DNA from: Actinokineospora spheciospongiae
GTDB taxonomy: Bacteria; Actinomycetota; Actinomycetes; Mycobacteriales; Pseudonocardiaceae
Direction of reading: 5' to 3'
DNA: 64,000 nt
NCBI RefSeq assembly: GCF_000564855.1
Contig: NZ_AYXG01000087.1
Coordinates: 1 to 64,000 of the forward strand
The notes below the pieces were generated by a model that saw nothing but the letters and a program-made list of their open reading frames with translations, did no database searches and was not told where the DNA came from. Made by a program: the position numbers and the translations under genes. Below are positions 1 through 64,000 of the stretch, one piece after another. How positions within the stretch are numbered: the first letter of the stretch is position 1; each line of letters begins with the position of its first letter.

Positions 1-28
1 CGCCGGTTCGTTGGGTGGCCGGGTTTCG

Positions 29-445
29 CTGCGCCCGGTGGGGCTGCTGGTGGCTGGCCGCCTGGCCGGTGGTTGGTGGGGTGGTTGCCGCTGCGCCCGG
101 TGGGCCGCTGGTGGTTGGCCGCCGGGCTGGCGGTTGGTGGGGTGGTCGGCGGCTGCGCCGGGTGGGTCCGATGTGGCGGGTCGCTCGGCTGGCGGTTGGT
201 GGGTGGTCGGCGGCTGTGCCGGTGGGGCTCGGCGTGGTGGGCCGCCGGGTTTGGGGCGGTGGGTGGCAGCGCCTGGTGGGATTTCGGGTGGCTGATCGCC
301 AGACCAGCGGTTGGTGGGGTGGTCGGTCGCTGCACCCGGTGGGTTTGGGCGGCCGGTGACTCGGCTTGCGGTGGGGTGGTCGGTGGGGATCGGGCAAGTT
401 GGTGGCCGGGCCGGTGGTTTGTGGGTGGTTGGTTGCTGCGCAGGC
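29..445. repeat. Imperfect ~62-bp tandem repeat, G-rich on + strand
   Basis: A motif resembling CTGCGCCCGGTGGG recurs at about 29, 91, 153, 214, 267, 330 and 436, so the period is 62, 62, 61, 53, 63 and then about two degenerate units. Each unit also carries GGTTGGTGGGGTGG or a close relative (71, 133, 193, 309). The period is not a multiple of three, so no single reading frame is kept, and the open frames across it look like by-products of the missing stop codons in G-rich DNA. Strong G-over-C skew on one strand is visible. Copies are diverged, which suggests an old array. It could be the tail of a repeat-rich gene starting before the window, but no convincing protein was seen. Confidence 0.75.
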
Positions 446-727
446 GGCGTTCTGGGTGACCGGCTGGCTTCGATGGCGGGCCGTCCGGTCTTGGCGGCTC
501 GGGTCCGTGCCGGGTGCGGCTCCCGGCAGCACGGCGCTTCCCGGGTGCGGCTGGGCCGTTGTGGTCCAGCGGACAGCGTGGTGGCCGTCACCCGGATGCC
601 ACCCCCCGGCCCGGCGGCGGCTACTCTCGCGGCCGTCGTCCGGTACCCGCGCCGATGCGGGACTGGAACGAGGTCGAGGAGCCGTGGCGATGTCGTTCGG
701 TGTTGTGCCGGTCTCCGGTGGTGCGTC
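446..727. other. Non-coding leader upstream of the DUF2520–pan operon
   Basis: No gene with plausible codon use was recognised between the repeat array and the GTG at 728. The stretch probably holds the operon promoter. A purine-rich ribosome-binding-like sequence (GAGGTCGAGGAG, 670-681) precedes an ATG at 690 that opens a 13-codon frame described separately. No clear -10/-35 pair was seen. Confidence 0.5.
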
Positions 728-731
728 GTGA
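690..731 (+). CDS. Possible 13-residue leader peptide coupled to the next gene
   Basis: ATG at 690 opens a short frame, [13 protein letters not shown], whose TGA stop at 729-731 overlaps the GTG start of the DUF2520 gene at 728 as GTGA. A GAGGAG-like ribosome binding site lies just upstream, whereas the GTG at 728 has no good site of its own. This arrangement would let ribosomes finishing the short frame re-initiate on the downstream gene. The peptide shows no regulatory codon run. It may be a chance frame, or the true start of the downstream gene may differ. Confidence 0.3.
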   Translation: MSFGVVPVSGGAS

Positions 732-1639
732 GCAGGCCTGCGCGGTTGCGGGTCGGTGTGGTGTCGGCGGGGCGCGTTGGTGCCGTGCTGGGTGCCGCCC
801 TGGGGCGGGCCGGGCACACCGTGACCGCCGCGGCCGCGGTGTCCCGCGAATCGCTGCGCCGGGCCGAGGAACTGCTGCCCGGCACCCCGATCCGGCCGCC
901 GGACGAGGTGGCCGCGAACGCCGACCTGGTGTTGCTCGCCCTCCCCGACGACCGGTTGGCGGGCATGGTGCGCGGTCTCGCCGCCGCCGGTGCGCTGCGG
1001 CCGGGGCAGATCGTCGTGCACACCTCCGGTGCCAACGGGGTCGGTGTGCTGCAACCGGCTGTCGACGCGGGTGCGTTGGCGTTGGCCATGCACCCGGTGA
1101 TGACCTTCACCGGCCGCGCCGAGGACCTGCACCGGGTGGCGACCTGCTCCTTCGGCGTCACCGCGGCCGACGGGGACGAGGTGGCCTGGAGCGTGGCCGA
1201 GGCGCTGGTGGTTGAGGTGGGTGCCGAGCCGGTGCGCATCGCCGAAGCCGTCCGGCCGCTCTACCACACCGCCCTGTCGCACGGCGCCAACCACCTGATG
1301 ACGCTGGTGGGTGACTGCGCCGACCTGCTGCGCGAAGCGGGCGTGACCGCCCCCGGCCTGGCCGAGCGGGTGATCGCCCCGCTGCTCTCGGCCGCCCTGG
1401 ACAACGCGCTGCGCCACGGTGACCGCGCCCTCACCGGTCCGGTGGCCCGCGGTGACAGCGGCACCGTGGCCAAGCACGTCGACGTGCTCGGTGAGCACGC
1501 CCCCGACCTGCTGCCCGCCTACCGGGCGCTGGCGGCCCGCACCGCCGACCGGGCGGGTGCCGCGGGCCTGCTGCGCCCCGACCAGCTTCCGGACGTCCTG
1601 GCCGCCCTCGACCACGAACCACCACAGGAGCAACGATGA
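728..1639 (+). CDS. Rossmann-like / DUF2520 domain protein
   Basis: A 303-residue protein with an N-terminal Rossmann fold beginning near residue 8 ([17 protein letters not shown], a glycine-rich nucleotide-binding turn) and a C-terminal helical half with a conserved-looking histidine stretch ([13 protein letters not shown]) typical of DUF2520. The family resembles NAD(P)-dependent ketopantoate or prephenate dehydrogenases, but its reaction is not established. It immediately precedes panC with an ATGA overlap (stop 1637-1639, panC start 1636), the same order as Rv3603c–panC in mycobacteria, which hints at a role near pantothenate synthesis. The start was placed at GTG 728 because the fold begins a few residues later and upstream codons look non-coding. 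Confidence 0.85.
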
Positions 1640-2526
1640 CCGCCCCGCGCTTCACCGCCGGGAAGCTGCACGTCCACGACGACCCGCAGCAGTTGGCCAG
1701 GGTCACCCGCGCGCTGCGGGCCACCGGCCGCAAGATCGCATTCGTGCCCACCATGGGTGCCCTGCACGAGGGCCACCGGGAGCTGATGGCCCGCGCCCGC
1801 CGCATCCCGAACACGGTGCTGGTCGCGTCGATCTTCGTGAACCCGTTGCAGTTCGGGCCGGGTGAGGACTTCGAGCGCTACCCGCGGCCGCTGGAGGCCG
1901 ACCTGGCGGTGTGCGAGGCCGAGCGGGTCGAGCTGGTCCTCACCCCGCCGGTCGAGGCCCTCTACACGCCGGGCGCGCAGGTGACCGTCCACCCCGGACC
2001 CCTGGGCGAGGAGCTGGAGGGGGCGGTGCGGCCCGGGCACTTCGCCGGGGTGCTGACGGTGGTGGCGAAGCTGCTCAACATCGTCCGCCCGGACTACGCC
2101 ATGTTCGGTGAGAAGGACTACCAGCAGCTCGTCCTGATCAAGAAGATGGTGCGCGACCTGGACATGGAGACCCAGGTGGTCGGGGTCCCCACCGTCCGCG
2201 ACCGCGACGGGCTGGCCAAGTCCTCCCGCAACGCCTACCTCGACGACGCCCAGCGCACGGCGGCCGTCGCCCTGTCCGCGGCCCTGTCCGCGGGCGGGCA
2301 CGCCGGTGCCGGTGGGGCGACCGCGGTCCTCGAAGCGGCCCGGGCCGTGCTCGACGGGACCCCGAAGCTGAAGGTCGACTACCTCGCCCTGCGCGACCCC
2401 GAGCTGGGTCCCGCCCCGGACGGCGGCGACGCCCGCCTGCTGGTGGCGGCCCGCCTCGGCACCACCCGCCTGATCGACAACGTCCCGGTGCTGCTCGGCA
2501 CCCAGGACCTCGCCCAGTACGTCTAG
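1636..2526 (+). CDS. panC: Pantoate--beta-alanine ligase
   Basis: Joins pantoate and beta-alanine with ATP to give pantothenate in the cytoplasm. The 296-residue length is normal for the family. The HIGH-type nucleotide-binding motif MGALHEGH sits at residues 40-47, followed by the expected [19 protein letters not shown] and [10 protein letters not shown] segments, and a KSSRN substrate/ATP loop. ATG 1636 is preceded by AGGAG five bases upstream and overlaps the stop of the DUF2520 gene. panD follows after 23 bases, so this is the second gene of a pantothenate/CoA operon. Confidence 0.97.
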
Positions 2527-2549
2527 CCCCCCGCCAGAAGGACCGGCCC

Positions 2550-3002
2550 ATGTTCCGCACCATGCTGAAGTCGAAGATCCACCGCGCCACGGTCACCCAG
2601 GCCGACCTGCACTACGTGGGTTCGGTGACGGTCGACCCGGTGCTCATGGAGGCGGCCGACCTGCTGCCCGGCGAGCAGGTCGCCATCGTCGACGTGACCA
2701 ACGGCGCCCGCCTGGAGACCTACGTGATCGAGGGGGAGCGCGACAGCGGTGTCATCGGCATCAACGGCGCCGCCGCCCACCTCGTGCACCCCGGCGACAT
2801 CGTCATCCTCATCGCCTACGGCCTGATGGACAGCGCCGAGGCGGCGGCCTTCGCCCCGAAGGTCGTCTTCGTCGACGCGGACAACAGGGTCGTGCACCTG
2901 GGCGCGGACGCCGCCCACGTCCCCGAGGGCACCGAGCTGACCAGCGGCGCGGAGACGGTCGACGCGGCCCGGCTGGACGCCCTCCTGGCGCACGAGAGCT
3001 GA
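2550..3002 (+). CDS. panD: Aspartate 1-decarboxylase precursor
   Basis: Makes beta-alanine from L-aspartate, supplying the PanC substrate. The protein is a proenzyme of 150 residues that should self-cleave between Gly24 and Ser25 (HYVGSVTVD), turning Ser25 into the pyruvoyl cofactor. The core includes the [28 protein letters not shown] region expected of the family. The C-terminal tail after about residue 115 is longer than in E. coli PanD (126 residues), as is common in actinobacteria. AGAAGGA lies upstream of ATG 2550. coaX begins four bases after the stop, so the genes are probably translationally linked. Confidence 0.97.
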
Positions 3003-3005
3003 CCC

Positions 3006-3782
3006 TTGCTGCTCACGATCGACGTCGGCAACACCAACATCGCCTTCGGCCTGCACAACGCCGACGACCTCCTCCGCGACTGGCGGATGCGCACCGACGC
3101 CAGGATCACCGCCGACGAACTTGCCCTCACCATGCGCGGGCTCCTCGGCGAGCACGCGGAACGGGTCACCGGCGTGGCCGCCCTGTCGACGGTCCCGGCG
3201 GTCCTGCGCGAGGTGCGCGCCATGCTGGGCCGCCACTACCGGTCCCTGCCCAGGGTCATCGTCGAACCCGGGGTCAGGACGGGGGTCCCGCTGCTGGTCG
3301 ACAACCCCAAGGAGGTCGGCTCCGACCGCATCGCCAACACCCTCGCCGCGCACCACTACTTCGGCACCGCGTGCGTGGTGATCGACTTCGGCACCTCCAC
3401 CAACATCGACGTCATCTCAGCCAAGGGCCAATTCCTCGGCGGCGCCTTCACCCCCGGCATCGAGATCTCGGTCGACGCGCTGGCGTCGCGGGCCGCCGCC
3501 CTGCGCAAAGTGGAGATGGTGCGCCCCCGGTCGGTGATCGGCAAGAACACGGTGGAATGCCTGCAATCGGGCATCATGTACGGCTACGCGGGCCAGATAG
3601 ACGGACTGGTCGCCCGGATCACCCGGGAACTGCGCGACACCGGCCACACCGACGACATCGCGGTGATCGCCACCGGTGGTCTCGCCCCGATAGTCATCGA
3701 CGAAACCACCACCATCACCCACCACCGACCGGACCTGACCCTCCAGGGCCTCCGCCTCATCTACGAGCGAAACCAACGCTGA
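3006..3782 (+). CDS. coaX: Type III pantothenate kinase
   Basis: Phosphorylates pantothenate, the first step of CoA synthesis, completing the DUF2520–panC–panD–coaX operon. The 258-residue protein starts with the phosphate-binding DVGNTN motif at residues 6-11 and has the second ASKHA motif as IDFGTSTNID; the last part differs slightly from the commoner GTATT form. GSDRIANTLAAHH is the expected central motif. The start is a TTG at 3006, four bases after the panD stop, because the DVGNTN strand begins five residues later and no other start fits. Weak own ribosome site, so coupling to panD is likely. Confidence 0.95.
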   Translation: MLLTIDVGNTNIAFGLHNADDLLRDWRMRTDARITADELALTMRGLLGEHAERVTGVAALSTVPAVLREVRAMLGRHYRSLPRVIVEPGVRTGVPLLVDNPKEVGSDRIANTLAAHHYFGTACVVIDFGTSTNIDVISAKGQFLGGAFTPGIEISVDALASRAAALRKVEMVRPRSVIGKNTVECLQSGIMYGYAGQIDGLVARITRELRDTGHTDDIAVIATGGLAPIVIDETTTITHHRPDLTLQGLRLIYERNQR

Positions 3783-4222
3783 TTCGCCTATCCCCGTTGT
3801 CGGCACCGCGCGAGCGGCATCACGAAACCCGGCTTTCGCTCCCCGGCTTTCCCCGGTGAAACCGACCCACCGGACCCGAAAACCCGTCGGCACTCCGACC
3901 TCGGCCGACAACCCCACCACTGGCGAACCCGAACCAAGCACACACGCCGCTTTTTCTCGCGCGCGCGTAACCATCCACAACCCCCACCCTCCCAAGGGGA
4001 CCCGCGTCCTTGCGGCCATTCTACCGGGGCAAAGGGGAAAGCGGGGGGAAGTGGATCTTGCCTGTGGACAACTCGTATCCCTCGGAAGGCTGAATCCGCG
4101 GCGAGCCGGGGACGGCACCGCGTGGGCCGGGATCGCTGTGGAAGTCGGTTCGCCGAGGGAGGTCTGGATTGCCGGGGGAGGTCTGGTTCGCCGCGGGGGT
4201 TGCGATTGTCGGGGAGTTGCGG
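3783..4222. other. 440-bp intergenic stretch, no recognisable gene
   Basis: This lies between the convergent ends of coaX and the methyltransferase gene. Frames across it have compositions unlike neighbouring genes (low-complexity Gly/Arg/Pro) and nothing resembling a known protein. A single perfect DnaA-box-like nonamer, TGTGGACAA, occurs at 4063-4071, and GGAGGTCTGG is repeated in tandem near 4158-4187. In M. tuberculosis lysS lies between coaX and lsr2; it is not here. Confidence 0.6.
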
Positions 4223-4963
4223 TCAGCGGCGGAAGGCCCGGATCACCGTGGTGATCAGGGGGCGCTCGAACTCGCCCTCCGAGGTCTCCGAGTGCGTCTG
4301 GAGGTAGGACCGGACCTGGTTCAGCACCGCTTCCCGCTCCTCCTCCGGGGCCTGGGAGATGTGGCTCTGCGTCCGCAGGGTGGCGATCATCGACTCCACG
4401 GTCCGCCGCTGCGAGTGGTGCACCTGCACCTGCTCCGGCGGCTTGAGCTGCGGGTGTTCCGGCACGCCCCTCGGCTGCCGGGGGAGTTCCCCGACGGTGG
4501 TGGTGGTCAGCTTCTCCAGCCCGGCCACCCAGGGCACCGTCAGGTCGTCGTGGTTCCAGAGGGCGGCCAGGACGCCGCCGGGGCGCAGGACGCGGACGAT
4601 CTCCGGGAGGGCGCGGGCGGGGTCGAACCAGTGGTAGGCCTGCCCGATCACCACGGCCTCGACCGAGGCGTCGCGCAGCGGGATCTCCTCGGCGGTGCCG
4701 TCCAGGGCGGGCACGTCCGGGAACAGCCGGGTGAACTCCGCGCGCATCGCCGGGTCGGGTTCGACCGCGGTGACCTCCAGGCCCAGCTCCAGCAGGCTCT
4801 CGGTCAGCTTCCCGGTGCCCGCGGCGAGGTCCAGCACCCGGTCGCGGTCGCCGATGGCCCACTCGATGGCCTCGACGGGGTAGCCGGGCCGGTGGCGGGT
4901 GTAGTCGGCGGCCACGGAGCCGAATGAGGCGGCCCGCCTGGCGAACAACTCCTCGGAGTCCAT
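4223..4963 (-). CDS. Class I SAM-dependent methyltransferase
   Basis: A 246-residue methyltransferase of the type 11/25 class. The SAM-binding motif I is VLDLAAGTGKLTESLLELG near residues 43-61, followed by motif II acid VTAVEPDPAM and a post-motif region VIGQAYHWFDPARALPEIVRVLRPGG typical of small-molecule methyltransferases. The substrate cannot be deduced. The frame is open further upstream, but ATG 4963 is where homology-like sequence begins (MDSEELFARRAASFG). It runs opposite to lsr2, with a 469-bp divergent intergenic region. It occupies the place where lysS is found in mycobacteria. Confidence 0.85.
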   Translation of the reverse strand: MDSEELFARRAASFGSVAADYTRHRPGYPVEAIEWAIGDRDRVLDLAAGTGKLTESLLELGLEVTAVEPDPAMRAEFTRLFPDVPALDGTAEEIPLRDASVEAVVIGQAYHWFDPARALPEIVRVLRPGGVLAALWNHDDLTVPWVAGLEKLTTTTVGELPRQPRGVPEHPQLKPPEQVQVHHSQRRTVESMIATLRTQSHISQAPEEEREAVLNQVRSYLQTHSETSEGEFERPLITTVIRAFRR

Positions 4964-5432
4964 GGCGCCACCGTAGCCTCGTCCCCCGGCGATACCCGGT
5001 GGGGGAGTTCGCCTTGCCACGACCCGGGTGTGCGTCCCCGGCGGGACCGCCGCGGCGCGCGTTCCGGGTGGGGTCGCGCCCGTCCCGGGAACCGCGTTCG
5101 GCAGTGGCGCGGGCGTGCGGGGCACGCCCGCGGGCGCTCGGGTGTCCCCGCGTTCGGCCGGGCCCGTTCGGCACCGACCGGGACGGCGCCGACCGGCCGA
5201 CATCGCATTCGCGCGAGTTCCGCCCCGGTGCTCGGCGAGTTCCGCGTTGTCGGGTATGGCGAGTGCCCCGGGGACCGATCCGCTTTCACTCCCCCCGTGC
5301 GGGTGACCCGTTCGGGTATCGGGCGCTAACGCAATCCGGTGGATTTGCGCTAACCTGCTTCCCGGGAGCAATTCACCACATGGTGGCCGAGTCGCTCAAT
5401 GAGCCGGTACATTCCAGCCCGAGGAGGCCCAT
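4964..5432. promoter_or_regulatory. Divergent promoter region of methyltransferase and lsr2
   Basis: No gene was recognised in this 469-bp stretch. Its lsr2-proximal part is noticeably richer in A/T. GCGCTAAC occurs twice as a direct repeat at 5323-5330 and 5347-5354, 24 bp apart, roughly 80-110 bp before the lsr2 start; TAACCT within the second copy could be a -10 hexamer. GAGGAGG at 5421-5427 is the lsr2 ribosome binding site. The regulatory role is an inference. Confidence 0.45.
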
Positions 5433-5780
5433 ATGGCGCAGAAGGTCACTGTTTCGCTCGTCGACGACCTCGATGGGTCGATCGCTGAGGAGACGGTCGA
5501 GTTCGGCCTCGACGGCGCGTCCTACCAGATCGATCTGTCCTCGGACAACGCCGACAAACTGCGCGAGGCGCTCGCCGACTTCATCGACAGCGCGCGCCGT
5601 TCCGGTGGCCGCAAGCGCGTGCCGGGCAAGGTCGCGGTCGGCCGCGCCCCGCGCACGGCGTCCGCCGACCGCGAGCAGAACCAGGCAATTCGCGAGTGGG
5701 CGCGCAAGCAGGGGATGAAGGTCTCCGATCGCGGCCGAATCCCGTCGGAGGTTCTCGACGCTTACAACGAGCAGGCCTGA
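5433..5780 (+). CDS. lsr2: Lsr2, H-NS-like nucleoid protein
   Basis: A 115-residue xenogeneic silencer that binds AT-rich DNA in the minor groove and bridges DNA. The N-terminal dimerisation domain (about 1-55) starts [15 protein letters not shown], a basic linker ([12 protein letters not shown]) follows, and the C-terminal DNA-binding domain carries the AT-hook-like RGR at residues 100-102 within [12 protein letters not shown]. Length and both domains match the mycobacterial protein. The start is ATG 5433 with a strong GAGGAGG site. It precedes clpC with the FhuF-like gene in between; in M. tuberculosis the two genes are next to each other. Confidence 0.97.
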
Positions 5781-5799
5781 GCCCGAAACGCGGACAGGT

Positions 5800-5833
5800 C
5801 CGAAGGGGCACCGGTGCGCCGGTGCCCCTTCGG
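5800..5833 (+). terminator. Intrinsic terminator after lsr2
   Basis: A perfect 15-bp stem (CCGAAGGGGCACCGG pairing with its complement) with loop TGCG begins 20 bases after the lsr2 stop. There is no T-run, which is usual for high-GC actinobacteria. It could also serve the convergent FhuF-like gene. Confidence 0.85.
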
Positions 5834-5955
5834 GCATTCCGATGATCTTCGGCGAGTCCGCGCGAATTCGCGGGCGGAGTTGTCCGCCGGTGCGCCCCGG
5901 TGATTCCCCCGGGTGATCGGAGTCGCATTCGTCACTCCGGTCCCACCCGGAACGC

Positions 5956-6792
5956 TCACCCCTTGGGGCACACCCGCGGGCAGGTGGAGCAGGTGCCCTG
6001 CCCGGCGGCGAGCAGGTAGTGGAAGCAGCAGCTCTCCCGGCGCCTGGTCCACTCGACCGGGCCACCGTCGGCGGGGTGCACCGCGCGCAGCGTCGACCCC
6101 GAGGTGAACGGCGCCGGGCCGTCGTCGAGGACCAGGGCCGCGTCGAGCACCCCGGCGCCCTCGTCGCCGCCGTAGCGGCCCGCGAGCCACAGGGCGTTGT
6201 CGAGCGCGTCGGTCGCCGCCGCCCAGAGCATCCGCCTGCCGAACCGGACCTGCGGGCCGAACACGTCGGCGAACCGGCTCGCGTGCGCGGCGAACCGGCC
6301 GCGCAGCACCGCGGCCAGCGCCCGTTCGTCGGCGACCGCGGTGGCCTCGGCGGTGCCCGCGGCCGGGTCGTCGGGCAGGCAGGCGAAGTTCGGGTTCAGC
6401 ACCGCGATCGCGTCCGGGTGCGGGCGGGGCTCGGCCATCCGGAACGCCAGGTCCTCCGGGCGCAGCGACGGGACCCGCCGCTCGTGGTGGAACAGCAGCC
6501 CGGCCAGGTAGCCGGGGACGGTCAGGTACCAGGACATCACGTAACCGGCGGTCGTCCGATCGGGCGAATCCCCGTACTGGGCCCGCAGCCAACCCGCCAG
6601 CCCGGACCGCCAGCGGTCGAACCCGTCGGGCAGGTCGAGGAAGTCCGCGCAGGTGGTCCACCTCGGTGCGCCCCCGGGCAGGCCGTACCGCAGCTCGACG
6701 CGCGCCTGCCGCGGGTTCACCCTGGACAGCGAGTCGGCCAGGGGCCCGCGCCGGTCCAGGGCGTCGGGCCGGACCCGGTACCCGGTCGTCAC
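5956..6792 (-). CDS. FhuF-like (2Fe-2S) ferric reductase
   Basis: A 278-residue protein whose C-terminus has the FhuF signature of four cysteines, CC-x10-C-x2-C (CCFHY..., CSTCPRVCP), that bind a 2Fe-2S cluster. Family members reduce ferric iron from imported siderophores in the cytoplasm. The rest of the protein matches the loosely conserved FhuF/IucA-like N-terminal region. The start was taken as GTG 6792. An iron-box-like palindrome lies 74 bp upstream at 6866-6884, which fits iron-repressed expression and links it functionally to the siderophore genes at 55-63 kb. It is divergent from clpC. Confidence 0.8.
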   Translation of the reverse strand: MTTGYRVRPDALDRRGPLADSLSRVNPRQARVELRYGLPGGAPRWTTCADFLDLPDGFDRWRSGLAGWLRAQYGDSPDRTTAGYVMSWYLTVPGYLAGLLFHHERRVPSLRPEDLAFRMAEPRPHPDAIAVLNPNFACLPDDPAAGTAEATAVADERALAAVLRGRFAAHASRFADVFGPQVRFGRRMLWAAATDALDNALWLAGRYGGDEGAGVLDAALVLDDGPAPFTSGSTLRAVHPADGGPVEWTRRRESCCFHYLLAAGQGTCSTCPRVCPKG

Positions 6793-6865
6793 CGGCGGGT
6801 ACCGTCACGGTGTGCGACGTGGCCGCTGGTCCACATGGCGTGGCCCTTCTGCTCCGTACGGTTAC

Positions 6866-6884
6866 TGAGGTATGCCTTACCTTA
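6866..6884 (-). promoter_or_regulatory. Iron box (IdeR/DmdR-type operator)
   Basis: Read on the minus strand the 19-mer is TAAGGTAAGGCATACCTCA, close to the known IdeR/DmdR1 consensus TTAGGTTAGGCTAACCTAA, with the AGG..GGC..ACCT core kept. It is in the promoter region of the FhuF-like gene. The match was made by eye. Confidence 0.75.
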
Positions 6885-6973
6885 CCCAGTATCCCGCGCG
6901 GTCGGCCACCGGAACAGCCCGCGGTGCGCTTTCCCGGGTGGCGAAGCCCACGGAAGGGGTGCTCCCGGCGCGT

Positions 6974-6987
6974 GTTCGCGCTCAGCG
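6974..6987 (+). promoter_or_regulatory. ClgR-type operator upstream of clpC
   Basis: GTTCGC followed by five bases and GCG (GTTCGC-GCTCA-GCG) matches the ClgR operator described for Streptomyces clp/lon genes (GTTCGC-N5-GCG). It lies about 200 bp before the clpC start in the divergent region. ClgR activates clp protease genes in several actinobacteria. The match is short, so it could be chance. Confidence 0.5.
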
Positions 6988-7188
6988 GACACGGCCCCGG
7001 TTGCGGAATCCCTCCCGGTCACCGCACGTTGGACACAACGAAGGGACCACCGGGCAACGGCGCCACGGGGGTTCGGCCGCAAGTGGCACTGAGAGCTTGC
7101 GTCGGGCCTACTACAGTGGTCCCACGGTGCTGAATCCGATCCGAGCGGAGCGGATGAGGGCCGCCGGCGCAGCAGTCAGGGAGTGCGA

Positions 7189-9744
<2,556 letters not shown>

Positions 9745-9758
9745 GCCTGAGTTCTGAA

Positions 9759-9800
9759 CCGGAAGGCGGTCTCCCCACGGGGAGGCCGCCTTCCGGCTTT
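9759..9800 (+). terminator. Intrinsic terminator after clpC
   Basis: An 18-bp stem (CCGGAAGGCGGTCTCCCC against its complement with one G:T pair) closes a very short loop and is followed by CTTTT. It starts 15 bases after the clpC stop, so mhuD probably uses its own promoter. Confidence 0.9.
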
Positions 9801-9870
9801 TCCGCTCCCGCCCCAAGAGGGCTGTGGATGGATGGAGCGGGGTGGCGGTGGACGCCAGTACGCTGGGGGC

Positions 9871-10185
9871 ATGGCAGTGGTGAAGATCAACGCGATTGAG
9901 GTCCCCGACGGCTCCGGCCCCGAGCTGGAGAAGCGGTTCGCCGCCCGGCTGGGCGCGGTGGACGGCGAACCCGGCTTCCTCGGGTTCGAACTCCTCCGGC
10001 CGACCGGCGGGGAGACCCGCTACTTCGTCTACACCCGGTGGGAGACCGAGGAGCACTTCCAGGCCTGGATGAAGGGCTCCGCCAAGGAGGCGCACTCCGG
10101 CGAGCGCGCCAAGCCGGTGGGCACCGGTTCGGCGCTGCTGGAGTTCGAGGTCGTCCAGAGCACGAGCCCCCGCCCGGCTGAGTGA
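9871..10185 (+). CDS. mhuD: MhuD-type haem-degrading monooxygenase
   Basis: A 104-residue ABM-fold protein that opens haem and releases iron in the cytoplasm. The key MhuD residues are in register: Asn7, Trp66 and His75 (haem ligand). The opening MAVVKINAIEVPDGSGPELEKR and the end LLEFEVV look like the M. tuberculosis protein (Rv3592) as remembered, which also lies near clpC1. IsdG/MhuD enzymes act without a separate haem oxygenase scaffold. ATG 9871 was chosen because the first beta strand begins there. The last codons overlap the start of the sirtuin gene as GTGA, so the two are translationally coupled. Confidence 0.9.
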   Translation: MAVVKINAIEVPDGSGPELEKRFAARLGAVDGEPGFLGFELLRPTGGETRYFVYTRWETEEHFQAWMKGSAKEAHSGERAKPVGTGSALLEFEVVQSTSPRPAE

Positions 10186-10964
10186 GCTTCGAGCGGGCGG
10201 CTGACCTCATCCGGGAGGCCGACGCGGTCCTGGTGTGCGCCGGGGCGGGCATGGGCGTCGACTCCGGCCTCCCGGACTTCCGGGGCAACCAGGGCTTCTG
10301 GCGCGCGTACCCCCCGTACGCGCGCCTGGGCCTGGCCTTCGAGGAGCTGGCCGACCCCGTGCACTTCGCCGACGACCCGGAGTTGGCGTGGGGCTTCTAC
10401 GGCCACCGCACCCACCTCTACCGCGACACGATCCCGCACGGGGGCTTCGCCATCCTCCGCTCCTGGGGTGCCCGGGTCTTCACCTCCAACGTCGACGGCC
10501 AGTTCCAGAAGGCGGGCTTCGCCGACGTCGCCGAGGTGCACGGGTCGATTCACCACCTCCAGTGCACCCTGCCGTGCCGGAGCGACATCTGGCCCTCCAC
10601 GCAGGACATCACCGTCGACCCGGACACCATGCGCGCCGTGGGCGACCTCCCCGCCTGCCCGTCCTGCGGCAGCCTCGCCCGCCCCAACATCCTGATGTTC
10701 GGCGACGCCCACTGGGTCCCCGACCGCAGCCAAGCCCAACTCGACGCGGTGAACGGGTGGCGGCGCGGCCGCAAGGTCACCGTCGTGGAGATCGGCGCGG
10801 GCCAGGCCGTTCCCACCGTCCGCCGGTACGCCGAACTCGCGGGTGCGGCGACCGGCGCCCTCATCCGCATCAACCCCCGGGAGCCTGACATCCGCCACAA
10901 CCGTGGCGTCTCCCTGCCGGTCGGCGCCCTCGAAGCGCTCACCGCCATCCAGGAGCGCCTGTAG
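10182..10964 (+). CDS. Sir2-family NAD-dependent deacylase
   Basis: A 260-residue sirtuin. It has the NAD-binding GAGMGVDSGLPDFRG motif near residue 22, TSNVDGQ and EVHGS with the catalytic histidine, and two cysteine pairs (QCTLPC and CPSCG) that can hold the structural zinc. Sirtuins remove acyl groups from lysines, consuming NAD+; some bacterial classes act as mono-ADP-ribosyltransferases. The GTG start at 10182 overlaps the mhuD stop by four bases, so the protein is made with MhuD. It ends 19 bp from the convergent EEP-family gene. Confidence 0.9.
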   Translation: MSFERAADLIREADAVLVCAGAGMGVDSGLPDFRGNQGFWRAYPPYARLGLAFEELADPVHFADDPELAWGFYGHRTHLYRDTIPHGGFAILRSWGARVFTSNVDGQFQKAGFADVAEVHGSIHHLQCTLPCRSDIWPSTQDITVDPDTMRAVGDLPACPSCGSLARPNILMFGDAHWVPDRSQAQLDAVNGWRRGRKVTVVEIGAGQAVPTVRRYAELAGAATGALIRINPREPDIRHNRGVSLPVGALEALTAIQERL

Positions 10965-10983
10965 GCCCTGTCCCCGCGGTTCT

Positions 10984-12003
10984 CTAGCGGGGCAGCACCA
11001 GGTCGGTGAACAGCACGTTGTGGTCACTGCCGGGCAGGTCGTAGACCGCCGCGGACGCCGCCCCCAGCCGCCGGTCGAACAGCACGTGGTCCAGGGTGAC
11101 CGGCGGCCCCACCGGCCACTGCGACCACGTGGGACGAAGGGCCTCCCCGGTCACCTCGGCGGCGTCGGAGTACCCCCGGTCGATGAGCTGGGTGAACGAC
11201 GCGTGGTCCAAAGTGGCGTTGAAGTCGCCCACCAGGACCCGGGGCCGGGTGCGCCCATCAGGGCTGGGGAAAGCAGCCAGTTCCCGCTGCCACTGCGCGC
11301 GGTCTACCTCGGAACCGACCGGCGGCACCGTGTGCACCGAGACCACCTCCAGGTCCTGGCTGCCCGACAGGTCCAGGACCGCCGCGGGCATCTCGAAGCG
11401 GCTGCGCTCCGGCACCAGCACGATCTGCCGCAGCGGCACCTTGGCCAGGATGCCGCCGCCCTCGCCGCCCGCCTTGGGGCGCAGCACGCGGTTCGGGAGC
11501 AGGTCGGCGATGCCCGCCCGGTCGAGTGCGGCCACCGCGGCCGGGGTCAGCTCCTGCAACGCCAGCACGTCGACCCGGGCATCGCGGACCAGGCGGACCA
11601 GGGTGGCCGGGTCGGCGAGGCCGAGGCGGAGGTTGGCGGTCATCACCCGCACGTGCTGGCCGTCCGGCAGGGAAGTGCCGTCCGGGAGGACGCGGGGGGT
11701 CAGGACGATGCCCAGGGAGATCGACAGGACCAGGGCCAGCAGCGACTGGAGGCGGCGGCCCAGGACCAGAGCGAACAGGGTGATCACCAGCCCGCCCACG
11801 GCGGTGTACGGGGTGAGGGCGAGCGCGGCGGCGGTAAACCGATTGCCGTCGTGGCCGCTGAGCCGGAGGATCGTCAGCCCCAGCAGGGCCAGCACCGGCA
11901 GGGCCACCAGCACCGTCACCCAGCGCCGTCGCCTGCGCCGGGGTGGTGGGGGTGGACCTTCCGGCGGGGGGATCTCCGCGCTGGTCGGCCGGGTGAGCGC
12001 CAT
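10984..12003 (-). CDS. Membrane-anchored endonuclease/exonuclease/phosphatase family protein
   Basis: A 339-residue protein with a Pro/Arg-rich N-terminus (PPPEGPPPPPRRRRRR), three hydrophobic membrane segments (about residues 27-105) and a C-terminal EEP domain. The domain shows VRVMTANLRLG, ALQELTP (metal-binding Glu), VSVHTVPP, VGDFNATLDH (catalytic Asp/Asn) and GSDHNVLFTDL with the catalytic histidine. EEP enzymes cleave phosphodiesters in nucleic acids or lipids; the external location suggests an extracellular substrate, which is not known. ATG 12003 begins just before the proline-rich tail. It is divergent from the drrA-like gene over 114 bp. Confidence 0.85.
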   Translation of the reverse strand: MALTRPTSAEIPPPEGPPPPPRRRRRRWVTVLVALPVLALLGLTILRLSGHDGNRFTAAALALTPYTAVGGLVITLFALVLGRRLQSLLALVLSISLGIVLTPRVLPDGTSLPDGQHVRVMTANLRLGLADPATLVRLVRDARVDVLALQELTPAAVAALDRAGIADLLPNRVLRPKAGGEGGGILAKVPLRQIVLVPERSRFEMPAAVLDLSGSQDLEVVSVHTVPPVGSEVDRAQWQRELAAFPSPDGRTRPRVLVGDFNATLDHASFTQLIDRGYSDAAEVTGEALRPTWSQWPVGPPVTLDHVLFDRRLGAASAAVYDLPGSDHNVLFTDLVLPR

Positions 12004-12027
12004 GCCACCAGGATGCCCCACCGGGCC

Positions 12028-12078
12028 GCTGTCACGGCGGGGTGCCGCTGACAGCGCGCTGTGCCCGCGCTGACAGCG
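12028..12078. promoter_or_regulatory. Phased TGACAGC elements in the exporter promoter
   Basis: TGACAGC occurs on the plus strand at 12049-12055 and 12071-12077, 22 bp apart and both inside CGCTGACAGCG, and on the minus strand at 12028-12034 (GCTGTCA). The 21-22 bp phasing is two helical turns, and the site lies between two divergent genes immediately before the ABC transporter. This looks like an operator, although the regulator is not in the window. Confidence 0.5.
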
Positions 12079-12117
12079 GTCGGGTGCAGCCTGGGTGGAC
12101 ACGAAGAAGGGGGACGC

Positions 12118-13089
12118 ATGTCCGGCAACACAGATCTGGCCGTGGAGGCCGAGGGGCTGGTGAAGCGCTTCGGGGACACGGTCGCCCTCGACGGGGTCGA
12201 CCTGGCCGTGCCGAGGGGGAAGGTGCTGGGGGTGCTCGGCCCGAACGGGGCGGGCAAGACGACCGCGGTCCGGGTCCTGGCGACGCTGCTGCGCGCCGAC
12301 GAGGGGTGGGCCAGGGTCGGCGGGTACGACGTGCGCGAGCAGGCGACGGCCGTGCGCGGGCTGATCGGCCTCACCGGCCAGTACGCCTCGGTCGACGAGG
12401 ACCTGTCCGGCACCGAGAACCTGGTGCTCATCGGCAAGCTCCTGGGCCTGCCCAAGGCGGAGGCCAAGGCGCGCGCGAAGGACCTGATGGCGCGCTTCGA
12501 GCTGACCGACGCCGCGGGCCGCTCCGTCAAGACCTACTCCGGCGGGATGCGCCGCCGCGCCGACCTGGCGGCCAGCCTGGTCGGCCGCCCCGAGGTGCTC
12601 TACCTCGACGAACCCACCACCGGCCTCGACCCGCACAGCCGCAACGAGGTGTGGGCCACCGTCCGCACCCTCGTCGACGACGGGACGACGGTGCTGCTGA
12701 CCACCCAGTACCTGGAGGAGGCCGACCGGTTGGCCGACCTGATCACGGTGATCGACCACGGCAGGGTCATCGCCAACGGCACCCCGAACGAGCTGAAGCG
12801 CCGCACCGGCGGCCAGGCCCTCCAGGTGCGCCCGAGCCTGCCCACCGACCTGCCCGCGGTCGCGGCGATCCTGCGCGAGCTGACCGGCATCGACCCGATC
12901 ACCGACGCCGAGTCCGGCCTGCTGAGCACCCCGGTCGACAACTCGCTGCTGCTGTCCGCGCTCGTCCGCAGGCTGGACGAGGCGGGCATCACCGCCGACG
13001 AGCTGGCGCTGCGGCTGCCCAGCCTCGACGAGGTGTTCCTGTCCCTGACCGGCCGGACCACCCCGGTGACCGAAGGGAGCGTGGCATGA
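12118..13089 (+). CDS. DrrA-like ABC exporter ATP-binding protein
   Basis: A 323-residue ATPase of the daunorubicin-resistance (DrrA) class. Walker A is GPNGAGKTT near residue 42, the signature is TYSGGMRRR, Walker B LYLDEPTTGLDP, followed by the switch histidine region TTQYLEEADRLAD. The C-terminal part after about residue 220 is the regulatory extension typical of DrrA. It probably energises export of a hydrophobic compound or drug with the next gene. ATG 12118 follows GAAGGGGG. The stop overlaps the permease start as ATGA. Confidence 0.93.
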   Translation: MSGNTDLAVEAEGLVKRFGDTVALDGVDLAVPRGKVLGVLGPNGAGKTTAVRVLATLLRADEGWARVGGYDVREQATAVRGLIGLTGQYASVDEDLSGTENLVLIGKLLGLPKAEAKARAKDLMARFELTDAAGRSVKTYSGGMRRRADLAASLVGRPEVLYLDEPTTGLDPHSRNEVWATVRTLVDDGTTVLLTTQYLEEADRLADLITVIDHGRVIANGTPNELKRRTGGQALQVRPSLPTDLPAVAAILRELTGIDPITDAESGLLSTPVDNSLLLSALVRRLDEAGITADELALRLPSLDEVFLSLTGRTTPVTEGSVA

Positions 13090-13877
13090 GCACGCCCACC
13101 ACCACCCACATCAGCCCCGGCCTGGCCCTGCGCCACGGCTTCGCCCTGGCGGGCCGGTCCATCACCAAGACCCGCAAGAACCCCGAGTCCCTGCTGGACG
13201 TCACGCTCCAGCCGATCATCTTCCTGCTGCTGTTCGTCTACCTGTTCGGCGGCGCGCTCGCGGGCAGCCCCGAGCAGTACCTGCAACTGCTGCTGCCCGG
13301 CCTGATGGTGCAGAACATCGCCTTCGCCAGCCTGGGCACCGGCATGGCGCTGTGCACCGACATCAGCAAGGGCGTCTTCGACCGCTTCCGCAGCATGCCC
13401 ATCGCCCGCTCGGCGCCCCTGGTCGGCGCGGTCCTGGGCGACGTGGTGCGGTTCGTGGTCACGTTGGCGGTGCTGATCGTGTTCGCGGTGATCCTGGGCT
13501 TCCGGGTGCAGACGGACCCGGGGCGGTTCCTGGTCGCGGTGGTGCTGATGATCCTGTTCGGGCTGTGCCTGTGCTGGGTGTCGGTGTTCGTCGGGATGCT
13601 GGTCAAGAGCCCGCAGGCCGTCCCCGGCACGCTGGTGGCGTTCATCCTGCCGCTCACCTTCGGCAGCAACGTGTTCGTCTCCGCCGACACGATGCCGGGC
13701 TGGCTCAGGGGCTGGGTCGAGATCAACCCGGTGTCGCACCTGACCAACGCCGCCCGCGGCCTGCTGCTGGGCGGGGAGTGGGTGGGCGATGCGGTCTGGG
13801 CCTTCGTCTGGGGTGTCGCGATCGCCGCGGTGTTCTTCCCCCTGGCACTGCGCGCCTACCGCCGCCGCGTCGGCTGA
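13086..13877 (+). CDS. DrrB-like ABC-2 type exporter permease
   Basis: A 263-residue membrane protein with about six hydrophobic segments and the ABC-2 signature region (GVFDRFRSMPIARSAPLVGAVLGDVVRF). It is the membrane partner of the preceding ATPase, with which it overlaps by four bases. The family includes DrrB, the daunorubicin exporter, but the substrate here is unknown. A 12-bp stem-loop ends the two-gene operon. Confidence 0.92.
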   Translation: MSTPTTTHISPGLALRHGFALAGRSITKTRKNPESLLDVTLQPIIFLLLFVYLFGGALAGSPEQYLQLLLPGLMVQNIAFASLGTGMALCTDISKGVFDRFRSMPIARSAPLVGAVLGDVVRFVVTLAVLIVFAVILGFRVQTDPGRFLVAVVLMILFGLCLCWVSVFVGMLVKSPQAVPGTLVAFILPLTFGSNVFVSADTMPGWLRGWVEINPVSHLTNAARGLLLGGEWVGDAVWAFVWGVAIAAVFFPLALRAYRRRVG

Positions 13878-13885
13878 CCGGACCG

Positions 13886-13924
13886 CCGATGGCCCGCTCC
13901 GCCGCGTGCGGGGCGGGCCATCGG
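13886..13924 (+). terminator. Terminator after the DrrAB-like operon
   Basis: A perfect 12-bp stem (CCGATGGCCCGC with its complement) encloses a 15-base GC-rich loop nine bases after the permease stop. It may work in both directions against the convergent BTAD regulator. Confidence 0.75.
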
Positions 13925-14020
13925 TTCATCGGTTGGCCGCCGGATCATGGTCTGGTCGGATTCAGTGGTGAATCCAATGCGACATGGCGCACCAGCTTCT
14001 CCGGTGTGCGATGTTCCCCA

Positions 14021-17000
14021 TCACTCCGCAGGTGCTCCAAAATCTGCTGTGGACACTGCATTGTGGAGGGACTTGAGCGCGGTGGCGCGGTCGAGGGCCG
14101 CTGCTGCCGCGTGGGCCGCTTCCCCTGCCCGTGCGCCGATCCGCTCGTCGATCGCGGCCCTCAGGCTCGTCAGTTCCGGGTTGCCGAGGTCGGGGGCGCC
14201 GCGGATGGCCGTGCTCAGGCCGAGCAGGTAGGCCGCGCCCGCCGGGTCGCCCGCGGCCAGCCACGCCATGGCGGCGGTCTCCGCGACGGCGCTGACCACC
14301 GGCATGTCCGGGATGGCCGACAGGTCGACCGCGGCGGTGCGCAACCGGGCCAGTGCCAGCGGCAGGTCGCCGGTGGCGACGGCGAGCTGGGCGCCGACGG
14401 TCGTCAGCGTCCTGGCCATGTGCGGGGCCCGGTTCTCCAGCGTCGCCACCCGCGCGGTGACCGCCTCGTGCTCGGCCACCGCCGCCGACAGGTCGCCGCG
14501 CTGCCGCAGGACGGTGGACAGCCAGCTCTGGACCAGGATGCCCAGGTCGTTGGTGCCGCGTTCGCGCAGCATCCGCAGGGCTGCGCGCAGGCCGCGCTCG
14601 GCGCCGTCGAGGTCGCCCGCGCGGCCGCGCTGGATGGCCAGCCGGGCGAGCATGCCGGGCAGTTCGTCGGCCGCGCCCAGCTCGCGGACCAGGTGGACGG
14701 CCTCTTCGACGGCGGCGATCGAGCCCGCGTGGTCGCCGAGCAGCGAGCGGCGCTCGGCCACCTGCCCGATCGCCATGGCCTGGCCCCAGCGGTCGCCCAG
14801 CTCGCGGAAGCGGGCCAGCGCCCCGGCCGCCGCGGCCTCCGACCCGGCCAGGTCGCCGGTGTTCTCCAGCAGGAAGGCCCGGCCCAGCTCGGCCATGGCG
14901 CGCGCCCACGGGTCCGGGTGCGCCGCCGCCCGCGCCAGCCCGGCGAACGCCTCGTCGACCTCCCCGGCGAACGCGGCGAGCATCGGTTCCACCATCGCCA
15001 TCGACGGGTGGTGGTCCATGGCGCGGGTTTCGGCCAGCTCGGTGCGCAGCTCGGCCAGCACCGCCGGGTCGGGCATCCCGGCCGCGTCGTCGAAGGCGGT
15101 CAGGGCGCGCAGGGTGGCGGTGGCGTGCGCGGGGGCCGGGCCGGGCAGCGCGACAACCGACCGCATCAGGTTCACCGCCTCCCGGTGGTGGCCGCTGATC
15201 ATCCAGAACCAGCCCGCGCGCAGCGCCAGCCGGGTGGCCAGGTCGGCGTCGCCCGCCTCGGCGGCGTAGCGGGTGGCGGCCAGGACGTTCTCCTGGTCGG
15301 CGGCGATCCTGGCCATCCAGCGCACCTGGTCCGGGCCGCGCAGCCGGGGTTCGGCGTCGTCGAGGAAGGCCAGCGCGCACCGGCTGAACGCGGCGCGCAC
15401 CCGCGCGACCTCGGCGGCGCCGTGCTCGGCGAGCCGCTCGGCCGCGTACGCCCGGACCGTCTCCAGCACCCGGTACCGCACCTGCCCGTCGCGGCCCTCG
15501 GCCACCTGCACCAGCGACTTCTCCACCAGCGAGGCCAGCACGTAGACGACGTCCTCGGCCGGGAGCAGGGTGTCGTCGGCGGCGACCGCGGGGACCCAGT
15601 CGGCCGCGGCGGGCGCCGGGAACACCGACAGCCGCGCGGCCAGCACCCGCTCCGGTTCCTCCAGCAGGTCCCAGCTCCACTCGACCACCGCGCGCAGCGT
15701 CCGGTGCCGGGGCAGCGAGGTGCGGCTGCCGCCGGTGAGCAGCCGGAACCGGTCGTCGAGCCGTTCGGCGACCTGGCCCAGGGTCATCGACCGCAGCCGG
15801 GCGGCGGCCAGCTCCAGGGCCAGCGGCAGCCCGTCGAGGCGGCGGCAGACCTCGGCGACCGCGGGGGCGTGCTCGGCGACGGCGAACCCGGGGGCGGCGG
15901 CCTCGGCCCGGTCGGCGAACAGCCGCACCGCCTCGGCGGCGAGCACCTCGGCGGCCTCGGCGCGCTCGGCGGGCAGCCCCAGCGGTCCGACGCCGAACAC
16001 CACCTCGCCGGTGATCGCCAGCGGCTCGCGGCTGGTGGCCAGCACGGTCAGCCTCGGGCAGCGGGCCAGCACCGCGTCCGCCAGGGCCGCTGCGGCCTCG
16101 ACCAGGTGCTCGCAGTTGTCCAGCACCAGCACGCCCCGCTGCGCCGACAGCATCTCCACCACCCGGTCCAGCACCCGGCCGGGTCGCGGCGGCGCGCCGC
16201 CCGGGGCGTCCAGCAGCCGGGTCTCGCGGGCGCCGAGCGCGGCCAGCACCGCGCCGGGCACGTCCTCGGCGGCGCGCACCGCGGCCAGCTCCACCAGCCA
16301 CGTCGGCCGCTCGGAACCCGCGACGGCCTCGCACGACAGCCGCGTCTTGCCCGCCCCGCCCGGCCCGACCAGGGTCACCAGCCGGGCCGAGGCGAGCAGC
16401 CCGCGCACCTCGGCCAGCTCGACCCGCCTGCCGACGAAGCTGGTCAGCGCCGGGGTGGGGACGGCGGCGGGGGCCGCCGGGGCGAGGTCGCCGCGCAGCA
16501 CGGCCAGGTGCAGGTCGCGCAGCTCTGCGGACGGTTCGACGCCCAGCTCCTCGGCCAGTGCCCGGCGGATGCGCTCGTGGGCGGCCAGTGCCTCGGCCTG
16601 CCTGCCGGACAGGTACAGCGCGCGCACCAGCAGCCCGGCCGCCCGCTCGCGCAGCGGGTGCTCGGCGACCAGGCCGTGCAGCTCGGCCACGGTGTCGGCG
16701 TGCCCGCCCAGGTCGACGTCGGCGGCCAGCCGGTCCTCCAGGGCGGCCACCCGCAGCTCGGTGAGCCTGGTGATCGCGGCACCGGCGAACGGCGCGTCGG
16801 CCAGCCCGGACAGCGCCGGGCCGCGCCACAGCTCCAGCGCGGCGCGCAGGGCCGCCGCGGCCTCGGTGGGCCTGCCCTCGCGCAGCGCCAGCCTGCCCTC
16901 GGCCGCCAGCCGCTCGAACCGGTGCACGTCGACGTCGTCGCGGTCGACCACCAGCCGGTACCCGGACGCCGACGACTCGACCAGCCCGTCGGCCCCGGCG

Positions 17001-17224
17001 CGCAGCGCCCGGCGCAGCCGCGACACCAGCGATTGCAGCGCGTTCACCGCGTCAGCGGGCGGTTCGTCGCCCCACAGCGAGTCGATCAGCGCGGCCGAGG
17101 TGACCACCCGGCCCGCGTCGAGGGCCAGCCGGGCGAGCAGCATCCGCAGCCGGGCCCCGCCCAGCTCGACCTCCACCGCGCCCGCGCCGGTGACCCGCAC
17201 CGGGCCGAGCATCGCCACCCGCAC
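14021..17224 (-). CDS. AfsR/BTAD-type regulator with NB-ARC and TPR domains
   Basis: A 1067-residue STAND-class transcription regulator. An N-terminal winged-helix DNA-binding domain (about 1-90, with LARLALDAGRVVTSAALIDSLWG) and BTAD helices (about 95-240) are followed by an NTPase module with Walker A GPGGAGKT and a VLDNCEHL Walker B, then a long helical TPR-like C-terminus without a recognised LuxR helix. Such proteins couple nucleotide-driven oligomerisation to control of secondary metabolism. Start GTG 17224 was chosen over ATG 17269 because GGGAGG stands eight bases before it and MRVAMLGPVRV is the usual opening. It lies 59 bp downstream of the M1 peptidase gene on the same strand. Confidence 0.88.
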   Translation of the reverse strand: MRVAMLGPVRVTGAGAVEVELGGARLRMLLARLALDAGRVVTSAALIDSLWGDEPPADAVNALQSLVSRLRRALRAGADGLVESSASGYRLVVDRDDVDVHRFERLAAEGRLALREGRPTEAAAALRAALELWRGPALSGLADAPFAGAAITRLTELRVAALEDRLAADVDLGGHADTVAELHGLVAEHPLRERAAGLLVRALYLSGRQAEALAAHERIRRALAEELGVEPSAELRDLHLAVLRGDLAPAAPAAVPTPALTSFVGRRVELAEVRGLLASARLVTLVGPGGAGKTRLSCEAVAGSERPTWLVELAAVRAAEDVPGAVLAALGARETRLLDAPGGAPPRPGRVLDRVVEMLSAQRGVLVLDNCEHLVEAAAALADAVLARCPRLTVLATSREPLAITGEVVFGVGPLGLPAERAEAAEVLAAEAVRLFADRAEAAAPGFAVAEHAPAVAEVCRRLDGLPLALELAAARLRSMTLGQVAERLDDRFRLLTGGSRTSLPRHRTLRAVVEWSWDLLEEPERVLAARLSVFPAPAAADWVPAVAADDTLLPAEDVVYVLASLVEKSLVQVAEGRDGQVRYRVLETVRAYAAERLAEHGAAEVARVRAAFSRCALAFLDDAEPRLRGPDQVRWMARIAADQENVLAATRYAAEAGDADLATRLALRAGWFWMISGHHREAVNLMRSVVALPGPAPAHATATLRALTAFDDAAGMPDPAVLAELRTELAETRAMDHHPSMAMVEPMLAAFAGEVDEAFAGLARAAAHPDPWARAMAELGRAFLLENTGDLAGSEAAAAGALARFRELGDRWGQAMAIGQVAERRSLLGDHAGSIAAVEEAVHLVRELGAADELPGMLARLAIQRGRAGDLDGAERGLRAALRMLRERGTNDLGILVQSWLSTVLRQRGDLSAAVAEHEAVTARVATLENRAPHMARTLTTVGAQLAVATGDLPLALARLRTAAVDLSAIPDMPVVSAVAETAAMAWLAAGDPAGAAYLLGLSTAIRGAPDLGNPELTSLRAAIDERIGARAGEAAHAAAAALDRATALKSLHNAVSTADFGAPAE

Positions 17225-17283
17225 GCGACCAGCCTCCCAAACCGCGGTTGCCGCCCGACTCCCGGCCACCGCTCAAATCTCTG

Positions 17284-18732
17284 TCACCGCAGAGTGCCCG
17301 GGAACAGGTACCGGTCCTCCGGCTTCGCCGCGTCGCGGAACCAGGCGGTGAGGAACGGGCGCAGGTCGGCCTGCCCGGAGACCTCCACGGCCATGTCCTC
17401 GAACTGCGGCCAGCTCGCGTTGCCGTCGCGGTGGGTGCTCGCCCACCGCTTGAGCAGGCTGCTGAACGCGTCCTCGCCGATCTGGCGGCGCAGGGCGTGC
17501 ATGGCGAGCTGGCCCTTGTCGTAGACGGCGGTGAACTCGTTGCCCGGCCCCATGTCGTAGAGCTTGCGGTTCCAGTAGCGGGTGTTCCCCGACGTCTTGG
17601 ACACCGTGGCGCGGAACCGGTCGTCGAGGTCCACCCGGTTCGCCGACTCGTCCCACAGCCACTGCGCGTAGGAGGCGAAGCACTCGTTGAGGCAGATGTC
17701 GGCCCAGCTCTCGATGGACACGCTGTCGCCGTACCACTGGTGGGCCTGCTCGTGCACGATCGTGTCCAGGTCAGCCCACTTGGCGTAGATCGGCCTGCCC
17801 TGGGTCTCCAGCGAGAAGCCGATGTTCTCGTTGAGGAAGATCCCGCCCGCGCCGCTCTGCGGGTACGGGCCGAACCGGTCGGCCAGGAACGCCAGCACCT
17901 CCGGCACCCGCTCCTCGTCGGCCCGCTTGCCCTCGGTGCCCGGCGCGTACGCGTCGACCAGCGGGACACCGCCGGGCAGCGTCGACCGGACGATGGTCCA
18001 CCGGTCGATGGCCACGGTCGTCACGTACGGCGCGATCGGGTTCGGCTCCACCCAGGTGAACGTCGTCCACCCGCCCTCGGGCTTCGGCGCCTCCTCGCGG
18101 CCGTTGGACACCACGCTCCAGCCGTCGGGCACGCGGGCCCGGACGCTGAACGTCGCCTTGTCGCGGGGGTGGTCGTTGACCGGGTACCAGCTCGACGCGG
18201 AGTGCGGCTCGCCCGCCGCGTACGCCCCGCCGGAGGTGGAGACCTGCCAGCCGTTGGTGCCCAGGTCGCCGTCCGGTTCGGCCTGCGGCTCGCCGGAGTA
18301 GACGACCCGGGTCTTGAACTCCGCGCCCTTGACGACCGGGGTGGCCGGGGTGATCACCAGTTCGTGGTCGCCCGCGCGCTCGGCCCGGGCTCGCACGCCG
18401 TCGACCTCGACCCGGCTGACGTCGAAGCCGGTGAGGTCCAGGTTGAACCGGGACAGGTCGGCGGTCGCCTCGGCGGTGACGGTCGTGTCGCCGTCGAGGC
18501 GCCGCGCCGCCGGGTCGTAGCTGATCCCCACGGCGTAGTCGGTCACGTCGTAACCGCCGTTGCCGTCGTCGGGGTAGTACGGGTCGCCGATCCCCTCCGC
18601 CCCTTCGGCCCCGTCGACCGCGGGCGGTGTGGTGCCGGGCGGTGCGGTCGAGTCGGGGGTGGCGGTGCACCCGGTGAACGCCACCGCGGCGAGCAGCGTG
18701 GCGGTGAGGCGGACGGCGGGGACCCTGGGCAT
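17284..18732 (-). CDS. M1-family metallopeptidase lipoprotein
   Basis: A 482-residue secreted zinc aminopeptidase-like protein. A signal peptide ending in the lipobox-like AVAFTGC predicts lipid anchoring to the outer face of the membrane. The catalytic zinc motif HEQAH at 327-331 with Glu350 fits HExxH-x18-E exactly. The usual GAMEN exopeptidase motif is replaced by a looser GGIFLNENIGF. The expected substrates are extracellular peptides. Start ATG 18732 gives the signal peptide directly. It is divergent from the alpha/beta hydrolase and upstream of the BTAD regulator. Confidence 0.88.
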   Translation of the reverse strand: MPRVPAVRLTATLLAAVAFTGCTATPDSTAPPGTTPPAVDGAEGAEGIGDPYYPDDGNGGYDVTDYAVGISYDPAARRLDGDTTVTAEATADLSRFNLDLTGFDVSRVEVDGVRARAERAGDHELVITPATPVVKGAEFKTRVVYSGEPQAEPDGDLGTNGWQVSTSGGAYAAGEPHSASSWYPVNDHPRDKATFSVRARVPDGWSVVSNGREEAPKPEGGWTTFTWVEPNPIAPYVTTVAIDRWTIVRSTLPGGVPLVDAYAPGTEGKRADEERVPEVLAFLADRFGPYPQSGAGGIFLNENIGFSLETQGRPIYAKWADLDTIVHEQAHQWYGDSVSIESWADICLNECFASYAQWLWDESANRVDLDDRFRATVSKTSGNTRYWNRKLYDMGPGNEFTAVYDKGQLAMHALRRQIGEDAFSSLLKRWASTHRDGNASWPQFEDMAVEVSGQADLRPFLTAWFRDAAKPEDRYLFPGTLR

Positions 18733-18790
18733 GGGCCCATTCTGGACGCTGTCCGGTGAGGTCGCGGTGGCTTCGGGCACACTCGGCGCG

Positions 18791-19543
18791 GTGGAGATCG
18801 TGGAGTTCGGCGGTACGGGTCGACCGATCGTGGTGCTGCACGCGCTGATGGGCCGGGCGTCCACCTGGTGGCCGTGCGCCGCGTGGTTGTCCCGCTACGG
18901 TCGGGTGCTCGGCTTCGACGCCCGCAGCCACGGGCGCAACCCGCACCGGGGCGTGTGGACCACCGAGGACTTCGTCGGCGACCTGGTCGACGTGCTGGCC
19001 GGGTTGGGCGAGCCCGCCGTCCTGATCGGCCACTCGATGGGCGGGCTGCACGCGCTGGGGGCCGCCGCGTCCGCGCCGTCGCTGGTGCGGGGGGTGGTGA
19101 CCGAGGACGTGGGGGTGGACCTGGTCGGGCGGACCGCGGACGACTGGCGGGCGTTGTTCGCCGAGTGGCCGGTGCCGTTCCCGTCGCTGGCGCACGTCCG
19201 GGAGTTCTTCGGGCCCGCGGCGGACTACTTCGCCGAGTGCGTGGAGGAGCGCGACGGCGGCTACCGGCTGATCGCGGACCTGGAGGACCTGTTCGGCATC
19301 GCCGAGGAGTGGGGGCGGCGGGACTTCTGGGCGTACGTGGACGCGGTGTCGTGCCCGGTGCTGGCGGTCGAGGCGGAGCACTCGGTGATGCCCGCGGGCC
19401 AGCAGGAGCAGATCCCGCTGCGCGCGCCGGGCGGTGGGCGCCACGTCGTCGCCCCCGGCTCGGGCCACCTGGTGCACGGGTCCGCGCCGGAGTTCTACCG
19501 CGGCGCGGTAGAGGCGTTCCTGTCGGAGCTGTTGGGGCGCTGA
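18791..19543 (+). CDS. Alpha/beta hydrolase
   Basis: A 250-residue alpha/beta hydrolase fold protein. The nucleophile elbow is GHSMGG (about residue 79), the oxyanion region is VVLHALMGRASTWW, and the catalytic histidine is likely in the final GSGHLVHG. Substrate unknown; the class includes esterases, lactonases and C-C hydrolases. GTG 18791 was selected because the first beta strand VEIVEFGGTGRPIVVLHAL starts at once; the longer open frame upstream overlaps the divergent peptidase promoter. It is convergent with the 2'-5' RNA ligase-like gene, four bases apart. Confidence 0.85.
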   Translation: MEIVEFGGTGRPIVVLHALMGRASTWWPCAAWLSRYGRVLGFDARSHGRNPHRGVWTTEDFVGDLVDVLAGLGEPAVLIGHSMGGLHALGAAASAPSLVRGVVTEDVGVDLVGRTADDWRALFAEWPVPFPSLAHVREFFGPAADYFAECVEERDGGYRLIADLEDLFGIAEEWGRRDFWAYVDAVSCPVLAVEAEHSVMPAGQQEQIPLRAPGGGRHVVAPGSGHLVHGSAPEFYRGAVEAFLSELLGR

Positions 19544-19547
19544 GGGT

Positions 19548-20063
19548 TCAGCGGGTGAAGAGGACGTCCTCGGTGCCCGGGTTTTTGGTGTCCAAAATGG
19601 ACACCTTCACCACCTTGGCGCGGATGGTGTCGGTGGGGAACACCGCGTTGAACGCCGTGGTCATGTCCGGGGTGGGGACGCCCTGCAACAGGGTGCAGTG
19701 CGGCATCCAGTTGCCGGGCAGGTAGTAGGCGCTGGGGTTGCGCACCTTGCCCGCCAGCACGTCGTGCAGTGCGGAGTGGACGGCCAGCAGTTCCGCGTCG
19801 GTCACCGCGGCGAGCACCAGGGCGTTCTCGTTGGCGCTGAACGTCGACAGGGCCGAGAGCCAGATGTCCGGCACGGCCAGCAGGCGCAGCTCCGCGACCA
19901 GGGCGGTGCGGGTCTTCGCCGGGATGTCCGAGGCCAGCGCGAAGGTCAGGTGCGGCGGGAACGGGCGCTCGGGGGGCAGCCCGGCGGCGTCCAGGCGGGA
20001 CCACAGGGCGCGGACGGACCGGTCGGCGTCGGGGTCGAACGTGGCGACCACTCCCTGGGGCAT
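19548..20063 (-). CDS. 2'-5' RNA ligase family (2H phosphoesterase) protein
   Basis: A 171-residue 2H phosphoesterase-type protein with the two expected HxT motifs, PPHLTF and MPHCTL, about 84 residues apart. Members cleave or ligate 2'-5' phosphodiesters or cyclic phosphates in RNA or nucleotides; the substrate here cannot be given. ATG 20063 is the only good start. Near its C-terminus the codons TCC ATT TTG GAC create an almost perfect palindrome (19587-19605) unlike normal codon use in this genome. Confidence 0.8.
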   Translation of the reverse strand: MPQGVVATFDPDADRSVRALWSRLDAAGLPPERPFPPHLTFALASDIPAKTRTALVAELRLLAVPDIWLSALSTFSANENALVLAAVTDAELLAVHSALHDVLAGKVRNPSAYYLPGNWMPHCTLLQGVPTPDMTTAFNAVFPTDTIRAKVVKVSILDTKNPGTEDVLFTR

Positions 20064-20117
20064 GGCCGCAGTGTGCCAGGTCCCGTGCCCGGCTCGGCCC
20101 GGGCACGGGACGCGCCG

Positions 20118-21128
20118 CTAGCCGTTCAGCAGGGTGCGCCAGTCGCGGGACTCGACCCGGGTCAGGGAGCGGTCGCGGAGCAGAGTGCGGGCCGCGGCGG
20201 CGGCCTCACTGGCCTCGGACAGCTCGACCGGGCGGATGAGCGCGGGCCAGGCGCCCGCGCCGAGGAAGCCGCTCTCGTCGGCCACCCGGCTCGCGTAGCA
20301 GGGGTCGGAGCGCAGGCCCGCGGCGTCGCCGAAGCGGCGCACCGCGGCGGCGGTGGCCGCGCCGAACACGCCGTCGGCGGGCAGGTCGCGGGAACCCCGT
20401 TCGCGCAGCAGGTGCTGGGCGGCCTTGACCCTGTCGCCGGTGTCGCCCGGCTTGAGCAGCGGCCAGGTCTGCGGGTGCGCCACCGCGCGGCCCAGGACGC
20501 CGCCGACGGCCGTGCGCAGCTCCGGCAGCCGCCCGTAGAGGACGCCGCCGGGGCACTCGGTGCTGTTGAAGTCGCGGTGCCCGCGGATCTCCGACGGCGC
20601 GATGTCGTACTGCCGTGCGATGTAGGCGACCAGGCCGACCAGGGAGTTCCACAGCCGCGCGGGCACGTCCACGCTGGTGTAGAGGCCCTCGTTCTCGATC
20701 CCGATGACCTCGCTGTTGTGGTCGCCGACGTTGGCGCCCATCAGGTGCCTGGTCCCGTCGCGCAGCGCTTCCAGGCTGCGGTGGCGGCCCTCGGTCACGT
20801 GCCCGCCGCGGCTGTTGGTGAGCTGTTGGCCGCTGTCGATCCAGCCGTTGTTGTCCATGTGGTGGTCCTGGATGGACCGCGAGATCGCGTACGCGTGCTC
20901 CAGCGACAGGTCGCCGCTGTTGGGGCCCGCGGTGTGGTGCACCACGATGTAGGTCGGCCTGCGGTCCAGCACCTCCACGGCCGCCCGCGGTTCCCGCGCT
21001 CCCCAGGTCTGGCAGGAGGCGATCACAGGGGCGGCGGCGTTCGCGGTGGCGGTGAACACGGGAAGTGCGGCCCCCGCCGCACCGACGGCGATGCTCGTCC
21101 GCAGTAAGTCGCGCCTGGTCAGAGTCAT
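20118..21128 (-). CDS. Tat-exported PGRP/N-acetylmuramoyl-L-alanine amidase
   Basis: A 336-residue cell-wall hydrolase. The N-terminus has a twin-arginine signal (LTRRDLLRTS, hydrophobic stretch, ANAAA cleavage site). The amidase-2/PGRP domain (about 40-200) holds zinc ligands in VVHHTAG and GHRDFNSTECPGG. A peptidoglycan-binding-like region follows (KPGDTGDRVKAAQHLLRERG, DGVFGAATAAAVRRF). It is expected to cleave the amide between MurNAc and L-Ala outside the membrane. GGGAG lies before ATG 21128. A hairpin at 21222-21247 separates it from upstream mutY, so it probably has its own promoter. Confidence 0.9.
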   Translation of the reverse strand: MTLTRRDLLRTSIAVGAAGAALPVFTATANAAAPVIASCQTWGAREPRAAVEVLDRRPTYIVVHHTAGPNSGDLSLEHAYAISRSIQDHHMDNNGWIDSGQQLTNSRGGHVTEGRHRSLEALRDGTRHLMGANVGDHNSEVIGIENEGLYTSVDVPARLWNSLVGLVAYIARQYDIAPSEIRGHRDFNSTECPGGVLYGRLPELRTAVGGVLGRAVAHPQTWPLLKPGDTGDRVKAAQHLLRERGSRDLPADGVFGAATAAAVRRFGDAAGLRSDPCYASRVADESGFLGAGAWPALIRPVELSEASEAAAAARTLLRDRSLTRVESRDWRTLLNG

Positions 21129-21221
21129 CTCGATCTCCCTCGACGAAGGAGCCGGACGGCCCCGGACCGGGAACTGGTGTCGCCGACCGTAGCCAGGGGG
21201 TCACCCTTGAGGCAATGGTTT

Positions 21222-21247
21222 GCCAACCATCGGGCTAATTGGTTGGC
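21222..21247 (-). terminator. Hairpin after mutY
   Basis: GCCAACCA and its complement TGGTTGGC form an 8-bp stem around a 10-base loop six bases after the mutY stop. The local sequence is less GC-rich than neighbours. It may be the mutY terminator or, since a second overlapping dyad (ATGGTT-TGCC-AACCAT, 21214-21229) is present, an operator in the amidase promoter. Confidence 0.55.
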
Positions 21248-21252
21248 TGGTT

Positions 21253-22131
21253 TCAGTGCTCTCCGGGCAGCGCGAACTCCCCGTTCGCGGTCTGCTCCAC
21301 CAGCCCGTCGACCAGCAGCGAGTCCAGGCACCGGTCGCGCTGGCCCGCGTCGGACCACACCAGGTCCAGCCGCGCCTTCGAGGCGGGTTCGGCGCTGCCG
21401 CGCAGCACGTCCAGCAGCAGGCCGCGCACCTGCCGGTCGGTCCCGGCGAACCGCTGCACCGCCTTCGCCGGGCCGTCATAGGCCGGGCGGCCGTTGTGCT
21501 GCCAGGCGCAGCCGTCGAACACCGGGCAGTCCGCGCACCGCGGTCCGCGCGCCACGCACACCACCGCGCCCAGCTCCATCAGCGCCGCCGACACCTTCGC
21601 CGCGGTCGCCGGGTCCTGCGGCAGCAGCTTCGCCACGTCGGCCAGGTCCCGGGTGGTCGACGGCGGACCGGCGTCACCCGCGCCGTGCACCGCCCGCGCC
21701 ACCACCCGCCGGACGTTGGTGTCGACCACCGGGCAGCGCTGCCCGTAGGCGAACGCCGCCACCGCGCGGGCGGTGTACGCGCCGATGCCGGGCAGGCCGA
21801 GCAGGGTGTCGACGTCGGCCGGGACCACGTCGCCGTGGTCGGTGGCGATCGCGGTCGCGGCGGCGTGCAGGCGCAGCGCCCGCCTCGGGTAGCCGAGCTT
21901 GCCCCACGCCCGCAGCACCTCGCCCTGGCTCGCCGCGGCCAGCGCCGAGGGCAGCGGCCAGCGCGCCATCCACTCCAGCCAGATCGGTTCCACCCTGGCC
22001 ACCGGGGTCTGCTGGAGCATGATCTCGCTGACCAGCACACCCCACCCGGTGGTGCCCGGCTTGCGCCAGGCGAGGTCGCGGGCGGTCCGGTCGAACCAGT
22101 CGGTCAGGTCGGCGAGGTCGGCGGCGTCCAC
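21253..22131 (-). CDS. mutY: A/G-specific adenine glycosylase MutY
   Basis: Removes adenine mispaired with 8-oxoguanine, part of the GO repair system. The 292-residue protein has the catalytic Glu region VSEIMLQQTPV, the helix-hairpin-helix LPGIGAYTARAV, the catalytic Asp in VVDTNVRRV, and the 4Fe-4S loop C-x6-C-x2-C-x5-C (CVARGPRCADCPVFDGC). The C-terminal recognition domain is short, as in mycobacterial MutY. It starts at GTG 22131, 16 bp after the carbonic anhydrase gene, so these form an operon. Confidence 0.95.
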   Translation of the reverse strand: MDAADLADLTDWFDRTARDLAWRKPGTTGWGVLVSEIMLQQTPVARVEPIWLEWMARWPLPSALAAASQGEVLRAWGKLGYPRRALRLHAAATAIATDHGDVVPADVDTLLGLPGIGAYTARAVAAFAYGQRCPVVDTNVRRVVARAVHGAGDAGPPSTTRDLADVAKLLPQDPATAAKVSAALMELGAVVCVARGPRCADCPVFDGCAWQHNGRPAYDGPAKAVQRFAGTDRQVRGLLLDVLRGSAEPASKARLDLVWSDAGQRDRCLDSLLVDGLVEQTANGEFALPGEH

Positions 22132-22147
22132 CCGGCGAGTGTAGGTA

Positions 22148-22639
22148 CTACCGCACCTCGGTGATCTTCGCGGTGCGCACGTCGTAGACGAAGCCGCGGA
22201 CGTTGTCGGTGTGCGGGATGAACGGGCTGCGCCGCACCCGCTCGACCGACAGCCGCACGGACTGCTCGACGTCGCGGAACGACTCCACCGCCCACGGCGG
22301 GCGCATGCCGGTGTCGGCGGCGACCTCGTCGCGGAACTCGTCGTCGGTGAAGGTGGCCAGGCCGCACGAGGTGTGCTGCATCACCACGACCTCGCGGGTC
22401 TGGAGCTTGCGCTGGCTGATCGACAGCGACCGGATGACGTCGTCGGTCACGATGCCGCCCGCGTTGCGCATGATGTGCGTCTCGCCGTGGCGCAGGCCGA
22501 ACACGTCGAACACCTTGATCCGGGCGTCCATGCAGGTCACCACGGCCACGTGCAGGTCGGGCACCGGGGTGGGGATTTCCGGTGCCCCGTGGTCCGGCCC
22601 GTCGAGATGGCGCTGGAGCAGGTCGTCGATCGCGGTCAC
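22148..22639 (-). CDS. Beta-carbonic anhydrase
   Basis: Interconverts CO2 and bicarbonate using zinc. The 163-residue length resembles the short mycobacterial Rv1284 type rather than the longer Rv3588c next to mutY. Zinc ligands are Cys36, His89 and Cys92 (CMDAR, MQHTSCG) with the Asp38/Arg40 dyad. The start was placed at GTG 22639, which has GGAAGGG five bases before it, instead of the farther ATG at 22675 in the same frame. The gene leads a two-gene operon with mutY. Confidence 0.92.
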   Translation of the reverse strand: MTAIDDLLQRHLDGPDHGAPEIPTPVPDLHVAVVTCMDARIKVFDVFGLRHGETHIMRNAGGIVTDDVIRSLSISQRKLQTREVVVMQHTSCGLATFTDDEFRDEVAADTGMRPPWAVESFRDVEQSVRLSVERVRRSPFIPHTDNVRGFVYDVRTAKITEVR

Positions 22640-22799
22640 GGCGGCCCTTCCGTCAATCCTCTGTGTCCGGTCCATGAAACCGGTTGTTCACCAGGGGGGC
22701 AAGGCGGTCTTGTCCAATATCACTCCTGGTGCATGTGTCCGTTCCGGATACCGCCCGATAGGGGGTGGCGTCTTACTCCACTCGGCCGCACGGCGGCGT

Positions 22800-22813
22800 T
22801 ACCGTTCCGCAGG
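22800..22813 (+). promoter_or_regulatory. Leaderless-type -10 element
   Basis: TACCGT (22800-22805), a TANNNT -10 hexamer, is followed by seven bases and then GTG 22813. This spacing would start transcription at the initiation codon, common in actinobacteria. It supports the chosen start, but it is a short motif. Confidence 0.4.
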
Positions 22814-23490
22814 TGATTGACCCGAAAGGACCGCTCCCGCGCGGCACCTACCTGCGACGTCGTGCGCTCGCCGTGGCGCTGGCGGCAGGCGGCGTGGTCG
22901 TGCTCATCTGGAGCATCACGGCACTGCTCGACGGCGGGGGCGACGGCCGGGAGGTGCGCGGTGCCGGGGCGGAGGACCAGCCGACCAGCGCGCCGCCGTC
23001 CACCTCCGCGCTCACACCCCCGCCCTCGTCCACCACCGCGGCGCCCGAGCCGCCACCCAGTCCCGCCCCGCCCCCGCCACCGCCGGACCCGAACCTGCCG
23101 TGCCCCGACGCGGCGGTGGCGGTGTCCGCCGAGGTGGAGGCGCCGTCGTACCGGGTGGGCCAGCGGCCCGCGCTGCGGCTGGTGGTGACCAACGCCGGGG
23201 CGGTCCCGTGCACCCGCGACGTCGGCCGCGCGCTGCGCGAACTGGTTGTGACCAGCGCGGACGGGGTCACCCGGGTGTGGTCGAACAACGACTGCGCGCG
23301 CGTGTCCGGGCAGCAGCCGCAGGTCGTGCAGCCGGGGGAGCGGTTGGTGTTCGAGGTCAACTGGGCGGGGCGCACCTCAGCACCCGGCTGCCCGCTGGCG
23401 CGGACCGCGGTCCCGCCGGGGAACTACCTGGTGGTGCCCCGGCTCGGGGCGGTCGTGGGCGCCGGGGCGCCGCTCGCGCTGCTCCCGTGA
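22813..23490 (+). CDS. Membrane-anchored protein with proline-rich linker and external Cys domain
   Basis: A 225-residue protein of unknown function. Residues about 15-35 form one membrane helix (ALAVALAAGGVVVLIWSITALL), then a Ser/Pro/Thr-rich linker with a run of prolines that could cross the cell wall, and a C-terminal beta-type domain of about 125 residues with four cysteines likely paired outside the cell. No enzyme motif was seen. GTG 22813 is preceded by TACCGT seven bases away, a leaderless-promoter arrangement; GTG 22765 is an alternative start. It converges with the LacI regulator. Confidence 0.7.
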   Translation: MIDPKGPLPRGTYLRRRALAVALAAGGVVVLIWSITALLDGGGDGREVRGAGAEDQPTSAPPSTSALTPPPSSTTAAPEPPPSPAPPPPPPDPNLPCPDAAVAVSAEVEAPSYRVGQRPALRLVVTNAGAVPCTRDVGRALRELVVTSADGVTRVWSNNDCARVSGQQPQVVQPGERLVFEVNWAGRTSAPGCPLARTAVPPGNYLVVPRLGAVVGAGAPLALLP

Positions 23491-23501
23491 GGGGTCCGCG
23501 C

Positions 23502-24602
23502 TCAGGGCCCGAACCAGCGCTCCTCGGCGGTGCGCGGCGGGGCGGCGGTGGCGCCGGTGACCAGCTCTGTCTCCAGGGTGATCTCGCGCGGCCGGGTCGG
23601 GTCGACGGTGCCGAGCAGCAGCTTGCCCGCGGCCTTGCCCTTCTCCAGGACCGGCTGGCGCACCGTGGTCAGGCCGATGCGCTCTCCGTCGGGGATGCCG
23701 TCGAAACCGGTGATGGTGAGGTCCTGCGGCACCCGCAGGCCGCGCCGCTTGGCCTCGGCGAGGGCGCCGAGGGCGAGGATGTCGGAGGTGCAGACCAGGG
23801 CGGTGACCTGCGGGTCGGAGTCGAGGAGCTGGGCGGCGGCGGAGGCCCCGCTGGCGGTGCTGTGGTCGAAGCGCTCGACCACCGGCACCCGGGACCACTC
23901 CACCCCCGCGATGGTGAAGGCGTCCGCGATCCCGGCGAGCCGGGCCCGCTGGACGTGGAAGTGCGCGGCGTGCTGGCGCTCGACCGGGGCGAAGCCGTCG
24001 TTGCGGTCGCGGGCCAGCCGCATGCAGACCACACCGACGCGGCGGTGGCCCAGCGCGATCAGCCGCTGGGCCAGGGCGGTGATGGCGCCCCGGTCGTCGA
24101 TGCCGACCCGGTCCACGCCGTCGACGATGGGCTGGTCGGCGACCACGGTCGGCACCGGCCGCGACAGCACGGCGGCCAGGTGCGGGTCGTCGTCGGGCAC
24201 CGAGTAGACGACGAAGCCGTCGACGCCCGCGCGGTGCACCGCGGCGACGTCCTCGCGCTCGGGGTTGACCGGCACCAGGTGCAGGCCCTGGCCCGCGTCC
24301 TCGCAGGCCAGCGCCAGCCCCTCCAGGAAGCCGAGCGCGGCCGGGTCGCGGAAGGCGTAGGACAGGTTCTCGGTCAGCAGCAGCCCCACCGCGCCCGCCT
24401 TGCGGGTCCGCAGTGACCGGGCCACCGGGTCCGGACCGGGGTAGCCGAGGCGCCGGGCGGTTTCCAGGACGCGCCTGCGCAGCTCCGGTGAGAGCTGGTC
24501 GGGTCGGTTGTAGGCGTTGGAAACCGTGGTCCGGGAGACTCCGAGTTCCGCCGCGAGGGACGCGAGGGTCGCCGGGCGTCGAACGTGCATTGACCGCGCC
24601 AT
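23502..24602 (-). CDS. LacI-family transcriptional regulator
   Basis: A 366-residue repressor. The N-terminal helix-turn-helix is TLASLAAELGVSRTTVSNAYNRPDQLSPELRRRV, with the LacI hinge RLGYPGPDPVARSLRT; the rest is a periplasmic-binding-protein-like sensor (GLLLTENLSYAF, IDDRGAITALAQRLIALGHRRVGV). Sugar or related small ligands are typical, but the ligand is not identifiable. ATG 24602 was preferred as a leaderless start because TACGGT lies six bases before it. The palindrome overlapping that element is probably its own operator. Confidence 0.9.
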   Translation of the reverse strand: MARSMHVRRPATLASLAAELGVSRTTVSNAYNRPDQLSPELRRRVLETARRLGYPGPDPVARSLRTRKAGAVGLLLTENLSYAFRDPAALGFLEGLALACEDAGQGLHLVPVNPEREDVAAVHRAGVDGFVVYSVPDDDPHLAAVLSRPVPTVVADQPIVDGVDRVGIDDRGAITALAQRLIALGHRRVGVVCMRLARDRNDGFAPVERQHAAHFHVQRARLAGIADAFTIAGVEWSRVPVVERFDHSTASGASAAAQLLDSDPQVTALVCTSDILALGALAEAKRRGLRVPQDLTITGFDGIPDGERIGLTTVRQPVLEKGKAAGKLLLGTVDPTRPREITLETELVTGATAAPPRTAEERWFGP

Positions 24603-24620
24603 GGACTGACCGTAACGGTT
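24603..24620 (-). promoter_or_regulatory. Likely autoregulatory operator and -10 of the LacI gene
   Basis: ACCGTAACGGT (24609-24619 on the plus strand) is an 11-bp palindrome of arms ACCGT/ACGGT around one base. On the minus strand it contains TACGGT, a -10-like hexamer six bases before ATG 24602. An operator overlapping the -10 of a leaderless repressor gene would be classic self-repression. Confidence 0.5.
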
Positions 24621-24710
24621 CAGAACCACTAGTAGAAGCCCGGTTACCGCCCGGTCGCGCGGTTGGCGTCACCCGGTCGGATGAGTGGCGCTGCGCGGGC
24701 TGACGTAGTC

Positions 24711-24736
24711 TGAAACCGACAACGATTACCATTACC
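24711..24736 (+). promoter_or_regulatory. Zur-box-like site before the zinc transporter
   Basis: AACGATTACCATT inside this AT-richer stretch fits the AATGATTTTCATT-like pattern of actinobacterial Zur boxes. It is 37 bp before the start of the zinc-binding lipoprotein gene, in a place where Zur would block transcription when zinc is plentiful. The match was made by eye with a few mismatches. Confidence 0.6.
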
Positions 24737-24772
24737 GCGATCATGGATCGCGCCTGCCCTGGGAGAAGCCTC

Positions 24773-25711
24773 ATGACACCCCGTTCCCGCAGACCACTCG
24801 CCGTCGCGGCGGGCCTCACGGCGGTCACCCTCGCCTCGGTCACGGCGTGTGGTGGCTCACAGGACACCGCGGCGCCCACGAGCGGCGCGGCAGCCGACGG
24901 CAAGGTCGTCGTCGTCGCCTCCACCAACGTCTGGGCCAGCGTCGCGCAGGCGGTCGGCGGCGACGGCGTCACCGTGAACGCGATCCTCAGCGACCCGGCG
25001 GCGGACCCGCACGGGTACGAGGCCAAGCCCGCCGACGCCACCAAGTTCACCGACGCGAAGGTCGTCATCTCCAACGGCGGCGGCTACGACGACTTCATCG
25101 CGGGCCTGTCCCAGGGTGCGGCCGACGCCCGCAAGATCGTCGCCTTCGACCTGCTCGGCGCGGCCCCGGCCGACGGCGAGGAGGTCAACGAGCACGTCTG
25201 GTACGACTTCGGCACCGTCCGCAAGGTCGCCGACACCCTCGCCACCCAGCTCGGCGAGATCGCACCGGACAAGAAGGACAGCTTCACCGCCAACGCCAAG
25301 ACCTTCGGCGAGGGCCTGGACAAGCTGACCACCTCCGCCGCCGCCATCGGGCAGGCCAAGCCGGGCGCGAAGGTCGTCGCCACCGAACCGGTCGCCGCCT
25401 ACCTGTTCGCCGCCGCCGGGCTCGCCGACGCCACCCCGCCCGCCTTCGCCGAGGCCATCGAGGAGGAGACCGACCCGCCCGCCGCCGCGGTCGCCGACAT
25501 CGACGCCCTGGTCACCGGCAAGCAGGTCGCCGCGGTCGTCTACAACGCACAGACCGAGACCCCGGTCACCAAGCAGCTCAAGGACAAGGCCACCGCGGTC
25601 GCCGTCCCGGTCGTCGCGGTGACCGAGACGCTCCCCGCCGACGCCACCGGATACCTTGAGTGGATGACCAAGCAGGTCGACTCACTCGCGGGAGCCGTGT
25701 CCGGATCATGA
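24773..25711 (+). CDS. znuA: Zinc/metal ABC transporter substrate-binding lipoprotein
   Basis: A 312-residue cluster A-I metal receptor of the ZnuA/TroA type. The signal peptide ends in the lipobox LASVTAC, so the mature protein is anchored outside the membrane. Conserved segments include VVVASTNVWASVAQAVGG, the metal-site histidines in DPHGYEAKP and NEHVWYDFGTV, and ATEPVAAYL. The His-rich loop of some ZnuA proteins is absent, so manganese cannot be excluded, but the Zur-like site favours zinc. GGGAGAAG precedes ATG 24773. The stop overlaps the ATPase start. Confidence 0.88.
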   Translation: MTPRSRRPLAVAAGLTAVTLASVTACGGSQDTAAPTSGAAADGKVVVVASTNVWASVAQAVGGDGVTVNAILSDPAADPHGYEAKPADATKFTDAKVVISNGGGYDDFIAGLSQGAADARKIVAFDLLGAAPADGEEVNEHVWYDFGTVRKVADTLATQLGEIAPDKKDSFTANAKTFGEGLDKLTTSAAAIGQAKPGAKVVATEPVAAYLFAAAGLADATPPAFAEAIEEETDPPAAAVADIDALVTGKQVAAVVYNAQTETPVTKQLKDKATAVAVPVVAVTETLPADATGYLEWMTKQVDSLAGAVSGS

Positions 25712-26514
25712 GCACCACCCCGGCGGTCACCCTGTCCGGCGCCCGGCTCGCCTACGGCGACCGGGTGCTCTGGGACGGGCTGGACCTCGACGTCGCCCCC
25801 GGCGAGTTCGTCGCCGTGCTCGGCCCGAACGGGTCCGGCAAGACCAGCCTGATGCGCGTGCTGCTGGGCCTGCGCGCGCTCAGCTCGGGCGCGGTGACCG
25901 TCGCCGGGGCGGCCCCGGGGCGGGCGAACCGCCGGATCGGCTACATCCCGCAGCAGCGCGCCCTCGACCCGGCGCTGGCCCTGCGCGGCCGCGACCTCGT
26001 CGGCCTCGGCTGGGACGGGCACCGCTGGGGCCTTGGCCTCACCGGCATCCGCGAACGCCGCCGCCGCGTCGACACCGCGCTGGCCGAGGTCGGCGCGGAG
26101 GCCTTCGCCAACCGCCCGGTGGGGATGCTCTCCGGGGGTGAGCAGCAGCGCCTCCGCGTCGCCCAGGCCCTGGTGGGCGACCCGGCGGTGCTGCTGTGCG
26201 ACGAGCCGCTGCTCTCCCTCGACCTGGCCCACCAGCGCGCGGTCAGCGACCTGATCGACACCCGCCGCCGCACCGCCGACACGGCCGTCCTGTTCGTCAC
26301 CCACGAGATCAACCCGGTCCTCCCCCTGGTCGACCGGGTCCTGTACCTGGTGGACGGACGCTTCCGCATCGGCCCCCCGGACGAGGTCATGACCTCGGAA
26401 ACCCTCTCCGAGCTCTACCGCACCGAGGTCGACGTCCTCCGCGTCCGCGGCCAGGTCCACATCGTCGGCGGGCACGGCGCGGTGTGCGAGGACTTCCACC
26501 TGGCGGAGCACTGA
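25708..26514 (+). CDS. znuC: Zinc/metal ABC transporter ATP-binding protein
   Basis: A 268-residue ATPase. Walker A GPNGSGKTS near residue 40, Q-loop IGYIPQQRAL, signature LSGGEQQR, Walker B VLLCDEPLLSLD and switch VTHEINP are present. It energises metal uptake with the surrounding receptor and permease. It starts at ATG 25708, overlapping the znuA stop by four bases (ATGA), and the permease begins two bases after its stop. Confidence 0.9.
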   Translation: MSTTPAVTLSGARLAYGDRVLWDGLDLDVAPGEFVAVLGPNGSGKTSLMRVLLGLRALSSGAVTVAGAAPGRANRRIGYIPQQRALDPALALRGRDLVGLGWDGHRWGLGLTGIRERRRRVDTALAEVGAEAFANRPVGMLSGGEQQRLRVAQALVGDPAVLLCDEPLLSLDLAHQRAVSDLIDTRRRTADTAVLFVTHEINPVLPLVDRVLYLVDGRFRIGPPDEVMTSETLSELYRTEVDVLRVRGQVHIVGGHGAVCEDFHLAEH

Positions 26515-26516
26515 CG

Positions 26517-27356
26517 GTGGACAACATCTTCGACTTCCGGCTGACCTGGCAGCTCCTCTCGCTCGACTTCGTGCTCAGCGCCCTGCTCGTCGCCGCCGTC
26601 CTCGGCCTGCTCGCGGGCGTCCTCGGCCCGCTGATCGTCAGCCGCAACATGGCCTTCTCCGTCCACGGCACCTCCGAACTGGCCCTCACCGGCGGCGCCG
26701 CGGCCCTGCTCCTGGGCTGGGACGTCGGCAACGGCGCGCTCGCGGGCGCCATCGTCGCCGCCCTGGTCCTGGGCCTGCTGACCCGCCGCAGCTCCGAGTA
26801 CGACTCGGTCATCGGCGTCGTGCTGGCGTTCGGACTCGGCCTGGGCGTGCTGATGCTGTGGCTCTACAAGGGGCGCGCGGCCAACAAGTTCGGCCTGCTC
26901 ACCGGGCAGATCGTCGGCCAGGACTTCGCCAGCATGGCGTTGTTGACCGGGGCCGCGGTGGTGGTGCTGGCCGTGCTGGCCGTGGTCTACCGGCCGCTGC
27001 TGTTCGCCAGTGTCGATCCTGACGTGGCCCGCGCTCGGGGCGTTCCGACGACGCTGCTGGCGGTGGTGTTCGCCGTGCTGGTGGGCGTCGCCACGGCGCT
27101 GGGGGTCCGCACGGTCGGGTCGCTGCTGGTGCTGGCGCTGATGGTCACCCCCGCCGCGGCGGCGGCCCGGGTGACGGCCAGCCCGCTGCGCGCGACGGTG
27201 CTGGCGGTGGTGTTCGCGGAGGTGTCGGCGGTGGGCGGGATCGTGCTGTCGCTGGCCCCCGGCGCCCCGGTGAGCGCCTTCGTCACGGCGATCTCGTTCC
27301 TGATCTACCTGGTCTGCTGGCTCTTCGGCCGAGCCCGCCGCACCGCCCTGGCGTAG
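26517..27356 (+). CDS. znuB: Zinc/metal ABC transporter permease
   Basis: A 279-residue ABC-3 family permease with about eight hydrophobic helices. The segment GTSELALTGGAAALLLGW and later MVTPAAAAARVT are typical of ZnuB/MntB proteins. It completes the three-gene uptake system and is the last gene of the operon. GTG 26517 comes directly after the ATPase stop. It converges with the DUF445 gene, 17 bp apart. Confidence 0.9.
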   Translation: MDNIFDFRLTWQLLSLDFVLSALLVAAVLGLLAGVLGPLIVSRNMAFSVHGTSELALTGGAAALLLGWDVGNGALAGAIVAALVLGLLTRRSSEYDSVIGVVLAFGLGLGVLMLWLYKGRAANKFGLLTGQIVGQDFASMALLTGAAVVVLAVLAVVYRPLLFASVDPDVARARGVPTTLLAVVFAVLVGVATALGVRTVGSLLVLALMVTPAAAAARVTASPLRATVLAVVFAEVSAVGGIVLSLAPGAPVSAFVTAISFLIYLVCWLFGRARRTALA

Positions 27357-27373
27357 TCCGGCAGCCCACCAGC

Positions 27374-28594
27374 TCAGCCCAGGAGCAGCAGGACCTGGAG
27401 TTCGCCGACCAGGGCGCCGATGACGGCGCCCACGGCGATCAGCTTCCACTCGTCCTGGCGGAACGCCGGGCGCAGCAGGCCCTCGTACTCCACGCGGCTG
27501 AGCTGGTTCATCTTGGCCGCGATGGTGTTGCCGATGTCCAGGGCCTCGCGGGCGTAGGGCTCGGCGGCGAGGGCGGTGGCGCTCAGGTGGGTCATGGCCT
27601 TCTGGGCGGCGGCGACCTTGATCTCCTCGAACCGGTGCGAGCCGACCGCCACCGACACGAACGGCCGGGCCAGGCGCGCCTGCGCTTCGACGGAGTCGGC
27701 CACCAGCTTCTGGATCGAGGTCAGCAGCTTCTCCGACCGGGGGCCGCTGAGCACGCCCTCGACCAGGTTCGGGACCGTCATCACCTCGCGGGCGATCAGG
27801 TCGCCGTACTGGCGGGCGACCTCCACCCGCCTGCGCTGGAAGACGCCCTGGAAGCCGAGGACGGGGGAGCGGGGGAAGAAGACCAGCTTGATGGCCAGCC
27901 AGTCGGTGAACCAGCCGATGGCGGCGCCGAAGACGGGGAGGACCCAGGGCTGTTGGGTCAGGGCCCAGACGACGGTCTGGACGACGCCCAGGGCGAAGCC
28001 GAACCAGATGCCGCAGCGGGCGATGAACGCCATCTCCGGGCGGGAGATGTCGCGGACCAGGCGGACCAGGAGTGCCTTGTCGCGCTCCAGGGCGGTGACG
28101 GCGACCTGCTGGACGTCGAGGACCTCGCCGATGTTGCGGCGGACCTCGTCCATGACCCGGCGGACCAGGTCGGGGGTGCCCGCCTGGACCTGTTTGACCA
28201 CCAGGTCCTGGGCGAGGACCGGCAGCATCTCCCAGAGCTGGGGGTGGTGCTCCTCCAGCACCTCGCGGGCGATCCGGTCGACCGTGAGCAGCAGGGGGGT
28301 CTGGATCTGGCGGGCGATGGCGTCGGAGTCGAGGCGGGCGACGATCTCGGCGGGGTCGACCAGCTTGCCGGTGATGAGGTCGGCGGAGACCCGGATCATC
28401 CTGGCCGAGTTGCGCGGGACCACGCCCTGCCAGCCCAGGTAGGGCTCGGCGACGCCGATGAAGCGCAGCGGCCGGAACATCATCTCGATGGCCACCCGCT
28501 TGGTCACGTACCCGATGACCGCCGCGATGAACGGCATCGACGCGTAGACCGGCCAGTTGGCCGCGAAGCCGCCGAGGAACGCGTCGATGTTCAA
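27374..28594 (-). CDS. DUF445 family membrane protein, paralogue 1
   Basis: A 406-residue protein with hydrophobic segments near each end (YASMPFIAAVIGYVTKRVAIEMMF; KLIAVGAVIGALVGELQVLLLLG) and a middle pair (FGFALGVVQTVVWAL, VFGAAIGWFTDWLAIKLVFF). The function of DUF445 proteins is unknown. The start is TTG 28594; aligned with its paralogue at 30519-31748 the TTG falls exactly where that gene has GTG, so it is probably the native start. The IS607 element ends only about five bases upstream, between the start and its original ribosome binding site, which may lower or alter expression. Confidence 0.85.
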   Translation of the reverse strand: MNIDAFLGGFAANWPVYASMPFIAAVIGYVTKRVAIEMMFRPLRFIGVAEPYLGWQGVVPRNSARMIRVSADLITGKLVDPAEIVARLDSDAIARQIQTPLLLTVDRIAREVLEEHHPQLWEMLPVLAQDLVVKQVQAGTPDLVRRVMDEVRRNIGEVLDVQQVAVTALERDKALLVRLVRDISRPEMAFIARCGIWFGFALGVVQTVVWALTQQPWVLPVFGAAIGWFTDWLAIKLVFFPRSPVLGFQGVFQRRRVEVARQYGDLIAREVMTVPNLVEGVLSGPRSEKLLTSIQKLVADSVEAQARLARPFVSVAVGSHRFEEIKVAAAQKAMTHLSATALAAEPYAREALDIGNTIAAKMNQLSRVEYEGLLRPAFRQDEWKLIAVGAVIGALVGELQVLLLLG

Positions 28595-28599
28595 GCGGA

Positions 28600-28725
28600 C
28601 CCGTTCGATGAAATGCGACGTTCTGTCCCGATCATCGACTCACCATCTCGCGACGGTGAGGTTGAGCCGGAGGCTCTTCCCGAGGCGGTCCGACTGCGTC
28701 CGCGAGCGGACGTCTGACACCGGTT
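28600..28725 (-). ncRNA. Predicted omega RNA scaffold at the tnpB 3' end
   Basis: Four hairpins follow one another in the last ~110 bp of the element: stems at 28697-28703/28706-28712, 28664-28668/28672-28676, 28639-28644/28655-28660, and the terminal 28605-28611/28632-28638 that includes the tnpB stop codon. A structured RNA ending at the right end is the hallmark of TnpB omega RNA. The guide would be the next bases outside the element (28599 downwards). Boundaries of the RNA are an inference. Confidence 0.55.
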
Positions 28726-29936
28726 CCTTCGGGCTGCTCACGCACCAACTGTGCGCGGTCGGCTGCCAGAGCAGCCAGGTTGATCGCGGCGTTGACGTCC
28801 CGGTCCAGGACGATGCCGCACTCCACGCAGGCGTGGGTGCGCTCGGACAGGGCCAGCTTGGCTTTCGCCGCGCCGCATCCGGAGCACGTCTTGGAGGAGG
28901 CAAACCAGCGGTCGGCGACGATCAGCTCCGCGCCGGTGCGTTGGGTCTTGTAGGTGAGCTGGCGGCGGATCTCCGCCCAGCTCGCGTCGGCGATCCGCCG
29001 GGCCAGGCGCCGGTTCCGGATCATGTTCGCCACGGCCAGGTCCTCGATCGCGATCACGTCGAATTCGCGGACCAAGCGGGTCGTGAGTTGGTGGATGGCG
29101 TCGCGGCGCAGGTTGGCGACGCGTGTGTGGATACGGTCGGCGCGGGCGCGGGACTTGCGCCACCGATTGGACGGCTCGACGCGGGTGCGGCGGTCCGGTC
29201 CGCGGCGGCGGGCGCACGCCCGTTGGGTTCGGCGCAGCGCCTTCTGTGCCAGGTCAAGGTGTCGCGGGTTCGGCACCGTCTCACCGGTGGACAGCACCGC
29301 GAGGGACTTGATGCCCAGGTCGACACCGACAACCCGGCCTCGGGTCCGCTCAGTGGGCACGGGATCGGGCAATTCGACGGAGAAGCTGCCATGCCACCGT
29401 CCACGCTGGAAGCTCAACGTCACCGAGCGGACCCGAGCGGTCCCGGCCTCCACGTGGCGGGTGAGTTCGCGGGTCGACTCGTGGGTGCGGACCAAGCCGA
29501 TCACCGGGAGCCGGATGTGGCGACAGTCGGGGCCGAGGCCGAACGCGCCGGTGGTGAACCGGCAGGTCAGCCGCGCCCGGCGCTTGGACTTGAAACGGGG
29601 CATCCTCGCCCGACCGGCCTTGCGGTTGCCCAGCGCAGTCGACAGGTTCGCACACCCCGAGGCGTATGCCTCCTTGCTGTTCTCCGCCCACCAAGGCGCC
29701 ACCTGCTCCTTGGCGGCGTTCCACGCCTTGCGCAGGCTGTAGGCGGAGGTGTCGATCCATGGGGTGAGCTGCTCGCCGGTCAGGCCGTAGGTCTGCTCAG
29801 CCGAGCGCTGCGCCCAGTTCGCGAGTACCCGGGCCAGGCACCAGTTGTAGGCGACCCGCTGCGCACCGCAGTGCGAACGCATCGCGTCGGCCTGCTGATC
29901 GATCGGGTCCAAGGCGAACAGGTAGGCGCGGATCAT
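28632..29936 (-). CDS. tnpB: TnpB RNA-guided nuclease of the IS607 element
   Basis: A 434-residue TnpB, ancestor-type relative of Cas12. The RuvC residues Asp206 (VVGVDLGIKS), Glu299 (IAIEDLAV) and the acids of LDRD (378/380) are present, and the zinc-finger cysteines 351, 354, 370 and 373 are intact. The N-terminal DUF1225-like RNA-binding part (LTPWIDTSAYSLRKAWN) is complete. TnpB proteins use an omega RNA from the 3' end of their own gene to cut the empty donor site and help the element persist. It starts at ATG 29936, overlapping the recombinase stop. Confidence 0.93.
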   Translation of the reverse strand: MIRAYLFALDPIDQQADAMRSHCGAQRVAYNWCLARVLANWAQRSAEQTYGLTGEQLTPWIDTSAYSLRKAWNAAKEQVAPWWAENSKEAYASGCANLSTALGNRKAGRARMPRFKSKRRARLTCRFTTGAFGLGPDCRHIRLPVIGLVRTHESTRELTRHVEAGTARVRSVTLSFQRGRWHGSFSVELPDPVPTERTRGRVVGVDLGIKSLAVLSTGETVPNPRHLDLAQKALRRTQRACARRRGPDRRTRVEPSNRWRKSRARADRIHTRVANLRRDAIHQLTTRLVREFDVIAIEDLAVANMIRNRRLARRIADASWAEIRRQLTYKTQRTGAELIVADRWFASSKTCSGCGAAKAKLALSERTHACVECGIVLDRDVNAAINLAALAADRAQLVREQPEGTGVRRPLADAVGPPREEPPAQPHRREMVSR

Positions 29937-30442
29937 GATGGATCACCCGGTGCTTCGTCGGGCTCGACCTCGGTGAGGTCGCGGGCAAGGTCGTCAGCAG
30001 GTTCCGTCTCGTCGAGGACGATCACGGTTCGACCGTGGGCGGCCAAGGCTGCTTCCAGGTACTCGACCCCGAAGTGGGCCAGCCGGTCGCGGTGCTCGAC
30101 GACGATCGTGGACACCTTCGGGTCGCCAAGCAGCTTGCGCAGCTTTGTCCGCTGCCCGTTCAGGCCCGAGCCTATCTCGGTGACAGTGCGGTCGATGCGA
30201 AGCCCGCGCTGTGAACACATCGTGAGCACTCGTCCGGCCTGGCGTTCCAGGTCCGATTCCTGCTCCTGCGAGCTGACCCGGCAGTACGCCACCACCGCGC
30301 CGACGGTCTTGGCCGGTGGGTCGACCAGGATGGTGCCGGTCGGGAGCTGCCGGGCAGGCGCCGGCAGCGTCCCGGCGTGGAACCAGTTCAAGGCGGTTCG
30401 GTACGAAACGCCCTGCTCCTTGGCCCAGACACTCAGCTTCAC
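29933..30442 (-). CDS. IS607-type serine recombinase (TnpA)
   Basis: A 169-residue recombinase with an N-terminal MerR-like helix-turn-helix (about 1-45, MKLSVWAKEQGVSYRTALNW) and a serine recombinase catalytic domain starting VVAYCRVSSQEQ with the nucleophilic Ser, then EHRDRLAHFGVEYLEA. It catalyses excision and insertion of the element. It is somewhat shorter at the C-terminus than usual IS607 TnpA proteins (about 190 residues), because the frame ends as tnpB begins. It starts at GTG 30442. Confidence 0.88.
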   Translation of the reverse strand: MKLSVWAKEQGVSYRTALNWFHAGTLPAPARQLPTGTILVDPPAKTVGAVVAYCRVSSQEQESDLERQAGRVLTMCSQRGLRIDRTVTEIGSGLNGQRTKLRKLLGDPKVSTIVVEHRDRLAHFGVEYLEAALAAHGRTVIVLDETEPADDLARDLTEVEPDEAPGDPS

Positions 30443-30449
30443 CCATCCA

Positions 30450-30479
30450 TTATTACACAGAATGGCGTTTTATTACACA
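30450..30479. repeat. Direct repeats at the IS607 left end
   Basis: TTATTACACA is repeated exactly at 30450-30459 and 30470-30479, 20 bp apart, in the only strongly AT-rich patch of the neighbourhood. On the minus strand TAATAAT-like sequences stand just before the recombinase start, so the patch could be both promoter and recombinase binding site. Confidence 0.6.
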
Positions 30480-30518
30480 TTTACAAATAGCTGCCGACCT
30501 TTGTCAGTGGCTCCCAGG

Positions 30519-31748
30519 TCAGTGCAGCACCAGCAGCACTTGCAGTTCACCCACCAGGAACCCGATGACGGCGCCGACCGCGATGAGCTTCCACTCGTCC
30601 TGGCGGAACGCGGGCCGCAGCAGGCCCTCGTACTGGATCGGCGTCAGCGCCCGGATCTGGGCGACGATGGTGTCGCGGATGTTCAGGGCACCGGTGGCGT
30701 AGTCCTCGACGTGGCGGACGGTGTCGGGGATGCGGGCCACCGCCTTGTGCGCCGCGGCGCGCTTCATCTCCTGGTAGCGGCGGGAGCCGACGGCGGCGAC
30801 GACCAGGGGTTTGACCGTGCCCGCCTGGGCGTCGATGGAGCGGCGGACCTCGCGGTGGATCAGCTCGAACAGCCGGTCGGACTTCGGGCCGGTCAGCACG
30901 GCCTCCAGCACGTTGTGGACGGTCAGGACCTCCTTGGCGATGAGGTCGCCGTAGTCCTCGGCCACCTCGGACTTGCGCCGCTGGAACATGCCCTGCCAGG
31001 TGACCAGGCCCAGGAAGCGCTTGGGCTGCCGGGGGAAGAAGATCATTTTCAGGGCGAGCCAGTCGGTCAGCCAGCCGGTGAGGCCGCCGAAGACCGGCAT
31101 CACCCAGGCGCTCTTGGTCAGCGCCCACACCACGACCTGCACCAGCCCGATCACCAGGCCGAACCAGACGCCGGACCGGGCGATGAAGCGCATCTCCGGG
31201 GTGGCGGTGTCGCGGATCAGCCGGTTCAGCACGGCCTTGTCGCGGACCAGGTTGCGCACCGCCATGTCCTTGACGTCGAGCACCTGGTCGATGTCGGCCG
31301 CCAGCTCGCGCATCACCCGCTCGACCATCCGCGGCGCCTCGGCGCGGACCCTGGCCAGCAGCAGCGCCCTGGCCCGGTTCGGCAGCCGCTCCCACAGGTT
31401 CGGCTGGTACTCGCCGACCAGCTCGGTGGTGATCTCCTCGACCACCCGTTCGATGGGTTCCCGCAGCTCGGCCACCACGGCCTTGGGGTCGAGCCGGGAG
31501 AAGACCTCTTTCGGGTCGATCAGGTTCGTCGTCATCAGGTCCATGGCGACCGTGGCCATCCGCTCGGCGTTGGCCGGGATCACCCCCTGCCACCCCAGCC
31601 TGCCGATCCCGACGAACTCCAGCGGCTTGTACATCATCTCGATCGCCGCGCGCTTGGTGACGTACCCGATGACCGCCGCGATGAGCGGCATCGTCAGGTA
31701 CACGTGCCAGTGCTCGCCCATGTCGTCGGCGACGGCCCGCCAGTCCAC
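30519..31748 (-). CDS. DUF445 family membrane protein, paralogue 2
   Basis: A 409-residue paralogue of the gene at 27374-28594, with the same layout: N-terminal YLTMPLIAAVIGYVTKRAAIEMMY, central FGLVIGLVQVVVWAL and GWLTDWLALKMIFF, C-terminal KLIAVGAVIGFLVGELQVLLVLH. Function unknown. GTG 31748 follows GAGGGGG with seven bases between, so it was preferred over the longer open frame to 31844. The two paralogues were probably adjacent in one operon before the IS607 insertion. Confidence 0.85.
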   Translation of the reverse strand: MDWRAVADDMGEHWHVYLTMPLIAAVIGYVTKRAAIEMMYKPLEFVGIGRLGWQGVIPANAERMATVAMDLMTTNLIDPKEVFSRLDPKAVVAELREPIERVVEEITTELVGEYQPNLWERLPNRARALLLARVRAEAPRMVERVMRELAADIDQVLDVKDMAVRNLVRDKAVLNRLIRDTATPEMRFIARSGVWFGLVIGLVQVVVWALTKSAWVMPVFGGLTGWLTDWLALKMIFFPRQPKRFLGLVTWQGMFQRRKSEVAEDYGDLIAKEVLTVHNVLEAVLTGPKSDRLFELIHREVRRSIDAQAGTVKPLVVAAVGSRRYQEMKRAAAHKAVARIPDTVRHVEDYATGALNIRDTIVAQIRALTPIQYEGLLRPAFRQDEWKLIAVGAVIGFLVGELQVLLVLH

Positions 31749-31832
31749 CCGATCACCCCCTCGCCGCCGGGTCAGTTTCGCACGCCGCGGCACCGGCGCG
31801 GTGGAAGTGGACACAGGGGGAGCGGACACAGA

Positions 31833-31869
31833 GGACCGGCCCACCCCCGGGCGGGGGCGGGCCGGTCGG
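31833..31869 (-). terminator. Terminator after the VCBS-like gene
   Basis: GACCGGCCC with a following C-rich arm pairs with its complement GGGCCGGTC around GGGC, giving an imperfect stem of about 15 bp just downstream of the stop at 31882. It separates the VCBS-like gene from the DUF445 gene. Confidence 0.65.
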
Positions 31870-31881
31870 GGGTGTCGGGGG

Positions 31882-32526
31882 TCAGGCGTTGCAGGCGCTC
31901 GGGTTCACCACGAGCTGCGGGTTGTCGCCCTTGACGCCGAAGATCGGGATCTGCGAGCTGGGGGTGGCCACGCCGTTGGCGAAGCGGTAGGAGGCGAGGG
32001 TGCCGATGAAGTCCGGGTTCGGGGCCGAGCTGCTGGCCACCGCGAACAGGATGGTGAACTCGCGGGTGCCGAAGAACTCCTTGCAGGTGTAGCCGGAGCG
32101 GGCGCCCGGGCCGCCGCCCTCGAAGAAGCGCAGGGCCTGCCCGTCCGGGGTGGTGGCGACGCGGAAGCCGCCGGTGCCGAGGTCGACGATGTTGAAGGTC
32201 GTGGTGCCGTCGCCGGTGCTCTCGGTGACCAGGAGTTCGGCCTTGCGGTCCTTGTTGATGTCGACGACGCGGATCGGCTGGGCGCCGTCGGCCGAGGACA
32301 GCGGCAGGACCAGCGTGCGGGTCTGGCCGCCGACGGTGGCGCTGAGCAACTGCTCGGTGCCGTCGGTCTGGGTGGTGAGGGTGATGGTCTCGGCGGTGCC
32401 GTCACCGTTGAGGTCGGCCCGGGCGGTGACCGACGGGGCGGCGAGGGCGGGTACCGCGCCGACCAGGCTGATCAGCCCGGCGGCGATCAGCCCAGCGGTG
32501 GCGCGCGAGGTGGGAAGCATGCGCAC
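31882..32526 (-). CDS. Secreted VCBS/FG-GAP-like protein
   Basis: A 214-residue exported protein. The N-terminus is a Sec signal peptide ([20 protein letters not shown]). Two calcium-binding-like loops, ADLNGDGTAE and VDINKDRKAE, resemble the DxDxDG motifs of VCBS/FG-GAP repeats. The remaining part holds two cysteines that could form a disulphide. No catalytic motif was seen. The start was set at GTG 32526, seven bases after GGGAGAG, with ATG 32520 as the alternative. Confidence 0.75.
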   Translation of the reverse strand: MRMLPTSRATAGLIAAGLISLVGAVPALAAPSVTARADLNGDGTAETITLTTQTDGTEQLLSATVGGQTRTLVLPLSSADGAQPIRVVDINKDRKAELLVTESTGDGTTTFNIVDLGTGGFRVATTPDGQALRFFEGGGPGARSGYTCKEFFGTREFTILFAVASSSAPNPDFIGTLASYRFANGVATPSSQIPIFGVKGDNPQLVVNPSACNA

Positions 32527-32677
32527 GGTGGATCTCTCCCTTCGCGCGGACGCCTCTGTCCGCGCCGTCACCGACCCCCTGGTCAGGGTGCCGATTCACC
32601 GGAATTGACTGCTCAAAGGAACATAACCACCGGTACCGGGCAGTTTATGAACAGTGATCCAGATCACACTGAGCGTG

Positions 32678-34111
32678 CTAAAACTGGTAGTACAAGAACG
32701 GGCTGAACGTGCCGGATGCGACAAGAACCGCCGCCCACAGCAGCCCCGGCACCATCACCGCCACCCGCAGCACCTGCGCCACCCGGCCGCGCGAGGACTC
32801 CAGCAGCGGCCCGGTGACCGGCCCCGCGGGCAGCGCGAAGATCACCAGCGCCAGCAGCAGCGTCACCAGCACCTGGTTGCCCAGCGCCACGTCCACCTGG
32901 TCGGTCAGGCCGGTGAAGTCCGGCAGCAGCATGTGCCCGACCACCACCAGTGCCTGCCCCAGGCCGGCGGCCCGGAAGAACACCCAGCCGACGACGACCA
33001 GCAGCATCGTCAGCACCCGCCTGCCCAGCCTCGGCCACCGCCCGGCCGGCGCCCGCTCCAGCCCGAACCCGCGCTCGACCACCAGCAGCGCGCCGTGGAA
33101 GACGCCCCAGACCAGGAACGTCCAGTTCGCGCCGTGCCAGAAGCCGGTCAGCACGAACACGATGCCCAGGTTGCGGTAGGTGCGGGCGGCGCCGCCGCGG
33201 TTGCCGCCGAGCGGGATGTAGACGTAGTCGCGGAACCAGCGCGACAGCGACATGTGCCAGCGGCGCCAGAACTCGGTGATGGTGACCGACGAGTACGGTC
33301 GGGCGAAGTTCTCCGGCAGCCGGAAGCCCAGCATCCGGCCCAGCCCGATCGCCATGTCCGAGTAGCCGGAGAAGTCGAAGTAGAGCTGCAGCGTGTACGC
33401 GATGGCCCCCAGCCAGGCCACGGCGAAGGTCATCCGGTCCGGTGGGGTGGCGAAGCACTGCTCGACCAGCGGGCTCAGCGAGTCGGCGATGATCACCTTC
33501 TTGCACAGGCCGAGGGCGAAGCGCGGGAAGCCGGAGGAGATGTCGTCGAGGCGGTGCGTGCGCTGCTGCGGGAGCTGGTCGGCGATCTCCCGGTAGCGCA
33601 CGATCGGTCCCGCCACGAGCTGCGGGAACATGGCGATGTAGGCGATGAACGACACCGGGTCGCGGCTGGCCGGGCGCTCGCCGCGGTACACGTCGACCAC
33701 GTAGGAGATGTGGTGGAACGTGTAGAAGGAGATGCCGATCGGCAGTGCCAGGTGGACCACGGGGAAGTCGCCGCCGAAGATCTCCGCGAAGCCCGCGAGC
33801 TGCTCGGTGGCGAAGCCCGCGTACTTCCAGACCACGAGCACCAGCACGTCGAAGGCGATGACGCCGACGAGGACGTTGCGCCTGCGCGCCCGGTCGGTGT
33901 CCCACTCGTCGGGCTCCAGCCAGGGGCCCACCAGGTAGTTGACCACCATGCAGGTGAGCAGCAGGAGCGTGGTGGACCCCGCCCCCGCCGAGTAGAACAG
34001 CAGGCTGGCGACGGCGATGATCGCGTTGCGCCAGGAGCGGGGGCAGAGCAGGACCGCCAGGAGGACGACCGGGGTGAAGTACCAGAGGAACAACGGACTG
34101 GCGAACGACAT
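32678..34111 (-). CDS. MBOAT O-acyltransferase (AlgI/PatA-like)
   Basis: A 477-residue polytopic membrane acyltransferase with about ten hydrophobic helices. Family marks include QLYFDFSGYSDMAIG, EFWRRWHMSLSRWFRDYVYIPLGG and the catalytic histidine in LTGFWHGANWTF. MBOAT proteins of this branch O-acetylate extracellular polysaccharides, usually with a partner SGNH/AlgX-like protein. No partner gene adjoins it, so the substrate is unknown. ATG 34111 is the natural start. Confidence 0.9.
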   Translation of the reverse strand: MSFASPLFLWYFTPVVLLAVLLCPRSWRNAIIAVASLLFYSAGAGSTTLLLLTCMVVNYLVGPWLEPDEWDTDRARRRNVLVGVIAFDVLVLVVWKYAGFATEQLAGFAEIFGGDFPVVHLALPIGISFYTFHHISYVVDVYRGERPASRDPVSFIAYIAMFPQLVAGPIVRYREIADQLPQQRTHRLDDISSGFPRFALGLCKKVIIADSLSPLVEQCFATPPDRMTFAVAWLGAIAYTLQLYFDFSGYSDMAIGLGRMLGFRLPENFARPYSSVTITEFWRRWHMSLSRWFRDYVYIPLGGNRGGAARTYRNLGIVFVLTGFWHGANWTFLVWGVFHGALLVVERGFGLERAPAGRWPRLGRRVLTMLLVVVGWVFFRAAGLGQALVVVGHMLLPDFTGLTDQVDVALGNQVLVTLLLALVIFALPAGPVTGPLLESSRGRVAQVLRVAVMVPGLLWAAVLVASGTFSPFLYYQF

Positions 34112-34190
34112 CCTCTGCCCCCTCGGCGCGCCAACGGCTCCCAGACCCTAACGGGTCCGCCGCCTGGTCACCCCGCTCGCTCCGCCGCGG

Positions 34191-34213
34191 GAGCGGCCCG
34201 TGGGGGGCCGCTC
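34191..34213 (-). terminator. Hairpin after rlmB
   Basis: GAGCGGCCC and GGGCCGCTC form a 9-bp stem around GTGGG, 22 bp downstream of the rlmB stop on the minus strand. Likely the end of the ispD–rlmB gene run. Confidence 0.55.
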
Positions 34214-34235
34214 ACCCGCGGTCACCGGGGCGCGG

Positions 34236-35183
34236 TCAGGTGCGGCCCGCCACTCGCCGGCGCCTGGCCACCTCCGCCAGCACGACGCCCGCGGCGACCG
34301 AGGCGTTGAGCGATTCCACCCCGGCCGACATGGGGATGCTGATGGTGGCGTCGCAGGCCTCGCGGACCAGCCGCGACAGGCCCCGGCCCTCGGAGCCGAC
34401 CACGACCACCAGGGGGCCGGTGGCCAGGTGCAGGTCGTCCAGTTCCATCGTCCCGTCGGCATCGAGGCCGACGATCATCAGGCCCTTGGCGGCCAGGGTC
34501 CGCAGTTCCCTGGTCAGGTTGGTCGCCACCGCGACCGGGATCTTCGCGGCCGTGCCCGCGCTGGTGCGCCAGGCCACGGCGGTGATGCCCGCGCTGCGGC
34601 GCTGCGGCAGCAGCACGCCGTTGGCGCCGAACGCCGCCGCCGAGCGGATGACCGCGCCCAGGTTGCGGGGGTCGGTGACGCCGTCCAGGGCGACCAGCAG
34701 CGGCGGCTCCGCGGTGGCCGCGGCGGCTTCCAGCAGGTCGTCGGGGTGGGCGTACTCGAACGGCGGCACCTGCAGGCTCAGGCCCTGGTGCATGGCGCCC
34801 GCGGTCAGCCGGTCCAGCTCCGGGCGGGAGACCTCCAGGACCGAGATGCCCCGGTCGGCCGCCAGCCGGATGGACTCGGCCACCCGGTCGTCCGCTTCGA
34901 CGCCGATGGCGACGTAGAGGGCGGTGGCCGGGATCTGGGCGCGCAGGCACTCCACCACGGGGTTGCGGCCCGCGATCAGCTCGCTGGTCGGCTTCTCCTT
35001 GGTGCCCGCGACGCGCTTGGTGGTGGGCTTGCGGTAGTTCTTGTGGCCGGGGCGCTCCTCGGCCTTCGGGGTCGGGCCCTTGCCCTCCAGCCCCTTGCGC
35101 CGCTGGCCGCCGGAGCCGACGACCGCGCCCTTCTTGGTGCCCGGATTGCGCATCGCGCCCTGGCGCCTGGAGTTCCCTGCCAC
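34236..35183 (-). CDS. rlmB: 23S rRNA (guanosine-2'-O-)-methyltransferase RlmB
   Basis: A 315-residue SPOUT methyltransferase that 2'-O-methylates G2251 of 23S rRNA. After a basic ~65-residue N-terminal tail, an L30e-like substrate-binding domain ([15 protein letters not shown]) leads to the knotted catalytic domain with [34 protein letters not shown] and [18 protein letters not shown]. It begins at GTG 35183 one base after the cysS stop, so the pair is one transcript; the same order occurs in mycobacteria. Confidence 0.93.
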
Positions 35184-35184
35184 G

Positions 35185-36579
35185 TCAGCTGTCCTTCAAT
35201 GTCCACAATGGACCGTCGAGGGTGTCCTCGACGGTGATGCCCGCGCACTGCAGGCGGTCCCTGATCGCGTCGGCGGCCGCGAAGTCGCGGTTCGCCCTGG
35301 CCTGCTGCCGCTCGGCGAGGAGACCGTCGGCCAGGGCGCCGACCGCCTCGCGAAGCCCGTTGTCCACTGTGGAGGTATCGGACCACTTGGCCGACAACGG
35401 GTCCAGGCCCAGCACCCCGGTCATCCCGCGCACCGACGCCGCCGCCGCCCGCGCCGCCGCGTCGTCACCGCCGTCGAGGGCGGTGTTGCCGGTGCGGACC
35501 GCGCTGTGCACCGCGGCCAGCGCGGCCGGGGTGGCCAGGTCGTCGTCCATGGCGGCGGCGAACTCCGGACCCGGGTCGCCCTCGGGCACCACGCCGGTGC
35601 GCTGCACGACCTTGCGCAGGAACGACTCCACCCGTTGGTAGGCGCGCACCGACTCCTCCAGCGCCGCCTCCGAGTACTCGATGTTCGAGCGGTAGTGCGG
35701 GCCCACCAGGTAGTAGCGCAGCTCCTGGGCCCGCACCCGCTTGAGCATCTCCGGGATCGACACCGTGTTGCCCAGCGACTTGGCCATCTTCTCGCCGCTG
35801 ATGGTCACCCAGGCGTTGTGCATCCAGTACCGGGCGAACCCGTCACCGGCCGCCCGCGACTGAGCCTGCTCGTTCTCGTGGTGCGGGAACACCAGGTCCT
35901 GGCCGCCGCCGTGGATGTCGAACTCGGCGCCGAGGTAGGTGCGCGCCATCGCCGAGCACTCCAGGTGCCAGCCGGGGCGGCCCGCGCCCCACGGGGTGGG
36001 CCAGGACGGCTCACCGGGCTTGGCGGACTTCCACAGGGTGAAGTCGCGCGGGTCGCGCTTGCCCGCCAGGGCCGGGCCCTCGCCCTGCTGCACCTCGTCC
36101 GGCTTCTGCCGGGACAGCTCGCCGTAGGCCGGGTACGAGCCGACCGAGAAGTACACGTCGCCGTCGGCGGCGTACGCGTGGCCCGCGGCGATCAGCCGCT
36201 CCATCAGCTCGACCATCTGGGTGATGTGGCCGGTGGCGCGCGGAGAGATCGACGGGGGCAGGCAGCCCAGCACGTCGTAGGCGTCGTCGAAGGCGCGCTC
36301 GTGCGTCGCCGCCCACTCCCACCACGGCCTGCCCGCCTCGGCGGCCTTGGTCAGGATCTTGTCGTCGATGTCGGTCACGTTGCGGACCAGCCGCACGTCG
36401 TTGCCCCGGTGGGCCAGCCAGCGGCGCAGCACGTCGAAGTTCAGGCTGCTGCGCACGTGCCCGATGTGCGGGATGCCCTGCACGGTGGCGCCGCAGACGT
36501 AGATGGAGACGATCCCGTGCTCGCGCGGCGCGAACTCGCGCAGCGAACGGCTGGCGCTGTCGAAGATGTGCAGGGACAC
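35185..36579 (-). CDS. cysS: Cysteinyl-tRNA synthetase
   Basis: Charges tRNA-Cys. The 464-residue class I synthetase has HIGH as PHIGH near residue 36-40, the zinc cysteines ([20 protein letters not shown] region) and KMSKS as [12 protein letters not shown] 36579 follows AGGAG with six bases between. Two TCCANNNTGGA-like palindromes lie inside its 3' part, at 35201-35213 and 35363-35373. It belongs to the ispD–ispF–cysS–rlmB neighbourhood, although two other genes intervene here. Confidence 0.97.
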
Positions 36580-36664
36580 GGTTATCTCCTGGTGGGAGCA
36601 CGAGATTTCTTGGGAAGAATGGTACGGGCAACGCCACGCGCGGTCGTGCCCGGTTTGGCTTGAC

Positions 36665-37366
36665 TTACCCCGCGATGCCGTGGGCGCCCACCGCGCGCAG
36701 CAGCGCGTCGGGGCGGTTCGCGGTCGCCTGCGGCTCCACCCGCTCGAATCGACAGCCGATCCGGGTGGCCGCGCCGTCGGCCTCGGCGCTGTCGCCGACC
36801 ATCAGCGCGTCCGCCGGGTCGACCCCCAGGCGCTCGCAGGCCAGGCGGAAGATCTTCGGGTCCGGCTTGACCACGCCCTCGGCGAAGGAGAGGACGAACT
36901 CGTCGACCAGGTCGAGCAGGCCGTGCGCGGCGAAGGTCGGGCGCAGGTCCCAGGCGATGTTGCTCAGCACGGCCACCCGCAGGCCCCGCTCGCGCAGCAG
37001 CCGCAGCACGGCGCCGGTGTCCGGGTACGGCCGCCAGGACTCGGGGTCGAGCATCCTGTCGTAGAGCCTGCTCGGCACGTCGGGGGCCAGGGCCAGCGCC
37101 GGGGCGCCCAGGGAGGCCTCGTAGCCCGCGCGGTGCGCCCGCGGGTCGAGGTCGCGGCGGTGCCAGGTGTCGTGCAGGTCGGCGGGCAGGTGCTCGGGCA
37201 CGCCGGTCGGGATGGTCATCAGCGCGAACAGCTCGACCACCCGTTCGGGGGTCAGCGGGCTGCCGTCGAGGCTGGAGAAGTCGTCGTCGGGCCGGGCACC
37301 CGGCTCCAGACGGAACAGGGTGCCCGAGAAGTCCAGCAGGACGCCGCGGATGCCCACGGCGCCCAC
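36665..37366 (-). CDS. HAD-family hydrolase with altered motif I
   Basis: A 233-residue HAD superfamily protein. Motif I reads LLDFSGTL, so the first aspartate (nucleophile) is present but the second, acid/base aspartate of DxDGT is serine. Motif II is VLSNIAW, motif III lysine in [10 protein letters not shown] and motif [11 protein letters not shown]. Enzymes with DxSGT are still phosphotransferase-like in some families, so activity is not excluded. It starts at GTG 37366; GTG 37357 is another option. It sits between cysS and a PPOX-class gene, interrupting the usual ispF–cysS adjacency. Confidence 0.8.
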
Positions 37367-37375
37367 GCTAGAGGG

Positions 37376-37768
37376 TCAGGCCGAGTTGCCTGTAATCCGG
37401 TCCGGTGTGAGGCGTACCACAACGCGCACGGTGCCCTCCGGCTCCTCGGGGTAGGACTCGCCCCGGTAGGCCCGCGACAGCTCCTCGATCAGCTCCCGGC
37501 CGCCCTCGTCGGTGAGCGACACCGACCCGCGGATCTCCACGTAGCTGTACGGGTTCTCCCGGTCGTAGGCGGTCAGGCTGACCCTCGGGTCGCGTTCGAG
37601 GTTGCGGGCCTTCTTCCTGCCGCGCACCGTCGAGAGCAGGATGTCGTCGCCGTCGCGCTTGGCCCACAGCACCGAGGTCTGCGGGCTGCCGTCGGGGTTG
37701 ATCGTGGCCAGGACGACGTAGTTGTGGTCGTCGAAGATCTTGCGTGCGGTCTCGCTCAGCGCTGCCAT
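37376..37768 (-). CDS. PPOX-class F420-dependent oxidoreductase-like protein
   Basis: A 130-residue split-barrel flavin/deazaflavin protein. ARKIFDDHNYVVLATINPDGSPQTSVLWAKRDGDD is the typical beginning, with RKKARNLERDPRVSLT as the cofactor phosphate region. Members use F420 or FMN to reduce small molecules. The exact cofactor is an inference. ATG 37768 begins the family match. It lies between the HAD gene and ispF on the same strand. Confidence 0.85.
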   Translation of the reverse strand: MAALSETARKIFDDHNYVVLATINPDGSPQTSVLWAKRDGDDILLSTVRGRKKARNLERDPRVSLTAYDRENPYSYVEIRGSVSLTDEGGRELIEELSRAYRGESYPEEPEGTVRVVVRLTPDRITGNSA

Positions 37769-37809
37769 GGGCTCGAACCTACGGCCGCGCGGGCCGGTCC
37801 GCGCGGCGT

Positions 37810-38277
37810 TCAGCCCGCCGGGACGAGCAGCGCGGTCGCCACCGCGGCGATGCCCTCGCCGCGGCCGGTCAGGCCCAGGCCGTCGGTGGTGGTGCCGGAG
37901 ACCGACACGGGGCCGCCGACCGCCGCGGACAGCGACTCCTGCGCCTCCGCGCGGCGCTTGCCGATCTTGGGCGCGTTGCCGATGACCTGCACCGCGGCGT
38001 TGCCCACGCGGTACCCCTCGGCCTCGACGAGCCTGCGCACCTCGGCCAGCAGGACCGCGCCGTGCGCGCCCGCCCAGCGCGGGTCACCGGTGCCGAAGAC
38101 GGCGCCAAGGTCGCCCAGGCCCGCCGCCGACAGCAGCGCGTCGCACAGGGCGTGCGCGGCGACGTCGCCGTCGGAGTGGCCCGCGCAGCCGTCGACGCCC
38201 TCCCAGAGCAGCCCCGCGATCCAGCACGCGCGGCCGGGCTCGATCGGGTGAACATCGGTGCCGATGCCGACCCTCAC
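37810..38277 (-). CDS. ispF: 2-C-methyl-D-erythritol 2,4-cyclodiphosphate synthase
   Basis: Fifth step of the MEP isoprenoid pathway, cyclising CDP-ME-2-phosphate. The 155-residue protein carries metal ligands Asp8 and His10 (GTDVHPI) and the GHSDGD motif near residue 33, plus GNAPKIGKR and [15 protein letters not shown]. It starts at GTG 38277, overlapping the ispD stop (GTGA), so both enzymes are produced from one message. Confidence 0.97.
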
Positions 38278-38963
38278 CGCGGCCCCTCCCCGGCGAGGAC
38301 GGCCTCGGCGATGGCGAGGTCGAACGGGGTGGTGATCTTCATCGCATAGGGGTGGCCGGGGATCGCCAACACCGGCACGCCGAGCTTCTCGACCAGGCCC
38401 GCGTCGTCGGTCGCCGAGTCGCCCGCGAGGGCGTAGGCCCTGCTCAGCGTGTCGACGGCGAAGCCCTGCGGGGTCTGCACCACCCGCAGCGCGGCCCGGT
38501 CGGGGGTGTCCTGGACGACCTCGTCGATGTCCACGCGCTTGACCGTATCGGCCATCGGCAGCACCGGGATCACCGCGGGGGCACCCGCCTCCACGGCCGC
38601 GACGACGGCGTCGACGACGGCGGGCGGGGTGAACGCGCGGGCGGCGTCGTGCACCAGCACGACCCGCACGTCCGGGTGCACGGCCAGCGCGTGCCGCAGC
38701 GCCAGCCGGACGGACTCGGTGCGGTCGGCGCCACCGGGCACGACCTCCGCGCGCAGGCCGTGCTCGCGCAGCAGCGCCTCGGTGGCGCCCACCTCGGCGG
38801 GCGGGGCCGCGACGACGACATGCCGCACGCGGCCCGCGTTGAGCAGGCCGCGCACGGCATGGACGAGCAGTGCGACACCGCGCACCGGGACGAGCGCCTT
38901 CGGCATGCCGTGGCCGAGGCGTTCACCTCGGCCCGCGGCGGGCACCAGGACGACCGTGCTCAC
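38274..38963 (-). CDS. ispD: 2-C-methyl-D-erythritol 4-phosphate cytidylyltransferase
   Basis: Third step of the MEP pathway, forming CDP-methylerythritol. The 229-residue protein has [21 protein letters not shown] (nucleotide-binding loop with the catalytic Arg/Lys), [13 protein letters not shown] and TVKRVD. It starts at GTG 38963. It lies between carD and ispF on the same strand, an order shared with mycobacteria. Confidence 0.97.
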
Positions 38964-39055
38964 CGGGACGTCGTCCCGCGGGGTGTCAGCAGCGTCACGA
39001 CCGGGCCGGATTCGACGGTGGCCCGATCGGGACTTGCCAGGTCTTTCGCCAAGGA

Positions 39056-39547
39056 TCAGACGGCCGCGGTGGACAGGACCTCGTCCAGCAGGACTTCCGC
39101 CTTGTCCTCGTCGGTCCCCTCGGCCAGCGCCAACTCGCTGACCAGTATCTGGCGCGCCTTGGCCAGCATCCGCTTCTCACCAGCGGACAGGCCCCGGTCC
39201 TTCTCCCGCCGCCAGAGGTCTCGCACCACTTCGGCCACCTTGTTCACATCGCCGGAGGCGAGCTTCTCCAGGTTGGCCTTGTACCGACGCGACCAGTTGG
39301 TCGGCTCCTCGGTGTGCGGCGCGCGCAGGACGTCGAAGACGCGGTTGAGGCCCTCTTGACCCACGACATCCCGCACGCCCACGATCTCGGCGTTGTCTGC
39401 GGGGACGCGAACCGTGAGGTCACCCTGGGCGACCTTGAGGACGAGGTACTTCTTCTCCTCGCCCTTGATCACCCGGGTTTCGATCGCTTCGATGAGTGCG
39501 GCACCGTGGTGCGGGTAGACGACGGTCTCTCCGACCTTGAAAACCAT
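39056..39547 (-). CDS. carD: RNA polymerase-binding transcription factor CarD
   Basis: A 163-residue essential regulator in actinobacteria that binds the RNA polymerase beta subunit and stabilises open promoter complexes. The N-terminal CdnL/TRCF-like domain begins [23 protein letters not shown], and the C-terminal helical DNA-binding part follows ([17 protein letters not shown]). Length and both domains are normal. It is divergent from lpqE. A TAAGAT hexamer 28 bases before ATG 39547 is a likely -10. Confidence 0.96.
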
Positions 39548-39574
39548 GTGTCCTCTGCCCCTTTCGCTGACTCC

Positions 39575-39580
39575 ATCTTA
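39575..39580 (-). promoter_or_regulatory. Putative carD -10 element
   Basis: On the minus strand TAAGAT stands about 28 bases before the carD start, with the ribosome site GCAGAGG between. No clear -35 was found, which is common for actinobacterial promoters. The remainder of this 287-bp divergent region carries TTGACA (39660-39665) towards lpqE and two CCANNNTGG palindromes (39713-39723, 39748-39758). Confidence 0.4.
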
Positions 39581-39834
39581 ACACGGGTCGGGCGGTGCCG
39601 GTGATGGACCTGTGATCCGTCTTCGCAGGTCAAGGGCCAAATGGGGGAGATGTTCGGGGTTGACAAACGCCCCTGTCGCGTACTCAGCCATCACCCGATC
39701 GGGGCTGCTTGATCCACTGTGGACGTTGTGGCGGCGGCCCCGGCGGGCCACTATGGCGGACCACACGCGGCTCCGATCCATTGCGCGGGCTAGGCTTCGC
39801 CCGGCAATGTCGGCAGCGGACGCAGGAGCCCTTC

Positions 39835-40494
39835 GTGAGTCGTGGACAGCAGAACCTGACCGGTGGGCGGCGCCTGGCCCCGGCCCTGGCCGGCCTCGGC
39901 CTGGCCGCGGTCCTCGGGGTGACCGGGTGCTCGGCGGGTCAGATCACCCAGACCGACTCGCAGCTCCCCGCGGTCAACGGCGCGGAGCACACCCAGGGCG
40001 CCATCGCCCTGCGCAACGCGGTGCTCGCCTACCCGGAGGGCGGCTCCTACCCCGAGGGGTCCGAGGCGCCGCTGGTGCTCACCATCGTCAACACCGGCTC
40101 CGCGGACGACGCGCTGACCGAGGTCACCAGCCCGGTCGCCGCCTCGGCCACCGTCACCGGGAGCAAGGACCTGCCCGGCGGCTTCGCCATCGAGGTCGGC
40201 ACCCCGGGGGAGAACGCCGAGGTCGGCGGGCACTCCTCGGCCGCCCCCACCCCGACCCCCTCCGGCGCCCCGTCCTCGGCGCCCGGCTCGGTCGCGCCGA
40301 CCACCTCGGCCAAGGCCCCCAACGAGAAGCTGGGCGAGCTGGAGATCGTGCTCGAGGACATCAACACCAGGCTGTTCCCCGGCAAGACCGTGCCGGTCAC
40401 CTTCGTCTTCGCCAACGCGGGCCCGGTGACCGTCGAACTGCCGATCGGGGCCAGCAGCGAGCCGCGCGAGGAGCAGCACGCCGAGGAGCACTGA
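39835..40494 (+). CDS. lpqE: LpqE-like lipoprotein
   Basis: A 219-residue lipoprotein; the signal peptide ends LGVTGCSAG, so Cys becomes the lipidated residue. The mature part has a PCu(A)C/DUF461-like beta sandwich (LRNAVLAYPEGG, LVLTIVNTGSADDALTEV, VPVTFVFANAGPVTVELPIG) interrupted by a Ser/Pro/Thr-rich insertion. In M. tuberculosis LpqE lies in the same place between carD and radA. PCu(A)C domains can bind copper, but ligand residues could not be assigned here. GTG 39835 has GCAGGAG six bases before it. Confidence 0.75.
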   Translation: MSRGQQNLTGGRRLAPALAGLGLAAVLGVTGCSAGQITQTDSQLPAVNGAEHTQGAIALRNAVLAYPEGGSYPEGSEAPLVLTIVNTGSADDALTEVTSPVAASATVTGSKDLPGGFAIEVGTPGENAEVGGHSSAAPTPTPSGAPSSAPGSVAPTTSAKAPNEKLGELEIVLEDINTRLFPGKTVPVTFVFANAGPVTVELPIGASSEPREEQHAEEH

Positions 40495-40508
40495 CCCACC
40501 GGTCGTGG

Positions 40509-40541
40509 ACGGGCGGGCGCGGGCTGTCGGTGCCCGCCCGT
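40509..40541 (+). terminator. Terminator between lpqE and radA
   Basis: ACGGGCGGGC and GCCCGCCCGT form a perfect 10-bp stem with a 13-base loop, 15 bp after the lpqE stop, followed by AGCTTT. radA starts only 12 bases later at 40553, so its transcription probably begins within or before this hairpin. Confidence 0.65.
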
Positions 40542-40552
40542 AGCTTTGTCCC

Positions 40553-41932
40553 GTGGCCACGACCAAGACCCCGAAGCCGAACTACCGCTGCGCCGAGTGC
40601 GGGCACGGCGTCGCCAAGTGGTTCGGCCGCTGCCCGGAGTGCCAGGCCTGGGGGACGCTGGAGGAGGTCGGCGCCCCCCGCCCCGGCCTGGCCCGGATCG
40701 CCGCGGGCGCGCCCAGCACCCCGGCCCGCCCGATCGACGAGGTCGACGTGGAGGCGGCCCGCGCCCGGCGCACCGGTGTCTCCGAACTCGACCGCGTCCT
40801 CGGCGGCGGCCTCGTGCCCGGCGCGGTGGTGCTGCTGGCGGGCGAACCCGGGGTCGGCAAGTCCACCCTGCTGCTGGAGGTCGCCTACCGGTGGGCCGCC
40901 CGCGACGGCGAGTACGGCCCCACGCTGTACGTGACGGGCGAGGAGTCGGCCGGGCAGGTGCGGCTGCGCGCCGAGCGCACCGGCAACGTGCACGGCGCCA
41001 TGTTCCTGGCCGCCGAGAGCGACCTGTCCGCCGTCCTGGGCCACGTCGACGCCGTCAAGCCGGGGATGCTGGTCGTCGACTCGGTGCAGACCATGTCCTC
41101 CCCGGCCGCCGAGGGCACCCCCGGCGGCGTCACCCAGATCCGCGCGGTGACCGCGGCCCTGGTGGCCCTGGCCAAGGAGCGCGCCCTCCCGGTGGTCCTG
41201 GTCGGCCACGTCACCAAGGAGGGCTCCATCGCGGGCCCCCGCGTCCTGGAACACCTGGTCGACGTCGTCCTGCACTTCGAGGGCGACCGCCACTCGTCCC
41301 TGCGGATGCTGCGCGGGGTGAAGAACCGCTTCGGCCCCGCCGACGAGGTCGGCTGCTTCGAACTGGTCGAAGGCGGCATCGTCGGCGTCCCGGACCCCTC
41401 CGGCCTGTTCCTCAACAAGCGCGAGGCAGGCGTCGCGGGCACGGCCGTGACGGTGGCGGTCGAGGGCAAGCGCCCCCTGCTCGGCGAGGTGCAGGCCCTG
41501 GTGGCCAAGTCCCCCCTGGGCACCCCCCGCCGCGCGGTGAGCGGCCTGGACTCGGCCAGGGTGGCGATGGTCCTCGCCGTCCTGGAACGCCGCGGCGGCG
41601 TCAAACTGGGCGACGCGGACGTGTTCACCGCCACGGTGGGCGGCATGAAGATCCCCGAACCCGCCGCCGACCTGGCCATAGCCCTGGCCGTGGCCACGGC
41701 GGCCCGGGACGTTGCCCTGCCCCCGGACCTGGTGGTGCTGGGCGAGGTCGGCCTTGCGGGCGAGGTCCGCCGGGTGAGCGGCGTCCGCGCCCGCCTCACC
41801 GAGGCGATGCGGCTGGGCTTCACCAAGGCGCTGGTGCCCCCGGACCCGGGGGAGTTGCCGGAGGGGATGCAGGTGCGCATCGTGCCCGACCTGGGCTCGG
41901 CGATGAACAACCTGTCGGTGCTGCGCCCCTAG
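40553..41932 (+). CDS. radA: DNA repair protein RadA
   Basis: A 459-residue RecA-related ATPase that promotes branch migration in recombination. The N-terminal zinc finger is CAECGHG...CPECQ, Walker A GEPGVGKS is at residues 97-104, the RadA motif KNRFG follows, and the C-terminal Lon-protease-like domain ends LVPPDPGELPEG. GTG 40553 starts the protein. In M. tuberculosis disA follows in this neighbourhood; here it is absent and trehalose genes converge instead, separated by a strong hairpin. Confidence 0.97.
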   Translation: MATTKTPKPNYRCAECGHGVAKWFGRCPECQAWGTLEEVGAPRPGLARIAAGAPSTPARPIDEVDVEAARARRTGVSELDRVLGGGLVPGAVVLLAGEPGVGKSTLLLEVAYRWAARDGEYGPTLYVTGEESAGQVRLRAERTGNVHGAMFLAAESDLSAVLGHVDAVKPGMLVVDSVQTMSSPAAEGTPGGVTQIRAVTAALVALAKERALPVVLVGHVTKEGSIAGPRVLEHLVDVVLHFEGDRHSSLRMLRGVKNRFGPADEVGCFELVEGGIVGVPDPSGLFLNKREAGVAGTAVTVAVEGKRPLLGEVQALVAKSPLGTPRRAVSGLDSARVAMVLAVLERRGGVKLGDADVFTATVGGMKIPEPAADLAIALAVATAARDVALPPDLVVLGEVGLAGEVRRVSGVRARLTEAMRLGFTKALVPPDPGELPEGMQVRIVPDLGSAMNNLSVLRP

Positions 41933-42078
41933 ACCACGTCCGCGAAGCCACAATTCGACAACGCCGCACAAATTCCACAGTAGACGACCACAGTGGACAG
42001 GACCCCGACCGTTCCCGTCCCGAACCGCGTCGATCTGCCCGTCGGTCGTGGGCGGTGGCGCGGTGCCGTCCGGCACGG

Positions 42079-42114
42079 GTCTCTCCCCCTGGGTGAAGTC
42101 CCAGGGGGAGAGAC
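42079..42114. terminator. Bidirectional terminator radA / trehalose genes
   Basis: GTCTCTCCCCCTGGG and its perfect 15-base complement surround TGAAGT. It lies between two convergent genes (radA stop 41932, fusion gene stop 42171), so it can serve both. Confidence 0.85.
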
Positions 42115-42170
42115 TGCCGACGTGTCCCGTCAGTTCCTCGACATCCGCGCGCTTCCCCCGATCGGGGCAA

Positions 42171-44699
42171 TCACGCCGACAGCAACTGCGCGCAGCGGAT
42201 CAGACCCAGGTGCGAGTACGCCTGCGGGTGGTTGCCCAGCGAGCGCTCCGCGACCGGGTCGTACTCCTCCGGCAGCAGGCCCGTGGGGCCCGCCGCGTCG
42301 ACGATCTGGGCGAACAGGTCCTCGGCCTCGGTGCGGCGGCCGGTGAGCAGGTAGGCCTCGATCATCCACGCCGCGCACAGGTGGAAGCCGCCCTCGTCGC
42401 CGGGGAGGCCGTCGTCGCGGTGGTAGCGGTAGACGGTGGAGCCGGAGCGCAGTTCGGCCTCGGTGGCGGTGACCGTGGCGACGAAGCGCTCGTCGGTGGG
42501 GTCGATGAGGCCGACCATGCCGATGAGCAGGGTGGCCGCGTCCAGGTCGGTGCCGTCGTAGGCGGTGGTGAACGACTTGATCTCGTCGTTCCAGCCGTTG
42601 GTCAGGACGTCGTCGGCGATCTGGGTGCGCAGGGGTTCCCAGGTGGGGTCGACCTCGCGGCCGTGGGCCCGGCCGAGCTTGATGGCGCGGTCGATCGTCA
42701 GCCAGCACATGACCTTGGAGTACACGTGGTGGCGCGGGCGGTGCCGCTCCTCCCAGATGCCGTGGTCGGGCTCGTGCCAGCGGCGGGTGACGGCCTCGGC
42801 CATGGCGCGGACCATGGTCCAGTCGCCGTCGGTCAGGGAGCCCCGGGCCTCGGCCAGGTCGGCGACCAAGTCCACGACCGGGCCGAACACGTCGAGCTGG
42901 ACCTGCTGGTTGGCCAGGTTGCCGACCCGGACCGGGCGCGAACCCGCGTAGCCGGGCAGCGTGTCGATCACGGCCTCCGGGCCGAGCGTGGTGCCCGCGA
43001 TCGTGTACAGCGGGTGCAGCCGCTCCGGCCCGGCCACGGTCTCCAGGACCCCGTGCACCCAGCCCAGGAACGCCTCCGCCTCCGCGGTCGACCCCAGCGA
43101 CACCAGGGCCTTGGCGGTCATCGACGCGTCGCGCAGCCAGCAGTAGCGGTAGTCCCAGTTGCGGACGCCGCCGATCTCCTCCGGCAGCGACGTGGTGGCC
43201 GCGGCCATGATCGCGCCGGTCTCGCTGTGGCACAGGCCGCGCAGCACCAGCGCGGAGCGGGCCACCAGTTCCTTCTCCACCGGGGGCAGCACCAGCGTGT
43301 CCAGCCACGTCGACCAGTACCGGCCCGCGACGGCCTTGCGCTCGGGCTCGGTCTGCGCCTTGGGCGACAGGTCGCCGGTGCCGCAGCGCAGCTCGAACAC
43401 CACCGGGGCGTCGGCGGTGGGCTGCACGACCGCGCGCGCGGCGTCCCACATGCCGTCGGAGGTGATCTCCCAGGTGACGCCGGGGGAGCGCAGGGCGATC
43501 GGGTCGGAGGTGCCGAGCACCCGCAGGCCGTCCTCGGTGGCCTCCAGGCGCACCTGCACCTGGCCGAACTCCGGTCGCGGGGCGAACTCCACCACGGCCG
43601 CGGAGGTGCCGGACAGCACCCGGGTCAGGTCGGTGCGGTACTCCTCGGCGCCGTGGTCGAGGTAGTCGGTGACCAGCAGGCCCGACCAGCGGGTCTCCAC
43701 GGTCATGGTGCCGGGCAGGTAGCGCTGGCCCAGCGGCAGCCCGCCGCGCTCCGGGGAGACGGAGAAGTGGCCCGCGGTCGGCCCGCCGAGCAGGTCGGCG
43801 AAGATCGCCGCCGAGTCCGGCTCCGGGTGGCACAGCCAGGTCAGCCGGGCGTCCGGGGTCACCAGGGCGACCGAGCGCTCGTTGGCCAGCATCGACAGCC
43901 GCTCGATCGGCGGGGCCTGCTCGCCGTAGAGCCAGTTGCGCCGCTCCTCCAGCAGGAACGCCAGCATCGTGGCCACCGCCACCGGGTCGGCGATGCGGTA
44001 CCCGGCCAGGCTGTCGCCCTCGCCGACCTTCACGCCCAGGTCGGGGCCGGAGAGCCGGGCGAAGGCCTTCTCGTCGGTCACGTCGTCGCCGACGAAGATC
44101 GCCGCGGTGGCGCCGACCTGGTGGCGCAGCACGTCGAGGGCGTGGCCCTTGTCGGTCTGCACGACGGCCAGCTCGACCACGGCCTTGCCCTCGGTGACCT
44201 CCACGCCCGCCCAGGTGCACGGCCCGGAGCGGACCAGCCCGAGCACCCGCTCGGCGGTCTCCGGGTCGGTGCGGCGCACGTGCACGGCGATGCTGGCGGG
44301 CTTGACCTCCAGTTGGACGCCGACCGCGCCGTCGACCAGCTTGTCCAGCTCCGCCTCCACGCGCTGGTGCAGCTCGCGGGCGGCGGCGTCGAGCGCGTGC
44401 ACGAAGCCCACGTCGAACTCGGAGCCGTGGCTGCCGACCAGGTGCACCTCCGACGGCAGCCGCGACAGCGTCGCCAGGTCGCGCAGCGCGCGCCCGGAGA
44501 TCACCGCGGTGGTGGTCTCGTGCAACCCGGCCAGGGAGCGCAGCGCACCGACCGACTCGGTGTGCGGCCGCGCTTTCTCCGGGTCCTCGACGATGGGCGC
44601 GAGAGTGCCGTCGTAGTCGCAGGCGACCAGCAGGCGCGGGGTGCGGGCCAACTGCACGATCGCACGCCGGAGTTCGGCGGGGAGGGCCTCGGCGGTCAA
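42171..44699 (-). CDS. Trehalose-6-phosphate phosphatase fused to a GH15 glucoamylase/trehalase domain
   Basis: An 842-residue two-domain enzyme. Residues about 1-240 are a HAD-type trehalose phosphatase (CDYDGTLAPI, VGSHGSEF, VGDDVTDEKAF). Residues about 260-842 form a GH15 domain with NWDYRYCWLRDASM, EERHRPRHHVYSKVMCW and GLLPEEYDP, where the glutamates are the expected catalytic acids. The first domain makes trehalose from the product of OtsA upstream, while actinobacterial GH15 enzymes of this type often hydrolyse trehalose, so one protein may both form and break it. The start is TTG 44699, with AAGGAG six bases upstream. It is 44 bp after otsA on the same strand. Confidence 0.88.
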   Translation of the reverse strand: MTAEALPAELRRAIVQLARTPRLLVACDYDGTLAPIVEDPEKARPHTESVGALRSLAGLHETTTAVISGRALRDLATLSRLPSEVHLVGSHGSEFDVGFVHALDAAARELHQRVEAELDKLVDGAVGVQLEVKPASIAVHVRRTDPETAERVLGLVRSGPCTWAGVEVTEGKAVVELAVVQTDKGHALDVLRHQVGATAAIFVGDDVTDEKAFARLSGPDLGVKVGEGDSLAGYRIADPVAVATMLAFLLEERRNWLYGEQAPPIERLSMLANERSVALVTPDARLTWLCHPEPDSAAIFADLLGGPTAGHFSVSPERGGLPLGQRYLPGTMTVETRWSGLLVTDYLDHGAEEYRTDLTRVLSGTSAAVVEFAPRPEFGQVQVRLEATEDGLRVLGTSDPIALRSPGVTWEITSDGMWDAARAVVQPTADAPVVFELRCGTGDLSPKAQTEPERKAVAGRYWSTWLDTLVLPPVEKELVARSALVLRGLCHSETGAIMAAATTSLPEEIGGVRNWDYRYCWLRDASMTAKALVSLGSTAEAEAFLGWVHGVLETVAGPERLHPLYTIAGTTLGPEAVIDTLPGYAGSRPVRVGNLANQQVQLDVFGPVVDLVADLAEARGSLTDGDWTMVRAMAEAVTRRWHEPDHGIWEERHRPRHHVYSKVMCWLTIDRAIKLGRAHGREVDPTWEPLRTQIADDVLTNGWNDEIKSFTTAYDGTDLDAATLLIGMVGLIDPTDERFVATVTATEAELRSGSTVYRYHRDDGLPGDEGGFHLCAAWMIEAYLLTGRRTEAEDLFAQIVDAAGPTGLLPEEYDPVAERSLGNHPQAYSHLGLIRCAQLLSA

Positions 44700-44743
44700 C
44701 GCCTTCTCCTTGGGGACATCGGTGTCAGGGGAACGACAGGGCG

Positions 44744-46189
44744 CTAGTGGCCGTGCTCTGGTTCCAGTGCGTCGAGGAATGAGCGCGCCCACCGGTCGAC
44801 GTCGTGGGTCAGCACTTGTCGCCGCAGCGCGCGCATCCTACGGCGACCTTCTGCTGGATCGATCGTGAGGGCCGCGAGCATGGCGTTCTTGACACCATCG
44901 AGGTCGTGCGGGTTCACCAGGAAACTGCTCGTCAGCTCCGCGGCGGCCCCGGCGAACTCCGAGAGCACCAGCGCCCCGCCCAGGTCGTGGCGGCAGGCCA
45001 CGTACTCCTTGCAGACCAGGTTCATGCCGTCGCGCACCGGGGTCACCAGCATGACGTCGGCGGCGGCGAAGAACGCGGCCAGCTCCGCCCGCCCCACCGA
45101 CTGGTGCAGGTAGTGCACGACCGGCCGCCCGACCCGGCCGAACTCGCCGTTGATCCGGCTGACGATCTGCTCGATCTCCCCGCGCATCCGCTGGTAGTGC
45201 TCGACCCGCTCGCGGCTGGGGGTGGCGAGCTGGACCATGGCCACCTCGTCCGGGTCGACCTTGCCCTCCTGGAGCAGCTCGTGCAGGGCGTAGAGGCGGC
45301 GGTCGATGCCCTTGGTGTAGTCGAGCCGGTCCACCCCGAGGATGATCTTCTTCGGGTTCCCCAGGTCGGCCCGGACCTGCTGGGTGCGGGCGACGGTCTC
45401 CTTCTTGCGGGCCAGCGCGTCCAGCCCGGCCGAGTCGATGGAGATGGGGAACGCGCCCACCCGCACCGCCCGGTTGCCGAGCTGGATGACACCCGGCCGG
45501 GTGCGCACGCCGACCGCGCCGCGGGTCGGCTCCAGGCCGAGCAGCCGCCGGGCGAGCCAGAGGAAGTTCTGCGCGCCGCCGGGCCGGTGGAAGCCGACCA
45601 GGTCGGCGCCGAGCAGCCCGCGCACGATCTCCGCGCGCCAGGGGAGCTGCATGAACAGCTCGGTCGGCGGGAACGGGATGTGCAGGAAGAACCCGATCCG
45701 CAGGTCGGGCCGCAGGTCGCGGAGCATCGAGGGCACCAGTTGCAACTGGTAGTCCTGAATCCACACGGTCGCGCCGGGGGCGGCCACCTTCGCGCACGCC
45801 TCGGCGAAGCGGTGGTTCACCTTGACGTAGGTGTCCCACCAGCCCCGGTCGAACACGGGCGTGGCGACCACGTCGTGGTAGAGCGGCCAGAGGGTGCCGT
45901 TGGAGAAGCCCTCGTAGTAGTCGCGCACCTCGGTGGAGGTCAGCGACACCGGGTGCAGCCGCAGCCCGTCCTCGGTCAGCTCGTCGAGTTCCACGTCGGG
46001 CACGCCGGGCCAGCCCACCCAGGCGCCGCTGTGGCTGCGCAGGAACGGGGCCAGCGCGCTGACCAGGCCGCCGGGGCTGGACTTCCAGCGCTGGGTGCCG
46101 TCGGGCAGCCGTTCCAGGTCGACCGGCAACCGGTTCGCCGCGACGATGAAGTCCGCGCCGTCGGACCCGGGAGCGTTTTCGCTGCTCAC
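44744..46189 (-). CDS. otsA: Trehalose-6-phosphate synthase
   Basis: A 481-residue GT20 enzyme joining UDP- or GDP/ADP-glucose with glucose-6-phosphate. It contains [29 protein letters not shown], the donor-binding [11 protein letters not shown] and the [18 protein letters not shown] motif. GTG 46189 is preferred because AGGAGG stands ten bases before it; TTG 46246 would add a poorly conserved tail. It heads a two-gene trehalose operon with the fusion gene. Confidence 0.93.
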
Positions 46190-46309
46190 GCTGGACGTGC
46201 CTCCTGTCGAACCGGGGAGCTCGCTTGGCCTGTTGAGGCTAGCCAACGCGGGCCGACCCCGCGTCCTGCGAGCGGGGCGTGAATTGGGTGCAATCTGTCA
46301 CTCGACCGG

Positions 46310-47752
46310 TCACTCCAACCGGCGCCGGGTCGGCCGCAGCGGCCCGGACATGCGCGGCCCGGCCAACCGCCGCTCCAACCGCCCCAGCCCCGACCGCACC
46401 GGCTGCGCCAGGTACTCACCGAGGACGACCCCCGCCGCCAGCGCCAACGCGATCGCGGCGGCCAACATCAACGTCGGCAGCCCGCTGACGGTCCGCTCCA
46501 CCGCGAGCTGGTAGAGCGCCCGGTAGGTGGTGATCCCCGGCAGCAACGGCACCATCCCCGACACGGCCACCACCAGCGGCGGCATCCCCAACCGCCGCGA
46601 GACCACCCCACCACCGAACCCGATGACCACGGCGGCCCCGGCGGAAGCGGCGATCGGCCCCGCCCCGGTCAGCGAGAGCGCCCCGAACCCCGCCGCCCCG
46701 ATCCCCCCGGCCGCGGCCGAGACCACGAGCGCTCTCGGCGTCGCGTAGCTGGCCAACCCGAAGCACCCCGAGGCCGCCGCCCCGGCCAGGGCCAGCACCG
46801 GCAGCCGCAGCGCACTGGGCGGCAGCGGATCGGCCAGGGGCGTGTACTGCATCCCGAGCGCGGTGGCGACGTTGAAGGCCAGCACGACACCCGCGATCAG
46901 CCCCGCGGTCATCAGCGAGACCTCCATGGTCCGCCCCGCCGCGGTCACGTTGTACCCGGTGATGGCGTCCTGCACGGTGGACACCACGGACAGCCCGGAG
47001 AGCAGAACGGTGATGGCAGCCGCCACCAACAACGTCGGCCGAGCCGCGGGCACCCACCCGCTGACAAAGAGCGCGAGCGCCCCACCGGTCGCCAACGCAC
47101 CCCCGACAGCCTGCTGGAAGAAGAAAGGAAGCGCCCTCCTGTTCAGAACCCGCCCCACCCGATCCACCACCGCGGTGATCCCACCGGCGAACAACGCACT
47201 CAACAGATCCCCACCGATCAGCACGGTGACCGCCACAGCCATCCCCGCCCACGCGGCAGTGGCCATCCACCGCGGATAGGGGTGCTCAGCGGTGGTGATC
47301 CCCTCCAACTCGACGTGGGCGTCCTCCGCCGACACCCGCTGCCGGGTGATCCGCCGAACCAGGTTCTCCACCGCGGCCAACCGCGTGTAGTCCAGGGACC
47401 GCGACCGCACCACCCGCAACGAGGTGATCGGCGGCTCCTCCGTCCCCCGCCAACACGCCACGGTGATCGACGTGAAGATCACGTCCACCTCGCAGTGCGG
47501 CAACCCGTAGGCAGCGGCCACGGCGATGATCGTCGCCGTCACGTCGGAGGCCCCGGCCCCCGACGTCATCTGCACCTCCCCGATCCGCAACGCCAGGTCC
47601 AGCACGAAGTGCACCTGCCGCTCCGCCAACTGGGCAGGCCCCTCCACCGCCTCACCCGCCACCGGAGCCACCCCACCGCCCGCCGGTCCAGCGGCCCTGT
47701 CGCGCTGCCACCACAGCCCCACCCGCCGCCCACCGCGCCCGAAGCGCCCCAC
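46310..47752 (-). CDS. ThrE-family threonine/serine exporter
   Basis: A 480-residue membrane protein joining the ThrE N-terminal domain (about residues 40-200, LALRIGEVQMTSGAGASDVTATI, LPHCEVDVIFTSI) with about ten hydrophobic segments. ThrE proteins export small amino acids by proton antiport in corynebacteria. The substrate is inferred. GTG 47752 has GGGGAGG five bases before it. Its neighbour on the other side is a tRNA-Thr gene, most likely a coincidence. Confidence 0.88.
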   Translation of the reverse strand: MGRFGRGGRRVGLWWQRDRAAGPAGGGVAPVAGEAVEGPAQLAERQVHFVLDLALRIGEVQMTSGAGASDVTATIIAVAAAYGLPHCEVDVIFTSITVACWRGTEEPPITSLRVVRSRSLDYTRLAAVENLVRRITRQRVSAEDAHVELEGITTAEHPYPRWMATAAWAGMAVAVTVLIGGDLLSALFAGGITAVVDRVGRVLNRRALPFFFQQAVGGALATGGALALFVSGWVPAARPTLLVAAAITVLLSGLSVVSTVQDAITGYNVTAAGRTMEVSLMTAGLIAGVVLAFNVATALGMQYTPLADPLPPSALRLPVLALAGAAASGCFGLASYATPRALVVSAAAGGIGAAGFGALSLTGAGPIAASAGAAVVIGFGGGVVSRRLGMPPLVVAVSGMVPLLPGITTYRALYQLAVERTVSGLPTLMLAAAIALALAAGVVLGEYLAQPVRSGLGRLERRLAGPRMSGPLRPTRRRLE

Positions 47753-47883
47753 AACCGCCTCCCCACCCCAGCGTCACCCTCCCGGGTGACCCGGGCCGTC
47801 CAGGCGACAGTCTCCGATCCCGGCCCACCCCGCAACCGCGCGGGCTCCGGCCTTAGGATGGGCGCGGCGCCCGAGGGCGCCGC

Positions 47884-47959
47884 GCCGGTATAGCTCAATT
47901 GGCAGAGCACTCGCCTTGTAAGCGAAAGGTTTCGGGTTCAAGTCCCGATACCGGCTCCA
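47884..47959 (+). tRNA. tRNA-Thr (anticodon TGT) with encoded CCA
   Basis: A full cloverleaf can be drawn: acceptor GCCGGTA pairs with TACCGGC, D stem GCTC/GAGC, anticodon loop CTTGTAA with TGT reading ACN threonine codons, T stem TCGGG/CCCGA with loop TTCAAGT, discriminator T and CCA. The outer anticodon-stem pair (C27/A43) is not Watson-Crick. The variable loop is five bases. tRNA genes are frequent integration sites, and accessory-looking genes follow. Confidence 0.95.
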
Positions 47960-48121
47960 CTGCAGGTCAGAGTCGGTACCGCTCGGGCTGGCGGATGTTG
48001 TCGACAAGCCGGGAGCAGGCGGCGTCGTTGACGGTGACAATCCGCTGTCGGCTACCGAGCGAAGATCGTTCGGCCCCCTCGTGTCACGGCGCTCCAGCCA
48101 GATCCGGCCCCCTCGACGTGC

Positions 48122-51031
48122 CTACCTCCACGTCGGGTCGCGATTCGACCTCCGGCGGCTCTGGTCGCCGGTCACCGCGTCGAGCACGGCCTGCACAGCG
48201 TCGGCGCGCTCGGGCAGATCGATGGCCCGCCACAGCTCGACCGCCGAGCCCAGGTGACGCTGGGCCGCGGCGGCGTCACCGAGCTCGCTCTCGAGTTCGC
48301 CGAGCTGCTGCCAGCACGCGGCCTCGTTGCTGCGGTCGCCGTTGAGGCGGAAGACGAGTGCCGCGCGCTGGAGGGCCGACTCCGCACGGGAACGGTCACC
48401 GAGCTCCGCGTAGATCGTGCCGAGCCGTTGGTCGGTGTAGGCACCGCACCGCTCGTCGCTGATCTCGTTGAAGATCGTCAACGCTTCGGTGAGGTCGCGC
48501 AGCGCGGCCGGGGTGTCGCCGATGCCCAGGTGGTACCGGCTGAGCGTGCGGAGGATCACCGCCTGCCGGTGGCGGTCGCCGAGGTGCCGGGCGATCCGCA
48601 GGCCGTCCTCGATCCACAGACCCGCGTCGTCGGAGCCCCGCTCGAAGCCGATGATGCCGATGGCGGTCCGGATCTGCGCTTCCGCCTGCCGGTGCCCGGC
48701 GGCGACCAAGTGGGCCAGCGCTTCCTCGTCGAAGGCCAGCGCCTCGTCGAGTTCGCCGCGGACGCGGTGCACGGTGCCCAGGCTCGCCAACGCGAGTCCT
48801 TCGCCGCGTCGATCGCCGGTGGTCCGGTACAGCTCCACGCACCGGCGCAGGTCCTGGCGGGCTTCGTCCACCTCGTCGAGGTAGATGTGCACCTGGCCCA
48901 GTCCTTGCAGCAAAGCCGCTTCGCCGTGGGTGTCACCTGCCGCTGTGGCCGCTGCCAATGCGAGCCGGTGGCTGTGGTTCCAGTCCTGGTAGAGGCTGCG
49001 GTGGTCGTAGTACGGCACCGCGGCGACCGCCAACTCCCACGCGAGTTCGGCGAAGCCCCATTCGGCCGCGAGTTCGATCGCGCGCAGCAGCGTCCCGCGC
49101 TCGGCGTCGAACCAGGCGAGGGGATCGACGACCCGGTGATCCGGGCTCCAGCGCGGTGAACGGCCCGGTGTCGGCCGGAAGAGGCTGGGGTAGAACAAGT
49201 CCCGGGCTTGCTCTGCGAGGGCGAGCCAGGCCGAGATGACCCGTTCCACCGCCGCCCGGCGTTCCGCGACCGGGTAGTTGCCCGATGCGCCTTCCGTCGC
49301 GTAGGCGCGCAGCAGGTCGTGCAGTCGATACCGCGGCTGGCCCGCGGAGTCGGTGGTCACCAGGCGTACGAGGTAGGCGTCGACCAGGGCGTCCAGCACG
49401 TCGTGCGCCACCCGTCCACCGAGCAGCGGGCCGATCACCCACGCGGGCAGTGTTTCCGCGCCCAGCAACCCCAGCAGCCGGAACGCCCGGACGGATTCCT
49501 CGGGGAGCTGGCGAAGGCTGAGGTCGAAATTGGCTCGCACGTCGAGGTCGCCGACCCGCAACTCGCGCAGGCGCCGGGATTCGTCCTCCAAGCGGTCGCG
49601 CAGCACCCGCAGGGTCCACCCGCGCCTGCCCGCGAGCTTCGCGCCTGCGATCCGGATGGCCAGCGGGAGGTGCCCGCACAGCTCGACGATCGCATCGGCC
49701 GCCTCCGGTTCCCGCCCGACGCGCTCCGCGCCTGCGATGCGGGCCAGCAGGTCACGGGCATCGCGCGGGGACAACACGTCCAGCTCGACGTGCTCGGCAC
49801 CGGCCAGGTCCGCCAGCCGGTGCCGACTCGTGATCACCACCGCGCAACCGCCGGACGGCGGCAGCAGCGGCCGGACCTGCTGGGCGCAGGCCGCGTCGTC
49901 GAGCAACACCAGCAGGCGGCGGTCGGCCAACCGTGACCGGTAGAGGGCGGCTCGTTCGTGCAGACCGGCGGGCATGACCGCGTCCGTGACGCCGAGGGCG
50001 CGCAGCAACTCGGCCAGCATCGGCGCCGGGTCCCGGGGCACCTCGGACGTGCCTGCGAGGTCGAGGTGGAGCTGGCCGTCCGGGTAGCCGTCCCGTACCT
50101 GGTGGAGCGCGCGCACCGCGAGCGTCGACTTCCCGGTCCCGGGCGCGCCGACGATCACCACCACCGGGCGCTCGCCCAGCAGCCCCAGCAGCTCGCCCAG
50201 CGGCTCGGCGTGCCCGGTGAAGTCCGGGATGTCCGCGGGCAACTGGGCGATCGGCCGCTGCTGCCCGGCCGTGGCGACCCAGTCCAGTGCGGGGTCCGCG
50301 CGCAGGATCTGCGCGTGCACACGCCGCAGCCCGGGCCCGGGGTCGGCGCCGAGCTCGTCGGCCAGCAGTCGCCGGACGTCGTGGAACACCGCGAGCGCGT
50401 CGCCTTGGCGCCCGCTGCGGTAGAGCGCGATCATGAGCAGCTCCCGCGCGCGTTCGCGGTACGGGTGCTCCTCGGCGAGCCGGAACAGCTCGGGGACGGC
50501 CAGCGCGTGCTCGCCGCGCAGCAGGTCGAGCTCGGAGAGGTCCTCGAGTGCACCACACCGGTACTCGGCGAGCCGGGCGCGTTCGGTGGTGGCCGCGGGC
50601 GTGTCGATGCCGCTGAAGGCAGGCCCGCGCCACAACTTCACGGCCTCGGCGAGGTGCTGCCGGGCCGCGGTGAGATCACCGTCGCTCTTCGTTTCGCGCG
50701 CCCGGACGAGGCGGGAGGCGAACTGATCGCTGTCCAGTTGGTCGGGGGCCACCCGCAACAGGTAACCGGTGCCGATCGTCTGCAGTGAACCGCGATCGAG
50801 CCGCAGCGATCTGCGCACGTCACCGACGTACTTCTGGACGAGGTTCACCGCGCTCCTCGGTGGGTTCCCGTCCCAGGCGCCCTCGATGATCCGCTGGCGG
50901 TCCACTCGCTGGTTGGCGTGCAGCAACAGCACCCCGAGCACACGCAGGCACTTGCCGGAGCCGACCTCGACCGTGTCCACCCCACGCCAGACCACGACCG
51001 GGCCGAGCACGCCGAACCGAACACCAGGCAC
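48122..51031 (-). CDS. SARP/AfsR-like regulator with NB-ARC and TPR domains
   Basis: A 969-residue STAND regulator with an OmpR-like winged helix (about 1-95, VRFGVLGPVVVWRGVDTVEVGSGKCLRVL) and BTAD helices, then an NTPase module with Walker A GAPGTGKST and Walker B LLVLLDDA, and a C-terminal array of TPRs. SARPs bind heptamer direct repeats phased at 11 bp and recruit polymerase; such repeats occur at 51086-51115 in its divergent promoter. GTG 51031 was chosen for the AGGGGG seven bases before it. Closest relatives would be AfsR. Confidence 0.92.
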   Translation of the reverse strand: MPGVRFGVLGPVVVWRGVDTVEVGSGKCLRVLGVLLLHANQRVDRQRIIEGAWDGNPPRSAVNLVQKYVGDVRRSLRLDRGSLQTIGTGYLLRVAPDQLDSDQFASRLVRARETKSDGDLTAARQHLAEAVKLWRGPAFSGIDTPAATTERARLAEYRCGALEDLSELDLLRGEHALAVPELFRLAEEHPYRERARELLMIALYRSGRQGDALAVFHDVRRLLADELGADPGPGLRRVHAQILRADPALDWVATAGQQRPIAQLPADIPDFTGHAEPLGELLGLLGERPVVVIVGAPGTGKSTLAVRALHQVRDGYPDGQLHLDLAGTSEVPRDPAPMLAELLRALGVTDAVMPAGLHERAALYRSRLADRRLLVLLDDAACAQQVRPLLPPSGGCAVVITSRHRLADLAGAEHVELDVLSPRDARDLLARIAGAERVGREPEAADAIVELCGHLPLAIRIAGAKLAGRRGWTLRVLRDRLEDESRRLRELRVGDLDVRANFDLSLRQLPEESVRAFRLLGLLGAETLPAWVIGPLLGGRVAHDVLDALVDAYLVRLVTTDSAGQPRYRLHDLLRAYATEGASGNYPVAERRAAVERVISAWLALAEQARDLFYPSLFRPTPGRSPRWSPDHRVVDPLAWFDAERGTLLRAIELAAEWGFAELAWELAVAAVPYYDHRSLYQDWNHSHRLALAAATAAGDTHGEAALLQGLGQVHIYLDEVDEARQDLRRCVELYRTTGDRRGEGLALASLGTVHRVRGELDEALAFDEEALAHLVAAGHRQAEAQIRTAIGIIGFERGSDDAGLWIEDGLRIARHLGDRHRQAVILRTLSRYHLGIGDTPAALRDLTEALTIFNEISDERCGAYTDQRLGTIYAELGDRSRAESALQRAALVFRLNGDRSNEAACWQQLGELESELGDAAAAQRHLGSAVELWRAIDLPERADAVQAVLDAVTGDQSRRRSNRDPTWR

Positions 51032-51085
51032 GCAAACACCCCCTCCCCGGCTCGATCGTACCTCTGACCAGTTACTTTCCGTAGG

Positions 51086-51115
51086 ACTGCAGTACGACTG
51101 CAGTGAACACTGCGA
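51086..51115. promoter_or_regulatory. SARP-type heptamer direct repeats
   Basis: ACTGCAG at 51086-51092 and 51097-51103 (11-bp period) is followed by ACTGCGA at 51109-51115. Phasing at about one helical turn is the recognised SARP binding pattern. The site lies between the AfsR-like gene and the divergent secreted-protein gene, about 50 bp before the latter. Confidence 0.6.
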
Positions 51116-51162
51116 GCCTTTCGTCGTCAGCCGACACGTGGTGACGAAAGGGGAGATCCATG

Positions 51163-51636
51163 ATGGGAATCGACGCGAAGGCACGCCGCTCAGGTGGCTG
51201 GAGGGCAGGCGAGCCGGTCCGCCGGGCGAAGGCGTACGCCACCGTGACCGCGGTCGTGGCGGCGACCGTTCTGGCCGGGGCACCGGTCGCGACCGCGACA
51301 CCCCTCACGACCACCGCGGACCCGTCCAGCTCGATCGATCCGATCCTCCGCTACGGCGCGACCTACGCCCTCGGCAAGCTGCGCTGGCATCAACGATCCG
51401 TCGACGTCGACTACTCGTTCAAGGCGAGCAACTGCCGTCGGCTCTACGCCTGGGGTTACGACGCCAATGGCAACGAATGGCCGCCGAGGAGCACCAGTCT
51501 GCACTGCAACGACGTGTCCACCGACACCATCAACGTGCCCGTCGACATCGCGGGCGGCCCGCGCTACGTCATCCTCTGCTTCAGGGACGAGAACGACACC
51601 TACGACCTCGTCTGCGAGGGCTACGCGCATCCCTGA
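51163..51636 (+). CDS. Small secreted protein with four cysteines
   Basis: A 157-residue protein of unknown function. The N-terminus has a charged start (KARRSGGW, RRAK) followed by a hydrophobic export segment (TVTAVVAATVLAGAPVATATP). The mature part of about 100 residues has aromatic and charged residues and four cysteines in the second half (SNC, LHC, ILC, LVC), suggesting two disulphides. No family was recognised. GGGAG lies seven bases before ATG 51163; ATG 51160 is the alternative. It is divergent from the SARP-like regulator, whose repeats are just upstream. Confidence 0.8.
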   Translation: MGIDAKARRSGGWRAGEPVRRAKAYATVTAVVAATVLAGAPVATATPLTTTADPSSSIDPILRYGATYALGKLRWHQRSVDVDYSFKASNCRRLYAWGYDANGNEWPPRSTSLHCNDVSTDTINVPVDIAGGPRYVILCFRDENDTYDLVCEGYAHP

Positions 51637-51918
51637 CCGGTCCTTGGTGCCAGCCGGGGCCGAAACCGTGTGAAGATCAACTCCAGGCCGTTCGCCCCAT
51701 CGCTCCACGCGCGCTCCCGCGCGCCCCGCCCACCGCTCCCAGCGCTTGGTTCCGCAGATCACCGCGTGTGTCGAGGGCACCCCCGGTCCACGGGGGACGC
51801 ACTCTTTCGATCACAGTGCGGTGCGGTGCTCGCGGATTGGGGTACCCCAGGTAGTGGCGGTGTGCAACATTCTTGCGGGTGCGGGCGGTGTCGTCCGCGG
51901 GAGCGGGTGGAGGTCGGC

Positions 51919-52710
51919 GTGAGCGTTCCGGTCATTCGGGTGGGGGCCGCGACTGATGTGGGGTTGGTGCGCGCCGCCAATGAGGACTGCTTCCTGGCGG
52001 AGGGGCGGGTGTTCGCCGTCGCCGATGGGATGGGTGGGCACGCGGCGGGGGACGTGGCCAGTCGGATGGCGGTGGACGGGCTGCGCGAGCTGGACGTGGA
52101 GCGGGTGGTGCGGGGGGAGGACGTGCGGGCGCGGCTCGTGCGGGTGAACGCGGACATCGTGGCCGCCGCGGAGCGGCACCCGGAGCAGGCGGGGATGGGG
52201 ACGACCGTCACCGGGGTGTGCCTCGCCGACGTGGACGGGGAGGCTCGGTGGGTGGTGTTCAACATCGGGGACTCGCGGGTCTACCGGTACGCCGACGGTG
52301 GGTTGGAGCAGTTGACCAGGGACCACTCCGAGGTCGCCGAGATGGTGGCCGCCGGGCGGTTGAGCCCGGAGGAGGCGGCGGTGCACGCGCGGCGCAACGT
52401 CGTGACCCGGGCGTTGGGGTCGGACGCGCCCCCGGAGCCCGATCTCTGGCCGCGGACGCCCGTGGTGGGGGAGCGGTTCCTGATCTGCTCCGACGGGCTG
52501 ACCGGGGAGGTCGCCGATCAGGACATCGCGGCCGTTCTCGGTGAGGTCGTCAACCCGCAGGAGGCCGCGGACAGGCTGGTGGACGCCGCGTTGGCCGCCG
52601 GGGGGCGGGACAACGTGACCGTTGTGCTGGTCGACCACGTGGCGTCGGAATCCGGTGCGGCGGCGGAAGCCGACCAGGTGACGGAGGCCATCCCGCTCGC
52701 GCAACGGTGA
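51919..52710 (+). CDS. PP2C-family serine/threonine phosphatase
   Basis: A 263-residue PPM phosphatase. It contains DVGLVRAANED, VADGMGGHAAGD with metal-binding Asp, GTTVTG, NIGDSRVYRY, the DHS segment, CSDGLT and RDNVTVVLV, all in order. Such enzymes remove phosphate from proteins, often antagonising PknA/B-type kinases, but no kinase gene adjoins it. No membrane segment is present. GTG 51919 has GGAGG five bases before it. The preceding 282 bp after the secreted protein gene contain no recognisable gene. Confidence 0.93.
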   Translation: MSVPVIRVGAATDVGLVRAANEDCFLAEGRVFAVADGMGGHAAGDVASRMAVDGLRELDVERVVRGEDVRARLVRVNADIVAAAERHPEQAGMGTTVTGVCLADVDGEARWVVFNIGDSRVYRYADGGLEQLTRDHSEVAEMVAAGRLSPEEAAVHARRNVVTRALGSDAPPEPDLWPRTPVVGERFLICSDGLTGEVADQDIAAVLGEVVNPQEAADRLVDAALAAGGRDNVTVVLVDHVASESGAAAEADQVTEAIPLAQR

Positions 52711-52729
52711 CACCGCGGGTTCGGGGCGG

Positions 52730-53641
52730 TCAGCGCAGGGAGATGACGACCTTGCCCTTGGCGTGGCCCACCTCGACCGCGGCCACCGCCTTCTCCGCCT
52801 CCTCGAACGGCACGACGTCCTCGACCCTGGGGTCCAGCTTCCCCTCGGCGACGTGACCCGCGACGATCGCCAGCACCCGCGCGGTCCGGTCGCGCTCGAC
52901 CATCACCCCGCCGAACTCGGCCGCGGTGGCCGGGTCGCCCGCGGTGACGATCGGGCCGCCGTCGAGCAGGGGGGCGACCGCCCGCAGGCCGTCGCCGCCC
53001 GCCAGGTCGAAGATGGCGTCGACCTTCGGCAGCAGGTCGTGCACGCGCTGGACGATGCCGGGGCCGTACTCGACGAAGATCGCGCCCAGTGACTCGATCA
53101 GCTCGCGCTTGTCCGGGCCTGCCACGCCGACGACCGTGAGCCCCTGGTCCCGGGCGAGTTGCGCGGTGGCGACCCCGACGCCGCCGCTGGCGCCGTTGAT
53201 CAGGAGGGTCTGACCTTCCTCGAGGCCCAGTTGGACCAGCGCGTCGTACGCCGTGGCGGCGGCGACCGGGAGGGTGGCGGCGTCGGTGAAGGAGACGTGC
53301 GGGGGTTTGTGCGCGGTGGCGGCTGCCGTGGTCAGCGCGAACTCGGCGTAGGCGCCGGAGTCGGGGGCGGTGCTGCCGAACACCTCGTCGCCCACGGCGA
53401 AGCCCTCGACGTCCTTGCCGACCGCGCGGACCACGCCCGAGACCTCGGTGCCGAGGACGGCGGGCAGTTCCAGGGGGCGCACGTCCTTCATGTGCCCGGC
53501 GCGGATCTTCCAGTCGACCGGGTTCACCCCGGCCGCGGCGACCTCGACCAGCAGTTCACCGGCCATCGGCTCCACCGGGTCCAGGTCGAGGTATTCCTGG
53601 ACCTCGGGGCCCCCGTACTCGCGGAATCCGTATGCCCTCAT
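52730..53641 (-). CDS. MDR-superfamily NADP-dependent oxidoreductase
   Basis: A 303-residue zinc-independent quinone-oxidoreductase-like enzyme. It opens MRAYGFREYGGPEV, has the GroES-like domain (GVNPVDWKIRAGHMKDV, PAVLGTEVSGVVRAVG) and a Rossmann domain with LINGASGGVGVATAQLA for NADP(H). Reactions of this class include quinone or enone reduction. ATG 53641 was used, since earlier codons read as non-coding. It is divergent from the DGPF gene, with 170 bp between. Confidence 0.9.
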   Translation of the reverse strand: MRAYGFREYGGPEVQEYLDLDPVEPMAGELLVEVAAAGVNPVDWKIRAGHMKDVRPLELPAVLGTEVSGVVRAVGKDVEGFAVGDEVFGSTAPDSGAYAEFALTTAAATAHKPPHVSFTDAATLPVAAATAYDALVQLGLEEGQTLLINGASGGVGVATAQLARDQGLTVVGVAGPDKRELIESLGAIFVEYGPGIVQRVHDLLPKVDAIFDLAGGDGLRAVAPLLDGGPIVTAGDPATAAEFGGVMVERDRTARVLAIVAGHVAEGKLDPRVEDVVPFEEAEKAVAAVEVGHAKGKVVISLR

Positions 53642-53746
53642 GACACTCCTCTGCGCAGGCGATCGGGTGGGCGATGCCCTGGGCCTACCCGCGCGGACCA
53701 CGCCCACACACCGCTCACCCGGGCGCGGAAACTTTTTTCGACCGGG

Positions 53747-53774
53747 TGTCGATTCCGGGGGTGGCTCGTTCGAC
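53747..53774 (+). promoter_or_regulatory. ECF42-type promoter before the DGPF gene
   Basis: TGTCGA at 53747-53752 followed after 18 bases by CGAC (53771-53774) resembles the ECF42 promoter (TGTCGA -35, CGWC -10). The spacing is slightly longer than the remembered 16-17. It lies 38 bases before the DGPF start, in keeping with autoregulation by the adjacent sigma factor. Confidence 0.5.
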
Positions 53775-53811
53775 GCGTCAGTGTTCGAGCCACACGATCG
53801 AGGAGAGCGAC

Positions 53812-54165
53812 ATGCCGCGTTTCATGATGATGCACAAGATGACCCCCGACGTGGAGGCCGGTGTCCCGCCGACCCCCGAGCTGATGCAGCGGATGGGGGC
53901 GTTCATCCAGGAGGCCGTCGACGCCGGGGTGCTGCTGGCCGGTGAGGGCCTGCGGGAGACCAAGGAGGCCACCCGGGTCGTGGTGAAGGACGGGGAGGCC
54001 ACGGTCACCGACGGGCCGTTCGCCGAGACCAAGGAGTTGATTGCCGGGTTCGCCATCATGCAGCTGCCGGACCGGGCCGAGGCCGTGCAGTGGGCGCTGC
54101 GGTTCGCCGACGTGCTCGGGCACGACATCGAGATGGACGTCCGGCTGGTGGTCGAGGCGCCGTAG
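53812..54165 (+). CDS. YCII-related DGPF-domain protein
   Basis: A 117-residue YciI-like protein with the DGPFAETKE motif that names the DGPF group. Its genes nearly always accompany ECF42 sigma factors. A catalytic role is possible but unknown. ATG 53812 is preceded by GAGGAGAG. The sigma factor follows nine bases after the stop, so the two form an operon. Confidence 0.92.
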   Translation: MPRFMMMHKMTPDVEAGVPPTPELMQRMGAFIQEAVDAGVLLAGEGLRETKEATRVVVKDGEATVTDGPFAETKELIAGFAIMQLPDRAEAVQWALRFADVLGHDIEMDVRLVVEAP

Positions 54166-54174
54166 CCTGACCGC

Positions 54175-55395
54175 GTGGCGGACGCGGTTGAAACGGTGTG
54201 GCGGATGGAGTCCGCACGGCTCGTCGCCGGGCTCGTGCGGCTCGTCCGCGACGTCGGGATGGCCGAGGAGTTGGCACAGGACGCCCTGGTGGCGGCGCTG
54301 GAGCAGTGGCCGGAGACCGGGACCCCGCGCAACCCCGGCGCCTGGCTGATGGCCGTGGCCAAGCGCCGCGCCGTCGACCAGTTCCGCCGCCGGGAGACCC
54401 TGGACCGCAAGTACCTGGAGATCGCCCGCGACCTGGAGACCGAGGTCCCGGAGCCGACCGCGGGGGAGATCCGGGACGACCTGCTGCGGTTGATCTTCAC
54501 CGCCTGCCACCCGGTGCTGTCCGCCGAGGCCAGGGTGGCGCTGACGCTGAAGCTGCTCGGCGGGCTCAAGACCGAGGAGATCGCCCGCGCGTTCCTCGTC
54601 GGCGAGTCCACCGTGGCGCAGCGGCTGGTGCGGGCGAAGAAGGCGCTGGCCAAGGCCGACGTCCGGTACGAGGTGCCGTCCGGCCCGGAGCTGGCCGGGC
54701 GGCTGGCCTCGGTCCTGGAGGTCATCTACCTGATCTTCAACGAGGGCTACTCGGCCACCGCGGGCGACGACCTGATGCGCCCGGAGCTGTGCGCGGACGC
54801 CCAGCGCCTCGGCCGAGTCCTCGCCCGGCTGATGCCGCGCGAACCGGAGGTGCACGGCCTGGTCGCCCTGATGGAGATCCAGGCCTCGCGGGCGGGCGCC
54901 CGGGTCGACGCCAACGGCGAACCGGTGCTGCTGCTGGAGCAGGACCGCACCCGGTGGAACCGGCTGCTCATCGGCCTCGGCCTCGACGCCCTGGAGAAGG
55001 CGGAGCGGCTGGGGCCGCGCGGCCCGTACACCGCGCAGGCCGCGATCGCCGCCTGCCACGCCCGCGCCGCCCGCCCGGAGGACACCGACTGGGCGCGCAT
55101 CGCCGACCTGTACGCCGAGCTGGCCTCGGTGAACCCGTCGCCGGTCGTCGAGCTGAACCGGGCGGTCGCGCTGTCGATGGCGCACGGCCCGCAGGCCGGC
55201 CTGGACCTGGTGGACGCGCTGGCAGGCGAGCCCGCGCTCAGCCGCTACCACCTGCTGCCGACCGTGCGCGGCGACCTGCTGGTGAAGCTGGGCCGCCCCG
55301 CCGAGGCCCGCGCCGAGTTCGAGCGCGCCGCCGGGCTGACCCGCAACACCCGCGAGCGCGCCCTGCTCCTCGACCGGGCCGCCGCCTGCGGCTGA
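54175..55395 (+). CDS. ECF42-type RNA polymerase sigma factor with C-terminal extension
   Basis: A 406-residue extracytoplasmic-function sigma factor. Regions sigma2 (about 15-80, LVRDVGMAEELAQDALVAALEQWP, NPGAWLMAVAKRRAVDQFRR) and sigma4 (LKLLGGLKTEEIARAFLVGESTVAQRLVRAKKAL) are followed by a helical DUF6596/TPR-like extension of about 220 residues that marks ECF42. There is no anti-sigma gene; the extension is thought to replace it. GTG 54175 begins the match. It forms an operon with the DGPF gene and probably transcribes it. Confidence 0.93.
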   Translation: MADAVETVWRMESARLVAGLVRLVRDVGMAEELAQDALVAALEQWPETGTPRNPGAWLMAVAKRRAVDQFRRRETLDRKYLEIARDLETEVPEPTAGEIRDDLLRLIFTACHPVLSAEARVALTLKLLGGLKTEEIARAFLVGESTVAQRLVRAKKALAKADVRYEVPSGPELAGRLASVLEVIYLIFNEGYSATAGDDLMRPELCADAQRLGRVLARLMPREPEVHGLVALMEIQASRAGARVDANGEPVLLLEQDRTRWNRLLIGLGLDALEKAERLGPRGPYTAQAAIAACHARAARPEDTDWARIADLYAELASVNPSPVVELNRAVALSMAHGPQAGLDLVDALAGEPALSRYHLLPTVRGDLLVKLGRPAEARAEFERAAGLTRNTRERALLLDRAAACG

Positions 55396-55553
55396 CACCC
55401 GGGTTTTCCCCAGCCTGGGGATGGGCCTGTGCACAACGATGACCCGGTGGGCGGCTTGACAGCACGATCCACATCGGCCAGGGACCCTGCGCCGCGGTGG
55501 TGTCCGATTCATCTCACACCGACCCCTTCTCAGGGCGCCCACCTGCGGTTAGA

Positions 55554-55572
55554 TTAGGCAAGCCTGACCTAA
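55554..55572 (+). promoter_or_regulatory. Iron box upstream of salicylate synthase
   Basis: TTAGGCAAGCCTGACCTAA fits the iron box TTAGGTTAGGCTAACCTAA at most positions, and a second partial copy overlaps it upstream (TTAGATTAGGC from 55549). It is about 30 bases before the proposed start of the salicylate synthase gene, where IdeR/DmdR would block transcription in iron-rich cells. Confidence 0.8.
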
Positions 55573-55603
55573 GAACCGGTCGATGACGCCCTGGGAGAGC
55601 CGC

Positions 55604-56944
55604 GTGCACCGATACCACGAACTGAGGATTCCCGGCCGGTTCGAGCCCTTGGCGCTGGCCGGGCGCCTGGCCTCGTCCGGGGTGTTCGAGTCGCACGTCG
55701 TCTACGAGCGCGCGGGGGAGTTCTGGTTCGCCGGTGACCGCCTGGTCGAGGTCGTCCTCAACCGCGACGCGGTCCGCACCACGGTCGACGGCCGCACCAC
55801 CGCCCAGCCGTGGACCGGGAACTCGCTGGCCCAGGTCAAGCAGGCCCTCGCGGACGCGGGTGTGTCGCGCTGGCGGGCCTTCGGCTGGGCGGGCTTCGAA
55901 CTCGCCTACGCCATCGCGGGCAGACCGGACCTGGTCGCCGACCAGCCCCTGCTGCACCTGGCGGTCCCGCGCACCGAGATCCGCCTCGGCGCCGACGAGG
56001 TCGTGGTCCGCACCGTCGACGTGCCCCGCCTCGCCGAGATCACCGACCTGCTCGGCACCCCCGCCGCCCCGGCCGAGGTCGAGGCCACCCCGGTCGAGAT
56101 CACCGCCGATGAAGGTCGGATCGCCTACCAGCACGCCGTCGCCGCCGCGGTCGCCGACATCCGCGCGGGCCAGCTCAACAAGGTCATCCTCTCCCGCGCG
56201 GTCGACGTCCCCTTCGAGGTGGACCTGGTGTCGACGTACGTGCTGGGCCGCACCCGCAACACCCCCGCCCGCTCGTTCCTGCTCGACCTCGGCGGCTGGC
56301 GGGCCGCCGGGTTCAGCCCCGAGACGGTCACCGAGGTCGCCGCCGACGGCGAGGTCAGCACCCAGCCGCTGGCGGGCACCCGCGCCCTGGACGGCGACGA
56401 GACGACGAACCTCGACCGCAGGCTGGACCTGCTGTCGGACCCCAAGGAGGTCTACGAGCACGCGGCGTCGGTCAAGCTGGCCTGCGAGGAACTGGAAGAC
56501 CTGTGCGAGCCGGGGTCGGTGACGGTCAAGGAGTTCATGGCCGTCAAGGAGCGCGGCAGCGTGCAGCACCTGGGTTCCCGGGTCAACGGCCGACTCGCCA
56601 CCGGCCAGGACGCCTTCTCCGCGCTGGCCGCCCTGTTCCCGGCGGTCACCGCCTCGGGCATCCCCAAGCTCCCCGCCTACGACCGCATCGCCCGGATGGA
56701 GGACCGCCGCCGCGACCTCTACGCGGGCGCCGTCCTGATGACCGACTGCGACGGCGCCCTGGACGCGGCGCTGGTGCTGCGCGCCATCTACCAGCGGGAC
56801 GGCCGCACCTGGCTGCGCGCGGGCGCGGGCATCGTCGCCGACTCCACCCCCGAGCGCGAGTACGAGGAGACCTGCGAGAAGTTGGGCAGCGTCGCCCCGC
56901 ACGTGGTCCGCGCGGTCCGCGAACTGGTCGAAATCTCCGCCTGA
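55604..56944 (+). CDS. Salicylate synthase (MbtI/Irp9-like)
   Basis: A 446-residue chorismate-utilising enzyme. It converts chorismate to salicylate through isochorismate. Motifs typical of MbtI occur in order: QLNKVILSRAV, TQPLAGTRAL, KERGSVQHLGSRV, FPAVTASGIPK and LRAGAGIVADSTPEREYEETCEK. Salicylate caps siderophores. GTG 55604 was selected because GGGAGAG lies four to six bases before it; ATG 55583 is possible but would sit almost on the iron box. It converges on the AMP-ligase gene with a strong shared terminator. Confidence 0.88.
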   Translation: MHRYHELRIPGRFEPLALAGRLASSGVFESHVVYERAGEFWFAGDRLVEVVLNRDAVRTTVDGRTTAQPWTGNSLAQVKQALADAGVSRWRAFGWAGFELAYAIAGRPDLVADQPLLHLAVPRTEIRLGADEVVVRTVDVPRLAEITDLLGTPAAPAEVEATPVEITADEGRIAYQHAVAAAVADIRAGQLNKVILSRAVDVPFEVDLVSTYVLGRTRNTPARSFLLDLGGWRAAGFSPETVTEVAADGEVSTQPLAGTRALDGDETTNLDRRLDLLSDPKEVYEHAASVKLACEELEDLCEPGSVTVKEFMAVKERGSVQHLGSRVNGRLATGQDAFSALAALFPAVTASGIPKLPAYDRIARMEDRRRDLYAGAVLMTDCDGALDAALVLRAIYQRDGRTWLRAGAGIVADSTPEREYEETCEKLGSVAPHVVRAVRELVEISA

Positions 56945-56950
56945 GAACAA

Positions 56951-56992
56951 GGAAAAGCCCCGGCCCGGGAGAACCCGGGCCGGGGCTTTTCC
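56951..56992. terminator. Bidirectional terminator between siderophore genes
   Basis: A perfect 19-bp stem (GGAAAAGCCCCGGCCCGGG and complement) around AGAA ends with CTTTTCC on the plus strand and has the same T-run on the minus strand. It separates the convergent salicylate synthase and AMP-ligase genes. Confidence 0.95.
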
Positions 56993-56997
56993 GCATC

Positions 56998-58548
56998 TCA
57001 CAGCCGGGCGGCCAGCTCCTTCTTGCTGACCTTGCCCACCGCCGTGTAGGGGAACTCCGGCAGCACCTCCAGCCGGTCGGGCAGCTTGTAGTCCGCCACC
57101 CCGCGCTCGCGCAGGAACGCCGCGATCCCGGCCAGCGTCGGCGCTTCACCCCGGGCCAGCACGAACGCGCAGGTGCGCTCGCCGAGCATGTCGTCCGGCA
57201 CCCCGACCAGGGCCGCGTCGTGGACCAGCGGGTGGGCCAGCAGGTGGTTCTCCACCTCCTCGGCGGACACCTTCTCCCCGCCGCGGTTGATCACGTCCTT
57301 GACCCGGCCGTCGACGACCAGGTGGCCGCTGGGCAGCTCCCGCACCAGGTCGCCGGTCAGGTAGAAGCCGTCCGCGGTGAACGCGCGGGCGTTGTGCTCC
57401 TCGGCGCGGTAGTAGCCGCGCAGGGTGTACGGCCCGCGGGTCAGCAACTGTCCCAGCTCACCGGGGGCGACCGCGTCACCGTCCTCGTCGACGACGCGGA
57501 TCTCGTCGTCGGCCGACAGCGGCCTGCCCTGGGAGGTGACCACCAGCTCCAGCGGGTCGTCGAGGCGGGTGAAGCAGAGCAGCCCCTCCGCCATGCCGAA
57601 CACCTGCTGCAACGCGCACCCCAGCGCCGGGGTGACCCGCCGGGCCGCCTCCTCCTTGAGCTTCGCCCCGCCGACCTGCAACAGCGCCAGGCTGGACAGG
57701 TCGCGCCCGGCGAACTTCACGGCCTCCATCCACAGCAGCGCCAGCGACGGAACCAGCGCGGTCACCGTCACCCGCTCCCGCTCGATCAGCGGGAACGCGT
57801 CCGGCGGCGACGGCGACGGGGCCAGCACGACCGTCCCGCCGACCGACAGCACCCCGAGCACCCCGGGGCAGGCCAGCGCGAAGTTGTGCGCCACCGGCAG
57901 CGCCGCCAGGTACACCGTCGAGGAGTCCAGCCCGGCGACCTCGGCGCTGGCCCGCAGGTTGTAGGCGTAGTCGTCGTGCGTGCGCGGGATCAGCTTCGGC
58001 AGCCCGGTGGTCCCGCCAGAGAGCAGGAACAGCGCCACCGAGGACGGTTCCGGCACCGGGAGTTCGACCGGCTCGGCGTCCACAGAGGACAAAGCGGTGT
58101 GGTTGCCAGGATCGCCCGACACCAGCACCCGGGGCACCCCGGGCATGGACGCGGCCAGCTCCCGGTAGTCGAACCCCGCGTGCCGGTCGGGGATCACGTA
58201 GGCGACCGCCGAGCTGTGCGCCAGCAGGTACTCGATCTCGCTGCGCCGGTGCGCGGGCAGCGCGTACACCGGCCGCGCGCCCAACCGGAACAGCGCGAAC
58301 GACAGCACCACGAAGTCCACGCTGTTCGGCAGGTGCACGACCACGTTGTCCCCGGCCGAGATCCCCAGCGCGGCCAACCCGGCGGCGAGCCGCGACGCGC
58401 GCGCGTCCAGCTCGCCGTAGGTCACCCGCTCGGACCCCGACACCAGGGCGACGTCGGACGGCGCACCGCCGAGCAGCGTGCCCAGGCGGGCGCCCGTCCA
58501 GTGGCCGCGTTCCCGGTAGCGGGCCGCGAACGCGTCAGGAAACGACAT
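56998..58548 (-). CDS. Salicyl/2,3-dihydroxybenzoyl-AMP ligase
   Basis: A 516-residue stand-alone adenylation enzyme of the DhbE/EntE/MbtA type, activating an aryl acid as its adenylate for loading on an aryl carrier protein. Core motifs include [30 protein letters not shown] with the aryl-acid Asn, [28 protein letters not shown] and [20 protein letters not shown]. Next to a salicylate synthase the likely substrate is salicylate. ATG 58548 overlaps the upstream receptor gene by 14 bases, so it is part of the import operon. Confidence 0.92.
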
Positions 58549-59578
58549 CCGCGCGTGCCTTCTCGATGACCCCGGTCAGCTCGCGGATCACCGGCGCCAG
58601 CTTCTGGTACGACATGGGCGTCTCCGCGTGCCACAGGCCCAACTGCTTGGCCTGCACCGCCGGGAGCTGCGCCCAGGTCGGGATCTTCGCCAGCTCGTCC
58701 TGCGACAGGGTGAACTGGCGGGCGTCGGTGAGGATCAGGTCGGCCGGGTAGGTGGAGGCGCGCTCCCAGCTCAGCTCGTCCCAGGTGGGCTGCTCGCCCG
58801 CGGTGGGGGCGACGATGTCGACGCCCTGCTCGGTGAAGTACTTGAGGTCGCTGAAGAAGCTCGGCTTGCCCACCAGCAGCGCGTCCTGGGTGCCCTGCAC
58901 GACCTCCACCTTGAGGCCCGGCTTCGCCGCGGCGGCGGCCTTGAGCGCGGCCCCCGCGTCCTCGAAGTCCTTCTTCGCCTTGGCCAGCTCGGCGGAGTTG
59001 AGGTCGGCGCCCAGGGACTCGGCGAGCTTGGCGAACTTGGCGATGCCCTCGGCCGCGGACACCCCGCCGAGCTGGATGGCGACCATCGGCGCCTTCTCCT
59101 CGATGGCGGCCTGCGACTCCTCCGGGATGTACCAGAGCGACTCGCCGTACATGATCGTCACCAGCAGCTCGGGGCGCTGCTCGGTGTACTTCTCCAGGTT
59201 GAACTCGCCGAACTCGGTGCCGACGCTGACCACGCCCGGGTCCACGTCCCCGGCCTGCGGGTCGGCCTTGCCGTCCTCCAGCTTCTGCGGGCCGAAGACG
59301 GCGGTCGGCTTGATGCCGAAGTCCACCAGGGTCGCGGCGGCGTTGACCTGCATGACGATCCTGGTCGGCCGCTGCGGCAGCGACACCGTCTTGCCCCGGT
59401 CGTCGGTGAACGTCCACGGACCCGAGGGGGCGGCGGCGGTGCTGCTGCCGTCCGCCGAGGCGCCCGGCCCGGAGTCGCCGCAGGCCGCGAGCAGGCCGAG
59501 GGCGAGCGCGCCCGCGGTCAGGCCGAGGAACCGGCGGCGGGTCGGCACGCGCGAGCGGCCGGAGGTGAAGGTCGTCAT
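58535..59578 (-). CDS. Siderophore ABC transporter substrate-binding lipoprotein
   Basis: A 347-residue FecB/FepB-like receptor. Its N-terminus combines a twin-arginine-type start (TRRRFLGL) with the lipobox LLAAC, so the protein is lipid-anchored outside the membrane. A TroA-like fold follows ([45 protein letters not shown]). It should bind the ferric siderophore. It is encoded downstream of the ATPase and permeases and overlaps the AMP-ligase start. Confidence 0.9.
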
Positions 59579-59624
59579 TGTTCTGCTCTCTCGGGGATTC
59601 TTCGGGGAGTGGTGGCTCTCGGGA

Positions 59625-60557
59625 TCAGTGCGGGAGGTTCGCGGGGGTGGTGCGGTCCGTGGGAACAGCGCGATCCGCCGGATCGGCGCAGCGGTGCCTG
59701 CCGAAGGGGACGATGAGCGGGGTGCCCGACAGCGGGTCGGGGATGACCTCGCAGCGCAGGCCGAACACGTCCTCGACCAGCTCGGCGGTGACCACCCGGA
59801 GCGGGTCGCCCTCGGCCACCACCCGGCCGGACTTCATCGCCACCACGTGGTCGGCGTACCGGCAGGCCTGGTTGAGGTCGTGCAGGACCATGACCACGGT
59901 CCGGTCGCCCGCGTGGTTGAGGTCGGCGATCAGGTCCAGCACGTCGATCTGGTGCGCCAGGTCGAGGTAGGTGGTCGGCTCGTCGAGCAGCAGGTACGGG
60001 GTGTCCTGGGCCAGGGCCATGGCGATCCAGGCGCGCTGCCGCTGCCCGCCGGACAGCTCGTCCACCGGCCGCTCGGCCAGGTCGGCCAGGTCGGTGGCGG
60101 CCAGCGCCAGGTTCACCGCGTCGCCGTCCTCCGGGGACCACTGCCGCCACCAGGTCTGGTGCGGGCTGCGACCACGGGTCACCAGTTCGCGCACGGTCAT
60201 GCCCTCCGGCGCGGTCGGCGACTGCGGGAGGATGCCCAGCTTGCGAGCCAGGTCGCGGGTGCGCATCCGGTGGATGGACTCGCCGTCGAGGTGCACCGCG
60301 CCGCCGTCGGGGGTCAGCAGCCGCGACATCCCGCGCAGCAGCGTCGACTTGCCGCACGCGTTCGCGCCGACGACCACGGTCACCTTGCCCGGCGGGATCA
60401 CCAGGTCGACCCCGTCGATCACGGTCCGCTTCTCGTAGGCCAACCGCAGCCCCTCGGCGCGCAGCCCAGCCCCGACCGGCGCCCCGTTGCCCAGCGCGGT
60501 GTTGTCCAGCGCCGTGTTGCCCAGCGCCGTGTTGCCCGACCCGGTGTTGTCCGTCAT
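59625..60557 (-). CDS. Siderophore ABC transporter ATP-binding protein
   Basis: A 310-residue FepC-like ATPase. Walker [18 protein letters not shown] signature, [11 protein letters not shown] Walker B and [13 protein letters not shown] switch are intact; the Walker A has ANACG instead of the commoner PNGSG. Residues 4-23 are a pentapeptide repeat ([20 protein letters not shown]) encoded by a 15-bp tandem repeat and absent from usual FepC proteins. ATG 60557 overlaps the permease stop by four bases. Confidence 0.93.
60486..60545. repeat. 15-bp in-frame tandem repeat in the ATPase gene
   Basis: Four units of 15 bp, two of them GTTGCCCAGCGCGGT and GTTGTCCAGCGCCGT on the plus strand, lie end to end. 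They encode Asn-Thr-Ala-Leu-Gly/Asp pentapeptides near the start of the ATPase. Units differ by one to five bases, and the repeat keeps the reading frame, so copy number could vary without breaking the gene. Confidence 0.9.
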
Positions 60558-61603
60558 GCCCCACTCCCCAGTCGCTTCGCCCGGCTCAGCAGCCAGAGCA
60601 GGTACGGCGCCCCGATCGCCCCGGTGACCACACCCACCGGCAGCCCGAACGGCCGCGCCAGCAGGTCGCCCGCCAGCACCACCAGCGCCCCGGTCAGCGC
60701 CGACACCACCAGCGGCGGCGTCGGTCTGCGCGCCAACCGCAGCCCGATCTGCGGCGACACCAGCGACACGAACGCCACCGGCCCGGCCGCCGCCGTGGCG
60801 AACGCGACCAGCCCGACCCCGGCGAGCATCAGCGCCAGCCGCGCCTTCTGCACCGGCACCCCCAGCCCGCGCGCCGTGTCGTCGCCCAGCATCAGCCCGG
60901 ACAGCCACCGCGACATCAGCAGCACGACCGGCACCAGCACCAGCACAGCTCCCGCCAGCGGCCCGACGTGCTTCCACTCCCGCAGGTTCAGCGACCCGGT
61001 CAGCCACAGCACCGCGCGCTGCGCCTGGAACACGTCCGCCCGTTGCAGCAGGTACGAGGTGAGGCTGGTGAACAGCGCAGACACCCCGATGCCCACCAGC
61101 ACGATCCGGTAGCCGGTCGTCCCGCGCCGCCAGGCCAGCAGGTAGATCGCCGTGGCACTGGCCAGCGCCCCGAGCAGCGCGGTGGTCGAGGTCCCCAGCG
61201 ACGCCCCGAACCCGAACACGATCCCGGCGACGGCGGCGGTGTTGGCGCCCTCCGCCACCCCGATCACGTCCGGGCTCGCCAGCGCGTTGCGCGCCAGCGT
61301 CTGGAACACCGCCCCGGCCAACCCGAACGCCGACCCCACCAGCAGCCCGACGAGCACCCGGGGCAGCCGCAGGTCGTAGACGATGTCGACGGTCGTCGGG
61401 TCGCCGTACCAGAACAGCGCCCGCATCGCGTCGACCGCGGTCACCGGGTAGTCGCCGAAGGTCAACCCGAGGCAGAAGCACAGGAAGACCAGCACCGCCA
61501 GCACCACCGCCACCCAGAACGGCCGGGCCCGCAGCACCCCGGAGGGCCCCCGGTCGCCGACCCGGAAGGTGGTCTGCCCGTCCACGCGCGCAAGGGTGAT
61601 CAT
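60554..61603 (-). CDS. Siderophore ABC transporter permease (FecD-like)
   Basis: A 349-residue FecCD-family permease with about nine hydrophobic segments, including [38 protein letters not shown] and [18 protein letters not shown]. It forms the channel with the neighbouring permease. ATG 61603 shares one base with the upstream stop codon (TGATG), showing tight coupling. The longer open frame upstream belongs to the other permease in another frame. Confidence 0.92.
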
Positions 61604-62622
61604 CACAGCTCCGGCAACTTGCGCCTGCGGACCAGGGCGATGAAGAACGGTGCCCCGAGGAACGCCACCACGATCCCGACGTGGATCTCCCGCTGCTCGG
61701 CGACGACCCGGCCGAGGATGTCCGCCCCCAGCAGCAGCACCGGCGCCAGCACGGCGGAGTAGGCGAGCACCCACCGCTGGTCCGGTCCGGTGATCGCCCG
61801 CGCGATGTGCGGCACCACCAGCCCGATGAACGCGATCGGCCCGCACACCGCCGTCGCCCCACCGGCCAGCAGCGTGATCGCCACCGCCCCCCGGATGCGC
61901 ACCCCGGTCACGTTCTGCCCGAGCGACTTCGCCACGTCGTCCCCCAGCGCCAGCATGTTCAACCCCGGCGCCGTCAGCAGCGCCAGCACCAACCCGAGCA
62001 CCAGGAACGGCAGGACCTGGAGCAGCACGGAGGAGTCGGGCACGTTCAGCGACCCGACCGCCCAGAACCGGTACTGGTCCAGCGTGGAGGAGTCCAGCAG
62101 CAGCAACGAGCTGATGATCGACTGCAACAGCGCCGACACCGCCGCCCCCGCCAGCGCCAACCGGGCCGGGTGCGGCCCGCCCAGCAGGTACACCACGACG
62201 GTCGCGGCCAGCGCCCCGGCGAAGGCGAACCAGATGTAGCCGAACAGGGCGGTCACCCCGAACACGCTGGTCGTCAGCACCACGCCCAGCGCCGCCCCCG
62301 CACCGACACCGAGCAGGCCCGGGTCGGCGAGCGGGTTGCGGGTCAGCCCCTGCATGAGCGCCCCCGCGATCCCCAGCGACACCCCCACCGCCACCCCGAA
62401 CAACGTCCGGGACAACCGCATGCCGTTGACGATCGCCGCGTCCTCGCCTGCGGCCGGGTCATCGCCCAGCAGCCGCAACACCTCCGGCAGCGGGATGTAC
62501 TTGCTGCCGACCATGATCGACAGCACCGAGACCGCGAGCAGCCCGGCAACGGCGACCAGCAGCCAGCGGACCCGGTGGGCCGCGCGGCGGGGCGCCTGGA
62601 CAGGCGGGCTTGGGGCGAGCAC
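61603..62622 (-). CDS. Siderophore ABC transporter permease (FecC-like)
   Basis: A 339-residue FecCD-family permease ([55 protein letters not shown]). It is the first gene of the import operon permease–permease–ATPase–receptor–AMP ligase. GTG 62622 has no ribosome site but has TATCCT six bases before it, so the mRNA is probably leaderless, and the iron box at 62626-62644 overlaps that promoter. Confidence 0.9.
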
Positions 62623-62625
62623 GGA

Positions 62626-62644
62626 GTGAGGATAGCCTAACGAA
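62626..62644. promoter_or_regulatory. Iron box over the siderophore transporter promoter
   Basis: On the minus strand TTCGTTAGGCTATCCTCAC keeps the core GTTAGGCTAWCCT of the iron box. It overlaps TATCCT, the probable -10 of the leaderless permease gene, and stands 43 bases before the divergent formyltransferase start. A single site could control both directions. Confidence 0.75.
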
Positions 62645-62686
62645 GGGCAGGCTTACTTCAATGTGGACAACGGTGGAGGAGGACCC

Positions 62687-63634
62687 ATGCGGGTCGTCAT
62701 GTTCGGCTTCCAGACCTGGGGACACCGCACCCTGCAAGCGCTCATCGAATCCGAACACGAAGTGGTCACGGTTGTCACCCACCCACAGGGCGGCGGGGTC
62801 TACGAGCAGGTCTGGAGCGACTCCGTGGAGGAGCTGGCGAAGGAGAACGGCATCCCCGTCATCCTCCGCGAACGCCCCGACGACCAGGAACTGCTCGACG
62901 AGCTGCGCGCGCTCGACGCGGACGTGTTCGTCGCCGCCAACTGGCGCACCTGGATCTCCCCGGAGGTCTTCGAGCTGCCCAGGCTCGGCACCCTCAACAT
63001 CCACGACTCCCTGCTCCCGGCGTACGCGGGCTTCTCGGCGATGATCTGGGCCCTGATCAACGACGAACGGGAAGTCGGCGTCACCGCCCACCTGATGGAC
63101 GCCACCCTCGACGCGGGCGACATCGTCCTGCAACGCGCCTTCCCCGTCGGCCCCCGCGACACCGCGGGCGACCTGGTCGCCAAGTCGATGGACATCTTCG
63201 GCCCCATCACCGTCGACGGCCTCGCCCTGATCGCCTCCGGCCGCGGGGACTTCCAGAAGCAGGACCGCACCAAGGCCAGCTTCTTCCACAAGCGCGCCAA
63301 CGAAGACCTCCGCATCGACTGGACCTGGAGCGCGGAGGAACTGGACCGGTTGGTGCGCGCCCAGTCGACCCCGTACCCCAGCGCCTTCTGCTACCACCGG
63401 GGCAAGCGCCTGGAAATCATCACCGCCGAGGTCTCCCGCGAGGTCTACGGCGGAACCCCCGGCCGCATCTTCTACCGCGAGGGCGACGGGGTGGCGATCG
63501 TCGCGGGCGCGGAGGCCCGGCGCGGCAAGAGCAAGGGCCTGCTGGTGAAGACCGTGCGCACGGCCGATGGTGAAGTGCAGAGCGCGGAGAAGTACTTCAC
63601 GCACATGGGCGGATACCTCACGTCCCGCCCGTAG
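62687..63634 (+). CDS. Formyltransferase (methionyl-tRNA formyltransferase-like)
   Basis: A 315-residue enzyme with the formyl-transferase fold: MRVVMFGFQTWGHRTL (nucleotide-like beta start), the catalytic Asn-His segment LNIHDSLLPAYAG, HLMDATLDAGDIV, then a C-terminal Fmt-like domain. Next to siderophore genes it more likely formylates N-hydroxyornithine than tRNA, as in coelichelin and amychelin-type siderophores. ATG 62687 follows GGAGGAGG closely. It is divergent from the iron-box-controlled transporter. Confidence 0.85.
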   Translation: MRVVMFGFQTWGHRTLQALIESEHEVVTVVTHPQGGGVYEQVWSDSVEELAKENGIPVILRERPDDQELLDELRALDADVFVAANWRTWISPEVFELPRLGTLNIHDSLLPAYAGFSAMIWALINDEREVGVTAHLMDATLDAGDIVLQRAFPVGPRDTAGDLVAKSMDIFGPITVDGLALIASGRGDFQKQDRTKASFFHKRANEDLRIDWTWSAEELDRLVRAQSTPYPSAFCYHRGKRLEIITAEVSREVYGGTPGRIFYREGDGVAIVAGAEARRGKSKGLLVKTVRTADGEVQSAEKYFTHMGGYLTSRP

Positions 63635-63674
63635 CAGTCGGCCCACCGCCCGGCACGCTCCCCGCGTGCCGGGC

Positions 63675-63890
63675 TCAGTCGTCGTCGTCATCCGGTCGCC
63701 GCCGCTCGGCCTCCTGGCAGGCGGCGGTGGCGGTGGCCACCAGCCTGCGGAGACTGTTGGTGGACATGGACAATTCGATGGTGGAATGGCTGCCGAAGCA
63801 CAACTCCACCATGTCCGAGCGGACGACGTAGGTGATCGGGCAGTCGTCCGCCACCGTGGCCCAAGACCCGCCCTGTACTTCCATTTGCAT
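63675..63890 (-). CDS. Small acidic-tailed protein, unknown
   Basis: A 71-residue protein with two central cysteines and an acidic end (PDDDDD). It was not recognised. It lacks a signal peptide and membrane helix. Start ATG 63890 has AGGAGG six bases before it, which is the best site in the area. Similar short proteins in actinobacteria often sit next to XRE-type regulators, but none is visible before the window ends. An inverted repeat is present upstream. Confidence 0.7.
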   Translation of the reverse strand: MQMEVQGGSWATVADDCPITYVVRSDMVELCFGSHSTIELSMSTNSLRRLVATATAACQEAERRRPDDDDD

Positions 63891-63924
63891 GCGCTTCCTC
63901 CTCTGCTGTATCCAGATTCCCTGA

Positions 63925-63972
63925 CGTTTCACCGCGGGACAACGCCGTGACGCGGTCGCAACAGGTGAAACG
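63925..63972. promoter_or_regulatory. Inverted repeat in the small gene's promoter
   Basis: CGTTTCACC (63925-63933) and its exact complement GGTGAAACG (63964-63972) are 30 bp apart, roughly 35 to 80 bases before the start of the small gene. They could be paired operator half-sites. The adjacent gene is beyond the window. Confidence 0.4.
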
Positions 63973-64000
63973 GATCGGAATGTCGGTCACGCAAAGGTGT

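Follow-up and report, generated by a model that had tools for sequence, protein, structure and literature searches.

The window, i.e. the whole 64,000-nt stretch analysed, carries an IS607-family element located between two DUF445 genes. Read on the minus strand, DUF445 paralogue 2 (30519..31844) is followed by the left end of the element, TnpA, TnpB, the right end, and DUF445 paralogue 1 (27374..28594). Both DUF445 genes were identified by Pfam and are open frames, that of paralogue 1 specifying 406 amino acids from a TTG start codon at 28594. TnpA (29933..30442, minus strand) is an IS607 serine transposase of 169 amino acids, matching NCBIfam NF033518 with 154.8 bits (cut-off, 110), and TnpB (28632..29936, minus strand) is a predicted RNA-guided nuclease of 434 amino acids, matching NF038280 with 477.1 bits (cut-off, 350). 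These two genes lie between AAAGG (30502-30498) and TCCGC-TTG (28599-28592), which bears out the proposal of a first-pass annotation of this DNA that an IS607 insertion splits the ribosome-binding site of a DUF445 gene. A scan of positions 27300-32000 for sigma-70-type promoters gave none.

The element occupies positions 30499-28601 (minus strand). Its left end (30443..30497, minus strand) contains two TGTGTAATAA direct repeats (30479-30470 and 30459-30450) and adjoins AAAGG (30498..30502, minus strand), the host half of the split Shine-Dalgarno (SD) sequence and a putative TAM. The last GG of this motif (30499-30498) represents the left crossover core, and a second GG (28602-28601, minus strand) forms the right core and the element boundary; crossover at GG cores has been published for IS607 (PMC6188088 and PMC10711439). 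In BLASTN comparisons with related loci, the similarity to L035 (a Pseudonocardia MAG) and L045 (Nocardia sp. MH4), both of other genera, ends at 28601, directly after ...CATCGAACGG and ...CATGGAACGG, respectively, and the bases downstream of the end differ. Since these two relatives place the right end at 28601 (after ...GAACGG), the empty site would read AAAGG-GTCCGC-TTG, reconstructed as CTGACAAA-GG-GTCCGCTTG, and the predicted guide would begin at 28600. The AAAGG, TCCGC, and TTG of the earlier joining of the flanks are all seen, but the empty site has one G more than was claimed, and the guide start formerly set at 28599 moves by one base. An element-free allele of the same species would be expected to read ...CTGACAAAGGGTCCGCTTG, with the junction AAAGGGTCCGCTTG. 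No listed direct repeat connects the two junctions as a target duplication would. In L035, joining the flanks with the same GG reading reconstitutes an in-frame peptidase gene from its two halves, by our own reading. Further copies of the element in the 7.5 Mb genome were ruled out by DNA matching, which besides the element itself gave two DUF445 regions and one 32-base stretch, and by a TnpB search at E <= 1e-60, which found one place.

A homologue of DUF445 paralogue 1 is present in 15 of the 15 other genomes of the genus that were searched, and in 11 of them a second DUF445 gene lies directly upstream, as judged from our own reading of the positions. At 14 of these 15 loci, an SD with a pairing energy of -7.6 to -12.3 kcal/mol is found just before the start codon; the 15th locus gave no start codon, and the values for L008, L012, and L020 are the best of several candidate starts. 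In the window, the joined site pairs with the anti-SD at -6.5 kcal/mol, compared with -3.2 kcal/mol at the occupied junction. The strong SDs of the relatives, together with this difference, show that the element removed the SD of paralogue 1. The tnpB stop codon is situated 37 nt before the start codon of paralogue 1, so that some coupled translation may be possible.

The 3' end of tnpB overlaps a segment (28601..28770, minus strand) that is predicted to encode the scaffold of an omega RNA (reRNA) and ends in ...GAACGG. When the window sequence alone is considered, the folding energy of this terminal 170-nt segment of the element is -73.6 kcal/mol, at a z score of only -1.96, the final stem being TCGATGA/TCATCGA followed by the AACGG end. 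RNAalifold analysis of 39 right ends including that of the window (44 were aligned, and the divergent L039, L042, L043, L153, and L155 were left out) yielded 32 pairs, 24 of which exhibit changes on both sides. In this structure 95.6% of the cells are paired, and the covariation score is 0.452, compared with 0.139 upon shuffling (reached in 0 of 500 shuffles) and 0.025-0.080 in slid-structure controls. From a comparative point of view, the covariation lends good support to a functional right-end RNA. An assignment of this RNA to RAGATH-18 was rejected: the Rfam match of that family (RF03064), which was found in 18 of 20 other loci searched, is absent from 27000-32000 at E <= 1. The sole match in this region at that threshold is a chance-level microRNA family outside the element, and no intron family, as in an IStron (group I intron in the element), is among the matches.

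The predicted guide, GTCCGCTTGAACATCGACGC (28581..28600, minus strand), adjoins the right end. As the first-pass annotation had proposed, it spans the start codon and first codons of paralogue 1, a prediction in line with the structured, covarying RNA that directly adjoins the TTG start region. Transcripts of tnpB reading through the right end would be processed to the omega RNA, with the first ~16-20 nt of DUF445 paralogue 1, from 28600 downward, serving as the guide. Four matches with up to three mismatches were found in the 7.5 Mb genome, namely the guide's own site, its single exact occurrence, and three others with 3 mismatches each, while a control pattern gave three. Other genomic targets were discarded as candidates, there being none with fewer than 3 mismatches besides the guide's own site and the number of matches being no higher than in the control.

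TnpB was aligned to 8bf8, which we take to be ISDra2 TnpB, and to 8iaz. D206, E298, and D380 of the window protein align with D191, E278, and D361 of 8bf8, presumably its catalytic triad. As TnpB keeps the D/E/D residues, the cutting of element-free alleles would be its expected activity; the protein looks nuclease-competent, and such cutting, the expected behaviour of the family, is plausible here. The TnpB-RNA complex would cut alleles in which AAAGG precedes the guide match, i.e. the empty site, after which the element would be copied in by repair or its carriers would be kept. The occupied allele, in which AACGG precedes the guide match, would be ignored. TldR-type repressors are nuclease-dead TnpBs whose guides read promoters or gene start regions, and the window element could be imagined as a domesticated regulator of this kind, with TnpB and its guide binding and repressing the start of paralogue 1. 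A guide over the start codon and a full tnpB frame next to a truncated TnpA are what such a regulator would display. However, the nuclease residues, which are lost in TldR, are present in the window TnpB, the occupied allele offers AACGG instead of the AAAGG of the empty site, the guide search of the genome revealed no separate target locus with fewer than 3 mismatches, and no IS607 right end was found directly upstream of the DUF445 paralogue 1 start in the 15 relatives of the same genus. A TldR-like role is therefore very improbable, and the repression of paralogue 1 by TnpB, which had been suggested along with cutting, is not supported.

The C terminus of the window TnpA is 19-24 amino acids shorter than those of its relatives. 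The protein terminates in ...LTEVEPDEAPGDPS, whereas all 11 relatives compared continue beyond this point and contain VLxSMCAxLYGRR.... Relative to L130, the deletion in the gene (30442-29933) is a gap of ~72 nt just before tnpB, and the missing part would belong to the helix E region of IS607 TnpA, going by the description in PMC6188088. With this segment missing, the element may be incapable of moving on its own; self-excision has probably been lost, and the truncation suggests decay. The whole element might be a decaying remnant in which TnpA is broken, TnpB and the omega RNA are inactive, and paralogue 1 is merely parted from its SD. The loss of a segment present in 11 of 11 relatives, the single copy in the genome, and the broken tnpB frame of the close relative L045 agree with this explanation, but in the window tnpB is open over its full length, its product has the residues aligned with the catalytic triad, and the sequence preserves the RNA stems; we regard a fully inactive element as unlikely. 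With the window TnpA as the query, no TnpA was detected upstream of TnpB in 41 of 60 actinobacterial loci (e.g. L035, L036, and L117), the other 19 giving a match; therefore, many related elements may consist of TnpB and a right-end RNA only.

The location of the window's own subfamily relative to gene starts was analysed in 60 distinct actinobacterial right flanks including that of the window, the GG sites in the same flanks serving as the null; the right ends were selected through a motif with ACGG at its end, nine loci were dropped by a hand list, and L045 was restored with a hand-set end. A start codon followed by at least 80 open codons occurs 4-13 nt from the right end in 18 of 60 flanks, compared with 15.7% of the GG sites (P = 0.004), and in 17 of 59 when the window is left out (15.7%; P = 0.008). 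For ATG alone, the numbers are 7 of 60 and 3.4%. This excess is modest and only suggestive of an SD location. Clear cases by eye are L039 (a response-regulator-like start), L045 (VAEMSFDPSAL), and L132 (CCCAGG followed by TGAGGAATG). In the left flanks of 24 elements (the window and 23 relatives), which were read by eye, position -3 is not uniform, being A in 16, T in 5, and C in 3.

These numbers bear on the explanation that the element is an ordinary IS607 insertion at a random GG, with a coincidental SD location and a guide that covers the start codon without wider meaning. According to PMC6188088, IS607 targets share (G)GG but are otherwise unrelated in sequence, 42 of the 60 subfamily insertions are not situated 4-13 nt before an open start, and L035 lies inside a peptidase gene; on the other hand, the subfamily exceeds its null even without the window (P = 0.008).

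Elements with the RAGATH-18 RNA were used for a wider test of SD location. The TAMs of RAGATH-18 IS607 TnpBs are given as AGGAG (18 of 22 strains) and GAGGG (4 of 22) in PMC11061315, and both are SD-like sequences. Right-end patterns (ending in GCAG, ACAG, or ACGG) were run on 77 loci, and only 19 of the non-matching loci were looked at further. In the analysis as a whole, including the actinobacterial loci, manual placement or a special pattern was used for the right ends of L045, L052, L172, and L174. The final RAGATH-18 set comprised 35 distinct elements from viral contigs, each with a RAGATH-18 hit next to its right end. Excluded were L171 (sharing its site with L170), L175 (truncated), L184, L187, and L190 (right end unreadable), L290 (a RAGATH-18 hit beside a different right end, which duplicates L283), and L285, L288, L294, and L299 (no RF03064 hit), as well as 12 pattern matches that had been dropped by eye and were later found to be RF03064-negative. 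ATG, GTG, or TTG followed by at least 40 open codons is located 1-14 nt from the right end in 23 of the 35 elements, compared with 15.5% of [AG]G sites (P = 3e-11, binomial P values here treating sites as independent). The other controls in the same contigs gave 21.4% for AGG and 38.8% for AGGAG (P = 0.001). Among the 23 starts are several with GTG or TTG, and some of the starts may not be genuine. When only ATG followed by at least 80 codons was counted, 10 of 35 elements remained, against 5.1, 9.0, and 17.3% of [AG]G, AGG, and AGGAG sites, respectively, the last difference not being significant (P = 0.07).

Annotated records and natural empty sites provide further evidence. In 14 annotated regions, a CDS begins 6-10 nt after the right end in nine (eight distinct sites), including pflA behind pflB on an Agathobacter plasmid and the helicase gene of a phage; L309, L310, L315, L317, and L321 are without a CDS start at this distance. 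On the Agathobacter rectalis plasmid (L319, 662-2941), the IS607 element lies between pflB and pflA, its end being 7 nt ahead of the start of pflA. In all eight elements with a readable left end, the SD energies are -7.3 to -12.3 kcal/mol for the joined site and -2.2 to -5.1 kcal/mol for the occupied one, a result that favours SDs because the left-end regex requires a purine-rich GG motif. Three phage pairs were informative, and the empty site is an SD in all three. Phage St14.GH (occupied) compared with Stab22 gives the empty site ...GATGAAGAGG, then TGTATATTTAATG, with an annotated ribosome-binding site across the junction, although this feature bears the tag of the preceding gene. Golestan101-M compared with phiSA_BS1 gives ...GCGAAAGGAG, then TAGGAAAATG, with an identical left flank, and HM01 compared with Romulus gives ...AATAGAGGAT, then GGTATTATG, the left flank having been located with 4 mismatches in 18. 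The respective SD energies change from -7.1, -8.5, and -9.3 kcal/mol (empty) to -3.0, -4.2, and -3.9 kcal/mol (occupied). A fourth pair gave no information, the site being occupied in the relative as well. Taken together, the evidence that RAGATH-18 elements reside in SDs is strong when they are compared with G-rich sites in general and less so when they are compared with SD-like sites.

The 23 of 35 RAGATH-18 elements, the 9 of 14 annotated records, and the three of three phage pairs speak against a random GG, and a purely coincidental location, although a real possibility, is somewhat less probable than its opposite. Purine/G-rich motifs of the (A)GG(A)G type may be preferred in IS607 integration as well as in TnpB recognition; as such motifs are SD sequences, the SD location of the window element is probably not accidental. 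The reading that we prefer is that a single IS607-family element with a truncated TnpA was inserted via GG crossover into the SD of a DUF445 gene, that the guide of its omega RNA corresponds to the gene start, and that TnpB would cut the empty allele and spare the occupied one, the SD location probably being no accident; we assign this reading a probability of roughly 0.78.

Each of the 95 right ends has C at position -3, the sequence being ACGG, GCAG, or ACAG. This uniformity is largely built in because the right ends were chosen by motifs with these endings. The three natural phage pairs, in which the boundary is confirmed by an empty relative, are free of that selection, and all three fit C at -3. 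The structure of ISFba1 shows the protein reading the -3 pair (PMC11061315), which suggests that the right-end C spares the occupied copy. Alternatively, the C may be kept because the RNA scaffold needs these bases; C is also found at -3 in 3 of the 24 left flanks. We lean towards a general reading, held less firmly than that of the window element itself, in which RNA-guided transposons of the IS607 family use the SD as both attachment site and TAM, and the occupied copy is recognised as self by the C at -3 (right ends ACGG or GCAG; empty sites (A)GG or GGAG). With attachment in ribosome-binding sites, the guide RNAs would therefore read start codons.

The window element is a further IS607 case, in which the SD insertion is real and the guide prediction is well supported. 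It shares with ISXfa1 and IS1535 of the IS607 group a TnpA serine recombinase, TnpB, GG crossover, the lack of target duplication, and an RNA extending past the right end, predicted in the window element (PMC10711439 and PMC6188088), and differs from them in that its TnpA is without the C-terminal segment and the element lies in an SD; its guide is predicted and its TAM is putative. With ISFba1 (8IAZ; RAGATH-18 reRNA), it has in common an IS607 TnpB, a right-end RNA, a G-rich target preference, and the tendency of the elements to sit in SDs. However, the window RNA is not RAGATH-18, the window TnpB is only distantly related (132.9 bits against 8IAZ), and its residues aligned with the TAM-reading N121/N122 of ISFba1 are not asparagine, by our own reading with an inferred numbering offset of 3. 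ISDra2 (IS200/IS605) shares the TnpB fold and the aligned D/E/D residues, but has another transposase type and an AT-rich TAM (PMC11061315).

No report linking IS607 or TnpB with SDs or ribosome-binding sites was found in the open-licence literature, and 'Shine', 'ribosom', and 'start codon' are absent from the main text of PMC11061315. The DUF445 insertion is a single, modest case from a high-GC, actinomycete-like genome, and the wider pattern of IS607 elements in SD sequences is the interesting part. If IS607 TnpBs recognise SDs, target choice, guide content, and the effect on the host gene would follow one rule, and the published AGGAG and GAGGG TAMs would be explained. Many genes would then be landing sites, and guides that read conserved gene starts would make homing into homologous alleles easier. 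Each insertion would deprive the following gene of its ribosome-binding site, with predictable effects on host and phage genes.

In viral contigs, a search with P0002 yielded only four relatives. In the viral contig L242 (3001-4224), TnpB is 77% identical to the window TnpB over residues 1-408, the right end also reads TTTCATCGAACGG, and the first 11 nt of the predicted guide (GAGCACCTGAT) recur at 2699-2709, near the start of an upstream gene. In L187 (4230-4390) and L184 (4236-4325), three and two tandem right-end-like units, respectively, are found behind a RAGATH-18 TnpB. The units have a period of ~57 nt, and each contains CAACGRGCT followed by related but different sequence; they possibly constitute a small array of guide-bearing right ends.
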